A DNA stretch of 40,034 nt from a virus: the IMG/VR virus record IMGVR_UViG_3300044994_000437, positions 1 through 40,034 of that record; one strand, 5' to 3'. The translations under genes and the position numbers were made by a program. The notes beneath the pieces were generated by a model. It worked only from the letters and a program-made list of their open reading frames with translations. It made no database searches and was not told the DNA's origin. Within the stretch, counting starts at the first letter, position 1. Every line of letters starts with the position of its first letter. This document shows, piece after piece, positions 1 through 40,034 of this stretch.

Positions 1-2164
1 CCATGCTGCTTTCGGCATTCCTGTGCTGATGCTGCAGCTCCTCAACTCGTGGCATTAAAAACATCTCTTCTGGGCGACCTATTACAGTACTCTTAAATCG
101 ACCAAACTCGAATAGCTGCATAGTATCGAGGCCAAGATCGGCAATTTCCACTGTTTCTAGCGGTCTAGAAAGCGGGTCAAAAACTGTGGCTCCGGCAAAA
201 GCTGCCAGATCTAGCAAGAAATGATATGGGCTATTAGCCTGAATCGTCATTGGAGTCTTCAGAGGCAATACGTTTATTGAAGTGGGGTTTCTAAAATTAG
301 CTGCCAGAATAGCCAGGACAGACTCAGAGAAGTGATGCGCTACGACAACTAAGTTGGGGCTAATGGCGTTCTTTCCGTACTTAACGCTATCTGACGCATC
401 GCCAAAAATCTCAAGAACTTTCATGATTTGGCTAATATCGTTAATTTTACCATTATAAAGCAAGAACTTGGGGCGCTCGAGCAGGGTTCTGTAATTGCCC
501 TTGTCGTTAATAAACTCTTCAATAAAACGACCGCAAGTCTCTTCAAATCCCTTTGCAATGTGGAAGCCCTCTACCTTTTCAACTTCAAAACCACTAACTC
601 CGGGAGCCTCTGCGATAGTAATATTCCCGCTGTGCCCAACTTCGCCAAATCCCTGAATTACTGCTTCTGACATTTCTTGGTCGTAGTTAGTGGCTACAAG
701 GGCTACCTTCTTTAAAAGGTCCTCGTCGTTTTCAGTGGTAATCTTAATGGCGTTGTCTTGGATAAATGGCACAACAAACTCATTATACGCCTGCTCAAGC
801 TCTCTCATTACCTTTTGAGTGGAAACCCTAGGATTTTCGCGCAGATAGTTCAATCCAAGCCTAATAAGGGCTTCTGCCAAAATTGTAGCGGAAGTAGTAT
901 TGTGAGTGACGACATAGTTATCAGTTATGTACAGGCTGTCCGGATTGCTTACCTTGATGCATTGCATTTCCGTAAAGCGTCCGGTTGGAGTGATGCGAAT
1001 AATCTTGTCTCCTAATTTATGGCCTTTCAATTGAGCAATGCGAATGCTCGTAGTATCAGGATTAACTTTAGAGCGGTTTTTCCTGCTAATAAGCGTAGTA
1101 AGGCCCAAGCTGCTGCAAAGCTGCTTGACATCATGTGCGAATTGTTCTGATGTAGTATTAAACTCAAACATGCCTTTCTTATTGATGTACCCGTCAGAAT
1201 CTATAAGGCCCTGTAGCAATTGTTTTCTAGCAGTCATTGAGCTGTATAAATAAGCTTGTGGTATATGCTTTGTGCTGCTGGGGGCATTTTTGAGCCCTAT
1301 TTGCTTCAAAATATGCTGAATAGAGCGATTGTGCTTGTCAGTTCCTGCAAGCTGCACTCTATAATAATTTTCGTCTTTAATAAATTGAACAGACTTAGTA
1401 ATACCTGCTGGAACAACTAATTTTTCAATAATATGTTTTTTGTCAGCGCCTAAAAATAGCTCAAAGCTTCCAGAATCCCTTACCGTCACGCCCCCAATCA
1501 ATAGTCCTACTAGGTATGGGTCCAGTGGCATTGCTGTCTCGCTGCTCTTAAATTCAACTACAGTTCGTGGCACGAAATACTTATATTTCTTATATCCGCC
1601 ACTTGTTTTTACATAATCCCTGTAAAGTTCTTTGGTTGTCTTATTTTTATTATTTTTATTATACGATACCGACCAAATATGATCTTCACAGCACTCGACT
1701 ACGCCCTTATTCTCAAATTCAACTTCGTATATTTCTTTTAGGCCTTTTGGATATACCCCCAAAACGGTCTGAGTAGTTCCGTTTGTTCCGCTAATTTTCA
1801 TGCCAACGGATACGTCCTTCATTTGGACAAAGCCGCTTGGAGTCAAAACTTTACTATATAATGGCTGTGGTCCATCACCTGCCTCCACATTAGTTTTTGA
1901 AGAACTATCCCTAGCTGCTTCTAGAATTGCCTGTTTCGTGGGATCTGCAAAAGCCATGGAATTAAAAACTGTAATACCGTCTTTGGTAACATATGGCCCA
2001 ATATTTTCTTGACGCTCAATTAAAACGATTTTGCCGTTAGGACCCAAGGTTGAGCCTACGAGCTGACTAGCCTGATGAAGGGTCTCTAATACTACCTTCT
2101 GAATCTTATTTGAATCAGAAGTTATTGTTTTGCTTGCGGTTTTTGATTTAGCAAATTCTTTCAT
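1..2164 (-). CDS. groEL: Phage GroEL-type chaperonin with class 3 intein (partial, C-terminus beyond left edge)
   Basis: This is a phage-encoded 60-kDa chaperonin that would fold phage proteins in an ATP-dependent ring. Reading the reverse strand from the ATG at 2164 gives one open frame to the window edge, so no stop is visible. Extein residues 1-98 contain the GroEL hallmarks GSTLGPNGK and VTKDGITV, then AGDG. After a 324-residue intein the host protein resumes with TTSATILAEALI, restoring the conserved GDGTT ATP-binding motif. The following ~299 residues match the intermediate and apical domains, for example NYDQEMSEAVIQGFGEVG and LAAFAGATVFDP. An AAGGAG ribosome site lies at 2176-2181, a slightly long 11 nt from the start. 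Sequence similarity to bacterial GroEL is low, as in the distant chaperonins of phages such as EL and OBP, so a phage origin is more likely than a host gene. A GroES-like gene lies at 6164-6454. Confidence 0.9.
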   Translation of the reverse strand, partial: MKEFAKSKTASKTITSDSNKIQKVVLETLHQASQLVGSTLGPNGKIVLIERQENIGPYVTKDGITVFNSMAFADPTKQAILEAARDSSSKTNVEAGDGPQPLYSKVLTPSGFVQMKDVSVGMKISGTNGTTQTVLGVYPKGLKEIYEVEFENKGVVECCEDHIWSVSYNKNNKNKTTKELYRDYVKTSGGYKKYKYFVPRTVVEFKSSETAMPLDPYLVGLLIGGVTVRDSGSFELFLGADKKHIIEKLVVPAGITKSVQFIKDENYYRVQLAGTDKHNRSIQHILKQIGLKNAPSSTKHIPQAYLYSSMTARKQLLQGLIDSDGYINKKGMFEFNTTSEQFAHDVKQLCSSLGLTTLISRKNRSKVNPDTTSIRIAQLKGHKLGDKIIRITPTGRFTEMQCIKVSNPDSLYITDNYVVTHNTTSATILAEALIRLGLNYLRENPRVSTQKVMRELEQAYNEFVVPFIQDNAIKITTENDEDLLKKVALVATNYDQEMSEAVIQGFGEVGHSGNITIAEAPGVSGFEVEKVEGFHIAKGFEETCGRFIEEFINDKGNYRTLLERPKFLLYNGKINDISQIMKVLEIFGDASDSVKYGKNAISPNLVVVAHHFSESVLAILAANFRNPTSINVLPLKTPMTIQANSPYHFLLDLAAFAGATVFDPLSRPLETVEIADLGLDTMQLFEFGRFKSTVIGRPEEMFLMPRVEELQHQHRNAESSM
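899..1870 (-). other. Class 3 intein in GroEL with LAGLIDADG endonuclease domain
   Basis: This 324-residue protein insert starts with Pro (PQPLYSKVLTPSG) directly after the GDG of GroEL and ends VVTHN before TT. It has no Cys or Ser at position 1. It carries the three residues that define class 3 inteins: Trp in block B (EDHIWSV, residue 66), Cys in block F (MQCIKV, residue 304) and Thr in block G (VVTHN, residue 322). In that class the block F Cys replaces Cys1 as the first nucleophile. The +1 extein residue is Thr. Two LAGLIDADG helices are visible, PYLVGLLIGG near residue 118 and LLQGLIDSDGYI near residue 218. The first lacks the usual acidic residue, so endonuclease activity may be reduced. 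Splicing would remove 899-1870 at the protein level and rebuild the ATP site. Confidence 0.88.
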
Positions 2165-2201
2165 GTAGTATAAATCTCCTTATAAGTCTATCGTTATGTT
2201 T

Positions 2202-2229
2202 ATATTACCATTTTTTAAGATCTAATCAA
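2202..2229 (-). promoter_or_regulatory. Putative sigma70-type promoter for groEL
   Basis: On the reverse strand TTGATT (2224-2229) is followed by a 16-nt spacer and TAATAT (2202-2207), about 38 nt before the groEL start. The elements fit a host sigma70 promoter. This is a by-eye call in AT-rich DNA. Confidence 0.4.
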
Positions 2230-2249
2230 CAAAAAATTAACTGTTATGG

Positions 2250-2277
2250 TTGACTGGGTAATCATTTATGTTAATAC
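2250..2277 (+). promoter_or_regulatory. Putative sigma70-type promoter for the 2346-7885 operon
   Basis: TTGACT at 2250-2255 is followed by 16 nt and TAATAC at 2272-2277 (or 17 nt and AATACT). It would start a transcript near 2284 reading into the gene at 2346. It lies back to back with the putative groEL promoter, making 2165-2345 a divergent control region. Confidence 0.45.
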
Positions 2278-2303
2278 TGTGTTTAAGCGTAAAAATGCAC
2301 CAT

Positions 2304-2330
2304 CCTCATAGAAAGGATACCTCTATGAGG
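2304..2330 (+). promoter_or_regulatory. Perfect 9-bp hairpin in the 5' leader, just upstream of the ribosome site
   Basis: CCTCATAGA (2304-2312) and TCTATGAGG (2322-2330) are perfect inverted arms around a 9-nt loop. The AAGGAGG ribosome site starts at 2333, directly after the stem. There is no T-run, so it is not a terminator. It may control translation of the first gene or protect the 5' end of the mRNA. Confidence 0.5.
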
Positions 2331-2345
2331 TAAAGGAGGGGTGGT

Positions 2346-3731
2346 TTGAGGGGAATGCAATTAGAAGAATACCTACTTTCATATTCTTTAAGTTCTTTTA
2401 AAGAAGATCTTAATAATGCTCATTTGGCTATTTTTGCTCAAATGCATCACCCTATGTTTAAAACTGATTCAGATGGAAGGGATTCTTTAATATATGAAAA
2501 AAAGTTATTTGATTTCTTTTTTAAAGGGTACTACAGCTCTTTAAAGCATGGAGAACTTATTAGGCCATTTTTTCATAGCAAGAAGTCTTACGCCCTTCAT
2601 TATTGGTTTACGGGGGAAATGAATAGAAATCTAATAGATTTAAATAGATCTAATTCTGAGATTTTTGAGTTTAAAGACAATAAAATTAATATTAATACAA
2701 TGGCCCTATATGCTTTATTTAGAGTACTAAGAGATAAACTGGTAGAGGCTCAAGTTGATCTTTCAAAATCTGGATTTCCTAAATATTTTAAAGTATTTAA
2801 TCGAGATTCGTTTTTTAAATACTTTGTACCTAAAATCGAATATATGCTATCTAAGCCGAAGCTTGTAAAAGGCATTTTAGGAAAAAGAACTCATTTTGAA
2901 TATTTTATTAAAAATCAGGATACAGCCATAAAAATGGCTAAAAAATTGACAGTAGAGGAAGTTCTGAGATACTGCAATGCCAATAACGCAGGAGTCTTTC
3001 TAAGGTATTTTAAAGACGAAAAGGCGTTCAGGTCAGCTGCAGAAAGGCTTTATAATGAATGTGAAAAAATATTAAAATTTAAAATTATTAAAAAAAATGG
3101 CTATTTTCCGGAGGATTTTTCTGAACAGCTAGCTAAGTACAGGATTACAGTTAAAAGTTGTTTGAGGTACTTAAAATATCTGGCTTTAATGTCTACTATT
3201 CAAAATCGCGTTAAACGTCCAGTAGAGATAAACGCAGCACTAGAAAAGAAATGGTTCCATACAGGGTATAAGATGCTGTCTGATGCGGCAGTTAAATTAA
3301 AGTGGCGTATATGCACAGATGCGACATTTTGCCCAGGAGTTAGGTCTAGGACATACCAAATAAGAGTGGCAAGCAGCAAAGCGATTTACAAGCCTAAGCG
3401 CCGAATAACATTCAATAATATTGAAAAAGTATTTATGGCGGCTAAAAACTCTGAAACTAAAAATAAAATTGCCATGGCGTTTGATTTTGCCGCTGAGTAT
3501 TTATTTAAGCGAGCAGAAGCCCATGCTGCTGAATCTTCCCTAGTAGAAAATCCCAGAGAATTATATTTTGCATACAATACACATTACTCTACAAAGCAGA
3601 AAAAATTTGAGTCAATACTAGAAATTAGATATAATCGTAATAAATATAAGCAGCAGCTTAATAGCTTTTTAAAGAATTTTTCTGAAGTTAAGAGATATAA
3701 AAACTTACCTTATTGGAGATCCACAGGGTGA
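2346..3731 (+). CDS. Hypothetical phage protein, 461 aa
   Basis: I do not recognise this protein. It is rich in Lys, Phe and Tyr and looks soluble and mostly helical, with no signal peptide, membrane segment or clear catalytic motif. The TTG start at 2346 is chosen because a strong AAGGAGG site (2333-2339) sits 6 nt upstream. The in-frame ATG at 2355 would be 15 nt away. It is the first gene after the putative promoter at 2250 and its stop overlaps the GTG start of the helicase gene (3728). By position it may take part in DNA replication or recombination, but nothing in the sequence proves this. Base composition is more AT-rich than the head genes downstream. Confidence 0.75.
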   Translation: MRGMQLEEYLLSYSLSSFKEDLNNAHLAIFAQMHHPMFKTDSDGRDSLIYEKKLFDFFFKGYYSSLKHGELIRPFFHSKKSYALHYWFTGEMNRNLIDLNRSNSEIFEFKDNKININTMALYALFRVLRDKLVEAQVDLSKSGFPKYFKVFNRDSFFKYFVPKIEYMLSKPKLVKGILGKRTHFEYFIKNQDTAIKMAKKLTVEEVLRYCNANNAGVFLRYFKDEKAFRSAAERLYNECEKILKFKIIKKNGYFPEDFSEQLAKYRITVKSCLRYLKYLALMSTIQNRVKRPVEINAALEKKWFHTGYKMLSDAAVKLKWRICTDATFCPGVRSRTYQIRVASSKAIYKPKRRITFNNIEKVFMAAKNSETKNKIAMAFDFAAEYLFKRAEAHAAESSLVENPRELYFAYNTHYSTKQKKFESILEIRYNRNKYKQQLNSFLKNFSEVKRYKNLPYWRSTG

Positions 3732-5170
3732 AAATTATTATAGAGACGCCCATAAAAATGAGAATATATGTGGATTCACAGTCCCAGGTAGACTCTTTAA
3801 GAAAAATGCTGTCTTTTAAAGACAAAACTGTTGAGATGCAAATTAAAAATCTCAAAAAAAATTTTTATTTGCGTCAAAGATATGGCAATGAGTGGGTAGA
3901 AAATCAGTTATCCAATCTTAATAAGCAGCTCGTTAAAACGGTTCTATTTGAAGACGAGTACGGGCTATGGACATATCCTGGATTGGCGAATAGACTTAAA
4001 GCAAGTTTTGACTGCCAAGTTGAAAATAATGTCGTATACCCACAGCCTAAACTAATACCATGGAACGAAGTTCCAAAATATTCTATGTATTATTATCAGG
4101 AGGCTGCGGTTGAGCGATTGCTAGAAAATCCGCATTCGCACGTAAGCCTTCCGACTGGTTCGGGCAAAAGTATCGTTATAACTAATTTGGTCAAAAGATT
4201 GGGACTTAAGACAATAGTTATCGCTCCATCAAGTTCTATATGCGATCAGCTACACGAAGACCTTATAAGGGCATTTGGAAAGAAAAATGTTGGCATGTAC
4301 GGTGGAAGTAAAAAGCAGTACGACAAAAAAATTGTCGTAGCAACGGCACAGTCTCTGGTTAGAGTCACAGAGAATAGTGAGTCATTTAAGTATATCTCTA
4401 ATTTTGATGCCATGATATTCGACGAATGCCACCTGACACCGGCCAATACTTTTGAAAAAGTATGCCATGACCTGCTCTCTAAAGTTCCTTACAGATGGTT
4501 TACAACTGCAACGCCAGAGAGAAATGACGGCAAAAATACGCTTTTAGAAGCCATTATCGGCCCTTGCGTGTATCTTAAAACTATTCAGGAGCTTCAAGAA
4601 GAAGGATTCCTGGCAAAGTTGTCTACTCTAATGATTGAGGTCGGCTCACCTAATCCAGAGTACAACAGCAATAATATGGTGAAGATGAATCAAGTGCATT
4701 TATATAATAATGAAACTATAGCAAGAATTATATCCGATATGGCAGAAAAGGCTGTAAATGCAGGAATGCCAACTTTAATCCTTGTAGATGAGCATAGCCA
4801 AGAACATCTCTTAAAAAAGCACATGCGCACGGCTTATCAGTATGCATCCGGAGATTCAGATGTCACTCAGATTTGCGAAGACTTTAATAAAGGCAAGATC
4901 ATGTGCGTTGTCGGGACTTCCGCCGTCTCGACTGGTACCAATTTTCTTCCAGTAAGGCTAACTATTAATTGGCAAGGTAATAGGGCAGGAACCAAGGTAA
5001 AGCAGGGGCCCATCGGACGCAGCACCAGAATACATGCCGCGTCTGGCAAGACTGAGGCCAAAATTGTTGATTTTATTATTAAAGATGTGCCCCAGCTACG
5101 CAATCACGCCATGGTACGCGAAGGCTACTATAAAGAGGTGGGGCCAGTATCTCGTACGGAAATCACATGA
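3728..5170 (+). CDS. uvsW: Superfamily 2 DNA/RNA helicase, UvsW-like
   Basis: This is an ATP-driven helicase of the DEAD/DEAH superfamily 2, most like T4 UvsW, which unwinds branched DNA and R-loops and helps switch from origin- to recombination-dependent replication. Visible motifs in the 480-residue product are Walker A LPTGSGKS (about residue 141), Walker B with DECH (IFDECH, about 230), motif III TATP (about 259), and a C-terminal RecA-like domain with VVGTSAVSTGTNF and QGPIGRSTR (motif VI). About 100 N-terminal residues precede the helicase core, as in UvsW. I chose the GTG at 3728, which overlaps the previous stop and has GGAG 9 nt upstream. A TTG at 3713 is possible but has no site. 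The sigma-factor gene overlaps its stop. Confidence 0.85.
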   Translation: MKIIIETPIKMRIYVDSQSQVDSLRKMLSFKDKTVEMQIKNLKKNFYLRQRYGNEWVENQLSNLNKQLVKTVLFEDEYGLWTYPGLANRLKASFDCQVENNVVYPQPKLIPWNEVPKYSMYYYQEAAVERLLENPHSHVSLPTGSGKSIVITNLVKRLGLKTIVIAPSSSICDQLHEDLIRAFGKKNVGMYGGSKKQYDKKIVVATAQSLVRVTENSESFKYISNFDAMIFDECHLTPANTFEKVCHDLLSKVPYRWFTTATPERNDGKNTLLEAIIGPCVYLKTIQELQEEGFLAKLSTLMIEVGSPNPEYNSNNMVKMNQVHLYNNETIARIISDMAEKAVNAGMPTLILVDEHSQEHLLKKHMRTAYQYASGDSDVTQICEDFNKGKIMCVVGTSAVSTGTNFLPVRLTINWQGNRAGTKVKQGPIGRSTRIHAASGKTEAKIVDFIIKDVPQLRNHAMVREGYYKEVGPVSRTEIT

Positions 5171-6180
5171 AAAATCAAGCCGAAGAAATCAATATTTTGC
5201 AATTATACCTAAAAGAATTGGCCGCAGAGGCGCAATATAGTACTGATTTTGATACGAATGATAAATTTAAAAATCTTATTAAATTAGAAAAAGAATTTGC
5301 CAAGTGCCTACGATCCTTTAAAGAAGGACGAGAAGTTTACAGAGCCTTCGTTTACTACATTAACGTAGAGTCCTCGGACCTGAGAGAGGCCAGAGGATAT
5401 TTTAGAGAGCGCCTTTCTAATTTTATGCCAGTAGTCAATAAGGCAATTAAAAGGGCCAACATGAAAGATATGTACCGATTGCCCATCAATTTTAGATTCT
5501 GTGCCTTTGCAATGAGAAAATTAGAGGGCGTATCCGGCCCAAAAAAAGATAAAGTGTCTAAGCTAATGAATGAAATGTCAGTTATTCGTAATGAGATTAT
5601 AAATCAATACTTGTACATGGCACTTAATAAGGCAAAGGTCTTCAGTTCTAAAAATAAATCGGGATCAGTTGATTTTTCAGATTTTATATCCGCAGCCAAC
5701 GAGGGATTACTAAATGCGGTAGACAAATATGTGCTCGGAGCCAACTCTAAGTTCCATCAAATGGCCGTTGGATTCATATTAAGCCATCTGCTAACAGTTC
5801 AAACCTCGCATTCTTCCGCTGCTACGCTTGGCAGCCATGGCCAAAAGAAGCTCTACTCATTAAAAAAGGCACTTCAAAAGCAGACTGGATCAATTAACGT
5901 ACCGGAATTGTCGGAAGTCTTAAAAATAGCAGAAGAAGATATAGCAGATCTAATTAATTCCACCAAGTACTTTTCGCTAGATGCACCAATAAACGGATAC
6001 GAGGACCATTTAGTGTCTGATTTCGTGGACTTAGATAACGGCGAGGCTGCCTCTGCATATGATCTTGTAGAAGCTAAAAATTTACTGTTGCAAATATCTG
6101 AAAATATTGATAAAATGTCTATTGTTCAAAAAAAAATACTAGTCCTAAAGGGAGTCATTAAGCATGAAGACATTACATGA
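5167..6180 (+). CDS. Phage sigma-70-family sigma factor without region 4.2 (gp55-like)
   Basis: The 337-residue protein resembles a sigma70-family factor that would direct host RNA polymerase to phage promoters. A region 2-like segment is visible: NEIINQYLYMALNKAKVF, then DFSDFISAANEGLLNAVDKY, which parallels the DLIQEGNIGLMKAVDKF type of region 2.2. Region 3-like VPELSEVLKIAEEDIADLI and the FSLDAPI segment follow. The C-terminus holds only the start of region 4.1 (MSIVQKKILVLKG) and stops before any region 4.2 helix-turn-helix. The late sigma gp55 of T4 also lacks an ordinary region 4.2. I infer a late-gene sigma that reads a -10-type element only. Neighbours overlap it by 4 nt (helicase) and 17 nt (GroES-like). 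Confidence 0.7.
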   Translation: MKNQAEEINILQLYLKELAAEAQYSTDFDTNDKFKNLIKLEKEFAKCLRSFKEGREVYRAFVYYINVESSDLREARGYFRERLSNFMPVVNKAIKRANMKDMYRLPINFRFCAFAMRKLEGVSGPKKDKVSKLMNEMSVIRNEIINQYLYMALNKAKVFSSKNKSGSVDFSDFISAANEGLLNAVDKYVLGANSKFHQMAVGFILSHLLTVQTSHSSAATLGSHGQKKLYSLKKALQKQTGSINVPELSEVLKIAEEDIADLINSTKYFSLDAPINGYEDHLVSDFVDLDNGEAASAYDLVEAKNLLLQISENIDKMSIVQKKILVLKGVIKHEDIT

Positions 6181-6454
6181 CAATATCGCTATTAAGCCTA
6201 TTCAATTTAATCATGCACAGCAGGTTGAGAGCGCTAATGCTAGATTTGTTAGGACGGACAAGCTTTTCAGAGATTTAGTAAGCTCCGAATTGGTAATGGA
6301 TGGACCAAACGACCTCAAGCGAGGCGATATTGTGTATTTTCGTGGGGATATTTATAATCACCCAACTGTACAAAAAATATCTTCTTTGAATGGAGTCGAG
6401 TTTGTGCTGTTGCCTATTAGCTTAGCTGTAGCTGTTCAAAAAAAAGAGGCTTAA
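6164..6454 (+). CDS. groES: GroES-like co-chaperonin
   Basis: This 96-residue protein has the length and layout of a GroES/T4 gp31 co-chaperonin, the lid of the GroEL chamber. It opens with KTLHDNIAIKPI, close to the RPLHDRVIVK start of GroES. It ends with KRGDIVYFRGDIYNHPTVQ and a strand pair finishing SLAVAVQ, matching the VGDIVIF and DILAIV ends of the GroES fold. The middle, where the mobile loop would lie, is diverged (residues ~16-45). It starts 17 nt inside the sigma gene, with GGGAG about 10 nt upstream. With the phage GroEL it probably makes a dedicated chaperonin pair. A host-GroEL partner role like gp31 is an alternative. Confidence 0.65.
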   Translation: MKTLHDNIAIKPIQFNHAQQVESANARFVRTDKLFRDLVSSELVMDGPNDLKRGDIVYFRGDIYNHPTVQKISSLNGVEFVLLPISLAVAVQKKEA

Positions 6455-6455
6455 C

Positions 6456-7490
6456 TTGAAGGCACTATTGGTCGGCGACTTACATGTACAAGTAAATAAT
6501 CTAGAGGAGACTTCCAATCTCTTTAAACTTATTGAAAAAACTGCAACAGAGCATGCAGTTGACGCCATTGTGTTTTTAGGGGATATATTCCATACCCATT
6601 CGGTTGTAAGGCAAGAAGTAGTGGATCTGCTCCAAGACAATCTGCGCAGGCTTTCCAAAAGTAATGCAATTTATATACTTGCAGGAAATCATGATGGCAG
6701 CTCCCCTACGTCTACTAAAATTAATGCAGTGCGGCAGACCCTTTCGCATTTAGTAACCGTAATTGATGAAAATAGCGGCCCATTGGTACTGGGGCCGTAT
6801 GGATTAATAGGATTCACTCATTCAGAAGACGATTTTAAAAAATTACTGCCTGACGCACAATATTTAGTTTGTCATCAAACTTTTAACGGCGCCACTTACG
6901 AGAATGGATTCTATGCCCCAGACGGTTTCTCAGTAGAATCTGTGTCTCAGTACAAAAGGGTTATAGCAGGACATATACATTCATCGCAATCCGTAGCCAA
7001 TATTACATATATAGGGACACCAAGGCCAGTAAGCTCAGCCGAGTTTTTTCAACTGGGATCGAAAGAATCTAAAAATATTTTTATACATTACTCGGACTCG
7101 GACTCGCTAATCCCAGTTAGTACTTTAGGCTGGGTAAGAACCCAGTATAGGGCCGAAATAGTGGAAGGACAAGATAGCAGTTCAATAGTGTCAGCCCTTA
7201 AAAACAATAATGATCCGCTATCTAAAATTAGAGTCACTCTGACTGGGACGGAAGAGTTTTGTAAAAATATATCAAAAGATTTGGAATCTGCTCAAAATTT
7301 AAAGATAGTTCCAAATATATTGAAAACATTTAATAGCAAGATTGACGCTGATGCAGGAAAAAATACAATAGAACAGTTGCTGCATTATTATGTATTTAAT
7401 ATTATTGAAGAACCACAAAATATAAGGGAATCTATATGGCTAAGGCTTCAGAAGTTAGTTCCGAATCTCGGCAAAACCAGTACATGCTAG
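6456..7490 (+). CDS. Metallophosphoesterase, SbcD/Mre11/T4 gp47-like recombination nuclease subunit
   Basis: This 344-residue calcineurin-like phosphoesterase matches the nuclease subunit of the SbcCD/Mre11-Rad50/T4 gp46-47 complex, which processes double-strand ends for recombination. T4 gp47 is about the same length. The five metal-binding motifs appear in order: GDLH (residues 7-10), FLGDIFH (about 41), AGNHDG (about 72), a VCHQ histidine (about 143) and AGHIHS (about 173). The start is a TTG at 6456 with GAGG 6 nt upstream. The ATPase partner (gp46/SbcC) is not in this window. The last 55 nt overlap the next gene. Confidence 0.82.
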   Translation: MKALLVGDLHVQVNNLEETSNLFKLIEKTATEHAVDAIVFLGDIFHTHSVVRQEVVDLLQDNLRRLSKSNAIYILAGNHDGSSPTSTKINAVRQTLSHLVTVIDENSGPLVLGPYGLIGFTHSEDDFKKLLPDAQYLVCHQTFNGATYENGFYAPDGFSVESVSQYKRVIAGHIHSSQSVANITYIGTPRPVSSAEFFQLGSKESKNIFIHYSDSDSLIPVSTLGWVRTQYRAEIVEGQDSSSIVSALKNNNDPLSKIRVTLTGTEEFCKNISKDLESAQNLKIVPNILKTFNSKIDADAGKNTIEQLLHYYVFNIIEEPQNIRESIWLRLQKLVPNLGKTSTC

Positions 7491-7885
7491 CAAAGTTGCT
7501 TTTTACGAAATACGGAGTATTGCACTCGTTTCACGAGTTACAGCTGAAGTATTGGCCCATAGCTTGCTGCAATATCTCTATTGACGGATATGCAATGGTA
7601 GAGCCCAACTTAAAAAAAGTTACATATTGGGTTTATACTAAGAAATACTACAAGCTATCGGCTGAGGGCACAGTCGAAATCGACGGCTCTGTGTCTTATG
7701 AAACAAAGCCCGTAAAAAGAAGCAAGTTTTCTCCGCTTAAGCTGATATACGCCCCAGGAAAGAAATATAAAAACGAAATGAAACAGGCTTTTATTAATTT
7801 GGAAACATGGACGCAAGATATGCTGTGGCCAGATACCACAGTAGAAATGTATTATGACGAACAAAAATATAACCATAAAAAGTGA
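7436..7885 (+). CDS. Hypothetical protein, 149 aa
   Basis: I do not recognise this family. The protein is rich in Tyr, Lys and Trp with alternating strand-like segments (YAMVEPNLKKVTYWVY) and no membrane segment. The ATG at 7436 has AAGGGA 6-7 nt upstream but gives a long 55-nt overlap with the nuclease gene. The ATG at 7484 (MLAKLLFTKYG) is an alternative that would nearly remove the overlap but lacks a clear site. Its 3' end overlaps the small-terminase gene by 32 nt, so it sits at the join between the recombination and packaging genes. Confidence 0.65.
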   Translation: MAKASEVSSESRQNQYMLAKLLFTKYGVLHSFHELQLKYWPIACCNISIDGYAMVEPNLKKVTYWVYTKKYYKLSAEGTVEIDGSVSYETKPVKRSKFSPLKLIYAPGKKYKNEMKQAFINLETWTQDMLWPDTTVEMYYDEQKYNHKK

Positions 7886-8492
7886 CGCTGAAGGCACGGC
7901 CTATCCAGATAGCTTTACGGAGCGGGAGATAGCTCTTCTGGAGGAAGCCAAAGAAACCGGCGTAAGGCCGGTTGGCGCGACTTTATCTGCCCAAATGATG
8001 GCCCTTTACCTTGAGGGATACTCTTGTGCGAGTATTGCTAAGGCCAATCCGCCATTCACAGAGGTGGATATCCTATACTGTAGAAAAAAATACGATTGGG
8101 ATTCCCAAAAAGAAAGATACATGGAGGAATTGGCTTCCAGAACCAGGGAGCGCCTGCTTAAGCATAAGCTTGAGGCTATCGAATTTATTACTAATCAGCT
8201 GTCTGTTGTGCATAAATCTGAAAATGAAAAAATGATGAGATATATGCAAACCGGCAAAGAAGAGGACAAGCCCGAGACATTCGTTACGGGCTCTACCAGC
8301 TACAAAACTTTAATTGAGATATTACAGAAGATTACAGGAGAAGAGAGAGTTACGAAGCAAGAGATCAAGACTCAATCATCCGTAAATGTTAATGTTCAGG
8401 GCGCCGAAAACATAAAGATAACAGACAGCATGCAATCTCAGATACTGGCCGCATTGGCTGGAAAAAATTCCAAGGAGCCAGAAGATGAGTGA
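7854..8492 (+). CDS. terS: Putative small terminase subunit
   Basis: The 212-residue protein lies directly before and overlaps the large terminase gene, the usual place for the small subunit that recognises phage DNA for packaging. Residues ~45-85 (MMALYLEGYSCASIAKA, then a second helix ending KKYDWDS) look like the helix-turn-helix DNA-binding domain common in TerS. A long helical middle (about 90-130) could form the oligomer, and an acidic tail ends EPEDE. The pattern 'KKYDW' after the HTH is typical of terminase small subunits. The ribosome site is weak, so translation is probably coupled to the upstream gene. The role is inferred from position and fold pattern. Confidence 0.65.
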   Translation: MTNKNITIKSDAEGTAYPDSFTEREIALLEEAKETGVRPVGATLSAQMMALYLEGYSCASIAKANPPFTEVDILYCRKKYDWDSQKERYMEELASRTRERLLKHKLEAIEFITNQLSVVHKSENEKMMRYMQTGKEEDKPETFVTGSTSYKTLIEILQKITGEERVTKQEIKTQSSVNVNVQGAENIKITDSMQSQILAALAGKNSKEPEDE

Positions 8493-10374
8493 CAATGCCT
8501 TGAACTTTCTTCCAAATGAGGAAAGAGACAAGTTTATAAGGTCACTGCTTAAAAAACGCATTAAGACCCGAGAGGATCTTAAGAATTGGCTACTATTCTT
8601 CTTAAACGTAGATCTAGCAGACTGTACTGTATCTAGATTTGCCACAACGAATCCTCTAGATATGGTATGGGAAATTTATCAGTTTTGCTGTGATAATGAG
8701 GCCCTAGAGCCAAAATCTGTATTCTATATTGCCGGACGATCTTCGCAAAAAACTCTTTCTGCCGCTGTTCTGCAAATTCTTTTACCACTTCACTTTAAGC
8801 GCGGCGTAGTACATCTTGGTGGTACTAAAGCGCAAGCCAAGCGTGCTTATCAGTATTTTACTAAATTCGTTAATAGAAAATACATTAAGGACTACCTAAA
8901 AGATAAGCCTACTCAAGAAAAAACTGTATTTGTAATTGACGAAGAAGAAGTAGAGGTCGAAATTTTGCCAATTTCACCTATGTCAGTACAAGGTCCGCAT
9001 CAGCCTGCCGTATCATTGGATGAGCTTGGCTCGCTATCCCCTGATAAGGTAAAAGCGTATGAGGACGTATCGGGTATTCCTATCTATACTCACGACGGAA
9101 AGCCATGGGTTAAATTTGGGATTAGCTCAAGAAAAGGCAAATATACAGTCATTGAGCAGGAGTATGAAAAGAAAGATAAGTCAGGAGTAGAATTTCGTTT
9201 TTGGACAGTTTTTGAAAATACTAGGCGGTGCCCGGATTCTCTTTCGACCACTGAACCACTAGAAATGTATGTCGATGCTTTAGAGAACACTGCCTACATT
9301 GAGTCAGAATACCAAAAACTGAATCCTGAGCAGCAATCTAAACTAACCAAAGTAAGCGCCTATAAGGGGTGCTACACTTGTCCGCTAAGGGCCCAGTGTG
9401 CAGGCGATCTTAAGAAACAAACCTCCACTTGCCGAAGTATGAGGCCAGTACAGTCCGTGATTCAGCAATTTAAGCAGGCCCCGTCCCTTGAATGGTGGCT
9501 CTCTCAAAGTATGAGTATTTCTCCATCTGCCGAAGGTCAAGTATTCCCTAAATTCAAGAGAGATGCATTTGAAAAAACTCCTGCAGAAATATATGAAATA
9601 TTCAGTGGCAATCAAGCTCCTGAGGGCTTCACTGAAGACGATTTAATACGTGTAATGAATGAAGCAGGAGTGAAAAAGTATGCAGGTCTGGACCATGGAT
9701 ATACGCACCCCACGGCTGTAGTAGTGGTTTATGAAGATTCAAGAGAGAATGCATATATTATGGCCAGTGTTGAAGAGGCCGGCCTAGAGCCGCAGGAAGT
9801 ATTAGAATTGGTGAAGCGACTTCATAAAAAATATCAATTTACGCATCTATTCCCAGATACAGAAGCTCCAGCCATGAACAAAATGATTGCAAGTGGCAAG
9901 TTCTGTACCGTTGTGACTAATTTTACTAAAGATATAGAAAAAGGCATCACATTAATACGTGGCAAGCTATCCCCCACAGTTGGCTCAACAAAACTGTTTG
10001 GGGTGTCGGGACGATGCGATTCGCTTATTGCAAACTTTGAAAAATATCATTTTAAGCACGACGGATCTGGCGACCTGACTGATAAAGTAAATGATATATT
10101 TGATGATAGTATTTCTGCTTTAAGATACGCAGCCCAGAATCGATGGGACAAAAAGAATGGGCTTATTTCGGGAGAAACCCCAGCGTCGCCATTACCATTT
10201 GGGGTCATGACGGCTCAGCAGCGCCATGCTATGGCCGCAGAAGAAGGCGAAAAGATTAGGAAGCAGCAAGAGCAGTGGCTGAGTAATCAAATTAAGCAAA
10301 GTCTTAATGAGGGCACTGCCGCAACAAATACTCAAGAATCTCAGGGAAAAGGCGTATTTTGGAGTATAGATTAA
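8485..10374 (+). CDS. terL: Large terminase subunit (ATPase and nuclease)
   Basis: This 629-residue packaging motor couples ATP hydrolysis to DNA translocation into the prohead and cuts the concatemer. The N-terminal ATPase has an unusual Walker A, AGRSSQKT (residues 83-90), where Gln replaces the usual Gly before KT, and Walker B VSLDE (D179, E180). FGISSRKGK follows as the coupling motif. The C-terminal RNase H-like nuclease shows GLDHGYTHPTA (Asp about 404), FPDTEAP (about 458) and FDDSISALRYA (about 540) as metal-binding acids. A Cys cluster between the domains (GCYTCPLRAQC plus STC) could bind zinc. The start is supported by AAGGAG 8 nt upstream. It is followed by a putative late promoter. 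Confidence 0.9.
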   Translation: MSDNALNFLPNEERDKFIRSLLKKRIKTREDLKNWLLFFLNVDLADCTVSRFATTNPLDMVWEIYQFCCDNEALEPKSVFYIAGRSSQKTLSAAVLQILLPLHFKRGVVHLGGTKAQAKRAYQYFTKFVNRKYIKDYLKDKPTQEKTVFVIDEEEVEVEILPISPMSVQGPHQPAVSLDELGSLSPDKVKAYEDVSGIPIYTHDGKPWVKFGISSRKGKYTVIEQEYEKKDKSGVEFRFWTVFENTRRCPDSLSTTEPLEMYVDALENTAYIESEYQKLNPEQQSKLTKVSAYKGCYTCPLRAQCAGDLKKQTSTCRSMRPVQSVIQQFKQAPSLEWWLSQSMSISPSAEGQVFPKFKRDAFEKTPAEIYEIFSGNQAPEGFTEDDLIRVMNEAGVKKYAGLDHGYTHPTAVVVVYEDSRENAYIMASVEEAGLEPQEVLELVKRLHKKYQFTHLFPDTEAPAMNKMIASGKFCTVVTNFTKDIEKGITLIRGKLSPTVGSTKLFGVSGRCDSLIANFEKYHFKHDGSGDLTDKVNDIFDDSISALRYAAQNRWDKKNGLISGETPASPLPFGVMTAQQRHAMAAEEGEKIRKQQEQWLSNQIKQSLNEGTAATNTQESQGKGVFWSID

Positions 10375-10395
10375 TCAAAAAGCTTAGTATTTACA

Positions 10396-10424
10396 AATAT
10401 TTAGTTATTAAACTTAATTTTTAA
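10396..10424 (+). promoter_or_regulatory. Putative phage late promoter, copy 1
   Basis: The AT-rich stretch TTTAGTTATTAAACTTAATT shares the AACTTAAT core (core start 10411) with elements upstream of 16675, 25469 and 39213. It lies in the 74-nt gap after terL and 38 nt before the next start. It is the most diverged copy after the 17630 one. Confidence 0.4.
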
Positions 10425-10448
10425 GTGTTTAAAAATGAGGAGTTTATT

Positions 10449-11420
10449 TTGGGCAAGCTAAATCTTCAAGTAAATTCAATTGCTTACGAGGACTTAAACG
10501 CCTCTAACAATCCATTGGTTCGCAATTTTGACTTGCAATACAAGGTCGCAGGTTTGCCGGTACAAGAAGCAATTTCCGAGTCCTTCCTGATTCCACCTAG
10601 CGCCACAGTTACAGTTTTTGATGGAACTCGCACTACCGCGATAGCTTCGGATACGGCCTTTACTAGCTCAAAGCCTGACCCCAATAAAAATATTTATAGA
10701 TTTACATACGTCTCTGGAACAAATCCGGTTTTTAGAAATGATAGGGCTATTGGCATTGATAATACCTCTGTCTTTGCAATCACAGTTAACGGCCCGATAG
10801 CAACTCTTACCAATACTGGAGGCACTCCAATCGATACCACATCGGTACAAGTTGGCGACATTTTGAATCTACTTCCACTTTCCGGAGCATCTATCGCAAA
10901 TAGAGGGAAGTTTACGGTACTTTCAAAAACTGCTACTTCTTTGACATATCAAAATCTAAACGCTGTTGCACAGACTTTTACCGTGAACACAGCCTCTGAT
11001 TTTCTGGTGTATAGCAATGGAACCGTTGGCAATCAAATACAGGTCGGCGATAAAGTTAAAATTAGCGCAGGATTCTCCTCATCAGTGTTTGGGACTTACT
11101 CTATCACAGAGGTTACGCCCTCTTGGTTCGAGATCTCAGTCGCTGCACCTAATGGGATTCCACTAGAAACGTCCGTCACGCCCGGAGTCTCTGGACTTGT
11201 TTTCTACTCATCTGCGAAAAAATTTGTTTTAATTGCTGCCCAAGATAAGTGTGCGGCTAGATTTAATGGCGATATAGGAGACCTCAGCGAGATCGAGCCC
11301 GAAGTCATTGGTAATCCAGAAAAGCCGGCGCTTTTATTAAAGCAGGGCTCTGCTTTTAGTCTAGTTATTAAAAATCTGTCGCTTTCCTCACTTAAAGTAT
11401 TAGTTGCCTCAGCTGAATAA
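10449..11420 (+). CDS. Putative virion structural protein, 323 aa
   Basis: I do not recognise the family. The protein is rich in Thr, Ser, Val and Ile with alternating strand patterns and no long helices, typical of beta-rich virion surface or fibre proteins. A possible repeat is seen in the two segments TSVQVGDILNL and NQIQVGDKVKI, each followed by a TV/TY strand (SKTATSLTYQ, TEVTPSWFEIS), like repeated beta-sandwich units. I chose TTG at 10449 because GAGGAG (10437-10442) is 6 nt upstream. The GTG at 10425 has no site. It sits between terminase and portal, where head accessory proteins are common. Confidence 0.7.
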   Translation: MGKLNLQVNSIAYEDLNASNNPLVRNFDLQYKVAGLPVQEAISESFLIPPSATVTVFDGTRTTAIASDTAFTSSKPDPNKNIYRFTYVSGTNPVFRNDRAIGIDNTSVFAITVNGPIATLTNTGGTPIDTTSVQVGDILNLLPLSGASIANRGKFTVLSKTATSLTYQNLNAVAQTFTVNTASDFLVYSNGTVGNQIQVGDKVKISAGFSSSVFGTYSITEVTPSWFEISVAAPNGIPLETSVTPGVSGLVFYSSAKKFVLIAAQDKCAARFNGDIGDLSEIEPEVIGNPEKPALLLKQGSAFSLVIKNLSLSSLKVLVASAE

Positions 11421-11445
11421 CCTGCTATTCTAATATGGAATAGGT

Positions 11446-13530
11446 ATGTCTGAAAATAATAAAAAAGATATCTCAGCAGAACTGATTCGCGAAGCAGTTC
11501 AGGACTTGCTGAAAGAAAACTTACAAAAAACTGAATCCGCTGACGGCATTAAAGCTGGACTCATTACTATGATGCCTATCCGTCAAAACGGTGGCGGTGA
11601 TACTATCGCTTCAATTCTAGAGGTTCTAAAAAAATCTAGAGACATTGAAAGCGCCCAGCAGCTTAGTTTTGATGTAGATCCCAATAAGCAAGAGGGGAAT
11701 CTCTCCTCTATCTTCAGAAGAAGACAAAATCTTATACCTGTAGACATTCTCAAGAGGCTAAGGGACACCGAAGAATTGATTGGCGGCGTTATATTGCCAG
11801 TTCGGGCCCGCCAAATGCTAATGTTTTCACGGCCAAGAGCCAATCGCTTTGATGTTGGATTTGCAGTTAATATTAAGCCAGAAGCAGTCCGACAACTTAC
11901 TAAAGAGCAAATTGAAGAACTTAAAAAAGAAGCCATACCGGCCCTAAGAGAGCTTATGGTTAATTGTGGCCGCACAGATGGTCTCAAAGACACGGAGCGA
12001 CAGGGGCTGGGTCAATTCTTGATGTCAACAATCGAAGATGCATTGCTTGGCGGCTCATTCGCAGCAGAAATCCGAAAAGACGGAAAAGGCGACTTCCACA
12101 GTTGGCGATCAGTCGATGCACTTACTATTCATCAAGTTCAAAAGCAGCGCGGGGAGTCTGCTGAAGCCCTTAATATTAGAAAAGAAGCCCGAGCACTTTT
12201 ACAAAAAATTAAAGGTGAGGGCAATCTTCTGGTCGATGTTGACCGTTTTAGTAGAGACGAATATTCTTGGGTTCAGGTAATTGATGGAATTCCGCGACAA
12301 GTTTTTACAGATGAAGAACTTGTAGTTATGAATATGAATCCCTCTACGGATATCAATCGAAATGGATATCCAGTATCCCCAGTAGAGCGCATATTGTCCG
12401 CCGTTACAACCCACATCAATTTAACTTCTCATAATAAGATGTATTTCGTTAATGGCAGAGCTGCCAGAAACGTAATGATCTTTAAATCAAATGATTTGAG
12501 CAAGCAAGATATTGACAATATTAAATTGCAAATGCAGGCCCATATAAATTCAGTCAACTCTGCATGGCGTGTTCCGGTGTTTGGAATGGGAGTAGACGAT
12601 GCTCTAGAAATCCAGCCACTAGACGGCGGCAATAGGGATATGGAATTCCAGTACCTTGCCGACTTGAATAAACGTATGATTTTCGCTGCCTACCAGATGT
12701 CTCCTGACGAAGTCGCGGCTCTTTCATACCTTTCACGCGGAACCAATAGCCAGTCTCTATCTGAATCCAACAATGAGTGGAAGCTTATGGCCGCCCGAGA
12801 CATTGGGCTAAGGCCGCTTCTTATGCTCTATGAAGACTTTTTCAATGAGCGTCTTTTGCCAAAAATTAACGAACAGTGGTCAAAATATCTAAGAATTGAT
12901 TTAGAGGGGCTGGACGCTGATTCTCCAGAAAAGGAAGCAACTAGACTTCAGCAGGACCAGGCCCTCTATCTTTCCATGAACGATATCATGGAGAGGGTTG
13001 AAAAAGACGCGGTTCCATTGGCTGGCCAGTTCCCAATGAATCCTGCTTATTTGCAGGTTCTTGAAAAATATTACACTAAGGGCCAGATCTTAAAAGCTTT
13101 CGGCGGCGAACAATTTAAAGCTGCCGACCAGGACCCAGAACTTGCATATTGCATGGGCGATCAAACAAGCATTCAAGTTTTCATCATGAAAAAGCAAGCC
13201 GAAATGCAACAAGCTACTATGCAGCAGCAGGCGGCACTTCAGCAACAGCAAGGGGCCCAACAGCCAGAACAAGGTGCCCAGCAGCAAGAGCAGCAGCCAG
13301 AGCAAGAAGAAAACGAGTCATCAGATCTAGATTCTGCAATAGCACAGCTGGGCGAAAGTCTGAATAAGTCAGAGTCCAAGTTGCCAGTCACAAGAAAAGA
13401 GCTGCTGAAAAAGCATAAGCTGGCTAAGGCTAAAATTCTTAAGGAACTTGACGAACAGTCGAAAGACATGATTAATTCTATCGAAGAAGCTCTGACAGGC
13501 AAGGACCCGCACGAAGGTCACAACCACTAG
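11446..13530 (+). CDS. Portal protein
   Basis: The 694-residue product is the likely portal, the dodecameric ring at one capsid vertex through which DNA is packed and ejected. Supporting features are its place after terminase and before a gpF-like minor head protein, its length, and portal-like segments (LGQFLMSTIEDALLGGSFAAEIR, the long-helix region TSHNKMYFVNGRAARNVMIF, and QMSPDEVAALSYLSRGTNS). The C-terminus (residues ~580-640) is very Gln-rich, made of AQQ and EQ repeats, and ends in a His-containing acidic tail (PHEGHNH). Such tails often extend into the capsid or clip. The ribosome site lies in a small hairpin, CTATTC/GAATAG, at about 11425-11443. Confidence 0.82.
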   Translation: MSENNKKDISAELIREAVQDLLKENLQKTESADGIKAGLITMMPIRQNGGGDTIASILEVLKKSRDIESAQQLSFDVDPNKQEGNLSSIFRRRQNLIPVDILKRLRDTEELIGGVILPVRARQMLMFSRPRANRFDVGFAVNIKPEAVRQLTKEQIEELKKEAIPALRELMVNCGRTDGLKDTERQGLGQFLMSTIEDALLGGSFAAEIRKDGKGDFHSWRSVDALTIHQVQKQRGESAEALNIRKEARALLQKIKGEGNLLVDVDRFSRDEYSWVQVIDGIPRQVFTDEELVVMNMNPSTDINRNGYPVSPVERILSAVTTHINLTSHNKMYFVNGRAARNVMIFKSNDLSKQDIDNIKLQMQAHINSVNSAWRVPVFGMGVDDALEIQPLDGGNRDMEFQYLADLNKRMIFAAYQMSPDEVAALSYLSRGTNSQSLSESNNEWKLMAARDIGLRPLLMLYEDFFNERLLPKINEQWSKYLRIDLEGLDADSPEKEATRLQQDQALYLSMNDIMERVEKDAVPLAGQFPMNPAYLQVLEKYYTKGQILKAFGGEQFKAADQDPELAYCMGDQTSIQVFIMKKQAEMQQATMQQQAALQQQQGAQQPEQGAQQQEQQPEQEENESSDLDSAIAQLGESLNKSESKLPVTRKELLKKHKLAKAKILKELDEQSKDMINSIEEALTGKDPHEGHNH

Positions 13531-13539
13531 GAGCGATCT

Positions 13540-15378
13540 GTGCTGACTAAGCAGCTACAAAAAATAATAGAAGATAATATAAAGAAGACGTTCTCGTCCC
13601 TTAAGATGCATCTTTTGGGACCAGATAAAGTTTCCACTCAGTTCTTGTTTTTATTAAAGAACTTTGATCCCAATACTACAATAGGGCATCTGTATTCTCA
13701 TGCCAATACAGTTAATGATATAAAGCCTGGGCGGCCAGATGATAAGTCTATTAGCAAGCTTAAGGATATTGCAGAAAAGTATATAGATGCCCTAGAGCAA
13801 AAAGCAATAGCAGACACTACTAGGATTGTTGGCGAAAAAATCGACAATTTGACCGTAGAAGCTAAGATAAAGAATCAGAAGCCAGAAGATTACATTAGGC
13901 AGCCAGAGGGACAAAAGATCCTAGCTTCTATCTCAAAAGAATTAAAGGATCAAAGAGACAAGATTAAGAAGGCTGCAGACGTTCTGGTCACCCATGAACT
14001 TCATAATGCACAAAATATAGGTGCGTTCGATGGCATTTTGGGTGCAGCTAAATCGGTTGGCATCGACGACCCTGTCGTTTTTAAGATTGGCGTACTCGAT
14101 GAAAAGCGTTGCCGGATCTGCTGGCGCCTTTGGACAATGCCAGACAAAATTACGCCTAAAGTCTACAAGATGAGTGAACTTTCGGGCAGTCCCGGACACT
14201 GGAAAAATCCAGATGCTAGCGTAAGCCCGACCCATCCCAATTGTTTTACAGAGGGGCGCATGCCAGTTTTAACCGAGACAGGCTGGAAGGCAATTAAAAA
14301 TGTTAAAGTTGGAGAAAAGGTACTAACGCATACAGGTAAATTTAAAAAAGTTGTGGGCGTTATTAATGAGCCATATACCAACAAAAAAAACATGATAATT
14401 CATTATGAGTATAATGGCAGAAGATTTGCACACCATGTCACTCCCGACCATAAATTTTTAACCCAGAGAGGCTGGATAGAAGCAAAAGATTTAACGGAAG
14501 AAGATAAATTTATTCAGTTGAATTATCCGTGTGTGGTTTGTGGAAAGCAAACCAAATTCAAGCATTCCGTAGGCTTTGAAATGTCCAAAACATGCTCTCA
14601 GGCATGCTTCAATGAACTGATGCGTGCCCAAGTCAAGCATTACCACGATACGCTATCCATAGAACAGAAAAGTATTCGGGCGGCAAATTGCTCTCAGGGC
14701 ATTTTAAAAGCATATGAAAATGGTGCCAGGTCTTATTTTGCGTCACAGTATTGGAATGAAGAGAGAAGGGCGCAACAAAGAGATAAACTAATATCTAGAT
14801 TGCCGCAGATGATGCAGGCCTCTGCCTCAACTCGCATATCAAAAAAGCAGCGTTACGTATATTCTTGGATTAAAGATTTTTATAGACAGAAAACTGTTGA
14901 AATGGAATATCAAGTCGGCAGATACTGCATAGATATAGCATTAGTAGAGGATAAAATAGCAATTGAGATAGATGGCAAATACCATGAAGGAGACAGGATA
15001 GCAAAAGATCAAGCCAGGGACTCATGGCTTAAAAATCAAGGCTGGTCCGTATTAAGGTACGGCTTTAAAAAATCTTCGGACATTAAAAAAGATAGAGTTA
15101 TTGCCGATATACAAAATATACTGAACAATCACGATGGAATATATTCATTTCAAGAAACAAAAATACTGTCCATAAAATATGGCCGAACTAGAAACAATGG
15201 AAGAGTCTATTGCCTAACCGTAGAAGAGGACGCATCTTTTGTGGCTCGTGGCATTGTTTCCAGCAATTGTCGCGATATTCTAACCGTCTTAATGCCAGGA
15301 TTCGGATTTGAAGGCAGTAAAATTGTATATAAAGGTAAGGATTACGACGAGTATAAAAAGCAAAGAGGAGACCGTTAG
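13540..15378 (+). CDS. Mu gpF-like minor head protein interrupted by an intein
   Basis: The spliced host protein has 270 residues and resembles the Mu gpF/SPP1 gp7 minor head proteins needed for head assembly, usually encoded right after the portal as here. The conserved features are a helical N-terminus, a CRICWRLW segment (Cys 191 and 194), and the C-terminal HPN-CRDIL motif. The intein splits exactly between HPN (residue 234) and CRDIL (residue 577). The start is GTG at 13540 with GGAG just upstream. The last 4 nt overlap the convergent gene at 15375. The intein is described separately. Confidence 0.82.
   Translation: MLTKQLQKIIEDNIKKTFSSLKMHLLGPDKVSTQFLFLLKNFDPNTTIGHLYSHANTVNDIKPGRPDDKSISKLKDIAEKYIDALEQKAIADTTRIVGEKIDNLTVEAKIKNQKPEDYIRQPEGQKILASISKELKDQRDKIKKAADVLVTHELHNAQNIGAFDGILGAAKSVGIDDPVVFKIGVLDEKRCRICWRLWTMPDKITPKVYKMSELSGSPGHWKNPDASVSPTHPNCFTEGRMPVLTETGWKAIKNVKVGEKVLTHTGKFKKVVGVINEPYTNKKNMIIHYEYNGRRFAHHVTPDHKFLTQRGWIEAKDLTEEDKFIQLNYPCVVCGKQTKFKHSVGFEMSKTCSQACFNELMRAQVKHYHDTLSIEQKSIRAANCSQGILKAYENGARSYFASQYWNEERRAQQRDKLISRLPQMMQASASTRISKKQRYVYSWIKDFYRQKTVEMEYQVGRYCIDIALVEDKIAIEIDGKYHEGDRIAKDQARDSWLKNQGWSVLRYGFKKSSDIKKDRVIADIQNILNNHDGIYSFQETKILSIKYGRTRNNGRVYCLTVEEDASFVARGIVSSNCRDILTVLMPGFGFEGSKIVYKGKDYDEYKKQRGDR
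14242..15267 (+). other. Class 1 intein with EDxHD (Vsr/DUF559-like) endonuclease domain
   Basis: This 342-residue insert begins with Cys1 (CFTEGRMPVLTETGW) and ends RGIVSSN before Cys+1 of the host protein. Block B is HHVTPDHKFLT and block F is RVYCLTVEEDASFV. The residue before the terminal Asn is Ser instead of the common His, which occurs in some active inteins. A zinc-ribbon-like unit (CVVCG then CSQAC) follows block B. The inserted nuclease is not LAGLIDADG or HNH. The segment YCIDIALVEDKIAIEIDGKY and the downstream WLKNQGWSVLRYG match the Vsr-like/DUF559 PD-(D/E)XK fold, the EDxHD homing endonuclease family. This domain would cut intein-free copies of the gene. Confidence 0.85.
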
Positions 15379-15389
15379 GCCGTCTCCTC
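15356..15389 (-). terminator. Hairpin terminator between convergent genes
   Basis: GAGGAGAC (15365-15372) and GTCTCCTC (15382-15389) form a perfect 8-bp stem with a 9-nt loop across the two stop codons. On the reverse strand it is followed by TTTGCTTTTT, so it fits an intrinsic terminator for the 15.4-16.6 kb reverse operon. On the forward strand there is no T-run. Confidence 0.6.
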
Positions 15390-15662
15390 GGAATCCGACT
15401 CGTAGTCTTCCTCAAAAGACTGCTCCATAGCTCTTTTAATTGCATCCGCATCTCGCTTCGCCTCGACTAGATTCATAATGCCCAATACAGTAGAATTTAC
15501 TACTGCCAATACAGCTCCAGCGATAATTACGCCATTAGCAAAATTATCGACCCCTTCACCAAATAACAATTTCAAAAGAAGCATATCAACAATTGCAGCG
15601 GCAGGAACGAGTGCTGCCAGTGTAACAATCAGTTTCTTTCTGCTACCAAATATCAATCCCAT
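15375..15662 (-). CDS. Small two-transmembrane protein, possible holin
   Basis: The 95-residue protein has a short basic start (FGSRKK), two hydrophobic segments (residues ~11-33 and ~42-64), and a charged, strongly acidic tail (FEEDYESDSEETA). That layout is seen in class II holins, which time host lysis, but also in many unrelated phage membrane proteins, and no lysis enzyme is next to it. The ATG at 15662 follows a GGGGG-type ribosome site inside a 55-bp element that recurs at 16558. It is the last gene of the reverse island and ends at the hairpin terminator. Confidence 0.65.
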   Translation of the reverse strand: MGLIFGSRKKLIVTLAALVPAAAIVDMLLLKLLFGEGVDNFANGVIIAGAVLAVVNSTVLGIMNLVEAKRDADAIKRAMEQSFEEDYESDSEETA

Positions 15663-15716
15663 ACATCCCCCTTGTTAAAACAAGTATCTCGCACAAAAAT
15701 AATAAAGTCTAGTTTT
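15663..15716 (-). repeat. Upstream element, copy A (55-bp direct repeat with 16558-16612)
   Basis: On the forward strand the block CCCCCTTGTTAAA, then AGTATCTCG, then AAAATAATAAAGTCTAG and a T-run, is nearly identical to copy B at 16558-16612. Read on the reverse strand each copy ends in the AAGGGGG ribosome site of the next gene, so it is probably a shared promoter and leader. Copy A also has the palindrome CTTGTTAAAACAAG. Confidence 0.7.
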
Positions 15717-15977
15717 TTAATCTTCCCGTATCGTTTTGATATTGCCAGACCCCAAAGGTAGCTCATCATTAGGTGTTTTTGTGTTTTTGGCCCTAAATTT
15801 ATTCATAATGCTGCTAGGTTTTCCGGATCTTCTAATTTCGACAGGAATCCTGGAATTGCCATTCAAAATTCTCTGTATTGTACCCTTGCTCCACCCAGTT
15901 CTTTCTATAATCTCATCTAATGTGTTAGCCTCAAAACTTTTTGGAAACTCGACTATATACTTATAATTTTTCACCAC
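15717..15977 (-). CDS. Small putative helix-turn-helix protein
   Basis: The 86-residue protein contains LDEIIERTGWSKGTIQRIL (residues ~18-37), which has the spacing of a helix-turn-helix in which the second helix (KGTIQRIL) would read DNA. The rest is basic (RRSGKPSSIMNKFRAKN). It could be a small repressor or DNA-binding regulator of the island. The target is unknown. The start is the first of two adjacent GTG codons, with AGGAG 6 nt upstream. It sits between a 95-residue unknown protein and copy A of the repeated upstream element. Confidence 0.6.
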   Translation of the reverse strand: MVKNYKYIVEFPKSFEANTLDEIIERTGWSKGTIQRILNGNSRIPVEIRRSGKPSSIMNKFRAKNTKTPNDELPLGSGNIKTIRED

Positions 15978-15986
15978 ATTTCTCTC

Positions 15987-16274
15987 CTAAATAACCGGTA
16001 TTTCTTTTCTTCTTTTGCTGCCGCCAAATGGCTCTAGCACTAATGTATTCCCATTTATAATATTCCAGTACTCACTGATAGCCTCATGTGCCGTTTTGCC
16101 AAGTCCAATCTTGCCGCTCAAGTAGGCGCCGGTATCAGGCGTTTTGAGCAAACATCTATCAAACGCGGCTTCCCAGGTCAAAGTATCGGCATTCCATCGG
16201 CATACCAATGACAGCTTATTTGCTTGGGCGAAATCATAGATATTATTACTAAAAAGCTTAATAACCTTAGACAT
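15987..16274 (-). CDS. Hypothetical protein, 95 aa
   Basis: I do not recognise this protein. It has mixed alpha/beta patterns (SLVCRWNADTLTWEAAF, then GLGKTAHEAISEYW) and no membrane segment. The TAHEAISEYWNII segment is like the helix of small HicB-type or DUF1902-type antitoxin folds, but I would not assign it. I chose the ATG at 16274, one base after the previous stop, with AGGAA in the upstream gene's last codons. A longer frame starting at 16364 would overlap that gene heavily. Confidence 0.6.
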   Translation of the reverse strand: MSKVIKLFSNNIYDFAQANKLSLVCRWNADTLTWEAAFDRCLLKTPDTGAYLSGKIGLGKTAHEAISEYWNIINGNTLVLEPFGGSKRRKEIPVI

Positions 16275-16275
16275 A

Positions 16276-16551
16276 TTAGTTCCTAAAACCTTCAAACGCA
16301 GAAAACACAAAGTTACCCTGAGCACCGAAGCTTGCCACATTATGTCCGTTGTGCTCCATCTCATCCAGAGCCAAGGCGATTTCTAAAGAATTAATGCCAA
16401 GCGCCATCATGTAGGTCACTGCTTGCTGCTTAGTCATGCCGTTAGATTCATTCAATACTACTCGAACAATCTTTTCATTAACAAGGTCGGTTTTGTAGCT
16501 AACAACATCAATAAGGTTAGTTGTTTCGTTTATTTTTATTTCGTGCATCAT
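16276..16551 (-). CDS. Hypothetical protein, 91 aa, first gene of the reverse island
   Basis: I do not recognise the family. The product is soluble, with a strand-rich start (HEIKINETTNLIDVVSYKTD) and two helices (MTKQQAVTYMMALG, SLEIALALDEME). Three ATGs lie close together (16557, 16551, 16548). The AAGGGGG site (16559-16565) is 1, 7 and 10 nt from them, so 16551 is preferred. Upstream lies copy B of the 55-bp element. The next gene follows after one base, so the island reads as one operon. Confidence 0.6.
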   Translation of the reverse strand: MMHEIKINETTNLIDVVSYKTDLVNEKIVRVVLNESNGMTKQQAVTYMMALGINSLEIALALDEMEHNGHNVASFGAQGNFVFSAFEGFRN

Positions 16552-16557
16552 ATGCAT

Positions 16558-16612
16558 ACCCCCTTGTTAAAGCCAGTATCTCGTAAAAAAATAATAAAGT
16601 CTAGTTTTTTAT
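16558..16612 (-). repeat. Upstream element, copy B (55-bp direct repeat with 15663-15716)
   Basis: This is the second copy of the leader element found at 15663-15716, differing at only a few positions. It lies between the divergent starts at 16551 (minus) and 16675 (plus). Duplication of a whole leader in front of two genes of one island points to shared regulation. Confidence 0.7.
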
Positions 16613-16628
16613 TCAAAATATCAAAATA

Positions 16629-16672
16629 ATACAATAAATACAATGACTTAAGCCTAAAACCTAATATATTAA
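16629..16672 (+). promoter_or_regulatory. Putative phage late promoter, copy 2
   Basis: The block CTTAAGCCTAAAACCTAAT (16647-16665) with an upstream AATACAATAAATACAAT matches the elements before 25469 and 39213. It ends only about 10 nt before the protease ATG at 16675, much closer than the other copies. Confidence 0.55.
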
Positions 16673-16674
16673 AT

Positions 16675-17616
16675 ATGTCTTCTCTTAAGAAAAACCTTAT
16701 CCTAGAAGGTGTATTTGGATCGGAAGTGCCCGATACTTCTGGGGAAATTCTTGATATTTCGGGTGCAGATATATCAGAGCTTAAGTCCGGAAAGGCCTTA
16801 GTTAATACTGAGCATATTTCTCCAAAAGACATTGAGAAAGCCGATACGCCAGATCATGCAAAGGGGTTCTCATCCATCATAGGCAGGGTGCTTGACGCAA
16901 AAAAGATCTTCTCTAAAGAAGACTGCGCCAACGAAAGGGAACTTAAGGCCTGGTCCAAAATTCAGCGACCCCTTATTTATGGAAAGCTAGAAATTTGGGA
17001 TGGACCAGATGCGCATGATAACGCTAGGGCCGCCGCCAGTATTGCTAGGGCACTTAATCGTTCCGACGCACCGTTCAGACTGGGCCTAAGTGTTGAGGGC
17101 AGTACCCTTAAAAGGGACGGCAATATCTTAAAGAAAACTATTATTCGCGGAATGGCTGCTACTATAAAGCCATGCAATAGAACCGCTACAATGGATATAG
17201 TAGAGGATCACTCTGCTCCAGGAGCCCCCAAGCCAATGGCAAAACATGAGGCTGCCGAGGGAGTCATAGAGCCTCTTTACAAATCTATTGATATGCAATT
17301 CGTATTGCAGGGAAGTATGAGTCGGATAGATAGATTGGCTGAAGCACATGCCAAGCTAAAAAAGACTCTGACTGCTGGCGGGGCAAATGCAGCGCCCAGC
17401 AGCCTAACTCAGGGATCGGCCCTACAAGGCGAATCTGAGCTGGGCAGGCTAACTAAAATGTTCCGCAAAATGCCTACACGAGCAGAGCTTAAGAAGGCTT
17501 TGCCCGGGGCGAATGATAAGGACTTGGATAAAATCCTAGAGGCCTTAAAAAAGAGGTATTTGGCCAAGTACGAACAAGAGGCCGAAGCTTTTTACTTAAA
17601 ATTTAAAAAACAATAA
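16675..17616 (+). CDS. Prohead protease
   Basis: The 313-residue protein is the likely head maturation serine protease of the gp21/HK97-protease (herpesvirus assemblin-like) group, which cuts scaffold and capsid precursors. The candidate catalytic His is in ALVNTEH (H47) and the Ser in FRLGLSVEGS (S139). It is encoded just before scaffold and capsid, as expected. The C-terminal third is helical and charged and contains TAGGANAAP and LTQGSALQGE, nearly the same as the N-terminus of the capsid protein, suggesting a shared cleavage or docking site. No Shine-Dalgarno site is visible before the ATG. A late-promoter-like element ends right there, so the message could be leaderless or nearly so. Confidence 0.8.
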   Translation: MSSLKKNLILEGVFGSEVPDTSGEILDISGADISELKSGKALVNTEHISPKDIEKADTPDHAKGFSSIIGRVLDAKKIFSKEDCANERELKAWSKIQRPLIYGKLEIWDGPDAHDNARAAASIARALNRSDAPFRLGLSVEGSTLKRDGNILKKTIIRGMAATIKPCNRTATMDIVEDHSAPGAPKPMAKHEAAEGVIEPLYKSIDMQFVLQGSMSRIDRLAEAHAKLKKTLTAGGANAAPSSLTQGSALQGESELGRLTKMFRKMPTRAELKKALPGANDKDLDKILEALKKRYLAKYEQEAEAFYLKFKKQ

Positions 17617-17627
17617 TAATATTGGCT

Positions 17628-17672
17628 ATTTAGTAAAATAACTTACTAATAATCCGGTATTATTCCAATACA
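17628..17672 (+). promoter_or_regulatory. Putative late promoter variant with inverted repeat
   Basis: TTAGTAA (17630-17636) and TTACTAA (17643-17649) are perfect inverted arms around 6 nt. The stretch also holds the AACTTA core (17640-17645) of the other late elements and a later TATTAT. It lies 50-70 nt before the strong AAGGAG ribosome site of the 17697 gene. It could be a late promoter or an operator. Confidence 0.35.
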
Positions 17673-17696
17673 TACACACCCGCAAGGAGTAATTAA

Positions 17697-18182
17697 ATGT
17701 CTGCTATAGCAAAATCGCAAAGCCTAGTTCGTTCTTTGAAAGACCGACTTTCAAAGCGCATGCCTGCTGGATACATCGTCCGTGACTCGGTTGATGCCGC
17801 TGGTGCTCGCTTGGAAATCCAACAGGATTCTTCATGGTCGTCTACTGAACAAAAAGCTGTTATCCGCATCGTAGCTCAGGGTACACAGTTTTCCGACATT
17901 GTTGGTGGAGCACAAAAAGTGTACACTCCAATGGTCGCTCAGATGATCTCTGAAGGAGATAGCGCTACGCCAATCGCTTCTCAGCTTACTGCTTCAAATC
18001 AAGCTAGAATTTTGAATGAGCTGTTCCGCCTAGGAATTAAAGTTGAGCTGTACCTCACAGACCTAGCTGTTGAGCCAGCTCTTTCTTTGTTCTTGGCTGA
18101 CGGAACTGTTAACACAAGCTCTACTTGCGTTTTGATTGACCGAATCGAGCCTGACCTTCAGTGGCCACTTTCTGGACAATAA
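17697..18182 (+). CDS. Putative head structural or decoration protein, 161 aa
   Basis: I do not recognise the family. The protein is compact and mixed alpha/beta (LEIQQDSSWSSTEQKAVIRI; ARILNELFRLGIKVELYLTD). It sits between prohead protease and scaffold. An excellent AAGGAG site and codons resembling those of the capsid gene (many GCT, CTT, CGC, TCT) suggest strong expression, so it is probably an abundant virion protein such as a decoration or vertex protein. It has no signal peptide or membrane segment. Confidence 0.7.
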   Translation: MSAIAKSQSLVRSLKDRLSKRMPAGYIVRDSVDAAGARLEIQQDSSWSSTEQKAVIRIVAQGTQFSDIVGGAQKVYTPMVAQMISEGDSATPIASQLTASNQARILNELFRLGIKVELYLTDLAVEPALSLFLADGTVNTSSTCVLIDRIEPDLQWPLSGQ

Positions 18183-18215
18183 TTGGAATATATTCAACCA
18201 GAAAGGAGTTGGCAC

Positions 18216-19031
18216 ATGTCAGCAGAAAAATACGATCTGGAGAAACTTCTCGCAGAAGTTTCAAAAGATCTGGACAAATTGCTAAAATCCGAAGAAGCTA
18301 GCCTAAAAAAAGCTGAAGAGTCTAAGGAAGAAAGCAAAGAAGAGTCCAAAAAAGAAAAATCGGCTGTAGAATCCGAAGAATCTAAGGAAGAATCCAAAGA
18401 GGAAATGGAACAATCAGCCGTTGCGAAGGCGGATGAAGAACATTCTTCATACGAAAACCAAGCACCAGAAGCCGAAGAAGATGCACCTAAAGCTCCAGCA
18501 GAAGCTGAGCAAGAGGAAGCATCTTTAGAAGAAATGGTAAAGGATCTTGACGATGAAATGCTTGCGTCTCTTAAGGCAGCGATTGAAGCGGAAATGTCAG
18601 AACGCAGTCCGAAAGCTGAAGAAGCTCCTGAAATGGCCCCAGCCAAAGAAGAAGCTTCCAAAGACAAGCCGGCTCCGCTAGCGATGTCTGAAAAGCGAGA
18701 AGATGGTCGCCTAGCTAAGGCCGAAAAAGAATTGGCTGAAGCTAAGGAGTCTATCAAGCTTATGAGTGAAATCATTGAAAAAATGGCTTCACGTCCAGTA
18801 AGTAAAGCTATCACAAACATCGACGCAGTCGATTATGTCAAGAAAGGCGACGACGCTCCTCTTAAGAAAAATGAGGAAATTACCGACGCCGAGCTTCACG
18901 AAAAGCTTGTTAAAGTATCAGCCGATCCAAAGAAGATGGCTGTATTGAGCAAGTCTGAAAGAGAAGCCATGCTTGATTACTTTGCAACAAAAAAACGTAA
19001 TTCACAAGTTCTTAAAATAGTAAGCCAATAA
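18216..19031 (+). CDS. Putative scaffolding protein (acidic, Glu/Lys-rich)
   Basis: This 271-residue protein is extremely rich in Glu, Lys, Ser and Ala, with KEESKEES-type repeats (residues ~30-75) and long predicted coiled-coil segments (about 160-200). Low-complexity acidic helical proteins encoded directly before the capsid gene are typically internal scaffolds that shape the prohead and are cut away by the protease. The C-terminus is more ordered (DAELHEKLVKVSADPKKMAVL, then KSEREAMLDYFATKKRNSQ) and could bind the capsid protein. I chose ATG 18216 because AAAGGAG (18202-18208) is 7 nt upstream. The longer TTG-initiated frame from 18183 has no site. Confidence 0.75.
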   Translation: MSAEKYDLEKLLAEVSKDLDKLLKSEEASLKKAEESKEESKEESKKEKSAVESEESKEESKEEMEQSAVAKADEEHSSYENQAPEAEEDAPKAPAEAEQEEASLEEMVKDLDDEMLASLKAAIEAEMSERSPKAEEAPEMAPAKEEASKDKPAPLAMSEKREDGRLAKAEKELAEAKESIKLMSEIIEKMASRPVSKAITNIDAVDYVKKGDDAPLKKNEEITDAELHEKLVKVSADPKKMAVLSKSEREAMLDYFATKKRNSQVLKIVSQ

Positions 19032-19043
19032 AGGAGAAGTGCT

Positions 19044-20435
19044 GTGTCTACAGAAATTCAAAAATTAGAAGAACTAAAAAAGGCGCTTGAAGCGGGCGGA
19101 TACAACGCTGCTCCTGGTGCTCTTACTCAAGGTTCCGCTCTTCAGATGGAAGACCTGAGCCCTGTCATGAATGTTGCAACATTTGATGACAGCAAAATTA
19201 AACTGCAAAAGCAGCTAAAAGTTGTTCCCGCTAAAGGAACGCTTGTCCAGTACAACCGTCAGCTTGACTACGGTATATTCGGTGGATCAGCTGTACTAGA
19301 AGGTGCAGTTGGACAAGAAGAGACAAGCTCATTCGTACGTGCTGTAGTCCCTATGGCGTACTATGTGCATGTCCGCCGATTCACTATGCAAGCTAACATG
19401 ATTCAAGCCTTCGACGGCGTAAAAGCTGAAGATCGCGTTGAAGCTGACGCTGCTCTTAAGATCGCTGGAGACATCGAATTCCACCTTTTCCGTGGCAAAG
19501 CTATGTACTCTAACGCTGGTCTTTTTGATGGAAACCCTCTTGCTATGTCTGCAGACGAGCCAGGAATGATGGGTCTTGATCCTCAAATCCGAGTTTCTGA
19601 TTCTGAAACCAGCACTCAAGATCTTATGTTTAATGAATACGGAGCTGACGGTTCTGTAGCCATTAACCAAGGTGGAGTTCTGTCACAGTCTACAATCGAA
19701 GACGTTTATGCACGTGCTCAAATGAACCACGGTGCTCCTGAGAAGCTGTATCTTGATCCATTGACACACTCTGCATACAACAAGATCGCCTTCAACAAAG
19801 AGCGCATTGTTCTTGCGGGCTCTCCTCAAAACGCCACTGGCGCTTCTTTGAAAGAGCAATTCGTGGCTGGTGGAGCTATCGCTTTGGAATCTAGCCGGTT
19901 CTTGTCTGCTAAGACTGCTCCTGCACGCGCTCGCGTTGGCACTCCTGGCGCTCCAACTGTAGCTGCTGCACAGTCTGCTGGAAGCACTAGCTTTGCTGCA
20001 GCTGAAGTCTACACTTATTCAGTTTCTGCAGTCGGTGATCTTGGCGAAAGCCCAGCTTCTGCTGACCTAGCAGTTACTATCGCTGCAGCCGGTAACCAAG
20101 TGACTCTGACAATCACTCCTGCTTCTGGCGTCGTTGCGCGTTACTTTAACGTGTACCGCACAGCTGCCGGCGGAACTCGCAAATCATTGGTTGGACGAAT
20201 CAAGGCTAATGCTTTGTCTGCAGTATCCTTCATCGACTTGAACAACCGATTGAGCCAAGGTATCACTGCATTCGCTCTTGATATGCGAGGAATCGAGATT
20301 CACGAGTTGTCTCCTTACAAGTCTGTTGAGCTTGCAATGACCGACCTTAGCAAGCCTAAAGCGTTCTTCCGCTTTGCTTGTGTGGTTGCTAAGTTGCCAC
20401 GCTTCAGCATCCTTGTTGACAACGTACTCCCCTAA
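19044..20435 (+). CDS. Major capsid protein with inserted FN3/Ig-like domain
   Basis: The 463-residue protein is the likely shell subunit. It follows protease and scaffold, has a strong AAAGGAG site and GTG start, uses expression-favoured codons, and is followed by a strong terminator. The N-terminus (EAGGYNAAP, LTQGSALQMEDLSPV) looks like a short delta region before a cleavage site, and a near copy occurs in the protease. Residues ~50-295 and ~408-463 fit an HK97-fold capsid (for example GAPEKLYLDPLTHSAYNKIAF and the C-terminal KPKAFFRFACVVAKLPRFSILV). Residues ~298-405 form an inserted beta-sandwich, with VYTYSVSAVGDLGESPAS and RYFNVYRTAAGGT typical of fibronectin type III domains, probably exposed on the capsid surface. 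Confidence 0.85.
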   Translation: MSTEIQKLEELKKALEAGGYNAAPGALTQGSALQMEDLSPVMNVATFDDSKIKLQKQLKVVPAKGTLVQYNRQLDYGIFGGSAVLEGAVGQEETSSFVRAVVPMAYYVHVRRFTMQANMIQAFDGVKAEDRVEADAALKIAGDIEFHLFRGKAMYSNAGLFDGNPLAMSADEPGMMGLDPQIRVSDSETSTQDLMFNEYGADGSVAINQGGVLSQSTIEDVYARAQMNHGAPEKLYLDPLTHSAYNKIAFNKERIVLAGSPQNATGASLKEQFVAGGAIALESSRFLSAKTAPARARVGTPGAPTVAAAQSAGSTSFAAAEVYTYSVSAVGDLGESPASADLAVTIAAAGNQVTLTITPASGVVARYFNVYRTAAGGTRKSLVGRIKANALSAVSFIDLNNRLSQGITAFALDMRGIEIHELSPYKSVELAMTDLSKPKAFFRFACVVAKLPRFSILVDNVLP

Positions 20436-20465
20436 TTAATATTGATCGCAAGATCGGTATAATAG

Positions 20466-20498
20466 AAAGCCAGGAGAAATCCTGGCTTTTTTATTTTA
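20466..20498 (+). terminator. Intrinsic terminator after the capsid gene
   Basis: AAAGCCAGGA, loop GAAA, TCCTGGCTTT forms a 10-bp stem with a GNRA-type tetraloop, followed by a T-run (20487-20492) and TATTTT. It ends the head operon 30 nt after the capsid stop. The reverse gene's stop codon lies in its tail. Confidence 0.88.
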
Positions 20499-22089
20499 TG
20501 CGAATAGCCCAGCGCTTCTTGCCGCAGTCCCATATTCTAAAATATCCCTGCGACATCCTAAGCTCTCGCTCAGTCTGGTTCCCATTCCGTTCTTCAGCAG
20601 TCTTCTTGAGTGACTGTTTGGCGAATCTACGATCCCTCACGCCAGCCCTAACGTAACTATAATCTGGACCACTTTCGTCCTCTAATTCAAATCCTAAAGC
20701 CTCGTATACTCTGCCCTCTGACCATCTATTGTCAGACCATGAGACGATCTTGCCGTACCCATTATCTTGTCCCCATTTGATAAGGGCAGACAGCAGCCTT
20801 GACGATCCTCCGCGCACGCTCACGCCGGATAAAAAGCATAAACGCCCAAGTACTAGCGTGCCGGACCCCAAAGATCTATGGTGCCTGTTGCCAGTTATAA
20901 CTCCAACAATCTTGTCATTGATCTTAAGTCCAAAAGCCGCTTCAACTGTTGTCGAAGCAGATCCTTGTATATGGTATTCGTCTATGAATCTATTTGCTAC
21001 CTTCGTGTCCAATAGCTCCACTGTGCATTTCCTGGCATCTACCTTCTCGCTATTGACCCCAAATACAGACTTTAGGTAGCCCTTAACCTGATCCTGCCTG
21101 GATATCCATTCATCTTCAAAAACCGTTATAAGTCTTATCCCATTTTTCTGGCACAGCAGTCTCTTTGTGTTGTGCTTGTTTTTTATTTCATTTAAATATG
21201 ACAAGTACTCCAGATCACCTACCTTATCGGCTCTGGGCTTTTCTGAGTGATAGTATAGGCCACAGTACTCGATGCCTATCTTCATGGATGGTATGTATAT
21301 GTCAATCTCCTTATGCTTACCAGGAGATATTTCTTCTTTAGGTATTTTATACCTCTCTGTAACTAATCCAAAAGATTCTATCCATGCAGACAGCTCTCGC
21401 TCAGCCCGAGAAATGCCTGTATTGTTGCAATGTGGACAATTGTAATTTTGCAGAGCGCCCTCAGCCATTGCATACGTAATAATATGCTTGCCGCTTGGAC
21501 ATATTGCCGAGGCTTGGTTCTTTACACCAGTAAAACTTTCATCGACCAATGTCTTCCCAGTTTGATTAAAAAGCTTTTTTGCAAAAGCACTGGCACTTCG
21601 CACCTGCTTCGGCTGCCCCTGATGAAGTCGAGTGGCACTCTTATAAAACACGGTGCCATCTTCAGCCATGATCTTGTACTTACCGTATTCCCTGCCCAAG
21701 TACTCATACTTCTGGTCTTTAGGCAATCGCTCAAGCACTTCCTCTTTGCTAAGCGCTCGCTCCTCGGCTGCCTCTGCGCGCCCTGGCCTCTCAAGCTTCT
21801 GCTCCCTGGACACCTTGGCTATAAGTTCGTGGCTATATCCGCGCTCTCTAATTTCATTAGTCCTGACACCATTCTTCAGAAGTTCGAGTACCTCATTATA
21901 TCTTTGCTTGTCATGGTCTTCTTTAGTCCTAACTGGAATATTAAACTTCTTAACCCAAGAGGCTATTGTCATTCTTGTTGGCGCGTTTTCAAAAGTTTCT
22001 TTTAGTGCATTGGCGATTGCCATGGTCGTTAGGCCCTGACCTGCAAGCTCTTTGATTTTGGGAATAAAGATTTTTGGGTCGTGCTTCAT
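20491..22089 (-). CDS. Free-standing homing endonuclease (EDxHD/Vsr-type) with HTH and GNAT-like C-terminal domain
   Basis: The 532-residue protein looks like a selfish homing endonuclease. It has an N-terminal helix-turn-helix (TTMAIANALKETFENAPTRMTIASWVKKF, two segments), a Zn-like cluster (Cys197, then CPHC 218-221), and a nuclease domain. In the nuclease EIDIYIPSMKIGIEYCGLYYH supplies Asp263, Glu274 and His281, and LLCQKNGIRLITVFEDEW follows, the Vsr-like PD-(D/E)XK pattern. The C-terminus (residues ~365-500, with IDEYHIQG, LVLGRLCFLSG, VRGGSSRLLSAL, SDNRWSEGRVYEALGF) is the GNAT-like domain often fused to such Hef-like phage endonucleases. It sits in reverse orientation next to the capsid gene, a typical target neighbourhood. 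No Shine-Dalgarno site is clear. A weak TTGCCT-N17-CATACT lies just upstream. Confidence 0.8.
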   Translation of the reverse strand: MKHDPKIFIPKIKELAGQGLTTMAIANALKETFENAPTRMTIASWVKKFNIPVRTKEDHDKQRYNEVLELLKNGVRTNEIRERGYSHELIAKVSREQKLERPGRAEAAEERALSKEEVLERLPKDQKYEYLGREYGKYKIMAEDGTVFYKSATRLHQGQPKQVRSASAFAKKLFNQTGKTLVDESFTGVKNQASAICPSGKHIITYAMAEGALQNYNCPHCNNTGISRAERELSAWIESFGLVTERYKIPKEEISPGKHKEIDIYIPSMKIGIEYCGLYYHSEKPRADKVGDLEYLSYLNEIKNKHNTKRLLCQKNGIRLITVFEDEWISRQDQVKGYLKSVFGVNSEKVDARKCTVELLDTKVANRFIDEYHIQGSASTTVEAAFGLKINDKIVGVITGNRHHRSLGSGTLVLGRLCFLSGVSVRGGSSRLLSALIKWGQDNGYGKIVSWSDNRWSEGRVYEALGFELEDESGPDYSYVRAGVRDRRFAKQSLKKTAEERNGNQTERELRMSQGYFRIWDCGKKRWAIRIK

Positions 22090-22123
22090 GTGCTATAAGT
22101 ATGCCATAAAAACGATATTTAGG

Positions 22124-22156
22124 CAATAAAAAAACCGGTCACATCATGTGCCGGGT
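22124..22156 (-). terminator. Intrinsic terminator of the reverse-strand repeat operon
   Basis: On the reverse strand CCGGCACATGATGTGACCGG forms a hairpin (one bulged base), followed by a run of seven T's (22128-22134). It lies between the tetrad-repeat operon (ending at 22307) and the homing endonuclease, so the two would be separate transcripts. Confidence 0.7.
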
Positions 22157-22206
22157 ATAAAATGGCCCTTCCGTAGGCCCCCCATCTTCCTTGTCCCTTT
22201 TGCCCA

Positions 22207-22236
22207 GTTAGACGCATGGAAAGAACATGCGCTAAC
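22207..22236. other. Strong 11-bp hairpin in the gap 22090-22306
   Basis: GTTAG, one extra A, CGCATG, loop GAAAGAA, CATGCG, CTAAC makes an 11-bp stem with one bulge. It lies in a 217-base gap whose other content is the terminator at 22124-22156 and AT-rich DNA with no gene I can support. There is no T-run on either side. It may be a 3'-end processing or stability structure, or a recombination site. Confidence 0.5.
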
Positions 22237-22306
22237 AAGTATAGAATACTAATTTTTTTGTATTTGTCAATTCTTTATTGGTCTGTATTATTTATATGGA
22301 TGTTGA

Positions 22307-22573
22307 CTAATTGCTTGACGCTTCTGCATAATTCTTAATGTCTTTATAAAGGCGACCCCGCAACTGATCCCCCAACTGTCCCCAAAGCTGTCCACCCAAC
22401 TGATCCCCCAACTGATCCCACAACTGATTCCCCAACTGACCCCACAACTGATTCCGCAACTGATCCCTCAACTGAGACAACAACTGATCCCTCAACTGAT
22501 CCCCCAACTGATCCCCCAACTGATCCCACAGCTGATTCGCCAAATGCTTATTAATTGGCTTACGTTTCTTCAT
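22307..22573 (-). CDS. Tetrad-repeat (xQLx) protein, array copy 6, 88 aa
   Basis: This is the longest and last member of the array. It begins MKKRKPINKHL, continues with about 15 tetrads of the form D/N/G-Q-L-G/R/W, and ends with LYKDIKNYAEASSN. Its tail differs from the LYKGIKYYEET of the others because the usual junction has decayed: it still holds an out-of-frame ATG-CAG-AAG-CGT like a relic of a seventh start. The start lies 14 nt inside the previous gene and has no clear ribosome site, so translation is probably coupled. The function is unknown. Leu and Gln at every fourth residue could make a helical stripe for self-association. Confidence 0.7.
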   Translation of the reverse strand: MKKRKPINKHLANQLWDQLGDQLGDQLRDQLLSQLRDQLRNQLWGQLGNQLWDQLGDQLGGQLWGQLGDQLRGRLYKDIKNYAEASSN

Positions 22574-22769
22574 AATACTTAATGCCTTTATAAAGCCGAT
22601 ACTTCAACTGATCCCACAACTGAGGCCACAACTGATTCCCCAACTGACCCCACAACTGATTCCGCAACTGATCCCTCAACTGAGACAACAACTGATCCCT
22701 CAACTGATCCCCCAACTGATACCCCAACTGATCCTCCAACCGCCCAACAATCTTCTTACGTTTCTTCAT
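22560..22769 (-). CDS. Tetrad-repeat (xQLx) protein, array copy 5, 69 aa
   Basis: Starts MKKRKKIVGRL and ends LYKGIKYYEET, with about 11 xQLx tetrads between. It shares a 109-bp block with copy 6 at one mismatch, so the two were duplicated or converted recently. It overlaps copies 4 and 6 by 14 nt each through the shared TATGAAGAAACGTAAG-type junction. Confidence 0.7.
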   Translation of the reverse strand: MKKRKKIVGRLEDQLGYQLGDQLRDQLLSQLRDQLRNQLWGQLGNQLWPQLWDQLKYRLYKGIKYYEET

Positions 22770-22941
22770 AATACTTAATGCCTTTATAAAGCCGATGCCT
22801 CAACTGCTCCCCAAACTGTCCCCAAAGCTGTCCACCCAACTGATGCCACAGCTGTCCCCACAAGTGAACACCTAACTGATCCCCCAACCGATCCCTCAAC
22901 TGATCCCTCAACCGATCCCTCAACTGCCTACGCTTATTCAT
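22756..22941 (-). CDS. Tetrad-repeat (xQLx) protein, array copy 4, 61 aa
   Basis: Starts MNKRRQLRDRL and ends LRHRLYKGIKYYEET. The middle has R-D-Q/R-L-G/W tetrads (RDQLRDRLGDQLG), including VHLWGQLWHQLG. Its start overlaps the stop of copy 3 by 8 nt instead of the usual 14, because copy 3 ends early at SYE. Confidence 0.68.
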   Translation of the reverse strand: MNKRRQLRDRLRDQLRDRLGDQLGVHLWGQLWHQLGGQLWGQFGEQLRHRLYKGIKYYEET

Positions 22942-23101
22942 AAGACTTAATACCTTTATAAAGCTGATTCATCAACTGTCCCAAAAACGGCACCTGCAAC
23001 TGATCCCACAACTGTCCCCACAACTGACCACCTAACCGATCCCCCAACTGATCCCTCAACTGATACCACAACCGATCCCTCAAATGCCTACGCTTCTTCA
23101 T
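22934..23101 (-). CDS. Tetrad-repeat (xQLx) protein, array copy 3, 55 aa
   Basis: Starts MKKRRHLRDRLWYQL and ends QLYKGIKSYE. The tetrad register is briefly broken by QVPFLGQLMNQ near the end. It starts 14 nt inside copy 2. It is short but has the same head and tail as its neighbours, which is the main support for it being real. Confidence 0.62.
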   Translation of the reverse strand: MKKRRHLRDRLWYQLRDQLGDRLGGQLWGQLWDQLQVPFLGQLMNQLYKGIKSYE

Positions 23102-23201
23102 AATACTTAATGCCTTTATAAAGCCGATACCTCAACTGCTCCCCAAACTGACTCCCCAACTGATCCCACAACTGCCCATTAACATGTTTACGTTTCTTCA
23201 T
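23088..23201 (-). CDS. Tetrad-repeat (xQLx) protein, array copy 2, 37 aa
   Basis: The shortest member, starting MKKRKHVNGQL and ending YRLYKGIKYYEEA, with only about four tetrads (WDQLGSQFGEQLR). It is probably a contracted copy. The conserved head, tail and 14-nt overlaps on both sides argue that it is still translated. Confidence 0.55.
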   Translation of the reverse strand: MKKRKHVNGQLWDQLGSQFGEQLRYRLYKGIKYYEEA

Positions 23202-23361
23202 AATATTTAATGCCCCTATAAAGGGGCTGCCCTAACTCATCCCACAACTGATCCCACAACTGCCTCCCCAACTGTCCCCAAAGCTGTCCACCCAACCGAT
23301 ACCACAGCTGATTTGTCAACTGATTCCTCAAATATCCATTAATCTGCTTACGCTTCTTCAT
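23188..23361 (-). CDS. Tetrad-repeat (xQLx) protein, array copy 1, 57 aa
   Basis: The first array member after the membrane-protein gene, whose last 14 nt it overlaps. It starts MKKRKQINGYLRNQL, has about eight tetrads, and ends LYRGIKYYEET. No independent ribosome site is clear. Reinitiation after the upstream stop is the likely route. Confidence 0.65.
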   Translation of the reverse strand: MKKRKQINGYLRNQLTNQLWYRLGGQLWGQLGRQLWDQLWDELGQPLYRGIKYYEET

Positions 23362-23578
23362 AAGACTTTCTGGTATTTAGATCTCTGGTCATTTCCTCGT
23401 ACTGCCTGGAATTGTATCTTTTAAATAGCTTATAGGTCATATATCTATTAATAAGCGAAGATGCGCCTCCGTCAGTCTTTTTATTTGCAAAGTACAAGTA
23501 AAAGATATTAATAAGGGCCCAGATCAAGATAACTATTCCAATAAATGCCAGTGGCTTGTCTATAATGAATTGAATCAT
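23348..23578 (-). CDS. Single-pass membrane protein heading the tetrad-repeat operon, 76 aa
   Basis: The start at 23578 is set by GGAGG 4-5 nt upstream. It removes 16 residues from the longer possible frame. The product begins MIQFIIDKPLAFIG and has one strong hydrophobic segment (residues ~9-31, ending FYLYFANKK), so a basic, Tyr- and Arg-rich C-terminal region of about 45 residues (INRYMTYKLFKRYNSRQYEEM) probably faces the cytoplasm. Its end, RKSYEEA, is the same junction used inside the array, which ties it to the repeat genes as the first gene of one operon. A weak promoter TTGCTT-N16-TAATAA may lie at 23599-23626. The function is unknown. A membrane-anchored partner of the repeat proteins is an inference. 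Confidence 0.7.
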   Translation of the reverse strand: MIQFIIDKPLAFIGIVILIWALINIFYLYFANKKTDGGASSLINRYMTYKLFKRYNSRQYEEMTRDLNTRKSYEEA

Positions 23579-23662
23579 AATACCTCCGTATAAACACATT
23601 ATTATGCAGTTTTTCGCCAAAAGCAATAAATAGAATCAAAATAATACGCAAAAGAATAAACC

Positions 23663-23691
23663 TTGACCACTAGTTTTTTTATTGGTATTAT
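23663..23691 (+). promoter_or_regulatory. Sigma70-type promoter for the 23749-25399 small-gene operon
   Basis: TTGACC (23663-23668), a 17-nt spacer, and TATTAT (23686-23691) give a near-consensus host promoter. The predicted start near 23698 puts a hairpin at the very 5' end of the mRNA. Confidence 0.72.
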
Positions 23692-23705
23692 GATAGAACC
23701 AAAAA

Positions 23706-23725
23706 CCCCATGCCTTTAGGCGGGG
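23706..23725 (+). promoter_or_regulatory. 5'-leader hairpin
   Basis: CCCC-AT-GCC, loop TTTA, GGC-GGGG forms a GC-rich stem with a 2-nt bulge, within 10 nt of the predicted transcript start and 14 nt before the GAAGGAG ribosome site region. It probably protects the mRNA 5' end. IS200/IS605 ends also carry CCTTTAGG-type hairpins, but no transposase is present here. Confidence 0.5.
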
Positions 23726-23748
23726 TAGTATGTCAGAAGGAGCTATAA

Positions 23749-24033
23749 ATGAAATACGTAGTATTTGCAATCGTCACTTTTTTTAGTGCCATGACATATA
23801 TTCTTAACAAAAAAGAACCAGCCATTCAGAATGATCGATTCTCGTTATTTAATAATATGACCGTAGCCGTAGCTATTTCCGGCTCGGCAGCAAAAGCGGC
23901 CTGTGCAGAAACTATATTGGATGCACACAAAAGAAATTATATTTCTATCAATGCGTCGGAATCGGATCTAACCGCTTTTTGCCACGAGATTGGCCTTAAA
24001 GTGGAAAGTAAGATTAAGGGGATGACGAAATGA
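23749..24033 (+). CDS. Small protein with N-terminal membrane anchor, 94 aa
   Basis: I do not recognise this protein. Residues 2-18 (KYVVFAIVTFFSAMTYI) form a signal anchor or signal peptide, followed by a soluble helical part (SGSAAKAACAETILDAHKR). A cleavage site is not obvious, and two Cys residues (52, 78) in the exported part could pair. It has a very good AGAAGGAG site and is the first gene of the small-gene operon. The next gene overlaps its stop by 4 nt. Confidence 0.65.
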   Translation: MKYVVFAIVTFFSAMTYILNKKEPAIQNDRFSLFNNMTVAVAISGSAAKAACAETILDAHKRNYISINASESDLTAFCHEIGLKVESKIKGMTK

Positions 24034-24257
24034 AAATCCCCTTAGAGTTTAATGGAACCGCCAATATAGTTATGCTCATAAACTCATCAGAGACTATTGA
24101 GCCAAAGCTTAAAGAAGCAATACTTTCTCAAGCGTCCCATCTTGAGAGATATATGATTGCTGCCGTTCAGGCGGCTGCAAAAAATCATCAAATTCCAAAA
24201 TGGCATGAGATTATTGAGGACCAAAATGGCCAAAAATATCCAGGACGCTTAATATGA
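24030..24257 (+). CDS. Hypothetical protein, 75 aa
   Basis: I do not recognise this protein. It has a strand-rich start (MKIPLEFNGTANIVMLI) and a helical middle (PKLKEAILSQASHLERYMIAAVQAAAKNH). The ATG overlaps the previous stop (ATGA), with AAGGGG upstream. It is part of a chain of small overlapping genes. Confidence 0.6.
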   Translation: MKIPLEFNGTANIVMLINSSETIEPKLKEAILSQASHLERYMIAAVQAAAKNHQIPKWHEIIEDQNGQKYPGRLI

Positions 24258-24484
24258 AGGTCTATTACTATAATGACGAAAAGCACGGTGTCGCACTGGC
24301 AGTTAATGACCTGCACTATACAAGACTTGTTCCTCCGCAAGCAGGCATTTTGGTTGATATAGATATTTCAGAATCACAGTCGCTTTACATAAAGAAATGG
24401 GATAAGATGGTTCTTATATCAACTATCAATTTAGAAAGATTACCGGAGACTGAAGTATGGCGCCAGGATGGGAAGAGCGAGTAG
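24254..24484 (+). CDS. Hypothetical protein, 76 aa
   Basis: I do not recognise this protein. It is beta-rich (MKVYYYNDEKHGVALAV, GILVDIDISESQSLYI) and soluble. It starts on an ATGA overlap with the previous gene and ends 28 nt inside the next one, as expected for a tightly coupled phage operon. Confidence 0.6.
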   Translation: MKVYYYNDEKHGVALAVNDLHYTRLVPPQAGILVDIDISESQSLYIKKWDKMVLISTINLERLPETEVWRQDGKSE

Positions 24485-24750
24485 AAATTGTTGTTAAAGA
24501 CGATGTCGTTCAATTCGTAAGCTGGACAGAAGACGATGGCAGAATTATTGATTATTTCATGACATTTTCTGGATATTGGATTTGGGAAGAAAGATATACC
24601 AGAAATAGGGGGCTGATACAGGAGGAAGATGCTGTGCAGCTTCCGGCTGTATGGCTCTTAAAAAATAAAATGTCAGAAAATGAGTCTATGTCTATAAAAT
24701 TATGGGCAACGCAGTGGGACGACCCCACCGAAAGGATTGCGCTAGAATGA
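24457..24750 (+). CDS. Hypothetical protein, 97 aa
   Basis: I do not recognise this protein. It is acidic and rich in Trp (eight residues, for example GYWIWEERY and KLWATQWDD), unusual for its size. The ATG at 24457 overlaps the upstream gene by 28 nt, with CCGGAGAC about 10 nt before it. The last bases overlap the next start. Confidence 0.55.
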   Translation: MAPGWEERVEIVVKDDVVQFVSWTEDDGRIIDYFMTFSGYWIWEERYTRNRGLIQEEDAVQLPAVWLLKNKMSENESMSIKLWATQWDDPTERIALE

Positions 24751-25067
24751 AGAATATAAATGATTACTTAATGTTCAAAGAATTCAATAAGTATGATGTA
24801 GCTTCAGAAAATGAGAAGGGATTTCTCTGGATTAGAGAGCGCAATGATATTAAAATCCAAGTCTTCACTTCGAGCGAGAAGTTAAGCCCCGATTCCAGCT
24901 TTTTAGTAGAAATATCTATTAACAAGACGGTACCCACTACCAGTATTTTTGAAGAAGGGCGAAGACTTTCCGGTAATTTTGTAGCTGGGCCGTTTAAAGC
25001 CGAGGCTCTAATCAATAGCGGAATCCTAGATAATCTTGAGAGTGCCGCAATGAAATTGGGTCAATAA
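24747..25067 (+). CDS. Hypothetical protein, 106 aa
   Basis: I do not recognise this protein. The start is the ATG that overlaps the upstream stop (ATGA). A longer frame from 24702 adds 15 residues that merely shadow the previous gene. The product is mixed alpha/beta (FLWIRERNDIKIQVF, SSFLVEISINKTV) with a helical end. Confidence 0.58.
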   Translation: MKNINDYLMFKEFNKYDVASENEKGFLWIRERNDIKIQVFTSSEKLSPDSSFLVEISINKTVPTTSIFEEGRRLSGNFVAGPFKAEALINSGILDNLESAAMKLGQ

Positions 25068-25141
25068 TGGGGATATTTCAATTCATTATAGCTATATTGC
25101 TACTTATTATGATGGTTTTCAGCTATGATGTCTTATTTTGA
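25067..25141 (+). CDS. 24-aa hydrophobic micropeptide
   Basis: The ATG shares a base with the previous stop (TAATG). The product, MGIFQFIIAILL then LIMMVFSYDVLF, is almost entirely one membrane helix. It has no ribosome site of its own, so it would depend on reinitiation. The next micro-gene starts inside it. It could be a membrane-acting phage peptide, or chance. Confidence 0.4.
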   Translation: MGIFQFIIAILLLIMMVFSYDVLF

Positions 25142-25199
25142 TCCAGACGGTCAATTTCTATGGATTTATTTGGGTGCCTTTGCTATATTTATTGCATAG
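25128..25199 (+). CDS. 23-aa hydrophobic micropeptide
   Basis: It starts 14 nt before the previous micro-gene's stop and encodes MSYFDPDGQF then LWIYLGAFAIFIA, with a hydrophobic C-terminal half. It precedes the GGGGG-type site of the 25214 gene. It is real only if the coupled pair is translated. Confidence 0.35.
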   Translation: MSYFDPDGQFLWIYLGAFAIFIA

Positions 25200-25213
25200 G
25201 GGGCACTTCCAAT

Positions 25214-25399
25214 ATGCCAAAAGTAGTAATAAAAGAGGATACCCAAACAGACCAATCCACTGACTTCAATGAGACCGAAATCCTTGACCTAATGGCAGAA
25301 GAGTCCGCCCAGGCCATGGAATCTGAACTATCCGAACTATTTAAGTATATTGAAAATGAGATAAATATGGCATTTCAGGATGCCAATAAAAATCAATAA
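25214..25399 (+). CDS. Small acidic protein, 61 aa
   Basis: I do not recognise this protein. It is very acidic and helical (DFNETEILDLMAEESAQAMESELSEL in two parts) with no membrane segment. The ATG at 25214 is preferred because AGGGGG lies about 10 nt upstream. The longer frame from 25160 adds 18 residues that lie over the micropeptide. It is the last gene before a late-promoter-like element. Confidence 0.55.
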   Translation: MPKVVIKEDTQTDQSTDFNETEILDLMAEESAQAMESELSELFKYIENEINMAFQDANKNQ

Positions 25400-25433
25400 A
25401 ATCCAATATTTAAGCCCAAAACTTAATATTTAA
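25390..25433 (+). promoter_or_regulatory. Putative phage late promoter, copy 3
   Basis: AATAAAATCCAATA, then TTTAAGCCCAAAACTTAAT (core 25420-25425) is the closest match to the copy at 39154-39190 (AATAAAATCAAATA, then GTTAAGTCTAAAACTTAAT). It lies in the 69-nt gap before the 25469 gene. Confidence 0.65.
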
Positions 25434-25468
25434 AAGTAATTCTGACTACTTAAACGGGATACTTTTAA

Positions 25469-25768
25469 ATGTCTGACGATACTAAAAAGCTGGAGCAGCT
25501 TGAGGCCCGATTCCTTGAATTCAGGATCGGAAAGCTTGAAGAGCAGCAGCGCCGATACGATAGCCTTAATGAAAAGGTAGCCGATGCCCTGACCCGGCTT
25601 ACTGGACGGGTTGTTCAGCTAGAGGCAAATGAAGAAAATTACGCCGCCCAGCTTAAACAGCTCAATGAAAGCAATAAAGTTCAAAACAAGCTCCTTGTGG
25701 CAATCGTAACGGCCAGTGCCGGTACTCTCATTACGCTAATTCTAAAGGCGCTAACCATTACTGCATAG
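25469..25768 (+). CDS. XhlA-like coiled-coil protein with C-terminal membrane anchor
   Basis: The 99-residue protein has a long heptad-like coiled coil (residues ~5-75, KLEQLEARFLEFRIGKLEEQ) and one C-terminal transmembrane helix (LLVAIVTASAGTLITLIL). This is the layout of XhlA-type phage proteins that act with holins at the host membrane, and of some phage membrane spanners. No endolysin is adjacent, so a lysis role is inferred only from shape. It is the first gene after late-promoter copy 3. Confidence 0.6.
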   Translation: MSDDTKKLEQLEARFLEFRIGKLEEQQRRYDSLNEKVADALTRLTGRVVQLEANEENYAAQLKQLNESNKVQNKLLVAIVTASAGTLITLILKALTITA

Positions 25769-25777
25769 GCGGAATTC

Positions 25778-26191
25778 ATGAAATTAGGATTAAGAATCAT
25801 AGATAGCGCGTCTACGATTAATAATTTAAAGTATCTTAATCAACTATCGATTGAGACGGGTGAGACTGCAACGGTTAGGTTCCAGCTAGTTGATCTGGAT
25901 ACTGTTAGGCAGCAGAATCTTCTTGGCGACCGATATATGCCAGCTTCTGGGGCTACTTTGGAAGCCGTTATCCAATCCGTTGACTCTGCGGGTACAGTGA
26001 CTAAATCCGCCACACAGCCATTCTCACTAGATCCATCAATCTGGGAGTTTTCGCTTACTGCACTAGAAACGCAATCTCTTGGCGGAACAAATCTTAGGAT
26101 TACACTAACCGAAGGCTCAAACATCAAAAAAGGCCTTGGACAACAAGTTATACTAGTTTCTAATTCCGATAATTCTCGATACCAGTGCTAA
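25778..26191 (+). CDS. Putative virion protein, 137 aa, beta-rich
   Basis: I do not recognise the family with certainty. The sequence is strand-rich and low in charge, with segments such as SIETGETATVRFQLVDLD and TNLRITLTEGSNI, like the small beta-sandwich structural proteins of phage tails or necks. It lies between the XhlA-like gene and a probable connector gene, which supports a virion role. Confidence 0.6.
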   Translation: MKLGLRIIDSASTINNLKYLNQLSIETGETATVRFQLVDLDTVRQQNLLGDRYMPASGATLEAVIQSVDSAGTVTKSATQPFSLDPSIWEFSLTALETQSLGGTNLRITLTEGSNIKKGLGQQVILVSNSDNSRYQC

Positions 26192-26200
26192 GGAGCCTAA

Positions 26201-27082
26201 ATGGCTGACTATTCTAAAAGCAAGAAAAGAATTGCCAGTGCTTGGCCATCCAGGGCTACCGATGGCGGAGCCGGCGGCTATTCGCGAGCAGAGAGCTTCC
26301 TTTCGCCAGAGAGGCTCAAGGCAGAATTTCTTTTTGGAATTCCACTTAAGTCGCCATTGACAGGTGAAGTAATGTCGGATGACACTCTTAAATCGATCAT
26401 CCGAAAAGCAGCTGGCGAAGTAGAGCTTCGGTGTAAAGTTGATATTTTTCAAACGCAGAGAGCAGTAAGGCTTGAGTTTGATAGAACTAAGTGGTCCCAA
26501 GGCTTTGGCCAATTAGACTTAGGATACCCCAATATTTATTCTATTGAAGAAGTATCCATTAGAACGGTAGAGAGCGAATCTACTGAGAACTCATCCCCTG
26601 CAGCTGGCGAAGAAGACGGTAAACTTATTTACAGAATGCCCCTTGCATGGCTTGATATTGACAGCATGGGCCATAAAGGCGTAATACATACGATTCCTCT
26701 GCAAACATCTTATACAGGAGTTGGGCAGGTTGGTTCTTATAATGGAGCAGCAGCAGCACTTCTAACTGTATTTCAGCAATTAAGATTTATGCCAGCCTTC
26801 TGGTATGTAAAGTTCACCACTGGATTTGACGATAATGCCGTACCTGGGCCTATTAATAACTTGATTGGATATCGAGCCGCTCTCATGATATTGAGCATGC
26901 TGGGGCCGACTAATAAATATAACTCTAAAAGCATCGGAATTGATGGGGCCTCTCAGTCTTTGGGTGGACCGGGAAACCAGCAGTTCGCACTGAGGGCACA
27001 GGATCTAGAGAAGCAAATCGCAGAGCTGGAGCAAAGTATCAAATCTTACTTCGGTAGCAAAATTTTCATGTCACATATTTAA
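26201..27082 (+). CDS. Putative head-tail connector / neck protein, 293 aa
   Basis: The protein has the build of phage head-tail adaptor proteins. A helical core (SDDTLKSIIRKAAGEVELRCKVDIF in two parts) is followed by a strand-rich middle with LEFDRTKW and YPNIYSIEEV, a WYVKFTTGFDD segment, and a C-terminal helix (DLEKQIAELEQSIKSYF). It has a perfect AAGGAG site. The role rests on this pattern and on its place after the head genes and before the ejection-protein-like genes. Confidence 0.6.
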   Translation: MADYSKSKKRIASAWPSRATDGGAGGYSRAESFLSPERLKAEFLFGIPLKSPLTGEVMSDDTLKSIIRKAAGEVELRCKVDIFQTQRAVRLEFDRTKWSQGFGQLDLGYPNIYSIEEVSIRTVESESTENSSPAAGEEDGKLIYRMPLAWLDIDSMGHKGVIHTIPLQTSYTGVGQVGSYNGAAAALLTVFQQLRFMPAFWYVKFTTGFDDNAVPGPINNLIGYRAALMILSMLGPTNKYNSKSIGIDGASQSLGGPGNQQFALRAQDLEKQIAELEQSIKSYFGSKIFMSHI

Positions 27083-27092
27083 GAGACAGGCC

Positions 27093-28544
27093 ATGGCGAA
27101 CGTGCGGGATCTTATTCTTAAAATTAAGAAACTACAAGAGTTGGCCGCACAAGAAGTCAACAGGCCTGAGCCTATAAAAAAAAATTATACGACAAAAGTC
27201 ATAATTTCGCTTTACGAAGAAGAGCCATTAGAAAAAGCGGGAGAATTCCCAACTGGGGCCCAGCAAACTCATCCCACCAAAGGGTATGAGTCTGTCCGCT
27301 GGAACAATCAGTGGGTATGGCAACATGGACCAGAAATTGCAAGCAATCACGATAAGTATATTAATGATCCCAAATTGATACAATCCGTGCTGAATAAAAT
27401 GCCTACTCCGCAGCATAAAAAAGCTATGGAAGCAGTAATTCAAAGAATACAAAAAGACCCCAATAGGCACGTTATACCGACCCATGACCGCGAAAAGAAC
27501 CGTCACGTTTTGAGAGCCAGACACCTAAAAAGCTTGCTTTTAAACGATGATAACTTTAATATAGATACAAGCAAGCCCAATCAACTGAAGATTACGGCTA
27601 AGCAGCGGCACGGACTTGCTACAGGACCAACAGACTTCATTTTTAATATAAAGGAGTCACCAAATGTCCAAAAAAGTATCAGAGATGACCAAGGAAGAGA
27701 TCCGATCCGTAGTAGAGGCTTACGGCCAGGACTTGAATATGATTTGGAGCGAGGAAGAGATCGAAGCGGCAATGGCAATCCTGCAGGACAAAGTGGCTAT
27801 CCAGGGCGAGGAAACGCAGAGCTAAATCTTGTCCAACATTTACTAGAAGATAGTCGTCCACATTGGTCTAAAGCCTATCACGATCACAAACATCTAGTTA
27901 CGCCATACGTTAAAGAAGATCAATCTAAATATTTGAAAAATAAGCCAATTAGCGATATAATGGTTAGGCATAGCGGCAGTCATGGGCACGAATCCTTAAA
28001 TAATAGGAATTCTCCGGAGGGGCAATTGGTCATTAAAATGCTTGAGGAAGGACTGCTTAGGTATCACCCTAAAGCTGGATTCTTGCTTAATAATTTTAGG
28101 CCGGCCACAGAACAGCTCCAGAGAAGCGAATCCGCTCCAGTAAATTTAATACATTTCTCAAGAGTTAAGGGCCTCAAACAGATTGACCCCAATTACATGG
28201 GAACAGGCGCTCCGTCCCAAGAAACGAGGCACGGAGTTCCAGAAGTACGCAGAAGCTATTTCTATAGGGCCGATTCTGAGCCAGAGCATTTGGTAACTCA
28301 AGGTGCAGTAAGCAAATATCATGTAACTTTGCCTGAAACGCATAAGCTCTATGATCTTGCAAATGACCATGAGGGACACATTAAGGCGGCTGTTGACGCA
28401 AATAATGGGGCTTACAATTCAGACATGGTTTTAGGCAAAATAAGAGACGCAGGCTATCACGGGTTTTACAACTCTAAAAGTACACTTCCTAATGTGGTCG
28501 CATTGTTCCATAGCATTCCAGTACACAGAGAGGAAATGCCATGA
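27093..28544 (+). CDS. Polyvalent-type phage protein with C-terminal ADP-ribosyltransferase-like domain
   Basis: The 483-residue protein has an N-terminal linker-rich part (PLEKAGEFPTGAQQTHPTKG, then WNNQWVWQH). Its C-terminal domain (residues ~345-480), with LIHFSRVKGLKQIDP, GTGAPSQE, YFYRADSEPEHLV, KLYDLANDHEG and RDAGYHGFYN, resembles the ART-like domains of large polyvalent phage proteins. Residues ~190-245 are odd: low-complexity RGRDRSGNGNPAGQSG, exactly where a 53-residue gene with a strong ribosome site lies in another frame (27664-27825). This part may be a read-through of an inserted small gene. The next gene overlaps by 4 nt. It is probably a virion or ejected protein. Confidence 0.6.
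   Translation: MANVRDLILKIKKLQELAAQEVNRPEPIKKNYTTKVIISLYEEEPLEKAGEFPTGAQQTHPTKGYESVRWNNQWVWQHGPEIASNHDKYINDPKLIQSVLNKMPTPQHKKAMEAVIQRIQKDPNRHVIPTHDREKNRHVLRARHLKSLLLNDDNFNIDTSKPNQLKITAKQRHGLATGPTDFIFNIKESPNVQKSIRDDQGRDPIRSRGLRPGLEYDLERGRDRSGNGNPAGQSGYPGRGNAELNLVQHLLEDSRPHWSKAYHDHKHLVTPYVKEDQSKYLKNKPISDIMVRHSGSHGHESLNNRNSPEGQLVIKMLEEGLLRYHPKAGFLLNNFRPATEQLQRSESAPVNLIHFSRVKGLKQIDPNYMGTGAPSQETRHGVPEVRRSYFYRADSEPEHLVTQGAVSKYHVTLPETHKLYDLANDHEGHIKAAVDANNGAYNSDMVLGKIRDAGYHGFYNSKSTLPNVVALFHSIPVHREEMP
27664..27825 (+). CDS. Nested 53-aa gene inside the 27093 frame
   Basis: In the +1 frame relative to the host gene, an ATG with a perfect AAAGGAG site (27650-27656, 7 nt upstream) opens a 53-residue frame. 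It starts MSKKVSEMTKEEIRSVVEAY, continues GQDLNMIWSEEEIEAAMAIL and ends TQS. The product reads as a normal acidic helical protein, while the host frame over the same bases is low-complexity and Arg/Gly-rich. This favours the small gene being the functional frame here. The function is unknown. Confidence 0.6.
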   Translation: MSKKVSEMTKEEIRSVVEAYGQDLNMIWSEEEIEAAMAILQDKVAIQGEETQS

Positions 28545-29152
28545 AGCATGTATTGCCTGGACATTATTTTATTTTCTCTGTAGAAAATCCGAAGCATCAG
28601 GTGACCGCTTCCGGCGTACCCAGCACTGAAGAGGCCGTAAAGTTTCTAAGGCAATCAGGAGAGGATGCACTAGATTTGCATGGTCATTATGATGGGAAGC
28701 ACGAGCGCTCTATTCTTGTCAGGCACCCAAAGAATGTAAAAGGACTGACTGAAATGGCTAGACAACTAGGGCAGGAGTCAGTCATACATTCAATGGACAA
28801 TAAACACGAACTTAAATATTTGAATGGACCTCAAGCTGGTACTTCTGTGCATGGAAGTGGAGTGCAGTTTTATAAAGAAAAACCAGATGGAGACCACTCT
28901 GTCATGCACACGGACGAAGGTCCAGTTCACTTTAAGTTAAACTTTAATTTTGGAGATCAATCTAATAAACTTAAAAAGAGCGAGTGGGATAAAGAACTAG
29001 GAATCGTCTCTGATGAAATTAGGCGACTTCAGGAAGCGCACAGACACAATAGATCAATAGCCATACAAGAGGCTAAAGATCATGCCCAAAAAATTGGGCA
29101 CCACGATCACATGTTTTTATATCATTTAGGTAGAGCTTTTGGTAAAGAATAA
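28541..29152 (+). CDS. DUF3293-like domain protein, 203 aa
   Basis: Residues 1-95, with PGHYFIFSVENPKHQVTAS, AVKFLRQSG, HYDGKHERSILV and MARQLGQESVIHSM, follow the pattern of DUF3293-like domains (GxxxIxSAENP, GxYxGxxExSxLV, GQExVI). Such domains occur in polyvalent phage and mobile-element proteins. The exact reaction is not known to me. The tail is helical and His-rich (EAHRHNRSIAIQEAKDHAQK). It starts on an ATGA overlap with the 27093 gene and its stop shares a base with the next start (TAATG), so the polyvalent genes are one coupled operon. Confidence 0.6.
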   Translation: MKHVLPGHYFIFSVENPKHQVTASGVPSTEEAVKFLRQSGEDALDLHGHYDGKHERSILVRHPKNVKGLTEMARQLGQESVIHSMDNKHELKYLNGPQAGTSVHGSGVQFYKEKPDGDHSVMHTDEGPVHFKLNFNFGDQSNKLKKSEWDKELGIVSDEIRRLQEAHRHNRSIAIQEAKDHAQKIGHHDHMFLYHLGRAFGKE

Positions 29153-32100
29153 TGGCTAAATTTAAAGTTCCAGAACCAAAATATATTGCCAAATTGAAGC
29201 ACCCCACACTACAAGACAAGAGTGGCGAAGCTATTTGGAAACCAGACGATACTGCCATCCCGGCGTATTTCCGACACAAAATGACCGATAAAGAATATAT
29301 CAACTTATTGGCCGGCGCTTACGGACATAGCGATTTTGATATATCACAACTAAAAAAATACCTAAATGAGTCTAGACACAATAACGAGAAAAATAATGAT
29401 TTGGCTCTGGCTAAAGTTTTGTCGCACATTGCGCAGTCGCAAGGCGGCGTTAAACCCACCTCAAAACATGTGGATATTGATGAAGGCAGATTGCGGCACA
29501 TTATTAATGATTATCCAATATCTTCAGAGGCAATTCATCATATAATTGATAATCATGATTCATTTCCAATTTCAACCTACCGAGAGCATCTGACTCCACT
29601 AGCGGATCAAAAAAACTTAAATAAAGATCATGTAATTAAAATTTTTAAGACCGGTGCCGATAAGGACATTGATTTATCCCAATTTATTAATCATAAGCTC
29701 TTCGATAAAGACTTGGCCGACCATCTTATATATAATACTAATTACAAATTAAAATCTAATGATGTTGCAGCACTTAATAAATACTCAAAACATAATGACC
29801 CATCCAAAAATCTGCTCGAAAATAGGCACATTAAGCACATACTAGATAACAACAAAGCAGGAGCTACTGCTTTCCCACAACTACTGTCATCCATTAAACC
29901 ATCAAAAAATTTACTTGGAGAAGAAGATCACTCATACAGAAATTCTATAATATCTAAATATATAGGGCATGAAGGTGCTAAGCTATATGATATAGATGAT
30001 GCGGAAGAGATGGCCTCTTCGCCGGATACAAATTATAATTTAATGAGCCCGGGCTTTGGATATAAAACGGACATTTCTAAGGAAATACTTAGGAATTCGC
30101 CACATTTAACGCCAGAACATATTGATTATATTAAACGTCATGGCAATTTTGAGCAAAAATGGGCATTATTTCATAATAAGCATATAGACCCACAACATCA
30201 AATTGAAATGCACAATAAATGGGCAAACGATAACCATGAGCACGGATACGATTTAGAACAGCTTAAAACAAAGATTCAAAATCAAAACGATTTTCAGAAT
30301 AGCTATGATTACTATTATGAAGATGCCAGAGATCAGGCAGAAGAAGAGTACCCATTAAGTGAATACATAAGAGACAACGTAGAAGACTCAGATCTAATGG
30401 ATGGAATGGAACAAGACGAATGGATCAACAATCATCTTGCTGAAAATTATAATTGGCAAACAGATGACGACGATTTCACGTACTCCATTGAAGACCATCC
30501 CGATTATGATGCCCGAAGAGATGAGGCCCAGGAAGCCTATAATTCTGCTTTAGAGGCCAGGCGTGCCAATCCACAAGATCACCTAGATGATCGGACTATG
30601 GATAGAATTTATGAAGGCCATTCAGAATCAATATCCGATGATGTGTCTAGAATAGCCAGAAGAATGCATGACGAAAGAATGGAGAATGCGCACCTAGACT
30701 ATGATTTTCTCCCTGAACATCTGAAAGATAAGCTCCCGGCTGTTAATGAGCACATTGAAAATAAAAAACGGACTGCCGAAGAGAGGGCCCGCCTAGAGGC
30801 CGCTAAAAAAGAAGCTGCATTAAAACCTAAACTTGATGAGCTGATACCAAATCGCAATAATACGCACGCTTACGGTGATCTACAGCATCATTTAGAATTG
30901 GCACAGCATTATGCGGACGCTAATGGCGGCTCTATTGATATTGGACATTTAAATAAAATACATCCAAATATTAAAGATAATTGGAAAAAGATCTTTGGAG
31001 AAAAAGGAAAACTATCCTCACAAGAATTGCAGAAGATTCGCGACTCCATTCCTAAAACCAACTATAATATTTCTTACGGAGTATGGGATGGCAGTAAGAT
31101 GCAGAATATTAACAATCGAGATCAGGTTGTCGTTCGCCTAGACCACTCAAATGAGTCTATTGCTCCAATTAAGGCAGATCCAAACACGTACAAAATATTT
31201 CAAAAAATTCAAGAAGTATCGCAAAGATCCGGTCATCCCACTAATCTTAATACGATTGCTTGGGCACGAGTAGATACTCATGAGCCAGGACACTGGATGA
31301 TTGATGAAGTTCAGTCAGATTTCGGATCTGCAGCCAGAGATTATTTGGATCAAAATGATAAGTCTGAAGAGGCCGAGCACGTCAACAAGATTATTAATTA
31401 CCATAAGAACTGGCGAGAAGCTCTTATCAACAAAGTAATTTCGATGGCCAAAGATAACGGAGTGAACATAATATCCACTCACTCGCCAGAATCTAAGGCA
31501 TCTCACACAAATGCTGACAAAGTGCATACGGTGTATAAAGAGAGCTACCAGAAAGTGCCTAGATCTATGGGCTTTAAGCCAGTCCATAATAAAGAGCTTC
31601 CCCTTACTGAAGGGGGCCGTAAAAAGATTGGAAGAAAAACAACTGGAACTCCAGTCGGTGCACTCCTTGAGGATCATGCAGCAGGAATGGATACGCACGC
31701 TTGGCTGGCTCAGGCTCATAAAAATTTAGCTGCAGCCAAAGTCTATCCGCCTATGGCTGGAATATCCGATCGGCGCGTTCCGATGGACGCAGATACCATT
31801 GATTTGCACCAAAAACTAGCAGATCACCATACGACAAAGTTTCGTGAGCACCATCAGCGGCTTTCTAATTTAGACCCCACACATGCCCTAAGGAACTATC
31901 CTTCAGTATCTAGTTACATTGAGGGATCAAGTTCTGGGTTTAAAAGAATGAATCCAGAAGAGAAAGAGCAGAAGCATAATGCTAATCTTGTGGCCGCTCG
32001 CATGTCTGCCAAGGAAATTATGAACGAAGGCTATGGCATGCCCGTTTATGGCCACGATTCTGCGCTAAAAGAGGCCCCTGCATCTGAGAATCACGGACAT

Positions 32101-34998
32101 CAGATTGACCTAAGCCCCCCTAAGCTTAAAAAGTCAATTGACGATGCAGACTTTGATATGGAGTTTGAGAAGCTACAAAAGGCACCGGTTGAGAACACTA
32201 ACTTAGAGTCCTTTGACGGCTGGCACGATATACCTAAATCGTATAAACACGTGTCCTCAAAGCAGCTTAAAAACGGATTGTATCATCATACTTTTGCTGG
32301 ACATTATGGCCCAGAAAAATCTCCTATTTTTTATCACGCTGTTTCGGATTCTAAGCATCCACACGATACTCATATGGCGAGAGTCCAAGTTAGTATCGAG
32401 CCATACACAAATGAACCAATAGTCACAGAGTCTCACGTAAATCCACAACATGCTGGGCACGGTCACGGTAAGCTCGCATACGCAGCTGCTTTGGCGCATC
32501 ACGGCAGACTAGAAAGCGACTACGCGGTATCTCAGAACGCCCATAAGGCTTGGCAAAACTTAAATGGATTACCGTCGGTTAATCTGTCTATTAAACCTAT
32601 GGGTAGCCCAGATCCCAATAGGGCTATGGCTTCAGATGTTAAAAAGCTAAGGGCGTACCTCTATAAGACTGAGGACTTAATAAAAGACGAAGCCGCAACA
32701 AGGGTCCGTAACGGATGGCCGATGCCAGAGCACTCAGCCAGAACATTTCAAGATCCAGAATTATTTGAGAGTAAATTAAATGATCTTTATCAAAAATTAG
32801 AGCCGCTTAAAAATTTAGAATTTTCCTGGGAAAAAGATGAGGCTCAAGCAAGGCTACATGATCTTCTAGACAATCCAACGTATCGAGGCAAGTATTCTCC
32901 AGAAGTACTAGATGTCATTGCTTCTCACTCAGATGAAGATATTAGAAAAAGCATACATATACACCCCAATGCAGAACATAGCAGGCACATAAAGCCAGCG
33001 ATCGATAGGGACCGTGCTGCATGGATAGCCAAAGTACAGAAGGCACTCAGCTCCAGCTCTGGAGCCCTACCCTCAAGCGTTCCCGTGCATGAGGATGCAA
33101 ATCTTGATGATTGGCAGCTCAACTGGCTGGCTTCGCACGGCGACACTAGAGCAAACAATTACGCTATTAATCACCCTAATGCCGAGCCTAGACATATTGA
33201 AAAGGCAATTAATACTGTTTTGGCCCGAAAACATCCCTATAAAGACGATTCGTTTTGGCTTAAGCTTGGCAACAATCCCAAAACAACTGAGGATCAGCTG
33301 ATGCTTGCTCATCGCCAAGTAAGCCCACATTATAGGACGCACTTGTCCAAGAAACTAAGAGAAAGAGGAATATATACAGATCCAAACCAAGTTGAATTTG
33401 CCTTAGGAACTAATAAACTTAGGTCAGCAAGAGACCACATTATAAATAATGGTTCCGAGGGGAAAATGCACAAAAAAGATCTGGAGCTGGCCGGACACTC
33501 CCCGCAAGCCCTAGGAATATCGCATCTATTGGATGGCACCGGACATATTCATCACGAAGACATTCAGAGGCACATAGACGCTCAGCCCAAGATGAAATTT
33601 GGTTTTAGTAAAACGAGCTATGGCTCAGAAGATAGCCCTCGATACCTTGAGGATATGCTGTCAGATCACTTAGAAGCTTTTAATCCAGAAGATTATGGCG
33701 TACACAAGAGTGATTTTCTTGATTATGGTAAAATCAAAAAATATCATAATAAACAATTTAAGCCGGATTTTGACGAGACTGACTTCGACTCTCATGAAGA
33801 ATATGAACAGGCGCTAGACGATGCCAGACGAGACTGGGAAGACGGCTTCAATTTAGATGATTACGATTATTTGGCAGAGAAGGACGACAAGTATCTAGAT
33901 AAAGATTCTTATGAGCGCGAAGTTCAATCGGCCAAAGATCGCCATATGGACAACTTCGATTCTGGCGATTACGGTGTAACGCACGAGCAGGCATATGAGA
34001 ATGCCCTGGAAGAGCAGCGCCATACATATGAGCCATCTGAGGTATTTCAGTTAAACTTCACAAAAGAACATGCAGACAAGATGAAAGAGTCGGGAGTTTG
34101 GGGAACTTTTAAGAACATGCAAGAGGCATCGAAGCGCTCAAAACATCCAGTTCTTGATAATACTATTGGATGGGTTCGCTATACTCAAGATCAACAAGGC
34201 AATACACATATAGATGAAATTCAGTCTGATTTTGGTCAGTCATTTATCAAGCAGGCACAAAAGCAGATAAAGGACGCATTAAGCTCAGGCCAAATTAACC
34301 AACAGCAGGCCGAGCAAGCTTACGCAAACGCGCATGCCAAGTGGCCAGAAGAGCATTATAATAAAATAAATGAGATACTTTTTAATAACAAGCATCCAAA
34401 TGAAATACTCCATGAGGCGTTCCTGCAGCACTTAAGAGACAATAATCGAGTTGGCAGTAAGGTTCACATTTGGGACAGTAAAGAAAAAGCTGATCTGTCA
34501 GGAATGTCAAGTTCCGGGTACATCAATTTACAGGACATTGGAAAAATAATCAATAATGATCTATCTGTTGGCGATAGACTTCCCCCGGCAACGGTCAACC
34601 ACGCCAAAAACTGGATTAAGCAGCAGGGCATGACTCCAGAAAACTGGGAAGCCAAGTCAAAAGAAATTATAAGACAGCAGCGGCCCCTACTGAGTGAATC
34701 TGAAATTGAATCTTACCCAATATCCTTCCCTATGCCAGTGCCAGCCCATATGCAATTTACTTATAATCAGCACCCTAAAAAGATGGGCTATAAGCCCTCT
34801 AAATACGGCGAACTTGAAACGCAGCACAACCCATATCTTAAGGGCAAATCAACTTGGTCAGATACTCTCAAAAAGAAAGAAAAATTGGACCCAGATCAAA
34901 TTGAAAAGCTTAAAAATCTACTAGAAAATGTAGAAAATGTTGACATAGATATGCCATGGAATGATATAATTAAGTACTCTACCCACAGGTGGGCCTAA
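29152..34998 (+). CDS. Giant polyvalent protein, 1948 aa, with duplicated EIQSD domain and GNAT-like domain
   Basis: This very large, His-, Asn- and Asp-rich protein has several parts. The N-terminal ~550 residues hold helical repeat-like units (YISSEAIHHIIDNH-like). Residues ~640-830 contain TIAWARVDTHEPGHWMIDEVQSDFG and, later, VPRSMGFKP. About 1070-1140 is GNAT-like (ESHVNPQHAGHGHGKLAYAA, then LESDYAVSQNAHKAWQNL). Residues ~1230-1400 hold IHIHPNAEHSRHIKPAI-type repeats. Residues ~1600-1935 are a second copy of the first domain (TIGWVRYTQDQ, IDEIQSDFG, then HPKKMGYKP). The E[VI]QSDFG domain is widespread in large polyvalent phage proteins. Its reaction is unknown to me. The size and position suggest an ejected virion protein. 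Confidence 0.65.
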   Translation: MAKFKVPEPKYIAKLKHPTLQDKSGEAIWKPDDTAIPAYFRHKMTDKEYINLLAGAYGHSDFDISQLKKYLNESRHNNEKNNDLALAKVLSHIAQSQGGVKPTSKHVDIDEGRLRHIINDYPISSEAIHHIIDNHDSFPISTYREHLTPLADQKNLNKDHVIKIFKTGADKDIDLSQFINHKLFDKDLADHLIYNTNYKLKSNDVAALNKYSKHNDPSKNLLENRHIKHILDNNKAGATAFPQLLSSIKPSKNLLGEEDHSYRNSIISKYIGHEGAKLYDIDDAEEMASSPDTNYNLMSPGFGYKTDISKEILRNSPHLTPEHIDYIKRHGNFEQKWALFHNKHIDPQHQIEMHNKWANDNHEHGYDLEQLKTKIQNQNDFQNSYDYYYEDARDQAEEEYPLSEYIRDNVEDSDLMDGMEQDEWINNHLAENYNWQTDDDDFTYSIEDHPDYDARRDEAQEAYNSALEARRANPQDHLDDRTMDRIYEGHSESISDDVSRIARRMHDERMENAHLDYDFLPEHLKDKLPAVNEHIENKKRTAEERARLEAAKKEAALKPKLDELIPNRNNTHAYGDLQHHLELAQHYADANGGSIDIGHLNKIHPNIKDNWKKIFGEKGKLSSQELQKIRDSIPKTNYNISYGVWDGSKMQNINNRDQVVVRLDHSNESIAPIKADPNTYKIFQKIQEVSQRSGHPTNLNTIAWARVDTHEPGHWMIDEVQSDFGSAARDYLDQNDKSEEAEHVNKIINYHKNWREALINKVISMAKDNGVNIISTHSPESKASHTNADKVHTVYKESYQKVPRSMGFKPVHNKELPLTEGGRKKIGRKTTGTPVGALLEDHAAGMDTHAWLAQAHKNLAAAKVYPPMAGISDRRVPMDADTIDLHQKLADHHTTKFREHHQRLSNLDPTHALRNYPSVSSYIEGSSSGFKRMNPEEKEQKHNANLVAARMSAKEIMNEGYGMPVYGHDSALKEAPASENHGHQIDLSPPKLKKSIDDADFDMEFEKLQKAPVENTNLESFDGWHDIPKSYKHVSSKQLKNGLYHHTFAGHYGPEKSPIFYHAVSDSKHPHDTHMARVQVSIEPYTNEPIVTESHVNPQHAGHGHGKLAYAAALAHHGRLESDYAVSQNAHKAWQNLNGLPSVNLSIKPMGSPDPNRAMASDVKKLRAYLYKTEDLIKDEAATRVRNGWPMPEHSARTFQDPELFESKLNDLYQKLEPLKNLEFSWEKDEAQARLHDLLDNPTYRGKYSPEVLDVIASHSDEDIRKSIHIHPNAEHSRHIKPAIDRDRAAWIAKVQKALSSSSGALPSSVPVHEDANLDDWQLNWLASHGDTRANNYAINHPNAEPRHIEKAINTVLARKHPYKDDSFWLKLGNNPKTTEDQLMLAHRQVSPHYRTHLSKKLRERGIYTDPNQVEFALGTNKLRSARDHIINNGSEGKMHKKDLELAGHSPQALGISHLLDGTGHIHHEDIQRHIDAQPKMKFGFSKTSYGSEDSPRYLEDMLSDHLEAFNPEDYGVHKSDFLDYGKIKKYHNKQFKPDFDETDFDSHEEYEQALDDARRDWEDGFNLDDYDYLAEKDDKYLDKDSYEREVQSAKDRHMDNFDSGDYGVTHEQAYENALEEQRHTYEPSEVFQLNFTKEHADKMKESGVWGTFKNMQEASKRSKHPVLDNTIGWVRYTQDQQGNTHIDEIQSDFGQSFIKQAQKQIKDALSSGQINQQQAEQAYANAHAKWPEEHYNKINEILFNNKHPNEILHEAFLQHLRDNNRVGSKVHIWDSKEKADLSGMSSSGYINLQDIGKIINNDLSVGDRLPPATVNHAKNWIKQQGMTPENWEAKSKEIIRQQRPLLSESEIESYPISFPMPVPAHMQFTYNQHPKKMGYKPSKYGELETQHNPYLKGKSTWSDTLKKKEKLDPDQIEKLKNLLENVENVDIDMPWNDIIKYSTHRWA

Positions 34999-37568
34999 TG
35001 TATAGAGACTTAGAAAAACAAATGTATCAGCATATTGAAAACGGCGATTGGGATAGTGCCATAAACACTGCATTGCGCCTGCCAACTAACTGGGATGCCC
35101 TTCAAAGGCTGCCGTCCTCGGGAGAAATGCCTGAATACGCAATTAACATGGTATTAAATAGGATTGAGCGTAAGCCAGATTTGGGAACCGGGTTTCTTTT
35201 TGAGCTTGCTAGTAATTTGCCTGAAAATCTAAGTGCAGAAACCTTAAATAGATTGGCGTATGCATCTAGAGATTCTCATTATGAGCAAGAAAAGTTTATG
35301 GGGCATCCCAACTTTAAATATACAGAGCAGTATGAGCCACTTAAGCAGGCCGCAGATTGGTGGAATGGATATGAAAAGGCCGTAGACCCCAAGCATTTCG
35401 CCACTGTTAAGTCAATGCTGACAGGAGCCCATGAATCTATTAAAGATCATCGCGGCAATACAGGAGAATCTGAGTCCCATATTCTGCCGCATTTAAAAGC
35501 TTATGCCCAAGAAGTCCAGCGCCACGTAATGAATGACGATTTTCTGAAAAAAAAGAATATCGGTGGAGAGCCTCATGTACTAGTTCATCGTGGGGTTGGC
35601 GGCAATTATGCAAAACACATAAAAAATGCTCTAGCTCACGATCATATTTCTAATGAAGTCGATAATAAGCATCTCAAGATTCCTGTAGCGCCGCTATCGT
35701 CCTGGACAAGCGATTGGGATATGGCCAATCGGTTTGCTCATGAGAGGGGAGACAAGATTCCCGGTCAAGAAGCAGGGCATGGCATAGTAATTAGTAGATG
35801 GATGCCAGTCAAAGACATCTTGCACTCTGGAACGCACTCTGTTGTTCACGGCCAAAAAAGTGCACACCCAGAAGAAAAAGAGCTCGTTTTTGCACATAAA
35901 GATCCTAAAATCTCTGTTAAACCACAGCACATTTCATTTAAAGATCCCTCTAATATGGCGGCACCAGCTAAACCCGGGAATATTAGGGGGGTAAGCAAGA
36001 AGCTTGCTGCAAATGAGTACGACATACCGTACGAAGAACTGCAGAAGGGCGCCATTAAAAAATGGATTACCGCAGGCGCCGTCGCTGCCAATTTAGGCGT
36101 CCCACTGCAGTCGATGGCTCCCGCACCCACAGTCGCAATTAACCCCAAAGATAGTATCAAGATTATTAAGCCAGTTGAGCAAGTAAGCTTACACCCTGAT
36201 CTTTATGCCATCAAGCAAATTGAAAGCTCGGGCGGCAAAAAATTAGAGCACCCGCTTGTTACATCGGGCCTGAATCGCGGCACTAAGGCTATTGGGCGAT
36301 TTGGAATAATGCCTTTACAGGCTCTTGAGATTATTAATAAAAGCCCTGCCCTAAGAGAAAAATATCCTGAGTTTAAAAATCTGCATCATGTTAATGACCA
36401 TGATAAAATACATAAATTGGTTCTTTCAAATCCCAATCTAGAAAGAGAATTAGCCAACACCCATTGGAACAGGCTAGAGAGAAGATTTGATGGCGACAAG
36501 AATGCCATGGCTCATGCTTGGTTGAATGGAATTACGGGTACTCTTGGAAAACATCCGGAAGATATAGCGGCACATCCTTATGTCCAGAAGTTTAATAAAT
36601 ATCGAAAAATGCTGGCTTTGGAAAATCCAAGAAGCACGGCTTCAGATACTAAACTTAATAAGTCAGAAAACGGGCAAAAATTTGAAGAATTCAGATCAAC
36701 TTTTGAAAAAGACTCTGACATATCCAAACAAATAAGTGAATTAATGCGCGCCGGCCATACCCATAGCCTAAAAAATCTGGGTCATTTTACACATCAGTCT
36801 TTTGTGGTTGGATATGATCCAGAAAATTCTTGGCTTGTAAAGGTAGATGTTCCGAATAGACCTGCCGTAGAATCTCTTTCTGGAAGCCAAGTGGCAAAAG
36901 AGGCCGCATTCTATGAAGTCGCCAAAGATATTTTTGGGCTTGAGAATTATACCCCAAAAGCAGTTTATGGAAAACTTTTAACAGAAAATAAACAAGAAGT
37001 TCCAGCTGTAGCTATTAAAATGTATCCCGAGCAATTTAAGCCAGCTTCGGAAGTATACTCTCAAGATAAGCACAAGCTCCTGAGAACTCTGGCTCCAATG
37101 TTAGAGTCTGGATATATCCATAAACTTGCCGGAGTTTTGTATATACTTGGTGAAGCCGATGCTCATGGACAAAATATATTAACCGATGGCAAAACCATCA
37201 AGCTTATAGATCATGGTTCGGCATTTGCCGGAATGGATTTTAATCCCAAGGAAGACGAAAATATATTTATTCCGTACTTCCTCAGGGTCGGCAGAATAAA
37301 AGACAAGATGAGTACCGAACAGAAATATGATAGAATGCCAAGGACCACATCACAAAAGGCCAAGGACAATATTAGAGCTTTTTTAAATAACGTAGATCCG
37401 AAGCAATTGGCCACTATACTAGAAAAATATAATTTAGATCCAAAACCAGTAATAGCGAGATGGCTATTAGTTACAAAGTTAATCAATGTTTCTCCAAATC
37501 CAGACGACATAATTGATATGTTGTGGACTGAGGGGCCTAATTTGGCAAAAGAGGTATCAGATGTATAA
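34998..37568 (+). CDS. Fusion of ADP-ribosyltransferase, lytic transglycosylase and kinase-like domains, 856 aa
   Basis: Three enzyme-like domains follow one another. Residues ~190-300 look like an R-S-E class ADP-ribosyltransferase: VHRGV (Arg about 197), LSSWTSDWDMANRFA (the S-T-S step) and PEEKELVF (the ExE-type glutamates). Residues ~395-550 look like a lytic transglycosylase that would open peptidoglycan: AIKQIESSGGK with the likely catalytic Glu near 409, then AIGRFGIMPLQALEI. Residues ~560-800 look like a protein- or lipid-kinase fold related to HipA/PI3K-like proteins: WLVKVDV, GEADAHGQN (catalytic-loop type) and LIDHGSAF (metal-binding Asp). The start shares a base with the previous stop, with AGGTGG upstream. 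It is probably packaged and ejected to breach the wall and modify host proteins. Confidence 0.72.
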   Translation: MYRDLEKQMYQHIENGDWDSAINTALRLPTNWDALQRLPSSGEMPEYAINMVLNRIERKPDLGTGFLFELASNLPENLSAETLNRLAYASRDSHYEQEKFMGHPNFKYTEQYEPLKQAADWWNGYEKAVDPKHFATVKSMLTGAHESIKDHRGNTGESESHILPHLKAYAQEVQRHVMNDDFLKKKNIGGEPHVLVHRGVGGNYAKHIKNALAHDHISNEVDNKHLKIPVAPLSSWTSDWDMANRFAHERGDKIPGQEAGHGIVISRWMPVKDILHSGTHSVVHGQKSAHPEEKELVFAHKDPKISVKPQHISFKDPSNMAAPAKPGNIRGVSKKLAANEYDIPYEELQKGAIKKWITAGAVAANLGVPLQSMAPAPTVAINPKDSIKIIKPVEQVSLHPDLYAIKQIESSGGKKLEHPLVTSGLNRGTKAIGRFGIMPLQALEIINKSPALREKYPEFKNLHHVNDHDKIHKLVLSNPNLERELANTHWNRLERRFDGDKNAMAHAWLNGITGTLGKHPEDIAAHPYVQKFNKYRKMLALENPRSTASDTKLNKSENGQKFEEFRSTFEKDSDISKQISELMRAGHTHSLKNLGHFTHQSFVVGYDPENSWLVKVDVPNRPAVESLSGSQVAKEAAFYEVAKDIFGLENYTPKAVYGKLLTENKQEVPAVAIKMYPEQFKPASEVYSQDKHKLLRTLAPMLESGYIHKLAGVLYILGEADAHGQNILTDGKTIKLIDHGSAFAGMDFNPKEDENIFIPYFLRVGRIKDKMSTEQKYDRMPRTTSQKAKDNIRAFLNNVDPKQLATILEKYNLDPKPVIARWLLVTKLINVSPNPDDIIDMLWTEGPNLAKEVSDV

Positions 37569-38208
37569 ACTATCTAAAGAAGATATTGAAAAAATGGAAA
37601 AGATTGGCGATTGCGATAAAGGCGAGATCATGCACGTACTCACCAAGGGTGGCCTGTCAATGATTGTCGCTAAAACTCGCGGCGGGGATCTGAAGATTTT
37701 GGGTACTGGGCCACATCCCGGCATTGCAAGATTCAGGGCAGAGCAAGTAGAAAAAAATATCAACTGGCACAGCAATCTTTTTAAATCGGAATCGCAGTCC
37801 GAGTACGAAAAGATTAAAAAAGCTTCCGGTCAAGATCATATGGCGCATTGGGAGTCCCTATCTACTCCAGAAAATCACTATAAGCTTGCACAATGGCATT
37901 CTCATCATGCTGGCATTGAAGCCCAAAAACCAACGCCTGATGATTTTGCAGAGCGTCATAACCAGAATATGAAGATTTTGTACCATGCGGATGAGGCACT
38001 AAAACATTATAAAATGTCCGGAATGGATCACAAGTCAGCTCTGGAGCATCATTCTAAGAATATGGCCCAGCACAAAGATCTGGATGTTTCCTATAAACCT
38101 ATTGATTCATATAATTTAGAGCTAGCATGGAGACGCAATTACGCCAAAAACAATCCCAATGAAAGAGTTCCAAATATCTCTGGAATCGGAGAAGCCTGGA
38201 CTAAGTAG
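37561..38208 (+). CDS. Hypothetical protein, 215 aa, last gene of the polyvalent operon
   Basis: I do not recognise the family. The ATG at 37561 overlaps the previous stop by 8 nt. A longer frame from 37513 only shadows that gene. The N-terminus is compact (GEIMHVLTKGGLSMIVAKT), followed by a helical, His-rich region (AHWESLSTPENHYKLAQWHSHHAG in two helices) like four-helix or TPR-like folds. A LFKSESQSE linker like those in the neighbouring large proteins lies near residue 74. It may be an accessory virion protein. Confidence 0.6.
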   Translation: MYKLSKEDIEKMEKIGDCDKGEIMHVLTKGGLSMIVAKTRGGDLKILGTGPHPGIARFRAEQVEKNINWHSNLFKSESQSEYEKIKKASGQDHMAHWESLSTPENHYKLAQWHSHHAGIEAQKPTPDDFAERHNQNMKILYHADEALKHYKMSGMDHKSALEHHSKNMAQHKDLDVSYKPIDSYNLELAWRRNYAKNNPNERVPNISGIGEAWTK

Positions 38209-38213
38209 GTCAT

Positions 38214-39146
38214 ATGTCAAAAACTTCTGATAGAAAACCAGATACCCACGTTAATATTCTTATGGACTATAATAGTCCATGGGATGCGGTTATACCTAAT
38301 AATGACGCTACCAATAACTTTATATCTGGGTTAGGCATAGTTTTTAATCACTATGTCGCCATTCCCAATGTCATACATGAAGCCAATATTGGCGACCTTA
38401 GAAGAACTTTCCATGAGGAAGATTCTAACGAATTTGTGAACTCAAAGAATTTTGATTTCATTGAGAATGGTTTTCTGTATAAGTACGCAGGTCAAGTATG
38501 GGGCATTTTTCAGGGAAATAATAAAAGTTTCAGGGAAATTGCTTCCGGCCTATATTCTGAGTCTGGCGCTTTTGTTACGTTTAACCGGTACTACCGGGGC
38601 ACCAATAAGTATGCATCATTCGCAGAATTCGATAAACTTATACCATGCATATCGGGCTCCGAATTCTTTAGCGTCAACTGGGAAAAGACTTTAGCTAACC
38701 CCACCGGGATTAATAGGCTACAATTCCCAGCATGCGAAATTGAACATGTAGTAGATAGTAGGGGCCAGGAATATGTTCAGGGCAAAGATTACAAGCTAGA
38801 AAAAGGCTACCTACGCTGGATAGATACCGGCACGGCAACCCGCCCAGGCATAGACCCCGCGACAGGCAAGAGCAGGGTAATCGCAGTTCGCTACAAGTAC
38901 AAGCCGACATTCTATGTACGACAACTCGCGCATGACATAAGAATCACCCCTACGTTTAATGAGCAAGGCGATCTAGTCAACGGCCTAGAAGTTAAGCCGG
39001 ACGGAGAGATAAAGTACACCCCAGGCCCTACCTCAGTGGCAATCGTGGCAGATTTTGTATTCCTGGACAGAAGGACCCCTGAATCCAATGAGATAGATGC
39101 ACAGCTAGATACAGAGGATGATGGCGGCAACGTAGGGCCCAGATAA
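38214..39146 (+). CDS. Putative virion structural protein, 310 aa
   Basis: I do not recognise the family with certainty. The protein is soluble and strand-rich, with motifs such as DYNSPWDAVIPNND, RYYRGTNKYASFAEFDKLI and the beta-hairpin QEYVQGKDYKLEKGYLRW, and an acidic tail (QLDTEDDGGN). The 'VDSxGQEYVQGxDYxLxxGxLRW' pattern is typical of phage neck or tail proteins that contain a small beta domain. It is followed by late-promoter copy 4, which marks the end of the operon. Confidence 0.6.
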   Translation: MSKTSDRKPDTHVNILMDYNSPWDAVIPNNDATNNFISGLGIVFNHYVAIPNVIHEANIGDLRRTFHEEDSNEFVNSKNFDFIENGFLYKYAGQVWGIFQGNNKSFREIASGLYSESGAFVTFNRYYRGTNKYASFAEFDKLIPCISGSEFFSVNWEKTLANPTGINRLQFPACEIEHVVDSRGQEYVQGKDYKLEKGYLRWIDTGTATRPGIDPATGKSRVIAVRYKYKPTFYVRQLAHDIRITPTFNEQGDLVNGLEVKPDGEIKYTPGPTSVAIVADFVFLDRRTPESNEIDAQLDTEDDGGNVGPR

Positions 39147-39190
39147 ATCTAATAAAATCAAATAGTTAAGTCTAAAACTTAATTTTAGAT
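39147..39190 (+). promoter_or_regulatory. Putative phage late promoter, copy 4
   Basis: AATAAAATCAAATA followed by GTTAAGTCTAAAACTTAAT (core 39176-39181) matches copy 3 over about 34 aligned positions with few differences. It lies 37 nt before the next start, between two virion genes. Confidence 0.65.
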
Positions 39191-39212
39191 AGTAATTTAA
39201 GAGGGTTAGCAA

Positions 39213-39608
39213 ATGGCAGTAAAAAGAAGTAATATCAACAGAAGCGCTCTAGATCAAGGTGCGATCACTTCCGTTGAGCATAATGTTTTGGCAGGCGGCA
39301 AAAAGCATATTCCGGTTGGCCCCGCACTGACCATTATCGGAGCCCTAAACGTGGTCAGGTCAGTAGGCATCGGAGCCTCTCTTTGGATCTATAACAACTC
39401 AGGTACAGTTGGATTTGTTCGTACATTCGCCCCAGGCGAATCCCAATCTGCCCCTACCGGCATTAGTGATGGCATTGCGGTTCCGCCAAATTCGTACATA
39501 TACTTGAATACTGGCACCAAGATGAACATCATTGGGAATGCAGCGACTCTGGCATGCTATCTAGTTCAAGACGATACGCGACTTAATATCGACGACAACC
39601 AAGGTTAA
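39213..39608 (+). CDS. Putative small virion protein, 131 aa
   Basis: I do not recognise the family. The product is beta-rich and nearly uncharged in the centre (SLWIYNNSGTVGFVRTF, PPNSYIYLNTGTKMNIIG), typical of small capsid-decoration or tail-fibre-associated beta sandwiches. It has its own late-promoter-like element and a GAGGG site, suggesting high late expression. Confidence 0.62.
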   Translation: MAVKRSNINRSALDQGAITSVEHNVLAGGKKHIPVGPALTIIGALNVVRSVGIGASLWIYNNSGTVGFVRTFAPGESQSAPTGISDGIAVPPNSYIYLNTGTKMNIIGNAATLACYLVQDDTRLNIDDNQG

Positions 39609-39617
39609 TATTCCAAT

Positions 39618-40034
39618 ATGGCACCCAAGCAGGCAAAACTCATTAAAGCCGTTTTGGGCGAAGAGGCCTACCAGGCTCTTCGCAAGGCCATTCAAAAACT
39701 AAATTCCAAAACAGTAGTAGACATTACTGAAGCCCACGATGCTCTCCAGATGGCCCCAAAGTCTGTCGTTGCATTTCTAATGAAGGAAGTGCGAGACATG
39801 AAAGTTGGCGAGCCCAAGGAAATAAAGCTGCCTTTTGATGAAGGCGCCATGATCCTTGTCAATAAACTTGAGGCCGATCAATACAAAGGTCATATCGTTC
39901 GAGATGGCAAGATTGTTCACGAGTTTTCTCAGTGCTCAATACCACAATTGTCAGCCCACTTGCTAAGTACTTTTGAGCTTTATGACGAATCGCCCCTATC
40001 AGCAGATTCGGAAGAAGCATCAAAAATAGAGCAG
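39618..40034 (+). CDS. Hypothetical protein, partial (runs off the right edge)
   Basis: An ATG at 39618 opens a frame that stays open to the window end (139 codons, no stop). It begins MAPKQAKLIKAVLGEEAYQA and is helical at first, then has a strand-rich part (EIKLPFDEGAMILVNKLEAD, KGHIVRDGKIVHEF). I do not recognise it. The weak AAGG upstream and the 9-nt gap suggest coupling to the 39213 gene. Confidence 0.6.
   Translation, partial: MAPKQAKLIKAVLGEEAYQALRKAIQKLNSKTVVDITEAHDALQMAPKSVVAFLMKEVRDMKVGEPKEIKLPFDEGAMILVNKLEADQYKGHIVRDGKIVHEFSQCSIPQLSAHLLSTFELYDESPLSADSEEASKIEQ

Follow-up and report, generated by a model that had tools for sequence, protein, structure and literature searches.

The gene for a GroEL-like chaperonin at the edge of the window, the whole 40,034-nucleotide stretch of viral DNA analysed here, very probably carries a class 3 LAGLIDADG intein in its GDG|TT loop, a copy of a single horizontally moved allele whose endonuclease in the window is probably inactive. 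The GDG-TT loop of GroEL binds the phosphates of ATP, and the insertion parts the Asp of GDG from the two Thr residues after it. The neighbouring genes are those of a tailed phage (terminase, portal, major head protein, helicase, sigma factor). By terminase the nearest sequenced phage is Myxococcus phage Mx1 (27%), and the Mx1 GroEL is also the nearest sequenced relative of the extein (40%). The features of the gene are as follows, residues being numbered from the first residue of the intein unless stated otherwise.

2-2164, minus strand: GroEL-like chaperonin reading frame, open from its Met to the window edge, which truncates it
1871..2164, minus strand: N-extein, the first 98 aa of the phage GroEL, ending in ...TNVEAGDG (Cpn60 match; gap-free against empty-site GroELs)
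899..1870, minus strand: predicted class 3 intein of 324 aa, PQPLYSK...VVTHN (WCT triad; 31-member same-site family; AF2 model with pLDDT 92)
1868..1870, minus strand: Pro1 of the intein, no N-terminal nucleophile (Pro in 31/31)
1673..1681, minus strand: block B His64-Ile-Trp66 (B:10, B:12; His and Trp each in 31/31)
1487..1516, minus strand: LAGLIDADG motif 1, degenerate YLVGLLIGGV (family YLxGxLLGDG; Gly in the window copy only)
1190..1219, minus strand: LAGLIDADG motif 2, LLQGLIDSDG, Asp kept
959..961, minus strand: block F Cys304 (F:4), predicted first nucleophile (31/31)
899..907, minus strand: block G Thr322-His323-Asn324 (Thr is G:5; 31/31)
896..898, minus strand: Thr+1, predicted second nucleophile, also the conserved Thr in the ATP loop of GroEL (invariant in alignments)
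2..898, minus strand: C-extein TTSATILAEAL..., 299 aa in the window and 498 aa in the complete copy (GroEL match; complete gene L003)

A complete copy of the gene, 920 aa long and 100% identical, is found in two further assemblies of the same phage (L003/L004), where the chaperonin around the intein amounts to 596 aa (98 + 498); a 119.5-kb contig of this phage is likewise 100% identical to the window over a 2.5-kb test stretch. Matches to Cpn60 (Pfam, 4.9e-14) and to the PHROG GroEL family (1.8e-43) flank the insert, lying before residue 99 and after residue 422 of the precursor, and the host is thus a phage chaperonin, as the first-pass annotation had it. The protein is a Cpn60 sequence with invariant TKDG and GDGTT nucleotide motifs, and the alignment shows that invariant GroEL residues are kept on either side of the insert. 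No GroES partner was found in the 119.5-kb contig, and GroES is present in 3 of the 21 records searched, in two of them above the curated cut-off. Some phages encode GroEL only, without GroES (PMC7185714).

The insert occupies amino acids 99-422 of the precursor and splits the ATP loop exactly between GDG and TT; this corresponds to the first-pass coordinates of 899-1870. The split of GDG/TT claimed there is borne out by the empty-site relatives L013, L014 and Mx1, which align across GDG|TT without a gap. What defines a class 3 intein is the presence of Trp B:12, Cys F:4 and Thr G:5 together with the lack of a nucleophile at the first residue (PMC5222942; PMC7664689). The window insert has no Cys, Ser or Thr at position 1 and carries the WCT triplet as W66/C304/T322, in the numbering already given correctly by the first-pass annotation, along with block B His64, the terminal His323-Asn324 and a nucleophilic Thr+1. 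In all, 31 distinct phage GroEL inteins located between GDG and T were collected, one of them from a genome contig and the others from IMG/VR, which was searched by intein, GroEL and junction pattern. As P1, H64, W66, C304, T322, H323 and N324 are each kept in 31/31 of these same-site members, the insert is not a chance occurrence, and both the Pro start and the Trp/Cys/Thr triad noted earlier hold for the whole family. Assignment to class 1 or class 2 is extremely unlikely and was dropped because of the first residue and the WCT triad: the N-terminal region of the insert does match the class 1 gp41-1 intein in sequence, but all 31 members lack Cys, Ser or Thr at position 1 and have Cys F:4, Trp B:12 and Thr G:5, and the WCT triplet is absent from class 2 inteins (PMC7664689, PMC5222942).

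The AlphaFold2 model of the insert, built on a 27-sequence alignment, reached a pLDDT of 92.1 and a pTM of 0.89. Its top matches in the PDB are homing-endonuclease inteins, TliVMA (6e-15) and PI-SceI (1e-14), followed by the class 3 DnaB splicing domains 6riy, 6rix and 6bs8. The first-pass annotation would have given up its reading had a model lacked the Hint fold; by these matches to inteins and class 3 splicing domains, the confident model has the intein fold, including the Hint fold that class 3 membership demands. Sequence, phylogeny and structure model together support the view that the insert is a class 3 intein at the GDG/TT site of a phage chaperonin. The AlphaFold model of the 920-aa precursor, with a pTM of 0.55 and low-confidence junction segments, was too poor to use.

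In the proposed mechanism, Cys304 would attack the Gly98-Pro1 bond to give a branched thioester and Thr+1 would then take over the N-extein; cyclisation of Asn324 would free the intein, and an O-N shift would restore the native GDG-TT in the 596-aa chaperonin. Judging from the position of the insertion, the unspliced subunit is likely to be without a working ATP site and inactive, and the window intein would persist because the gene needs intein splicing. That the phage GroEL is a pseudogene and the insert a Hint remnant, dead or unable to splice, is highly unlikely. The degenerate motif 1 of the window copy and a one-base shift within the intein of the relatives L009/L010 speak for such decay, and a class 3 intein pseudogene without activity has been described (PMC3196547), but in the complete copy the 920-aa frame is open throughout, every splicing residue is intact and the invariant GroEL residues persist on both sides.

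LAGLIDADG_3 (1.3e-8) and Hom_end (9.4e-8) match inside the insert and the domain itself is present, but the window copy does not have both LAGLIDADG motifs with their catalytic acidic residues. The motif 1 Asp is found in 24 of the 27 inteins having the motif, and is replaced by Gly in the window (IGGV) and by Asn in L032/L033. With this catalytic Asp lost and the splicing residues intact, the window endonuclease is probably dead. Changes at conserved sites point the same way in other members: L032/L033 and L021 have many at endonuclease sites, and none and one, respectively, at splicing sites (L032, 21/40 endonuclease vs 0/48 splicing sites altered, p 1e-9; L021, 12/40 vs 1/48, p 4e-4). In the window copy the counts are 6/40 vs 2/48, a difference that is not significant alone (p 0.13). 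Most family members keep an intact-looking endonuclease. A homing cycle is expected to leave such a pattern: after invasion the endonuclease decays, while selection on the host protein maintains splicing.

Members of the family range from 139 to 339 aa in length. One, of 247 aa, has a partial endonuclease, and three mini-inteins with the WCT triad intact occupy the same GroEL site (L045, L121 and L124, of 139, 146 and 150 aa); these represent natural small class 3 splicing domains. In L009 and L010 (4001-5003) a common one-base insertion (AAA -> AAAA) after block B breaks the intein frame, which may be either a real frameshift or a sequencing error. Among the 80 GroELs nearest to that of the window, 75 have an empty site and 5, with three intein types, carry an intein; seamless empty sites occur in GroELs 59-65% identical to the window's. 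At the insertion site, intein-bearing and empty forms alike show DNA conservation at the first and second codon positions. In 84,980 bacterial and archaeal species genomes a GroEL intein was found on one contig only (L047), and this contig looks like phage from terminase-like and portal-like genes recognised by reading of the translations.

A tree was made of 29 GroEL inteins and 16 class 3 inteins of other proteins, the latter mostly splitting P-loops (GK|T or GK|S) of P-loop ATPases. All GroEL inteins fall on one side of a branch with 99% SH-aLRT and thus look like one allele rather than the outcome of repeated invasions, with the caveat that motif-based sampling favours the same subfamily. 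Within the family the median pairwise identity is 49% for the intein vs 26% for the extein. Among the inteins, the window copy clusters with that of L140/L005 (89-94%), although the GroELs concerned share only about 30% identity. The GroEL of the window, by contrast, falls in a group with those of L013, L106, L016 and other mostly empty-site phages. For groupings picked after the trees were viewed, the AU test rejected the window with L016 on the intein data (p 0.006) and the window with L140 on the extein data (p 0.0002). The starred branches require at least four changes of intein presence. The trees come from a quick search and contain long branches among the distant exteins; furthermore, intein and extein distances correlate (r 0.57), so that descent is partly vertical. 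The phylogeny of phage GroEL with and without the insert, which the first-pass annotation had proposed as a check, hence gave conflicting intein and GroEL trees and a patchy presence, as a site-specific mobile intein spreading among phage chaperonins would produce. We infer that a single site-specific allele has moved horizontally, originally by homing, into a conserved site of very divergent phage chaperonins, a spread that the near-universal coding of Gly-Asp-Gly-Thr-Thr at the site may have aided.

The first-pass annotation had further suggested that splicing could control when the phage chaperonin becomes active. Such a timing switch is possible but found no support here: empty-site relatives, horizontal spread, decaying endonucleases and mini-inteins fit a selfish homing element. 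We consider it improbable that the intein is kept because conditional splicing sets the time at which the chaperonin gains its ATP site, for example by redox control through Cys304 and the block B cysteines 60/61. A switch in a chaperonin is conceivable by analogy with a class 3 DnaB intein in a P-loop that is inhibited, reversibly, when its block F Cys is oxidised (PMC6195587). Each of the 31 motif slices moreover has Cys at position 60 and Cys or Ser at position 61, but the block B Cys pair is found too in class 3 inteins from other genes, which were partly retrieved by that motif. It is equally improbable that splicing is conditional, redox- or temperature-gated for instance, and that inteins with a dead endonuclease are retained as a regulatory part of the phage folding machine. 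The endonucleases of the window, L021 and L032 look dead and yet the splicing residues persist; splicing, however, must persist anyway, since the chaperonin would otherwise be broken, and most family members retain an endonuclease that appears intact. Most of the nearest phage GroELs (75/80), the 59-65% identical relatives among them, manage without an intein, and this patchy presence in close relatives argues that the intein is not required.

In the open-access literature searched, no intein in GroEL, Cpn60 or thermosome was found reported. A comparison with 50,697 sequenced phage records gave 745 matching records; among the 60 listed, the closest intein match is about 32% identical and none is a chaperonin intein. 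The first-pass remark that chaperonin inteins are very unusual thus stands as regards the searched literature and, at this similarity, the sequenced phages, but not for environmental phage contigs, among which the 31 distinct sequences form a widespread family. As a canonical class 3 intein the system is of a known kind; its host protein is new, and the allele family is newly delineated. The WCT triad and Hint fold are shared with the class 3 inteins of phages and prophages (mycobacterial DnaB site b, MP-Be DnaB, terminase, helicase). These P-loop inteins also usually contain a LAGLIDADG domain, and likewise sit in a phosphate-binding loop with a Ser/Thr of the loop as +1 nucleophile. They differ in that the host here is a chaperonin and that the GroEL inteins form a separate clade. 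The VMA inteins PI-SceI and TliVMA resemble the window intein in combining splicing and LAGLIDADG domains in one chain but, in contrast to it, belong to class 1, have an N-terminal Cys and are only about 15% identical. Phage EL gp146 and the GroEL of Mx1 are likewise divergent phage chaperonins, but the site is empty in Mx1, and the paper on the structure of the phage EL chaperonin does not mention an intein.

Chaperonins thus join the list of intein-bearing proteins, and in phage chaperonins that have diverged widely a single site-specific allele is represented by full-length copies, copies with a decayed endonuclease, mini-inteins and empty sites. Both the homing cycle and the question whether inteins are parasites or regulators thereby become testable, in a protein whose ATPase activity should be sharply different before and after splicing. 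The insertion also matches the known tendency of class 3 inteins to split loops that bind phosphate, here in a fold with no relation to that of the P-loop ATPases.

Elsewhere in the window, a second, unrelated intein lies at 13540-15378 (plus strand) in a likely Mu-F-like head protein, split as HPN|CFTEG...GIVSSN|CRDI. It has Cys1, a TPDH block B and Ser replacing the penultimate His (Intein_splicing, 2.2e-10), and the nuclease inside it is of the REase-like DUF559 type (1e-11) and not LAGLIDADG. A Methylococcus prophage provides a known case of an intein in a Mu F protein (PMC517821). The protein encoded at 20491-22089 (minus strand), adjoining the head genes, matches a homing endonuclease / HNH PHROG (1e-75) and in its C-terminal part a Mom-like acetyltransferase (PF25680, PF00583), an odd combination. 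The 1948-aa protein encoded at 29152-34998 (plus strand) has no Pfam match at 0.01. A dense 12-bp tandem repeat array, with a unit of about CAACTGATCCCC and higher-order periods of 100-196 bp, spans 22357-23312, and more copies of it are present nearby in the 119.5-kb contig.
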